In this document: positions 1-21,332 of the stretch, piece after piece
How the letters are laid out: each line of letters begins with the position of its first letter
Numbering within the stretch: position 1 is the stretch's first letter
Virus record (IMG/VR): IMGVR_UViG_3300025840_000310
Coordinates: 1-21,332 of that record
Strand: one strand, 5' to 3'
Source: a virus
Length of the DNA: 21,332 bases
Notes under the pieces: model-generated
Told to the model about the DNA's origin: nothing
Databases searched by the model: none
Seen by the model: only the letters and a program-made list of their open reading frames with translations
Position numbers and translations under genes: made by a program

Positions 1-27
1 TTCTTTTCTAACTTTTTGTTCTGCCAT
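1..27 (-). CDS. 5' end of next late gene, probably gp23 major capsid protein (partial)
   Basis: Nine codons starting with ATG at 27-25 (reads MAEQKVRKE) run off the left edge of the window. No Shine-Dalgarno sequence is visible; the upstream bases are AT-rich and a hairpin lies at 51-81. In T4 the gene after 21 and 22 is 23, the major capsid protein, so position suggests gp23. The sequence is too short to confirm that. Confidence 0.5.
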
Positions 28-50
28 TTATATAACTTTTTTACAAAATA

Positions 51-81
51 AAACGGACATCACTCAAAGTAACATCCGTTT
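51..81 (-). terminator. Hairpin with T-rich tail between the capsid core genes and the next gene
   Basis: On the minus strand the arms AAACGGA and TCCGTTT can pair (7 bp). The inner bases extend the stem by about seven more pairs, three of them G-U, leaving a TTG loop. The 3' arm runs into TTTTATTTTG. This has the form of a Rho-independent terminator. It sits just 5' of the putative gp23 start, so it could instead be a 5' leader or RNA-processing structure that separates scaffold from capsid expression. Confidence 0.5.
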
Positions 82-90
82 ATAAATATA
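81..90 (-). promoter_or_regulatory. Recurrent TATATTTATA element upstream of the putative gp23 gene
   Basis: The minus strand reads TATATTTATA, about 55 bases before the start codon at 27. The same element, or a one-base variant, occurs in several of the few intergenic gaps of the window (3195, 5121, 7788, 16027). That placement suggests a phage promoter element. Its overlap with the hairpin arm at 75-81 complicates this copy. Confidence 0.35.
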
Positions 91-103
91 GAGTTAAATT
101 TAA

Positions 104-259
104 TTAAGATAAGTTATCTAAACCTTCTTTAAAATCTCCAATCAAATTTCCCAATTCTCTTTGAGTTTTTGGGTCAAGTTTTTTGATGTCTTTGATGTGT
201 TGTTTGATTACCTTTGAAACATCGACTGAAAAGTTTTGTAAAATTTGCATCTTATCCAT
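104..259 (-). CDS. Small 51-residue protein, translationally coupled to the gp22-like gene
   Basis: The ATG at 259-257 overlaps the TAA of the upstream gene (TAATG), with AAAGG a few bases upstream as a possible ribosome site. The reading frame stays open for 51 codons to a TAA at 106-104. The product starts MDKMQILQNFSVDV, is rich in Lys, Asp and Leu, and is predicted by eye to be helical; it has no signal peptide, membrane segment or cysteine. I do not recognise the family. Its place between the scaffold and the putative major capsid gene suggests a role in prohead assembly, comparable in position only to the small core proteins of T4. It is real if the coupled overlap is conserved in relatives. 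Confidence 0.6.
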   Translation of the reverse strand: MDKMQILQNFSVDVSKVIKQHIKDIKKLDPKTQRELGNLIGDFKEGLDNLS

Positions 260-1023
260 TACTTTACCTTACCCTTTTCAATATCTCTTTCTAATTCTTT
301 ACCGGCACCAAGTACATAATTCATTGCAGTTTTCATATCAACATTCATATACTTCATAATCTTCTTAACTGCCATCAAAACGATTCTCTTTTCTTCAGTA
401 GAGTAACCCTCTTTCAAAATATCAGTTAGCTTCATTGACTTGGATTCGGTTACTGATTCTTCGGTGAAGTCTTTTGCGTTTTCTTTATCTTCATCATCAA
501 CTGAAGTTACCTTGTATTTTTTACCATCAACTTCAAATTCACTATCACCAGCAGCGATTGCTTTTGCTCTTGCGGCACCAAACTCGTTACCCTCTTCCAT
601 ATCAGCTTCTTTTTCTTCAGCTTCTTTGATTTCGTAGTATTTACCAAGAACTTCACCCATCTCATCGTAACAAGACTCAAGTCTTTGTTGTAGAACATTT
701 ACTTCTTTGATGGTATTTGAGAATACTTTGAATGACTCGTTCATAGACTTCATATGTCTATTAACAGTCACCTTATCAAACCAATCACCTGTTTCTTCAA
801 GAGTTACTTTTTGTGCAGTTTCTACGATACCTTTAATCGATTCGTATACTTCAGCCAAGTTTCCTGTACGATAGATTGATTCACCAAATCTTTTGTATTG
901 AGATACGGCTTCAAGGAATGCACGTTTTTCTTCGTTAGTCATTCCCTTTTCTTCCTCTTCACCAACATTCATTCTTTTATAATCTAAATGTTGAGATTCT
1001 TTAAGTAAGCTTTTCAATTTCAT
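259..1023 (-). CDS. 22: Prohead core scaffold protein, gp22-like by position, with two capsid-targeting-like modules
   Basis: This acidic, largely helical 254-residue protein follows gp21 directly, as gene 22 follows 21 in T4; T4 gp22 (about 270 residues) is the main scaffold and is degraded by gp21. It opens with MKLKSLLKE (1-9), which looks like a T4 capsid-targeting peptide ending in a gp21-type site. Residues about 30-140 look coiled-coil. A small FEVDGKKYKV module lies at 163-172. ESVTE at 189-193 and then a second targeting-like peptide, MKLTDILKE (197-205), introduce a basic C-terminal module of about 49 residues. So the chain looks modular and cleavable. The assignment rests on position, length and composition, not on a confident match to the T4 gp22 sequence. 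The stop overlaps the start of the next small gene. Confidence 0.65.
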   Translation of the reverse strand: MKLKSLLKESQHLDYKRMNVGEEEEKGMTNEEKRAFLEAVSQYKRFGESIYRTGNLAEVYESIKGIVETAQKVTLEETGDWFDKVTVNRHMKSMNESFKVFSNTIKEVNVLQQRLESCYDEMGEVLGKYYEIKEAEEKEADMEEGNEFGAARAKAIAAGDSEFEVDGKKYKVTSVDDEDKENAKDFTEESVTESKSMKLTDILKEGYSTEEKRIVLMAVKKIMKYMNVDMKTAMNYVLGAGKELERDIEKGKVK

Positions 1024-1664
1024 TATTTTACTCCGAAATCACATTCACAATAGCCACTAACTTCACAAATGATTTCTCTCATAAGGTTGTTAGCTTTCTT
1101 GTATTTATAAGTATTGTTTTTAATGGTAACCGACTCATTGATTACACCTTCGTTTTTTGGAGACATAAATGCACCATGAGTTGATGGATTAGATACAAAA
1201 TCCCAACAAATCAAATCAAAGTCGTTTTCAACTGCAACAGTATCCTCACCGATTTGTTTTACTGAACCCATACCTCTTGATGAGATACCAACAGTACAAC
1301 CCGCTTTAATGAGTTCTTTAAGAATGTTACCCGTAGGTGTGTTGAGAATTTCAACTGTACCTACTACATCATCATCCTTCCAATAAACATCACGAACGAT
1401 GTGTGATGTGTTCTTTAATTCTACAACGGCAGATTCAGGATGGTCGAGTTCTCCGTAAGCACGATTCTCTTTAATTTCACGACCCTTGTATTTCTGAACT
1501 TCTCTTTCAAGAATGTTTTTTGGGTACACTCTACCATTCTGGTTTTTAGCGTTTGCTCTCTGCAATACACCATTAACCAAGAAACGACCGTGTTTTTCTT
1601 GAGCCTCTTGTAACATTGTAGGTGTTACATCAAATATCATTGTATCTACAAGAAGTTGTTTCAT
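1023..1664 (-). CDS. 21: Prohead core protein protease gp21
   Basis: This is the serine protease that matures the T4-type capsid by cutting core and shell proteins inside the prohead. I choose the ATG at 1664 (MKQLLVDTM), giving 213 residues, close to T4 gp21 (212). It has GGGAG upstream and overlaps the preceding gene's stop as TAATG; a TTG four codons earlier is less likely. Characteristic motifs are QNGRVYP (42-48), GELDHP with probable catalytic His75, and GISSRG with probable catalytic Ser128 or Ser129. WDFVSNPS (154-161) is also typical. NEGVINE followed by SVT (171-180) could be a self-cleavage site, since T4 gp21 self-processes. The C-terminus holds three cysteines (200, 206, 208). 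Its last base is the first base of the gp22-like start codon. Confidence 0.93.
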   Translation of the reverse strand: MKQLLVDTMIFDVTPTMLQEAQEKHGRFLVNGVLQRANAKNQNGRVYPKNILEREVQKYKGREIKENRAYGELDHPESAVVELKNTSHIVRDVYWKDDDVVGTVEILNTPTGNILKELIKAGCTVGISSRGMGSVKQIGEDTVAVENDFDLICWDFVSNPSTHGAFMSPKNEGVINESVTIKNNTYKYKKANNLMREIICEVSGYCECDFGVK

Positions 1665-1804
1665 TAGTTCTCCCAAACCTTTTTCTTTCTATATAAATCA
1701 AAGAAGACCCGTGCTAATTCTCTACGAATCATCAAACGGATTTCCTCAAGGTCTTGAACCTCAAGTTCTTCATTCAATTTATTTTTATTACAACCACACG
1801 ACAT
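1664..1804 (-). CDS. Small 46-residue protein coupled to gp21
   Basis: The ATG at 1804-1802 starts one base after the stop of the 173-residue gene. The frame runs 46 codons to a TAA that overlaps the gp21 start (TAATG). The product starts MSCGCNKNKLNEE and continues as one charged helix (LEEIRLMIRRELARVFF) with a basic C-terminus (RKKKVW). The CGC pair near the N-terminus could bind metal or be structural. T4 has the small core genes 67 and 68 in this interval, so a minor prohead core or assembly role is plausible by position; I see no sequence match to them. The tight coupling on both sides supports it being translated. Confidence 0.62.
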   Translation of the reverse strand: MSCGCNKNKLNEELEVQDLEEIRLMIRRELARVFFDLYRKKKVWEN

Positions 1805-1805
1805 A

Positions 1806-2327
1806 TTACGCACTCAATTCTTTTAGTTTATGAGCAACTTTTAACATTCTTTCAGAAATCTTTCCAAATCTCTTTTGTGTGGATTTCCAATACTGACCAT
1901 TGTGTACACCTGTTTCGTTTTTCAACTTTGTGTTCTGATTAACAATCTTCTCGACCTCATACATCAATCTATTGATTTCTTTAATTGAGTTGTTAACCTT
2001 TTGGTGTGATTTCATAGAGTCATCGTTTTTATAATCACGATAAGTTGCTTCAATTAGTTTTTCAAGTTTGTCTTCTAATTTCTTCATACTCTTTGACTCC
2101 GTATTCATTTTGGTCTTCTTGGCTTTTTTGTAACCTAAAACTTCAATATGTTCATCATCTAAATCTTCTTCACTTTTCGCAAAAGCGTGTGGGGTTTTAG
2201 GTGGGCCAGCACCCCCATCCATATTACCGGTTACATTGGCCTCTTCTAATTCTTCATCTTGAAGAGTGTCTTTGTCTTCCAACTCTTCAAACTTTGCTTC
2301 CAATTGTTCTAACAAAAATTTAGACAT
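1806..2327 (-). CDS. Acidic prohead core-type protein (173 aa) with internal cleavage-like motif
   Basis: AAGGAG lies upstream of the ATG at 2327, which overlaps the end of the 281-residue gene. Residues 1-31 are strongly acidic (EELEDKDTLQDEELEEA). NVTGN (31-35) and a Gly/Pro stretch, GGAGPPKTPHAFA (38-50), follow; I recall similar VTGN...AF patches in core-region proteins of marine T4-like phages. Residues 74-80 (MNTESKS) lead into MKKLEDKLEKLIE (81-93), resembling a targeting peptide with a possible gp21 site after Glu93. The basic helical C-terminal part (94-173) would then be released. Position between gp20 and gp21 matches T4 genes 67/68. A prohead core component is inferred; no T4 protein is clearly homologous. 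Confidence 0.7.
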   Translation of the reverse strand: MSKFLLEQLEAKFEELEDKDTLQDEELEEANVTGNMDGGAGPPKTPHAFAKSEEDLDDEHIEVLGYKKAKKTKMNTESKSMKKLEDKLEKLIEATYRDYKNDDSMKSHQKVNNSIKEINRLMYEVEKIVNQNTKLKNETGVHNGQYWKSTQKRFGKISERMLKVAHKLKELSA

Positions 2328-3165
2328 TTGAAACTCTCCTTAACTCTTGTAAAAGTTCATGATATCTCAAAAGTGAAAGAATTTGGTTTTCGTTGATAAC
2401 TTTGGAATTAGTAATATTATCAATAAGGTTTACAGTTTCAGTTAATTTGATTTTAGCAACCTTATCTGAAATCTCCACTTTTGCAAATTCAGCTTTTAAT
2501 CTTTTTACTTCAGCAACAACAAATCCTCTCAACTTACCTGAATTGTCAACATTGTTGATATAGGTACGGAGAACTTTCTTTTGTGTTTCTGAAAGGTTGG
2601 TGTATTTGGAATTAAATGAATCTACCAAGAATTTGTAAGCCAACATACGAACCTCTTTAGGTTGTGATGTGTATTCTTTGTCAGTAGACTCGGTAACGAT
2701 TTCTACATCGTTTTTAGTAATAGTTTCAAGAATAGCATTTTTACAAGTTACATACTCTTTTGGAGAAGTTGATTGATTATATTCAAATAATTTAAATACA
2801 GATGCCATCTCACGGTAGTTATTTACACGATACTTAAAGAAGTCTTCCATCACAAAAGATTCTTTGATTGACTTAATCAAGTTATACTTTTGTCTACGGA
2901 GAATTGATTCATTTAAGTTAGCTCTATCTTGTAGGATGATATTAACATACTCTTGGGCCTTGTATTGTGAATCAAAGTTCTCTTTAGTAAGAGCTTGATA
3001 CAATTTCAATTCCTTGTTGAGTTCCGTTCCTCTTTTAAAATGCTTTTTAATAATTTCAAGGGCAAGAGAATCCTTGTTCGCTAATGTATCTGAAGCGATT
3101 TGTCTTACGAGTAATTCAAATAAAATACCCGTATTCTTGAATTTACTATGTTTAAGTTTACTCAT
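2320..3165 (-). CDS. Conserved helical protein between portal and protease genes (281 aa)
   Basis: The start is ATG at 3165 with AAGG upstream, and the end overlaps the next start by eight bases. The protein is Lys-rich and almost wholly helical, without signal peptide or membrane segment. Its N-terminus (MSKLKHSKFKNTGILFELLV) resembles a family I recall from marine T4-like phages in the same place, of unknown function. Possible gp21-like motifs occur at IVTE (about 155-158), LTE (about 243) and VINE (about 257), but less regularly than in the cargo proteins. A prohead core or portal-vertex assembly role is inferred from the gp20-gp21 context only. Confidence 0.72.
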   Translation of the reverse strand: MSKLKHSKFKNTGILFELLVRQIASDTLANKDSLALEIIKKHFKRGTELNKELKLYQALTKENFDSQYKAQEYVNIILQDRANLNESILRRQKYNLIKSIKESFVMEDFFKYRVNNYREMASVFKLFEYNQSTSPKEYVTCKNAILETITKNDVEIVTESTDKEYTSQPKEVRMLAYKFLVDSFNSKYTNLSETQKKVLRTYINNVDNSGKLRGFVVAEVKRLKAEFAKVEISDKVAKIKLTETVNLIDNITNSKVINENQILSLLRYHELLQELRRVSNV

Positions 3166-3194
3166 CTTAAACCTTATCTATTACTATTCCAATT

Positions 3195-3204
3195 AATAAA
3201 TATA
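3195..3204 (-). promoter_or_regulatory. TATATTTATT element upstream of the 281-residue gene
   Basis: The minus strand reads TTTTTGTATATTTATTAATTGGAA in part, about 30 bases before the ATG at 3165. It shares the ATATTTAT core with the copies at 81, 5121, 7788 and 16027, and the following ATTGGAA with the copy at 7788. It is a promoter candidate only. Confidence 0.33.
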
Positions 3205-3214
3205 CAAAAACTCA

Positions 3215-5083
3215 TCAAATCGTGTCTTGAAGAAGATTTGATTCATCTAAAAGACCACTTTCTTTCTTAACATCTTCACCTAAAGATTCTTGTAAAATTT
3301 GATGTGACTTTACTTTTACCTTTTTCAAAGATGTTCTCAATGCCTCTTTTTGTTCATATGCAAGAGGTGAGTTTTTGTATTTGTGGTATGTTGCCGCTGG
3401 TTTAATATCAGTTTGTTGACCTAGTGGGTCTCTACCAAATGTACTATCATCGGTTTTATAAGTTCCGGCAGTTTCTGGTCTACCAGCTCCTTCAAATCCA
3501 CCTTGAGGTGAACCACCTTGATTTTCCTCACCCGCTTCTTCACCATCTTGTAGGTTTAATGCAGCAAGGTCGTGTGGTGTACCAAATGATTGGCCGGTCT
3601 TAACTGGGTCATTACCTTCATCTTCGATTTGTGTGTGTCTAAATCCAAGTTTAAGGTCGTTAATAACTTTAGCTTGTTCAGCCTTCCATTCATCATCGGA
3701 CATATTCATAATGTTTTTATACATCCATTCTTGAGAAACCATTTTAAGGTCTTTCATATCTCTGACAAGATTTACTTTTTCAGACCATAAAGATGCCTTT
3801 TCTTGTTCGTAAATAATAGATGGGTTGGTTAATTCCAACTCAAAGTTTACAAGGTCTTCGTTTTCGTAACCTTGTGAGTATAAGTGAACAATTGCAATTT
3901 TAGTCAACTCGGAAAGAACAATTTTTTGAATTCTCTCAACCGAACGTGCGAATCTGATATCTTCTTGTGCTAATGTAGCTTTACCTTCAACGGCCTCATC
4001 ATATCCAATAAATGCTTTTGGAACTTTGAGTGCTGCCATCATTCTATTTCTCAAGTATTCGATATCATCGATACCACCAAATTCCATTCCGCTTAATGAC
4101 TCAATCTCCGTACCACTTTGACCGCCACGAACTGGAAGATAGTAATCATCCAACATATTCATCAAGTTAAACTTGAGGTTGTAGTCACCTGTGGTTTGGT
4201 CGAGATATGGAATTTTTTTCATTTGGTCGATGATACTTCTCATATGGTTATCAACCTCATTTGGAGGAATATTACCCACATCAATCTTAAAGATTCTTCT
4301 TTCTGGTGCTCTCATAATTCTATGAATCATCATTGCATCTTCCATAAGAGTCAATTGTTTCCAAGTCTTTCTTGCACCCTCTAAAAGAGAACGACCATAA
4401 GGTAGGAAGTTTGTATCTGCCATCAAACGGAAATGTGCAATTTGATAGAACTCAAAAACTTCTGCATTCTTGTTTACACTTGCTCCGTGAGCAGCACCCA
4501 TAGAACCTAATTTGAATCTTACTTCATATGGGTTTTCAGGATTAAAACCCTCTTCACGTTCTACCTCATATGCTGACATTGGTGATACATTTACAATACC
4601 AACACCTTCTTCGATATCAAGGTGAAGGAAGTAATCACCATACTTGTTCATACCACGAATCCAAGCCCATAGATTGAACTCAATGTTTAGAACATCGTAA
4701 AATAAGTTGTGAAGGATTTTCTTTACATTTTCATCTTGAGTTTTGATACGAAGTACATCTCCCATATCATTCTTCAAGGTACATTCATCAGAGTAGATAT
4801 CCAAAACTGAAGCAATAATGGAATCCTTATCCATTGCTTCGTAATCAGTATATAATTCTAATTTGTTTGAATGATAATTAAATTGGTTGTTGTATGTTTC
4901 CCAATTTCTACGAGTAGTATGTAATCTACCAAATCTATCATAATATGATGAACCACGAAGGTTACCTTGGGATTGTAATCGTTGGGTGTCAACTGCTTGA
5001 GTACGACCCTTACCAATCCTACGAACAACAACCTGTGTGTTGAATAGTTTTCTTAATCTACCAAAAAGAGATTTATCTGCCAT
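3215..5083 (-). CDS. 20: Portal vertex protein gp20
   Basis: This 622-residue protein forms the dodecameric ring at the capsid vertex through which DNA is packaged and the tail is attached. It is recognised by T4 gp20-type features: DSIIASVLDIYSDECT near 85-100, a central region with RAPERRIFKIDVGN and IEYLRNRMMAALKVPKAFIGYD, and YEQEKASLWSEKVNLVRDMK. It is longer than T4 gp20 (524 residues). The extra length is a low-complexity Gly/Glu/Gln-rich C-terminal tail (from about residue 500, EEAGEENQGGSPQGG) ending in LQESLGEDVKKES. It lies directly after gp17, without gp18 and gp19. The start at 5083 follows a 70-base gap that contains a TATATTTATA element; no strong Shine-Dalgarno is seen. Confidence 0.93.
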   Translation of the reverse strand: MADKSLFGRLRKLFNTQVVVRRIGKGRTQAVDTQRLQSQGNLRGSSYYDRFGRLHTTRRNWETYNNQFNYHSNKLELYTDYEAMDKDSIIASVLDIYSDECTLKNDMGDVLRIKTQDENVKKILHNLFYDVLNIEFNLWAWIRGMNKYGDYFLHLDIEEGVGIVNVSPMSAYEVEREEGFNPENPYEVRFKLGSMGAAHGASVNKNAEVFEFYQIAHFRLMADTNFLPYGRSLLEGARKTWKQLTLMEDAMMIHRIMRAPERRIFKIDVGNIPPNEVDNHMRSIIDQMKKIPYLDQTTGDYNLKFNLMNMLDDYYLPVRGGQSGTEIESLSGMEFGGIDDIEYLRNRMMAALKVPKAFIGYDEAVEGKATLAQEDIRFARSVERIQKIVLSELTKIAIVHLYSQGYENEDLVNFELELTNPSIIYEQEKASLWSEKVNLVRDMKDLKMVSQEWMYKNIMNMSDDEWKAEQAKVINDLKLGFRHTQIEDEGNDPVKTGQSFGTPHDLAALNLQDGEEAGEENQGGSPQGGFEGAGRPETAGTYKTDDSTFGRDPLGQQTDIKPAATYHKYKNSPLAYEQKEALRTSLKKVKVKSHQILQESLGEDVKKESGLLDESNLLQDTI

Positions 5084-5120
5084 ATTAGTGTCTTACTTAA
5101 AAGTGTGTAGTTCTACAAAG

Positions 5121-5130
5121 TATAAATATA
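5121..5130 (-). promoter_or_regulatory. TATATTTATA element upstream of the portal gene
   Basis: In the 72-base gap between gp17 and gp20 the minus strand reads TTTTTTGTATATTTATACTTTG, about 38 bases before the portal start. A TTTG lies 20 bases before the TATATTTA. That spacing resembles the Bacteroidota promoter layout (TTTG, about 19-20 bases, TAnnTTTG) with the last G changed to A. It is suggestive, not proof. Confidence 0.38.
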
Positions 5131-5155
5131 CAAAAAATAAACTTAACTACCAAAT

Positions 5156-6727
5156 TTAAAGTAACCAAGTTAAATCATTGTCATTTCCGTATGGGTCTTT
5201 TTGTTTCCAAGGGTCTTGACCTAATGTTCTACCCGAATACACACCCGTGTTGGATTTACCAATATGACCCAATGTGGTTCTCGTTAAATCCATACCTTGT
5301 TGTCTTAATCTCAATGCAGTATCACGAACCCACAAGCCCGTTGAGAATGACATCACCAAATCATCATTATAACCTCGCTGTGCTTCGGCTCTACTACCAT
5401 TCCATATGAATACGAATAACTCATCAATTAATCGCTTAGAGTGAATGATTGGGGTTCGTTCTCTCATGTAAGTATCGAGTTTTGAAATCACCAAAGGTCG
5501 TGTTCTTGAGGACATTGTAAAACCAGGAACCATATCATCTTTTCGTTTTAAGTCCCAACCTTTACGAAGATGAATATCTTCATCAATGTAACCCAGCTCT
5601 CTATATGAATAATATAAATTTTGATATTGTCTATCAATAATTTCTTGAATTACAGCCCACCCAATGTTTGCGTTTTCAACAACCAACATTGCATTATTCC
5701 ACTCACTTGCAACTGATGCTAAAAATGCACCATATTGTTTAGTTTCAATTTTACCTTTATATTCTGCAACTTGTTCTACGGTTTCTATGTCAAAAACATG
5801 GAATGCTGAATAGTCGGTTGAGTCACCACGAGCGACATCGGCAACAACCACATAGTCACGAGAATAATTTGGATAATCCCATAACCAATAGTTACCATCA
5901 AATCCTCGTTTTTCAACAGGGTCTTTTACATAAGTCTCTTGATACCATTGTAGTGTAGAACCTTCTACTACTGTATAACCGGATGAAATAAAGTCACAAT
6001 CACATTCTTGGGCTGCGCCCTTTTCACCAAGGAGTTTTGTTTGTTCATCTCTCCATCGTTGATTTCTATCAGGGTGTACAGTCCAATGGAGTTCGGTTGG
6101 GTGCCATTGTTCACCAGCTTCCCCCTGTAACCATACTTTGTGAAACCAATTACCCACACCATTTGGTGTAGAAAGTACAATAGCACCACCACCTGTTGAA
6201 AGTGTTGATTGTGCTGATGTCCAAATTTCTTCTACATTATCAATAAATGCAGCCTCATCAATTACCAAAAGAGACAATGCTTCAGAACGACCAGCATCTC
6301 CAGCAGCAGATGTTGCTTTGATTTGCGAACCATTCTTTAATCGGAGTGATAGTTTGTTGTCCTCTTCGGTTTGACCTTTTAACCAAGTTGGTAAGTTAGA
6401 ATGCATGAAACGAACCTTCGTTACAAGGTTCTTTGCAACCTCTTGTTTGGTAGCGATTACCAATACATTCTTATCTTCGTGAAACAACATCAGCCAGAGT
6501 GAATATCCGGCTGAAAGTGTAGAGATGCCTAATTGTCGTGATTTGAGGATTACATTAAAACGATGGTCATTGATATTATGCATCAACCCCTCTTGAAACT
6601 CATACAAGTTAAAAAGGATTTTTCCTCGGTGGGGGTGCTGAATGTAACAATACTTTTTAAAAAAGTATACAGGGTCTTTAGCGCACTTGACCCACTCTTC
6701 TCGTATGAGTGTTCTTAAATCTGGCAT
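5156..6727 (-). CDS. 17: Terminase large subunit gp17 (packaging ATPase and nuclease)
   Basis: This motor pumps DNA into the prohead and cuts the concatemer. The ATPase domain has SRQLGIST (63-70) at the Walker A position, Walker B LLVIDEAAF with Asp157/Glu158, and the coupling motif LSTPNG (185-190). The RNase H-fold nuclease has VVVADVARGDSTDY with Asp297, LVVENANIG with Glu351, and YNDDLVMS with Asp455/456, matching the T4 gp17 acidic triad. At 523 residues it is shorter than T4 gp17 (610). The Walker A motif is unusual: T4 has SRQLGKTT, whereas here Ile replaces the P-loop lysine, with Lys62 just before the motif. The gene starts six bases after the preceding stop. Confidence 0.95.
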   Translation of the reverse strand: MPDLRTLIREEWVKCAKDPVYFFKKYCYIQHPHRGKILFNLYEFQEGLMHNINDHRFNVILKSRQLGISTLSAGYSLWLMLFHEDKNVLVIATKQEVAKNLVTKVRFMHSNLPTWLKGQTEEDNKLSLRLKNGSQIKATSAAGDAGRSEALSLLVIDEAAFIDNVEEIWTSAQSTLSTGGGAIVLSTPNGVGNWFHKVWLQGEAGEQWHPTELHWTVHPDRNQRWRDEQTKLLGEKGAAQECDCDFISSGYTVVEGSTLQWYQETYVKDPVEKRGFDGNYWLWDYPNYSRDYVVVADVARGDSTDYSAFHVFDIETVEQVAEYKGKIETKQYGAFLASVASEWNNAMLVVENANIGWAVIQEIIDRQYQNLYYSYRELGYIDEDIHLRKGWDLKRKDDMVPGFTMSSRTRPLVISKLDTYMRERTPIIHSKRLIDELFVFIWNGSRAEAQRGYNDDLVMSFSTGLWVRDTALRLRQQGMDLTRTTLGHIGKSNTGVYSGRTLGQDPWKQKDPYGNDNDLTWLL

Positions 6728-6733
6728 ACATTT

Positions 6734-7138
6734 TTATAATACGAATAATACAGCAATCAATGTAGCGCCACCGGCACCACCCAATAACAAACCATTCCAA
6801 AATTGCCCTCTTTTTTGTTTTTTGAGGGTTTTGATTTGATTGTCTTTTAATTCAATCAGATTATCTTTTTGTAGGATAATTTGTTCCTTACTTTGAAGTG
6901 CAACTGAAAAGTTTGCGAGTTGTTGAGATTGTAATTCAATCTTATCAACTTGTAGTGATACTAACTCTTGAGTAGTTTTTAACTCTTCTTTACATACATC
7001 GAATTGAGACTTAACGACTAACGCATTTTTAACTGCGGTTCTTGGAACTGCAATTACACTATCAGTTGAAAGCGTTTGCGAAAGCAGAGATGAGGTCATC
7101 ATCAGACATATCATCAAACTTATCCATTTGCTCTTCAT
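6734..7138 (-). CDS. Exported coiled-coil protein with C-terminal membrane segment (134 aa), possible lysis partner
   Basis: The N-terminus (MKSKWISLMICLMMTSSLLS) is a signal peptide with likely cleavage after SLLSQ. The middle (about 45-105) is heptad-like and rich in Gln, Leu and Lys. The C-terminus (about 112-134, FWNGLLLGGAGGATLIAVLF) is a glycine-rich transmembrane segment. The first 77 bases overlap the end of the 114-residue gene in another frame; the overlapping start is needed to give a proper signal peptide. A coiled coil joining a secreted N-terminus to a membrane C-terminus recalls spanins, which fuse inner and outer membranes at lysis. There is no clear lipobox cysteine, so the function is uncertain. 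Confidence 0.72.
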   Translation of the reverse strand: MKSKWISLMICLMMTSSLLSQTLSTDSVIAVPRTAVKNALVVKSQFDVCKEELKTTQELVSLQVDKIELQSQQLANFSVALQSKEQIILQKDNLIELKDNQIKTLKKQKRGQFWNGLLLGGAGGATLIAVLFVL

Positions 7139-7406
7139 ATCGTTTTCTCAAGTTTAAAAGTTGTGCATTTTTAGAATCAATCTGATTGTCAATTTCTGCA
7201 ATCTGATTACTCAATCCAAGATTTAATTGGATGAGTGAGTCTGCCTCACTCTCCAATCTTGAAATCTCACCTAAATACTCCATCTCTTTTTCTTTCAACA
7301 TTCTTTCGTATTCTTTTTTGTAGGTATTACCCATAAAGAATTGCTGGTAGATAAGGACACCTGCCAAACAAAGAATTACAAGTTGAGATGGATTTAGTTT
7401 TTTCAT
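7062..7406 (-). CDS. Membrane-anchored coiled-coil protein (114 aa), i-spanin-like
   Basis: The chain begins with two lysines and one N-terminal membrane helix (about 7-25, SQLVILCLAGVLIYQQFFM). A long, highly charged coiled coil follows to about residue 95, then an acidic tail (DDMSDDDL). This N-in, C-out topology with a periplasmic coiled coil matches Rz-type i-spanins. The next gene starts inside its 3' end in another frame, as Rz1 does in Rz. The ATG follows the previous stop directly (TAAATG). No enzyme motif is present. Alternatives are a membrane-anchored structural or superinfection-exclusion protein. Confidence 0.72.
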   Translation of the reverse strand: MKKLNPSQLVILCLAGVLIYQQFFMGNTYKKEYERMLKEKEMEYLGEISRLESEADSLIQLNLGLSNQIAEIDNQIDSKNAQLLNLRKRYEEQMDKFDDMSDDDLISAFANAFN

Positions 7407-7754
7407 TTATTTTTTTGCAGCTGGCTTTCTACGAGGCTTACGGTTCGTAGGTTTCTTTGCAACTGGCTTGGTATCACCAACGTTAGTTGCTGCTGGTTTT
7501 TTTGCTGCTGGTTTTCTGCGTGGTTTACGTTTAGATGTTGACTTTCCTTTAGCAGCATCGACAACATCTTTTGATTCCTTAACAACATTCCTTACAGCAG
7601 TACGAACTTCTTTTACTTCCTTAACCACGTTTCTAGCACGAGTCTTAACTTCAGCAACATCTTCTTTAACTTCTTTAATTACTTCAACTACTTTTTCATC
7701 AATAGTAGTTTTACCAAGTAACCAATTCCAAGTTTTCTTTAACCAATTTTTCAT
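7407..7754 (-). CDS. Amphipathic helical protein with histone H1-like Lys/Pro/Ala tail (115 aa)
   Basis: Residues 1-14 (MKNWLKKTWNWLLG) form a Trp-rich amphipathic segment that could sit on a membrane. Residues 16-70 are a charged Val/Lys/Glu helix. Residues 71-115 are a basic, disordered tail in which RKPRRKPAAKK occurs twice (76-86 and 105-115); the two copies use different codons at DNA level. Such tails occur in H1-like nucleoid proteins and bind DNA non-specifically. The gene is first in the short group with the two coiled-coil membrane proteins, after a 61-base gap with a promoter-like element. Function is unknown; DNA compaction, a DNA-membrane contact or a lysis-related role are all possible. 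Confidence 0.7.
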   Translation of the reverse strand: MKNWLKKTWNWLLGKTTIDEKVVEVIKEVKEDVAEVKTRARNVVKEVKEVRTAVRNVVKESKDVVDAAKGKSTSKRKPRRKPAAKKPAATNVGDTKPVAKKPTNRKPRRKPAAKK

Positions 7755-7787
7755 AATTTTCTCTTTTTGTTAAACTAATTGTTCCAA

Positions 7788-7797
7788 TATAAATATG
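7788..7797 (-). promoter_or_regulatory. CATATTTATA element between inverted TTCCAA/TTGGAA arms
   Basis: The element lies about 35 bases before the start at 7754, in a 61-base gap. The minus strand reads CATATTTATATTGGAAC. It is flanked by TTCCAA and TTGGAA (7782-7787 and 7802-7807 on the plus strand), a 6-base inverted repeat around the element. It could be a promoter with an operator-like dyad. Confidence 0.35.
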
Positions 7798-7815
7798 TAA
7801 GTTGGAATTAATTAA

Positions 7816-8490
7816 TTACCATTTACGACAAGACCAATATCTTGCTTTCCACCTTGGACCTGGATTATCACAATTGTGTCTTGCTCTAAATGACTTTCTC
7901 GCTTCAGGATTATCTTTACGAATTCTCATCGTACCACCTTTAGCGCCACCACCTTGGCCAAAGTTTACTTTAACAACATTTCCTTTGTCATTGTTTACAT
8001 AAACTTTAAACTTTTTAACATCACCTTGCATAATCTTACCAAGTTCTACTTTTCTACCTTGGTATTCTGCTTCGTTGATATTATTAACATCCTCTTTATG
8101 TAGATTTAACATTTGAGAGTATTCCTTCATAAAGTTGATGAAGTCTTTGGTTTCTTCAAGTGTCTCAACATCGTATTCATCAACCTCACCATAATCTGAT
8201 ACTGTTGAAATGTAATCTTCTGCTTTTGTAATCAAAGACTGAACCCAAGGTTCTAAATCACCCTTACCTTGAAGTTTTGTAATGAGTGCTTGTGCTTTTC
8301 GGATTGAGGTTTCTAATTGGTCTACTGCCATATCAGAATCAGACTCACTACCTTCGTTAGCAAATGCGTTTACATAAGGATTAGATACAACCTTACCCAA
8401 CTCTGGAGTAAAACCATACTTCTCTTCCATAAAGTTTTTTACATTATGGTATTCTTCTCTGATTAATTCTTTGAGTTGTTTTTCAGTCAT
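7816..8490 (-). CDS. Putative capsid cargo protein with conserved Cys/Trp-rich C-terminal domain (224 aa)
   Basis: The N-terminus (MTEKQLKELIREEYHN) is helical and includes LIRE, a possible gp21-type site. The middle (45-135) is acidic and helical. NNINE ends at Glu140 and is followed by AEYQGRKVELGK, an apparent start of a separate module. The last 84 residues are basic: a KFKVYVNNDKGNVVKVNFG strand pair, RKDNPEARKSFRARHNC, then a tail with CDNPGPRWKARYW and a second Cys (C207, C221). I recall this ending as a recurrent small domain in marine T4-like phages, of unknown role. Cleavage after Glu140 would release it. The stop-start distance to the upstream 347-residue gene is one base, so co-expression is likely. 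Confidence 0.75.
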   Translation of the reverse strand: MTEKQLKELIREEYHNVKNFMEEKYGFTPELGKVVSNPYVNAFANEGSESDSDMAVDQLETSIRKAQALITKLQGKGDLEPWVQSLITKAEDYISTVSDYGEVDEYDVETLEETKDFINFMKEYSQMLNLHKEDVNNINEAEYQGRKVELGKIMQGDVKKFKVYVNNDKGNVVKVNFGQGGGAKGGTMRIRKDNPEARKSFRARHNCDNPGPRWKARYWSCRKW

Positions 8491-8491
8491 C

Positions 8492-9535
8492 TTACTTAAA
8501 CTTTTTAATTAGTTTTACTTGAACTGAATTACCTGGCTTACCTGCGATTGCAGATACCAATGCCATTCTCTCTGGAAGTTTACCAACCTTAACGTATTGA
8601 TATACTTTTTCAATATCCAAATTGTTGTCATCAACGAACTTTTGGATAGCGTCTTTGTTCATACCAGTCAAACCACCAATTTCCATTGCGGTTCTACTAG
8701 CTGCTTCGTTTACTGATTCCATTTTGAATCCTTTAGAAGTATAGTTTTTGATTGCCTTTTCTAAATCAACTTTATTTTTGAAAGTTTCAATATCAAAGAA
8801 ATCACTACCATCTTTGTGTTTCTTAACACCATCGTGAGAAGAGATACTATATTTAGCTTTACCGATTTGTGGATTTACTTTGAATACTTTTTTACCTTCG
8901 GTTACTGATTCAACAATCTTTACAGGAACTAAAGCAGTACCTTTATCAGTCAACTTCATTACATATGGAACTCCATCAATTACTGATTTGTAATCTTTGT
9001 GAGTTTTTGCCCACTCTTTTTTAGAAATGGTATTTGTGATTTTAAATTTAGCACCCTCGGTGATTGATTCCATCAATCCAATTGCAGTAGTACCAACAAC
9101 TCGCTCAGCACCATCTGCATATTTGTTGTTTAGAATTGCTATCTTTACCGGCTTGTCAATTATATACATTGGAAGTGGGGATGTACCAAATGAATATTTG
9201 ATTCCATTCTTTTTTAATTCTTTACCAATATCCATAAAAGATTTAGAAGCTTTTACGATGTCAGCAAGTTTATCCAACATATCATCATGCTTACCTTCGT
9301 TTACTGATTCTTCTACCGACTCACCTGCACATTGTTTCCAACCACCACCAGCGGCTTTGTATTGTTTAGATGCCCAGCCATTTGCGTATGCTGATGGGTA
9401 TACATCAAACTTCTTCTTTGCTTGTGATTTGTAATACGACCATTTTGATGCGTCAGTAGGGCAATTCTTTTCTTCAAGTTTTTGAACTTCTTCACCCAAT
9501 AGTCGTAATTCTTCAATATATACTCTCTTATCCAT
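8492..9535 (-). CDS. Multi-module capsid polyprotein with four ESxxE boundaries (347 aa)
   Basis: AAGGAG at 9546-9541 lies five bases before the ATG, a strong ribosome site. The protein splits into five unrelated modules at near-identical motifs: ESVNE (76-80), ESITE (156-160), ESVTE (209-213) and ESVNE (273-277). Cutting after each final Glu gives pieces of 80, 80, 53, 64 and 70 residues, each next starting with Gly or Ala. Module 1 has the motif DVYPSAYANGWASK (44-57) with Cys25 and Cys69, a small domain I recall from T4-like phages. Modules 3 and 4 are basic beta-type segments; module 5 looks helical (IEKVYQYVKVGKLPERM). The motif fits the hydrophobic-x-Glu specificity of T4 gp21. Module functions are unknown. 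Confidence 0.78.
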   Translation of the reverse strand: MDKRVYIEELRLLGEEVQKLEEKNCPTDASKWSYYKSQAKKKFDVYPSAYANGWASKQYKAAGGGWKQCAGESVEESVNEGKHDDMLDKLADIVKASKSFMDIGKELKKNGIKYSFGTSPLPMYIIDKPVKIAILNNKYADGAERVVGTTAIGLMESITEGAKFKITNTISKKEWAKTHKDYKSVIDGVPYVMKLTDKGTALVPVKIVESVTEGKKVFKVNPQIGKAKYSISSHDGVKKHKDGSDFFDIETFKNKVDLEKAIKNYTSKGFKMESVNEAASRTAMEIGGLTGMNKDAIQKFVDDNNLDIEKVYQYVKVGKLPERMALVSAIAGKPGNSVQVKLIKKFK

Positions 9536-9544
9536 TCAGACTCC

Positions 9545-9844
9545 TTAATTGATGTATGCGTTCAGCTCGTATCCGTTCTTCATACCATACACTTGAATTT
9601 GAAGTGCTTTTCTTTGAGGCTTACCACCTTTAAGTAGACCTACTGTAAAACGAGTGTCTTTACCTACTGAAGGTCGTGAACGAACATTTTTACCACCCAT
9701 TGCTATTTGAGATTGCCAATCATCTTCATCGATTTCGTATCCACGTTTTTCAGCAAACTTTTTTGCTTCTTCTGCAGCATCAGTAAACGATTTGTGGTAT
9801 ACTTTATAATCTGCTTCTTTTAAAAGTGACTTTAACTTAATCAT
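9545..9844 (-). CDS. Small capsid internal-type protein (99 aa)
   Basis: AAGGAT precedes the ATG at 9844. The chain starts MIKLKSLLKE and then ADYK, nearly the same as the start of the gp22-like scaffold (MKLKSLLKE) and very like the T4 internal protein pattern of a ten-residue targeting peptide cut by gp21 after Glu. The mature part has GYEIDEDDW (35-43), RSRPSVGKDTRFTVGLLKGG and KALQIQVYGM, a compact alpha/beta domain I have met as a small hypothetical protein in other phages. No catalytic motif is apparent. It is one of a run of similarly headed genes, so packaging in the capsid is the best inference. Confidence 0.76.
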   Translation of the reverse strand: MIKLKSLLKEADYKVYHKSFTDAAEEAKKFAEKRGYEIDEDDWQSQIAMGGKNVRSRPSVGKDTRFTVGLLKGGKPQRKALQIQVYGMKNGYELNAYIN

Positions 9845-9853
9845 CAGAAATCC

Positions 9854-10612
9854 TTATTTTTTATATACAGACTCTTTAAAGATTCTCATACCGGTATTTT
9901 CGACCAATGCTTCAACTTTTTGCCCTAATGGTCTACCAATAGTCATTGAGATGTAGAATCCCATTGCGTTTACAATGTCTTTACCATCCCACTTACAAAT
10001 ATTTGCAACGTCAGGACCCAAGTCGTAGTGATACATTTCCTCAAGGTCTTTCATTCCTTGTGGGTCACCTTCGTATTTTGCTTTAGGGAACAATTTAGCA
10101 ACACCCTTTGCTTCACTATGGAAGTTAGCGTCACCCAATGCACCCATCAAAATGTGCATTACTGCCCATTGGTGATTTGCGCCACCTTTTCTTAAATCTT
10201 TAAGATTCTTATCTAAAAGTTGTTTAACCTTTTTGTTCATCCCAGCATCTTCATTAAGAAAACTTTCTACGATTGATTTTAAGTTCATATCACTCTCCGT
10301 CGATTCTAACATCTTTAATAATTTGTCATCTTTAATAATAAATGTATATCCAGCTTGATGACCATATGGGTCGTTTTCAAATTCAAGACCAGTTTTCTTT
10401 TTTAGATAAACTGCCGTAGTATTTCTAAACTCTTCATCAGCTAATCTTGGATTTGAACTTTTACGAAGGATATCTTCAATAGCATCTAAATCTTTAGATG
10501 TCTTTGGTATAAGGTTAATCTGACCATTCTTGAATGATGTATAAAATTCAACCTTTACACCACCATAGGTGAATTTAGCCTTACCTTCTGATAACAACGA
10601 TGTTAGTTTCAT
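9854..10612 (-). CDS. Two-module capsid cargo protein with internal targeting-like peptide (252 aa)
   Basis: The chain starts MKLTSLLSE (1-9) followed by Gly, a capsid-targeting-like peptide. Module 1 (10-107) is alpha/beta, with GGVKVEFYTSFKNGQINLIP. A second targeting-like peptide, MNLKSIVESFLNE (109-121), leads into module 2 (122-252). Module 2 is helical, with GGANHQWAVMHILMGALGDANFHSEAKG and YHYDLGPDVANICKW. The DNA before Met109 carries GGAGAG six to nine bases upstream of that ATG (10293-10298), so internal initiation or an ancestral separate gene is possible. The start overlaps the stop of the 193-residue gene as ATGA. Neither module has a function I recognise. Confidence 0.76.
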   Translation of the reverse strand: MKLTSLLSEGKAKFTYGGVKVEFYTSFKNGQINLIPKTSKDLDAIEDILRKSSNPRLADEEFRNTTAVYLKKKTGLEFENDPYGHQAGYTFIIKDDKLLKMLESTESDMNLKSIVESFLNEDAGMNKKVKQLLDKNLKDLRKGGANHQWAVMHILMGALGDANFHSEAKGVAKLFPKAKYEGDPQGMKDLEEMYHYDLGPDVANICKWDGKDIVNAMGFYISMTIGRPLGQKVEALVENTGMRIFKESVYKK

Positions 10613-11190
10613 TCTTTGTTCTCCAACTTCTGAATAAAGTTCTCTTTAAACATACGGAACTCATTCTCTATTTTTTCTTCCATCTCTTCCCAAGTCGTAC
10701 CATCCCATTCCTCAATCGAACCATCTTCGTTGATGTAGCGGGCTTTGATAGCCAGTTTTAGAGCTTCTTTCTCAAGTTCAGCTTGTTTCAACCAAGCTTT
10801 ACCATTGTCCAACATTTTTTGTCGTTCATACTCTTCGTACTTACCCTCAATCTTTAATTGATGTTCCATATCAATTACACAATCAAAGCACATTCCGTGA
10901 ATAGCTTTCATCTTGAGGTCATTACGCTTGGGGTTTGTACAAGTACAAACATCCTTACGACATTTAGGGAATGTGTTGATGTCATTTCTCAACTCTGAAA
11001 GTTTACCAAGTTTAACCTTGTATCCTTTCTTTTGTTCCCAAATATTTCCTTCACCATCAGTCCATTGGTCACCAACTTCCCTTTTGATAAAGTCCTTACT
11101 CTCTCCAAAAGCAACCGTGTTTTTGGTTTGAGTTCGGTGATTTCCAGCAATCATTTCTTTGACTGCTTTAATATTTTGCAATTTTGCCAT
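10609..11190 (-). CDS. Putative zinc-binding protein (193 aa), conserved in T4-like phages
   Basis: Five cysteines are arranged as C77-x4-C82-x-C84 and C101-x2-C104 with His98 nearby, consistent with a zinc finger. The N-terminal part has KEMIAGNHRTQTKNT, then VGDQWTDGEGNIWEQKKGYKVKL, a pattern I recall from hypothetical proteins of other marine T4-like phages. The C-terminal part (115-193) is a charged helix rich in Glu and Lys. Unlike its neighbours on both sides it has no targeting-like N-terminus and no ESxxE boundary. It may therefore act in the cell, for example in assembly, rather than as capsid cargo. The end overlaps the next gene by four bases. Confidence 0.72.
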   Translation of the reverse strand: MAKLQNIKAVKEMIAGNHRTQTKNTVAFGESKDFIKREVGDQWTDGEGNIWEQKKGYKVKLGKLSELRNDINTFPKCRKDVCTCTNPKRNDLKMKAIHGMCFDCVIDMEHQLKIEGKYEEYERQKMLDNGKAWLKQAELEKEALKLAIKARYINEDGSIEEWDGTTWEEMEEKIENEFRMFKENFIQKLENKE

Positions 11191-11224
11191 AACTCTTTTG
11201 TATAGTTTTACTACTATAAGTATA

Positions 11225-13525
11225 TTAGAAATACATTAAACCCAAGATTTGGTTTAGTGATGCAAATGTACCTGTAAGTTTCATTGTGTATCCTTTGTAA
11301 GTAAATACAATACCCTCGTTTGGTACAATCTTATCTCTACCACCAACTGCGTTTAATCTTTCTAATTCCATTTTTAATTTTGCAATCTTTTTTGGGTCAC
11401 CTGACTTTTTAACATCACCGATGGTTTTGTCAAGTCTCTTCTGCATATCTCTCAATGCGCCATCAGGATTAACCGTGAGTGCTGAAGACATAAATGATAG
11501 AACCTCTGCACCCACACCCAAGAAGATATCTTCAAACTTACGAAGATTATCTTTTGAGATTTTTGCCTGGTCAATCTTATCAGTTTTTTGTGCCCAATCT
11601 AATGTTTTCTTATCTGAAATGTTTTTACTATCCAAACGGAATCCTTTGTCGTAGAATGCCCATCTCTTTACCAATCCCATTTTGGTTTTGTTGTCCAAAG
11701 TAGTTGGTGAGTTTTTATCAACATACTCTTCCCACCATCTTTGGTGATATTCAGCCACACCATCGGTATCTTTGAGTTTGAACTCTTTTTGTACTTTAGA
11801 TAGTTGACCAAAGAACTTTGATTTCATTTTTGATAGTTCTTGGTTTTGTGGAAGTTTTACCACAGGAGGGCCTTGGATGGTATACTTTGATTGAACATGA
11901 GCATTCACTTGTTTAATCATACCGGCAAGGATTCTTGCATCAGAGGTGTCTGCTCCAATTGCCTCACCCTTCTCATTGTACTCCATTGTTCCGTGGAAAA
12001 CTAATAGTGGTTGACCGTATGGTACTACGTTAACTGACTCCGGCCAGATGACTTCAATGTTCATAAATTTTGAACCATCTTTGAAGACTTTCTCTTTTTG
12101 TGCATCTGATAGTTTTGAAATAGCTGATTCCAAATCTTTCATTGCGAAATTGTACGCATCGGTCAAACCCCCTCTATTAGCAAACTTATCTGAAACACCT
12201 TTGATGTCCAATGCGTTAAGTCCCCTATCTTTGAGATGTGATTTATTTCTTGCAGCGATGATGCCTCTATCTTTTCTATATGAGATAGCAAGTGCTTGTC
12301 CATCGGTTTTTTCTCTGGTAAATTCCAACTTACCATTTAGTGCTTTGTCGATGATAATTTTTAAATCACCGAAGGTTAATCCAAGTTCAGTATCAAATGG
12401 GTGATTCATGTGACCATATGCACCACCCTCGTTAAGGATACCTTCTTTAAGGTTGTTCTTTTTAGCTTTTTGCTTTTCGGTATCAATTTTTGGAGTAAGG
12501 TTGTTGATTTCTTTTGGTTCTGCAAATTTAACAAACTCCATACCTAAACGAAGTGCGACTCTCTTAATGTGCTTTGCCCATTTAGTATAACCAGGACGAC
12601 CTGTGATGTCTTTACCATATCTGGCTTTCTGACCATCCATCGTGTCACCTGTTGGGAAGAATGATACACCCAAACGACCTGGACCTTTTGGATATTCGGT
12701 GGAAGTAATATTTTCCATCGAATCATCATCCATTAAATACGATACAATATCCCAACCTAATTTCCCAACAACATCATCCATTTCAGCACGAAATGTATTC
12801 ATATTACCATAGAAAGCGCCAGGACCATCATCCACCATACTTCTACCGATTGGTGAAACCGATGAACCTTCTTTTATAATTTCATTAATATCAATTGTTT
12901 GTAAGAATGACTCCATTACAGACTCAACCTTTGACATACGACCTGATACTAAATTAAAAATCTTTTGGTCAAACTTTGGGTATACTGATTTAAAAAACTT
13001 AATTCTTTTTTGTTCATCTGGCTCCGACATACCTTTGCGAACTTCAGTACCAGAAATACCACGACCTTGTGGTGGTACGATATAAACATATCCGTTATCT
13101 TTCATTGGAAGTGATGTATCACCCTTATATGGTTGGAAGAATCTTCCCTTACCCATACCCAATCTACCAGCATCTTTCTCACCAACTACCGTGACAAACG
13201 CAGTTGTGTTCTCATCAAACTTTCCAAGAATTTCTTTTGGAGCGTATGGATTCTTTACTTGGTATATTTTATTTTTTGGAATACCAAACATCGTAGTCAT
13301 TATCTGAACTTTTTCCTTAAAACGGAATGGTGACTTTGGTAATTCTACTTTATCGGAAGTTCCAATGTAAACATTATCTTTACCAAACTTTTTTACCAAA
13401 TGTTGGTATACAGCATTATGGCCTGAATGGAATGGGTGAAACCTACCTACATACGTTACCACGGTTTTCTTAACATCTTCAGTTAAGATTGATTCTGTTA
13501 TCCATTTGTTTATAAATTTTCCCAT
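11225..13525 (-). CDS. NMN adenylyltransferase-like and ligase-like nucleotidyltransferase polyprotein (766 aa)
   Basis: Three parts are separated by cleavage-like motifs. (1) After MGKFINKWITESILTE (1-16), residues 20-195 form a nucleotidylyl transferase domain with GRFHPFHSGH (27-36, HxGH motif) and ISGTEVR (157-163), most like NadM/NadR-type NMN adenylyltransferases. (2) After INEIIKE (213-219), a middle module (220-360). (3) After GILNE (362-366), a region like the ATP/NAD-dependent ligase fold: EKTDGQ with candidate nucleotidyl-lysine Lys406 (KxDG), MNIEVIW with Glu491, EGIVF (737-741) and YTMKLTG with Lys749, in the order of ligase motifs I, III, IV and V. The long insert between motifs III and IV is unusual. 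I recall related C-terminal regions as a domain of unknown function in marine T4-like phages. Enzyme activity is inferred; packaging into the capsid is a hypothesis. Confidence 0.78.
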   Translation of the reverse strand: MGKFINKWITESILTEDVKKTVVTYVGRFHPFHSGHNAVYQHLVKKFGKDNVYIGTSDKVELPKSPFRFKEKVQIMTTMFGIPKNKIYQVKNPYAPKEILGKFDENTTAFVTVVGEKDAGRLGMGKGRFFQPYKGDTSLPMKDNGYVYIVPPQGRGISGTEVRKGMSEPDEQKRIKFFKSVYPKFDQKIFNLVSGRMSKVESVMESFLQTIDINEIIKEGSSVSPIGRSMVDDGPGAFYGNMNTFRAEMDDVVGKLGWDIVSYLMDDDSMENITSTEYPKGPGRLGVSFFPTGDTMDGQKARYGKDITGRPGYTKWAKHIKRVALRLGMEFVKFAEPKEINNLTPKIDTEKQKAKKNNLKEGILNEGGAYGHMNHPFDTELGLTFGDLKIIIDKALNGKLEFTREKTDGQALAISYRKDRGIIAARNKSHLKDRGLNALDIKGVSDKFANRGGLTDAYNFAMKDLESAISKLSDAQKEKVFKDGSKFMNIEVIWPESVNVVPYGQPLLVFHGTMEYNEKGEAIGADTSDARILAGMIKQVNAHVQSKYTIQGPPVVKLPQNQELSKMKSKFFGQLSKVQKEFKLKDTDGVAEYHQRWWEEYVDKNSPTTLDNKTKMGLVKRWAFYDKGFRLDSKNISDKKTLDWAQKTDKIDQAKISKDNLRKFEDIFLGVGAEVLSFMSSALTVNPDGALRDMQKRLDKTIGDVKKSGDPKKIAKLKMELERLNAVGGRDKIVPNEGIVFTYKGYTMKLTGTFASLNQILGLMYF

Positions 13526-13557
13526 AATAATAAGTATCTTAAATTATATCTTTAAGG

Positions 13558-16005
13558 TTATCCTCCGAAGCCACCACCACCTGGAACTTCTGGTAATACC
13601 TCAAATGTACTTGCTATACCACGAGATGTCCATACTGATATGTTTTTTACAAATACATTAGCAGTACCCGTACCACTAAACCCTATTTGTGCAAATGGTT
13701 CTAATTTTAATCTAAATAGTTGAGATTGGTATTGTGCATGGTTGTATGTGTTTAACCCATCTACATAATCATCTATTTCAAATGTGTATGCATCACCACT
13801 AACTTTTGAAGCAGACCCCGTATATGTGGTACTTACTCCAATAGTTCCAATAGTTCCAATATTATTTACAGTTCGTAGATTAGTCCAGCTGTCATAATAC
13901 GAATTTGCACTCGTAGAAGAACCACTTGTGGCAGTTTGTAATGTTGCTTTAATACCACCAATTGCCCTACAACTACCATCTTTTTGTATCAACCCTTGAA
14001 AAGATACATTTACACGGGTCTCATATTTTAAACCCTGCCATACCACATATAATGGAGACGCGTATGTGTATCCTGTACTGCCACCTGATTTTGATACACT
14101 TATCTCATCCGAATTAAAATACAATGACCTACCCACATTTTTTGCATCAATAATCCCCTTTGCAGTATCCAATACTTCATATTCAGTACCACCAATGTCA
14201 ACGGCAATTCGTACAGCTGAACCTGTAATTTGACCATTTGCTTTTAAAATAAGAGCGTCATTTGAAGAATTAATTTGGGTTGTAGAAACTTCAAATCCAG
14301 CAATACTTGCGGATACAAACTTTGCGAATCCATCGGAAGTGATAGACGCAGATGCGTTTAAAATTGTAGATGGTGACCCACCAATTGTTGCTGGAGTGAA
14401 TATTTGGTCTGCGCTTAAACTTGCGTTAATTACCGCATCAGCGCCTATAACTAGCAAATTATTTTCAGGGTCTAAATGAAACAGAGATGAACTAATTTCA
14501 ATACTACTATTTGCCCCACTAATAAATTGACTATTAGGGTTTCCAATAAAGAATGAATCAGTTCTAATATCAAGATTACCACCACCATCAGTAGTGTATC
14601 TAAAATATGATTCAGAGTTTGCAACAAGGTCTAAACCTACACCATTGTATGTATCAGCACCGACTACAAGATTACCACTACCACTCCACATAAGGAATCC
14701 ACCGGGACCCTTACCAAGTGATGCTGATGTGAATCCGTAATATCCAACCGACTTTAAGTATCCACTCGAATTACCAGCCAATTCAATACCAGTACCAATA
14801 GCGTTACCAATATGGAATGACCCGCTAATTAAAGATTGGTCACCGGCAATGTATACGTTACCACCATCAAAAACAATATTTTCAACCACAAGTTCAGTTG
14901 ATGATATTTCACCTACTGAATTTAAAAATTGTAATTTTAAACTTTTTGGGTCTTTTAGGTGTTCCGTTGGAATTGGAACTTTATATGATAACGATGATGT
15001 ATTTTCTACTTTAGTATTACCAATCAACTCATAATCAGCATTGGTAAGACCTTGTGACTTAATCAATGTGTTTATAGAATCAATTCTCCCCACAATAGGT
15101 TTTACATTTGTAAGTGTAAAATTTGCAAATGCAATTTGATTTTGTGTAGAGGTGTCGGAGCCAGTTGAGTAGTATTCTATATTTACTTCAAGAGTACCAT
15201 CGGAGTATTCGTATGTATGTATCGAACCATCGCTACGATTATCACTTGCTGTAATTGGTGTGTTAATCCTCATTATTGTTGAGGACGCCACTTCAGTTAT
15301 ACTGGCTGTAAATTGTGTGGGTTGTGATTGTCCACCACCAAGTCGGGGGAACAATGTTGGAATGTTTACTGTATAAACAGTACCACCAACCATTTCTGTA
15401 TTAAAGTTTGATAATGCGTCGTATTCTAAAGTAGTTGTGTCGCCAAACGTAGACTTTTTATAATATACCTCACTATTTGCAATTGTTTTAGTGAGTTTAC
15501 TATTGGATACCTTTTTATTAGTAAAGGTCTCAATACTTGAAGATACGTTTACTCGTGGTAATAACGTAGAATTAAATACAATATTTGATACTGACTTTCT
15601 ACTCTTATTTACATCAATCTTACGAGACCATCTAACAAGATTACCATTAGGCAGAGTACCTAATAAAATAATTTGAGCAGTTCCGTTTGGGGTATTGTAA
15701 TTACGATTTTCAGGAAGGTCATATATCCAAACTGAAATTAATCTACCTTTGTCTTCTTCCTTGTATTTTGGAATTTCCCAATAGATTGGTTTCTCATTTG
15801 AATCAAGAACCTCGATTTCAATTTTTGTATTTGGTAAAAACGCACCGTCAACAGGACGTATCTTAAACGAGTTTTTACCCTCACCAAGATACTTTGGAAA
15901 ATCAACAACACCAAAAAATTCAGCAGATTCAGGGGAATTATCCTCTATACCAACTTTTTGTGATTTAAGATATATCTTTGATTTCTTCTTTAATTCCAGC
16001 GCCAT
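13558..16005 (-). CDS. Large fibre-like virion structural protein (815 aa)
   Basis: The protein is rich in Ser, Thr, Gly and Asn and mostly beta in character, with few cysteines and no enzyme motif. The N-terminal 150 residues look like a virion-attachment region (FKIRPVDGAFLPNTKIEIEV, then IYWEIPKYKEEDKGRLISVW). The middle (about 380-620) has short beta-repeat phrases typical of fibre shafts (ASIAGFEVSTTQINSSNDAL, LKANGQITGS). The C-terminus (about 640-800) looks like a beta-sandwich and ends in PGGGGFGG. A tail or baseplate fibre is the likely role, with receptor binding possible. A tandem 9-base repeat encodes GTIGTIG. The start follows the upstream stop by 20 bases, with GGAG about eight bases before the ATG. 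Confidence 0.72.
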   Translation of the reverse strand: MALELKKKSKIYLKSQKVGIEDNSPESAEFFGVVDFPKYLGEGKNSFKIRPVDGAFLPNTKIEIEVLDSNEKPIYWEIPKYKEEDKGRLISVWIYDLPENRNYNTPNGTAQIILLGTLPNGNLVRWSRKIDVNKSRKSVSNIVFNSTLLPRVNVSSSIETFTNKKVSNSKLTKTIANSEVYYKKSTFGDTTTLEYDALSNFNTEMVGGTVYTVNIPTLFPRLGGGQSQPTQFTASITEVASSTIMRINTPITASDNRSDGSIHTYEYSDGTLEVNIEYYSTGSDTSTQNQIAFANFTLTNVKPIVGRIDSINTLIKSQGLTNADYELIGNTKVENTSSLSYKVPIPTEHLKDPKSLKLQFLNSVGEISSTELVVENIVFDGGNVYIAGDQSLISGSFHIGNAIGTGIELAGNSSGYLKSVGYYGFTSASLGKGPGGFLMWSGSGNLVVGADTYNGVGLDLVANSESYFRYTTDGGGNLDIRTDSFFIGNPNSQFISGANSSIEISSSLFHLDPENNLLVIGADAVINASLSADQIFTPATIGGSPSTILNASASITSDGFAKFVSASIAGFEVSTTQINSSNDALILKANGQITGSAVRIAVDIGGTEYEVLDTAKGIIDAKNVGRSLYFNSDEISVSKSGGSTGYTYASPLYVVWQGLKYETRVNVSFQGLIQKDGSCRAIGGIKATLQTATSGSSTSANSYYDSWTNLRTVNNIGTIGTIGVSTTYTGSASKVSGDAYTFEIDDYVDGLNTYNHAQYQSQLFRLKLEPFAQIGFSGTGTANVFVKNISVWTSRGIASTFEVLPEVPGGGGFGG

Positions 16006-16025
16006 TAACGGACTCCATCACTTTC

Positions 16026-19000
16026 TTATAAATATGATACTTTAGAGAACCCACGAACTTTATTGATATCAATTATCTGGTCAACCATATCTCGTGTCTT
16101 ATCAATATGAGATATCGTGATGATAAAGTCAAATTGGGTCTTCAAGTAATCAAATAATAAATATAGAGAATTAAAGTTGTCCGTGTCTAACGAACCAAAC
16201 CCTTCATCAATAGCAATAAAGTTTGGTCGTGGTAGATTGGATACATTAATCAAAGCAGTTCTAATTGCGATAGATGAAATAAACTTCTCCATACCACTTG
16301 TAAGTTCTAATGGCCAATATTCAGTATCACCATATGCAATGTATGAGTTGATATTTTTACCATCAGTATTCAATAGGATTTGAAAATCTACAATTGGTGA
16401 TAGGATGTTATTAATCTCAATCTCCAACTTTGGTAGAACATCTGAAATTAGATTATAGGGGATACCATCTCTCTTTACACACTTGAGGTAATATTCATAT
16501 CCATCGAACCGAACTTCCATATCACGAAGTTTATCAATGGATTGATTTACATTCTCAATAGTCTTTTCAGCAACCTTGATATCAGAATTGATTGTCATAA
16601 TCTCATTAGTGACATCATCAATATCATCTCGTAGTTGGTCTCGTGTGACTTTAAAAGATTTTATCTTTTGTTGGATTTCAGCATTATGGCTTACTGCTTG
16701 CTCTTGGTCTTTAGCTCTTTGAATTTTTTCTTCGAGTGACTTGATGCCCAAGCCAATGTCCTTAACCAACGATACACAATAATCATATGACTTACTTGAC
16801 TTCAACCACTCTTTATCTAATTCAGCGTGTCTACTTGAAAGGGCTTCATACTCTTTGAGTTCTTTTGTAACATCACACTTGTCACGTTCAGACATTGTAT
16901 TCAATCGTTCTGAAACAGTAGATGAATATTTCTTACCCAAAGACTCAATCTCATCTTCAAGACCTTGTGCTTGTTTAGCAAATGGTGTATTCTGATTCTT
17001 TACACAATGTTCACAATTATCATCAAAGGTTAATGAACCAATACCATCCAAATGTTTTTTAGCGTGAATCATTTCAGATTCAATTTTATCCAAAGACAAT
17101 CCAAGTTCATTGAATTTTCTATCCAATGATTTGTATTGGTTGTTTTTTTCTTGAAGTTCCTTAATATCGTATTTAGATATTTTGGTTGTGATTGACTTTT
17201 GTTCAGTCTCAATGTTATGAACCTCTGCAAGATTCAAGGCACATTCACTATCTTGTCTCTTACGTTCTTTTTGTAAAGATTGTAGTTGACCTTCTAAATC
17301 AGATACATCACCCAACTCCTCGACTGGTTTGAGATTACCCATCTCAAATTCAATTTTAGTATTTACCACATCGCGTTTAGACTCTAACTCAACCTTTCTA
17401 TCTTGTAGAGTGGTGAGAGACCCTGTAATGGATGTGAGTGTATCTTCTGCCTCTGCAAGTTGTGTTGGTAGGTCTTGGTTCTTATAGTCCTTTAGAAGGG
17501 CTGATAGTTCCTTAATCTCCTCACTTGCGATTTGGTATAGACTTTCGAAGACATCCATATCCAAGAATTGTGCAAGTAGTTCTTTCCGTTCCTTTTGAGA
17601 CTTGTCGATGAACCCACTATTGTTTGATTGGGTTGACATCGCCGTGAGAACGAAGTCATCATAAGTTCCAACATATTCTCTAATAATTGTGTTTGTTTCT
17701 CTTCGTTGCTCACCATTAAGAGATTCTACTTGCCCATCTACCACACGATAGAAATCAGTATCAACTTTTACAGTTCCCCTCTTTGGTGACTTCTTAGCAG
17801 TTCGCTCAATGGTGTAGTCAACACCATTCAATTCAAATGTAAACTTACAATCAAACGACATCTTTGAGTAGTTCATCACATCCTCTGCTTTTGAGGTTCT
17901 CGAACACTTATCAAAGATACAAAATGATAGTGCATCCCAAAGAGTTGACTTACCACTTGCGTTTGGAGCAAAGATACCATATGCTCCTTTCATCTGACTG
18001 AAGTCAATGACATTGTTAGGGCCATACGAGAACATATTTGAAAACTCAAATTGTTTTGGTATCCAAGTTGAGTTCGTAATTGTTCGTTGTGTTCCAAGTT
18101 TTGCGTTAATATCTTGGTTGATTGTTTTAACCACTTCAAGTTGTTCCTCGGTGAGATGTTCGGTGTCATTTAAGAATTCCTCAATCAGTTTGTTTTGGAA
18201 CGCAGTGTCACGAACATTCTGAAGAATAATCTTTTCGTGTTCACCACCCTCTTTACGAGTGATAACTTTTTGTACGGTCAACTCTTGTACCTTACGACCC
18301 TTCTTTAGTTCAGCAAGAATCTTGTTAAGGTCAGACGCCTTTGTGTCTTTTACACGAACTCTCATTCGTGGTTTTTGAGGGATTGGGGTATTTGATACAA
18401 TCTTGCCCTCTTCAATATCTACCGTGACATATCCGTAATCGTTATGAATTTTTACAAATTTATTTTCACGAGTTTCTACATCCCATACCAAAATTCCGTG
18501 GTCTGGGTATTTAGCCTCTCCGTGATTCTGAACGATTAATGAACCTGGATATTTAATATTGTCTTTACCTTGGACTGGATTATTTGGTTTGTGAATATCA
18601 CCCAAAAGTACGATGTCGTATCCATCAAAGTTCCCAACACTAATGTTCTTGTTCTCTATTGTAAATCCATGTTCGGTCTCAATCTTATCAACCGGCCCAT
18701 GGAACATTGCAATTTTTACATCACCACTATAATCGGTTGCTGGTGGGAATCCTGGAACATTATCCCATACAGTTTGATGTACAAATGTAATACCACCAAT
18801 TTCCCATGCACCACTATCTTTTAAGTAAACCAATCGTGGGAGTTTTAATGCGTTAACAATGGGTGTTAATGCATCCAAACGAGATGGGTTATTTAGGTTA
18901 GCATCGTGGTTGCCCGGAATCACAATCGTTGGTAGTAGGTCTGACAATCGAGTAAAGAACTCTTGAGTCAAATCCACCACCTCCGGTGACATATCCGTTT

Positions 19001-19193
19001 TTGCGTGAACAATATCACCTGCAATTACTATGATGTCATTTTCCTCCATTGTGGTCAAAATATAACCATAAAGTTGGGAAAATACATCACGATACTCGGA
19101 ATGTCTTTTTAGGTTTCTAATGTGAACATCGGCGATGTGATAAATCTTATTTACCTTTTCAACACCTATATTAATCTTTTTCAGTTTCTTCAT
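16026..19193 (-). CDS. 47/46: Fused Mre11-like nuclease and Rad50-like ATPase (gp47-gp46 fusion, 1055 aa)
   Basis: Residues 15-345 form an Mre11/SbcD/gp47-type phosphoesterase: ADVHI (Asp22, His24), AGDIVH (Asp60), PGNHD (His96), MFHGP (His165) and LGDIHKP (Asp199, His201). Residues 380-1055 form a Rad50/SbcC/gp46-type ATPase: FAPNASGKST (408-417, Lys415), long coiled coils, the zinc hook CEHC (727-730), the signature LTSGMEKF (964-971), Walker B NFIAIDEGFGSLD (991-1003) and the switch His1029. Both halves look intact. In T4 these are two genes whose products process DNA ends for recombination-dependent replication and host DNA degradation; here one unbroken frame encodes both. The ATG overlaps the primase stop (ATGA). 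The end overlaps a promoter-like element at 16027. Confidence 0.95.
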   Translation of the reverse strand: MKKLKKINIGVEKVNKIYHIADVHIRNLKRHSEYRDVFSQLYGYILTTMEENDIIVIAGDIVHAKTDMSPEVVDLTQEFFTRLSDLLPTIVIPGNHDANLNNPSRLDALTPIVNALKLPRLVYLKDSGAWEIGGITFVHQTVWDNVPGFPPATDYSGDVKIAMFHGPVDKIETEHGFTIENKNISVGNFDGYDIVLLGDIHKPNNPVQGKDNIKYPGSLIVQNHGEAKYPDHGILVWDVETRENKFVKIHNDYGYVTVDIEEGKIVSNTPIPQKPRMRVRVKDTKASDLNKILAELKKGRKVQELTVQKVITRKEGGEHEKIILQNVRDTAFQNKLIEEFLNDTEHLTEEQLEVVKTINQDINAKLGTQRTITNSTWIPKQFEFSNMFSYGPNNVIDFSQMKGAYGIFAPNASGKSTLWDALSFCIFDKCSRTSKAEDVMNYSKMSFDCKFTFELNGVDYTIERTAKKSPKRGTVKVDTDFYRVVDGQVESLNGEQRRETNTIIREYVGTYDDFVLTAMSTQSNNSGFIDKSQKERKELLAQFLDMDVFESLYQIASEEIKELSALLKDYKNQDLPTQLAEAEDTLTSITGSLTTLQDRKVELESKRDVVNTKIEFEMGNLKPVEELGDVSDLEGQLQSLQKERKRQDSECALNLAEVHNIETEQKSITTKISKYDIKELQEKNNQYKSLDRKFNELGLSLDKIESEMIHAKKHLDGIGSLTFDDNCEHCVKNQNTPFAKQAQGLEDEIESLGKKYSSTVSERLNTMSERDKCDVTKELKEYEALSSRHAELDKEWLKSSKSYDYCVSLVKDIGLGIKSLEEKIQRAKDQEQAVSHNAEIQQKIKSFKVTRDQLRDDIDDVTNEIMTINSDIKVAEKTIENVNQSIDKLRDMEVRFDGYEYYLKCVKRDGIPYNLISDVLPKLEIEINNILSPIVDFQILLNTDGKNINSYIAYGDTEYWPLELTSGMEKFISSIAIRTALINVSNLPRPNFIAIDEGFGSLDTDNFNSLYLLFDYLKTQFDFIITISHIDKTRDMVDQIIDINKVRGFSKVSYL
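16027..16036 (-). promoter_or_regulatory. CATATTTATA element upstream of the large fibre gene
   Basis: The minus strand reads CATATTTATAAG across the last codons and stop of the Mre11-Rad50 gene, about 22 bases before the ATG at 16005. It shares the ATATTTATA core with the copies at 81, 5121 and 7788. It would allow late expression of the structural gene independently of the upstream replication genes, if it is a promoter. Confidence 0.33.
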
Positions 19194-20125
19194 ACTTTAA
19201 ATAACTGATACTCCATCAACTTGCGTAAATCAAGTGGAGGTGTATCATATATCTTTTTGTTTATACGGGTATATCCCATCTCCGAAGGGTCTTCATCACC
19301 CAAATCAACAAGATGGGTGTCAATCCCATACGACATAAACTTCTTCGCTAGCCCCAAAGCATTCTTTAGAGCATCCGAATCTAAACAAATATACAACTTT
19401 TTTACTGAATTTCCAACTATTTTCTTTTCTAATTCAGATTGGATTGATTTTCCAAATAATGGAATTGCGTTTCTTCTAATTGCGATTGCATCAAATGCGC
19501 CTTCACACAATACAATAGGAGTGTCCCAATTAACCAATAAATCAAACCCAACAATATCTTTGGATACCTTCGGGTTCTTATGTTTAAACTTTGTATCATA
19601 AAATGACCTTCCAACAAAAAAGTTTAGTTTACCTCGTTCATCATAGGATGGAATGATAATTTTATCTTCGTATTCACCACTCTCACAAAATCCAATGTTG
19701 TATTTAACAATATCCTCAACACGAAGACCTCTATTTAATAAATAGTTTAATGCGTGCTTCCACTTGATTGAGTTGGATTGTTGGTAAAGGGGTTTGAATT
19801 CTTTTGGAAGTTCAACTTGCTCTACAACTTCCGTAGTATCGTACTCACTTGAGTATCGATTGACCTTACTGAATATAGAATTGTATTCATCCCAAGTTTG
19901 TTTAGATACACGAAGTTTCTTGAATAGACCTTTAATGGTTCTACCCTTCTCATCCGAAATCCAACAATGCCACGGGTTGTTTCCTTTAGAATTAATTCGT
20001 ATATTAATCTCTAACTTTGGTTTGTAGTGGTCAACGAATGGAGAATAGAACGCATAATTGTCCCCACTTGTTTTCTTGGATTTACCAAGAACGGACTCTA
20101 ATAATTCAAGTAGTCTATCTTCCAT
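19190..20125 (-). CDS. 61: DnaG-type primase with TOPRIM domain (311 aa), role of T4 gp61
   Basis: The enzyme makes RNA primers for lagging-strand synthesis. The TOPRIM domain is clear: IVLCEGAFDAIAIR with catalytic Glu208, LYICLDSDA with Asp249 and Asp251, and a final DEDPSEMG (277-284). Upstream, LNRGLRVEDIVKYNIGF and IIIPSYDERGKLNFFVGR (156-173) are typical of the DnaG core. At 311 residues it is near T4 gp61 (342). The N-terminus keeps the layout of a zinc-binding domain (YSPFVDHYKPKLEINI, PWHCWISDEKG) but has only one of the expected cysteines (Cys54), so zinc binding is probably lost. It overlaps the Mre11-Rad50 gene by four bases and follows the resolvase by 18. Confidence 0.88.
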   Translation of the reverse strand: MEDRLLELLESVLGKSKKTSGDNYAFYSPFVDHYKPKLEINIRINSKGNNPWHCWISDEKGRTIKGLFKKLRVSKQTWDEYNSIFSKVNRYSSEYDTTEVVEQVELPKEFKPLYQQSNSIKWKHALNYLLNRGLRVEDIVKYNIGFCESGEYEDKIIIPSYDERGKLNFFVGRSFYDTKFKHKNPKVSKDIVGFDLLVNWDTPIVLCEGAFDAIAIRRNAIPLFGKSIQSELEKKIVGNSVKKLYICLDSDALKNALGLAKKFMSYGIDTHLVDLGDEDPSEMGYTRINKKIYDTPPLDLRKLMEYQLFKV

Positions 20126-20143
20126 AACTACTAATATACGAAA

Positions 20144-20575
20144 TTATTTTGAGAAATCAAAAAAATCTTGTTTAGGTTTTTCATCCAACCATTCTTGGGG
20201 GATTTCTTTCTTGGCCCATTTGAATCCATTCTTATCACACCATTGTGCGTATGTGGTCTTTGAACCTTTGTAGATTTTACCATTGGGTGACTGAAGAACA
20301 AATCTTAAATCAATTTCAGGATGTTGTTCTTTGATAAGGGTGTGTTTCTTTCGGTCTTCAGGCAAGAACCAACCTTTGGATTCAATATAGATTCCGTTGG
20401 GTAACCTAAAGTCTGGTTTGTAAGTGTGATGAGTTGCAGGAACAACATATGGAATTTCGTGTTGTTCGTATTCCCCATCAATACCTTGAATTCGTAATTG
20501 TTCGTTGATTTTTGTTTCAAGGCCGGACTTGTGTCCTTTTGATTTTTGGATGTGACTCCAATTTCCTTTTGCCAT
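20144..20575 (-). CDS. T7 endonuclease I-like Holliday junction resolvase (143 aa)
   Basis: The protein matches T7 gp3 endonuclease I closely over its length: SGLE (17-20), YEQHEIPYVVPATHHTYKPD (36-55), LPNGIYIESKG (58-68), DRKKH, then LIKEQHPEIDLRFV, and a C-terminal PQEWL. The four catalytic residues of T7 endonuclease I (Glu20, Asp55, Glu65, Lys67) are present at the same numbers. The T7 enzyme (149 residues) is a dimer that cuts four-way and other branched DNA to clear it before packaging. T4 uses the unrelated endonuclease VII (gp49), so this phage probably replaced it. The gene starts one base after the preceding stop and heads the primase and Mre11-Rad50 genes. Confidence 0.93.
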   Translation of the reverse strand: MAKGNWSHIQKSKGHKSGLETKINEQLRIQGIDGEYEQHEIPYVVPATHHTYKPDFRLPNGIYIESKGWFLPEDRKKHTLIKEQHPEIDLRFVLQSPNGKIYKGSKTTYAQWCDKNGFKWAKKEIPQEWLDEKPKQDFFDFSK

Positions 20576-20576
20576 A

Positions 20577-21332
20577 TTAATCTAAATCAAATTTTACATT
20601 TATGGTTACATCGACATCTTGTCGTTTTTTTAGTGGAGAACCTAACTTACCAATGGCAAGTAAATCACCATTGTCATTGTAAAGACCAATTTGAGTAATA
20701 TAAGGTCTAAAATCTGAACCCGTAACCATATTCATTAAGCGTGTATCCGTATCAGTACCATCTATTCTCAATGATGGGTTTGATGATACATTATATTCAT
20801 CTCTTTTGATTTCACAAAGGATTGAAAATTCTTCAACTTGTTTGGTAGCACGATAATCCAATTGAAAGTTTCTATTTGTATAATTCCAATTACCATTACC
20901 CAATAAAATATTTTGATATCTGAATCTTGGGTCTGATATGATAATCATACCATGCTTGTAAAATACATATCCAACTTCTTTTCGTTGTAACGCAGAACCA
21001 CTTGTTGAGTTATCTGCTAATGATGAAATCATAGCGGAAGATAGACTATTTCTATGAATTCTAAATTGAGACATAGAACCACTAAAGAATCCATTCGTTT
21101 CACTTATACTACGTGCTCCAATAAGAATGTCTCTATCATTAGTAACAACACCCTTAAATGAATATGAAGCAGAAACTTCTTTTGTACCATCAACCCATAG
21201 TGCAATTTCACTATTAGTTTTATTTAACACATACTCGTGAGCTAACCCATCATTATATGCATTTGATGATGAAAAGTTTAATACAGAGTTACCATCGGAT
21301 GCTTTAATAAAAATATGCCCGGGACTTGTAGG
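20577..21332 (-). CDS. C-terminal part of a LamG-domain fibre or adhesin protein (partial)
   Basis: The frame is open to the right edge, so the start lies outside the window; a GTG at 21230 is internal. About 251 residues are visible. The first part is a LamG/concanavalin-like fold: ALWVDGTKE, DILIGARS and FFSGSMSQFRIHRNSLS, the usual pattern of such sugar- or protein-binding domains. The second part begins GYVFYKHGMIIISDPR and ends FRPYITQIGLYNDNGDLLA, IGKLGSPLKK and a DVTINVKFDLD-type strand. I recall that ending on tail-associated proteins of many marine T4-like phages. A virion surface protein that contacts the host is likely. Confidence 0.75.
   Translation of the reverse strand, partial: PTSPGHIFIKASDGNSVLNFSSSNAYNDGLAHEYVLNKTNSEIALWVDGTKEVSASYSFKGVVTNDRDILIGARSISETNGFFSGSMSQFRIHRNSLSSAMISSLADNSTSGSALQRKEVGYVFYKHGMIIISDPRFRYQNILLGNGNWNYTNRNFQLDYRATKQVEEFSILCEIKRDEYNVSSNPSLRIDGTDTDTRLMNMVTGSDFRPYITQIGLYNDNGDLLAIGKLGSPLKKRQDVDVTINVKFDLD

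Follow-up and report, generated by a model that had tools for sequence, protein, structure and literature searches.

The 347-aa ORF on the minus strand of the window, i.e., the whole stretch of 21,332 nt from IMG/VR virus record IMGVR_UViG_3300025840_000310 that was analyzed, is best explained as the gene of a T4-like marine phage for a modular precursor of internal head proteins. As judged from sequence, this precursor would be cut by a gp21-type protease and its cargo is probably ejected, a reading that we give a probability of about 0.72. In related phages, modules are swapped, lost and inserted exactly at the protease-type sites, and the gene therefore resembles a rack on which cargo proteins for the head can be exchanged. 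The minus strand carries all main ORFs of the window. The relevant features are as follows (↓ marks the predicted cut).

259..1023, minus strand: 254-aa second polyprotein (locus B), start MKLKSLLKE↓S, ESVTE linker at 445-459
1023..1676, minus strand: gp21-like prohead protease (Peptidase_S77), the presumed processing enzyme (Pfam, PHROG)
3215..5083, minus strand: portal protein (gp20-like), adjoining the terminase like the annotated gp20 in immuto
5156..6727, minus strand: large terminase (gp17-like), 59% to Flavobacterium phage immuto
7816..8490, minus strand: 224-aa ORF, one base downstream of the 347-aa ORF (ORF list)
8492..9535, minus strand: putative modular precursor of 347 aa with a propeptide-like start and five modules (translation, relatives, module clustering)
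8495..8704, minus strand: module 5, residues 278-347, family D (clustering, model)
8705..8896, minus strand: module 4, residues 214-277, family E (clustering, model)
8719-8705, minus strand: linker ESVNE of module 4, GAATCAGTAAACGAA (sequence)
8897..9055, minus strand: module 3, residues 161-213, family Cb, few homologues (clustering)
8911-8897, minus strand: linker ESVTE of module 3, GAATCAGTAACCGAA (sequence)
9056..9295, minus strand: module 2, residues 81-160, family F, with terminal linker ESITE at 9070-9056 (clustering, model)
9296..9322, minus strand: double linker ESVEE/ESVNE, residues 72-80, apparent prohead-protease sites and recombination junction (sequence, swaps)
9296..9469, minus strand: module 1, residues 23-80, family C, pI 8.9, cyanophage relatives (clustering, model)
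9470..9535, minus strand: residues 1-22, probable CTS-like acidic propeptide ending in LEE↓K (alignment of relatives)
9545..9844, minus strand: 99-aa ORF with CTS-like start MIKLKSLLKE↓A; its family also occurs as module Ca (by eye)
9854..10612, minus strand: 252-aa ORF with CTS-like start MKLTSLLSE↓G and a family-J-like module (by eye)

The ORF runs from 9535 to 8492, and the plus-strand translation of 8492-9535 is riddled with stop codons. In the minus-strand translation, the motifs ESVNE (residues 76-80), ESITE (156-160), ESVTE (209-213) and ESVNE (273-277) are located exactly where the original prediction had placed them, and the segment lengths of 80, 80, 53, 64 and 70 residues are correct. 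The segments had been described as dissimilar to each other, and they indeed belong to five separate module families without cross-similarity. ES[VI][NT]E occurs four times in the 347-aa protein, compared to a maximum of two across 200,000 residue shuffles. A second site, ESVEE↓S (residues 72-76), which overlaps ESVNE 76-80, had been overlooked. Furthermore, an N-terminal site LEE↓K is present at residues 20-22, in which Glu22 is invariant and the preceding residue variable in 21 aligned sequences, with L, I or M as P3 among relatives. Because of this site the protein consists of six pieces and not five, so that the proposed multi-piece layout stands but its count does not. Residues 1-22 are acidic and CTS-like, but do not clearly show the MKxxxLLxE form of the adjacent genes; from the sequence they are probably a propeptide, which may have a targeting role.

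The gene order of the window is large terminase, portal, two small core-position ORFs, gp21-like prohead protease and 254-aa ORF. In relatives gp22 and gp23 come next, and the window ends before gp23; the T4 order for comparison is 17-18-19-20-67-68-21-22-23. The nearest deposited terminases are those of immuto (59%) and Microcystis phage Mel-JY01 (58%). As for T4-type prohead protease substrates, a gp21-family protease gene is located in the same head operon: the gp21-like ORF matches Pfam Peptidase_S77 (1.2e-32) and PHROG 207 (2e-51) and shares His79, Ser132/133 and Asp159 with T4 gp21. Among head-locus genes, 7 of 15 in one whole relative and 6 of 17 in another have an N-terminal [LI][LIK]xE, vs. 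5 of 147 and 7 of 161 genes elsewhere. The 254-aa ORF was considered as gp22 and discarded, as the gp22 of the relatives is the acidic gene adjoining gp23. Its product contains an internal MKLTDILKE↓G that resembles a capsid-targeting start left after gene fusion, and several internal CTS-like starts are also present in relatives of this second polyprotein.

T4 gp21 cuts after L/I-x-E (PMC9026906), and T4 Alt is cut by gp21 at ITE-6 and LTE-619 (PMC5694885). The linker sites of the 347-aa protein, VNE↓G, ITE↓G, VTE↓G and VNE↓A, follow the pattern [V/I]-x-E↓[G/A]. P3 of the linkers is mostly Val, whereas T4 favours Leu/Ile, which counts against gp21 sites. However, the major capsid proteins of the relatives G001, G002, Mel-JY01 and immuto have VSE↓A or ISE↓A at the position of the gp23 maturation site of T4 (E65↓A66), and for this reason the lineage is taken to accept Val/Ile at P3 of its best-understood substrate. 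The hydrophobic P3 and the Glu at P1 of the linkers thus match the lineage's own gp23 site, with gp23 taken from relatives. ES[VIL]xE occurs 17 and 20 times in two relatives of ~170 kb, compared to 3.2 and 3.9 expected occurrences, and all ESV[NT]E motifs of both genomes fall into head-locus polyprotein genes. Within modules, no depletion of [VIL]xE[GAS] was seen (272 observed vs. 123 expected), a point against gp21 sites that is partly explained by the use of only the strictest sites for splitting. From their sequence, the linkers are apparently cutting sites for the phage's own head protease.

Relatives were gathered from viral contigs with the protein, the terminase and the protease as queries, which resulted in about 180 loci. 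The 137 non-redundant ORFs with at least one strict motif were split at the motifs into 499 segments, which form 65 families with at least two members and 69 singletons. In the 72 complete ORFs with at least three modules, 60 distinct architectures and 146 distinct ordered adjacencies were detected, and five pairs occur in both orders. In the window the modules follow the order C-F-Cb-E-D; for family D the left neighbour is of 11 kinds and the right one likewise of 11, and for family F both numbers are 13. Family F is also present in the second polyprotein locus beside gp21, and the gene that separates gp21 from gp22 contains fused modules as well. ORF borders shift as well, the 224-aa ORF being the C-terminal part of the same polyprotein in relatives, e.g., L040 and L048. 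A homology check module by module had been proposed with the original prediction, and it recovered the modules in different orders as well as in further genes and contexts. The refuting outcome named there, orthologues that lack the motifs but conserve the rest, was not obtained: in relatives the motifs persist and whole modules are swapped at them. For modules 2-5, no tblastn match was obtained among 50,697 deposited phage genomes, and a peptide-pattern search in bacterial genomes revealed no relative. An 838-aa polyprotein (L035, 559-3075, plus strand) carries two identical copies of the 37-aa module GRAFINAAKKAKAEGKTEFEFNGKTYPVTIKESVVNE.

Homology ends at most 5 aa from a strict linker for 54% of the distinct breakpoints at sequence identities of at least 80% and for 65% at identities of at least 90%, and control sites displaced by 20 or 35 residues account for 0-1.7% overall and 0-1.3% at the higher identity; these counts take in related sequences and are not fully independent. 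The leftover breakpoints favour general [VILM]xE sites (0.50 vs. 0.23). Exchange at linkers is directly visible in close relatives of the window. L128 is 96% identical to it on both flanks, but has 767 bp of other modules in place of modules 2 and 3 (8913-9307); one end of the exchanged stretch lies within the ESVEE/ESVNE linker, the other at base 1 of the ESVTE linker. L140 is without module 3 and differs in module 1, with a break at the first base of ESVEE. L130, at 98-99% identity, has a relative of module 2 not here but in the 254-aa locus, adjacent to the ESVTE linker at 445. The original prediction had named the product a capsid polyprotein. A polyprotein layout is strongly supported by the swaps at the motifs and the separate modules, but the term capsid is not supported: nothing in the protein is shell-like, and the place of the gene, its protease-type sites and the CTS-like starts nearby speak for internal (core) proteins. 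The best reading of the sequence is that the product would be core cargo and not capsid shell.

The linkers are also conserved as DNA, a feature that the original prediction had missed along with the cassette-like shuffling. In total, 123 of 210 ESV[NT]E linkers are exactly GAATCAGTAAACGAA. Between linkers of unrelated modules, the codon identity is.95 for E,.68 for S,.95 for V,.70 for N and.90 for the final E, compared to.73,.63,.61 and.65 for identical E, S, V and N residues in orthologous modules and.66,.28,.41 and.51 expected from codon usage. The uniformity of the 15-bp linkers of unrelated modules hence exceeds what codon usage or constraint on the protein would lead to. This DNA conservation is sharply bounded by the 15 bp and the following G (131 distinct contexts). 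The linker DNA occurs only in frame within polyproteins in two whole genomes, and 161 of 167 exact linker 16-mers among the matches listed from viral contigs, some of which were already in the set, encode ESVNE in frame. Homogenization of linkers within an array was tried as an explanation and found no support, since the codon variant follows the upstream module (z 3.3-4.8) and not the protein (z 0-0.6), which suggests that module and linker travel together. In immuto, an 841-aa ORF (114006-116531) contains the linker as GAATCAGTAAATGAA at 115452. One copy of linker DNA, GAATCAGTAAATGAA, was found apparently in frame in T4 nrdC.8 (L318/AF158101, 53466-53480, minus strand), a gene outside the head operon, and may be due to chance.

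A double purpose of the linker, as a protease site in the protein and as a conserved 15-bp exchange site in the DNA of an open-ended cassette system, is a tentative proposal. It is likewise conceivable, if somewhat doubtful, that under such a double purpose T4-like phages of open waters combine head-delivered proteins in an integron-like manner within one reading frame. As the linker is both a protease-type site and a near-identical stretch of 15 bp, exchange over it would allow modules to be swapped, dropped, duplicated or moved to another locus in frame and without spoiling processing. Homologous exchange over the linker would be the simplest route, and a dedicated enzyme may be possible as well. 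The replication of T4 is linked to recombination, which could help such an exchange.

The conservation of the linker DNA beyond the protein level and the position of the breakpoints would equally be expected if the linkers were recombination junctions only and the product an uncut multidomain head protein of the beads-on-a-string type. We regard this as unlikely, since the linkers obey the gp21 site rule with a free P2 (N/T/E), the variants ESITE and LxE↓K retain only P3 and P1, and gp23 of the same phages shows the same P3-P1 pattern. Furthermore, a protease gene is present in the operon, and the residual breakpoints prefer the general [VILM]xE sites.

For structure prediction, the protein was divided into module 1 and residues 75-347 because the full-length alignment misplaced module 1. 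Module 1 alone reached a mean pLDDT of 82.6. In the model of residues 75-347 (pTM 0.36), modules 2 and 5 reached about 90 and module 4 75-85, whereas module 3, with few homologues, was poorly modelled (<50); the linkers are below 50 at residues 75-80 and 274-278. A single compact fold spanning the motifs, which would have contradicted the polyprotein, was thus not predicted; instead, confident separate modules are joined by low-confidence linkers, with the exception of the poorly modelled module 3. The models fit separate beads on flexible joints. The modules of the window have a size of 5.9-8.7 kDa and a pI of 8.1-9.7, and 72% of all modules are above pI 8. By analogy, the products would resemble T4 internal proteins in size and charge. 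No fold or family match pointing to a module function was obtained with Pfam, PHROG, PDB, Foldseek and VIA-align. Foldseek and VIA-align yielded nothing trustworthy, the best hit (Z 6.5, part of module 4 vs. a PH domain) lying within the noise level of the tool, and PADLOC gave no match.

These properties bear on a scaffold or core protein like T4 gp22 or gp67, whose gp21-cut pieces leave or fill the head and have no role in the next host. T4 core proteins have many cut sites (PMC9026906), and the modules fused in the gene between gp21 and gp22 as well as the gp22 of immuto, which carries a duplicated module flanked by such sites, would be in line with this explanation. Nevertheless, it appears improbable, as the pieces are basic, folded domains of 53-80 aa with high predicted confidence, and the hypervariability between near-identical phages suits arms-race cargo better. 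In detail, the gp22-like scaffold gene of immuto (L059, 25627-26868; MW353175) holds the module GFEQWLDSVSAQ... in two near-identical tandem copies, with VNE↓G, LEE↓G and LAE↓A as the bounding sites of each copy, as though the scaffold had taken up cargo. That an insignificant pentapeptide is repeated in an ordinary hypothetical protein, for which the missing annotation and the modules of no known function might speak, is already refuted by the shuffles, by the same linkers in dozens of relatives and by the breakpoints at linkers.

For the modular precursor of internal head proteins, the following course is proposed. The chain would be recruited to the prohead core via the N-terminal propeptide or fused core-binding parts, and the gp21-type protease, encoded 7 kb away, would cut after Glu at the [V/I]-x-E↓[G/A/S] linkers and at LEE↓K. 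Judging from site, protease and gp23 match, cutting would free folded proteins of 53-80 aa. Basic fragments may remain with the packaged DNA and be ejected into the host like T4 internal proteins, where they would probably blunt host defences or aid takeover. T4 IPI* blocks a restriction enzyme after injection (PMC9026906).

With T4 IPI, IPII, IPIII and Alt, the system shares small basic modules, a gp21-type protease, L/I/V-x-E sites, CTS-like starts on neighbouring ORFs and poor conservation between related phages. However, T4 encodes one mature protein per gene, whereas up to about ten modules per ORF are found here and swapping takes place inside ORFs, at cleavage-type linkers. No Pfam, PHROG or PDB match to IPI, IPII, IPIII or Alt was found for the tested proteins, IPs diverging fast, and from its sequence the ORF would not be classed as a proven T4 internal protein. 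T4 gp22, gp67 and gp68 likewise have several gp21-type sites per chain and the same operon position, but the T4 core is degraded to peptides that mostly leave, in contrast to folded domains between near-identical linkers.

Polyvalent proteins are multidomain and mosaic, are thought to be co-delivered with DNA and proteolytically separated, and were likened by the authors to viral polyproteins (Iyer et al., 2017, PMC5512222). Several distinct domains per chain and mosaicism between relatives are found here as well. Polyvalent proteins, however, carry known enzyme domains and an embedded peptidase, whereas here the head protease would act in trans and one uniform linker lies between modules. A Pfam scan of ten polyproteins detected no peptidase or enzyme domain, and because these were sought and not found, the 347-aa ORF was not classed as a polyvalent protein. 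The prohead protease substrates of phiKZ and SPN3US have several sites each, are cut after x-x-E and include inner-body or ejection proteins; in the parts of these reports considered, the sites are mainly located in removed propeptides and no shuffled multi-product strings are described (PMC10052503, PMC5694885).

In the open-access literature, with subscription papers and preprints outside this scope, no description of such a system was found. Its parts (gp21 processing, IPs, multiply cut core proteins and polyvalent proteins) are known, but a uniform protease linker between interchangeable modules was not encountered there. Short conserved sequences that promote modular exchange are familiar from T4-type promoter/stem-loop cassettes and gene-boundary homology and lie between genes, whereas the shared sequence found here is coding and itself a protease-type site. 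If the proposed reading is true, tailed phages possess a genuine polyprotein strategy: each chain is the source of many small cargo proteins set free by the head protease, and evolution shuffles cargo at the cut sites. The about 134 module types, most without known relative, would then be candidate injected host-takeover or anti-defence proteins, ESVNE/GAATCAGTAAACGAA would be a simple search signature for more, and a natural design for loading T4-type heads with multiple proteins would be available.

Further observations concern other genes of the window, all on the minus strand. The 766-aa protein encoded at 11225-13525 has an N-terminal cytidylyltransferase-like domain and LxE/IxE/VxE sites (VMES, IKEG, LKEG, LNEG), and it may be another processed multi-part head protein. 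Two overlapping small membrane-type ORFs (6734-7138 and 7062-7406) adjoin the terminase in a spanin-pair-like arrangement. The ORF at 7407-7754 encodes a Lys/Pro/Ala-rich C-terminus resembling a histone H1 tail, which is also present in relatives, and the 1055-aa protein encoded at 16026-19193 reads, by eye, as a fused gp47-gp46 (Mre11-Rad50-like) recombination nuclease.
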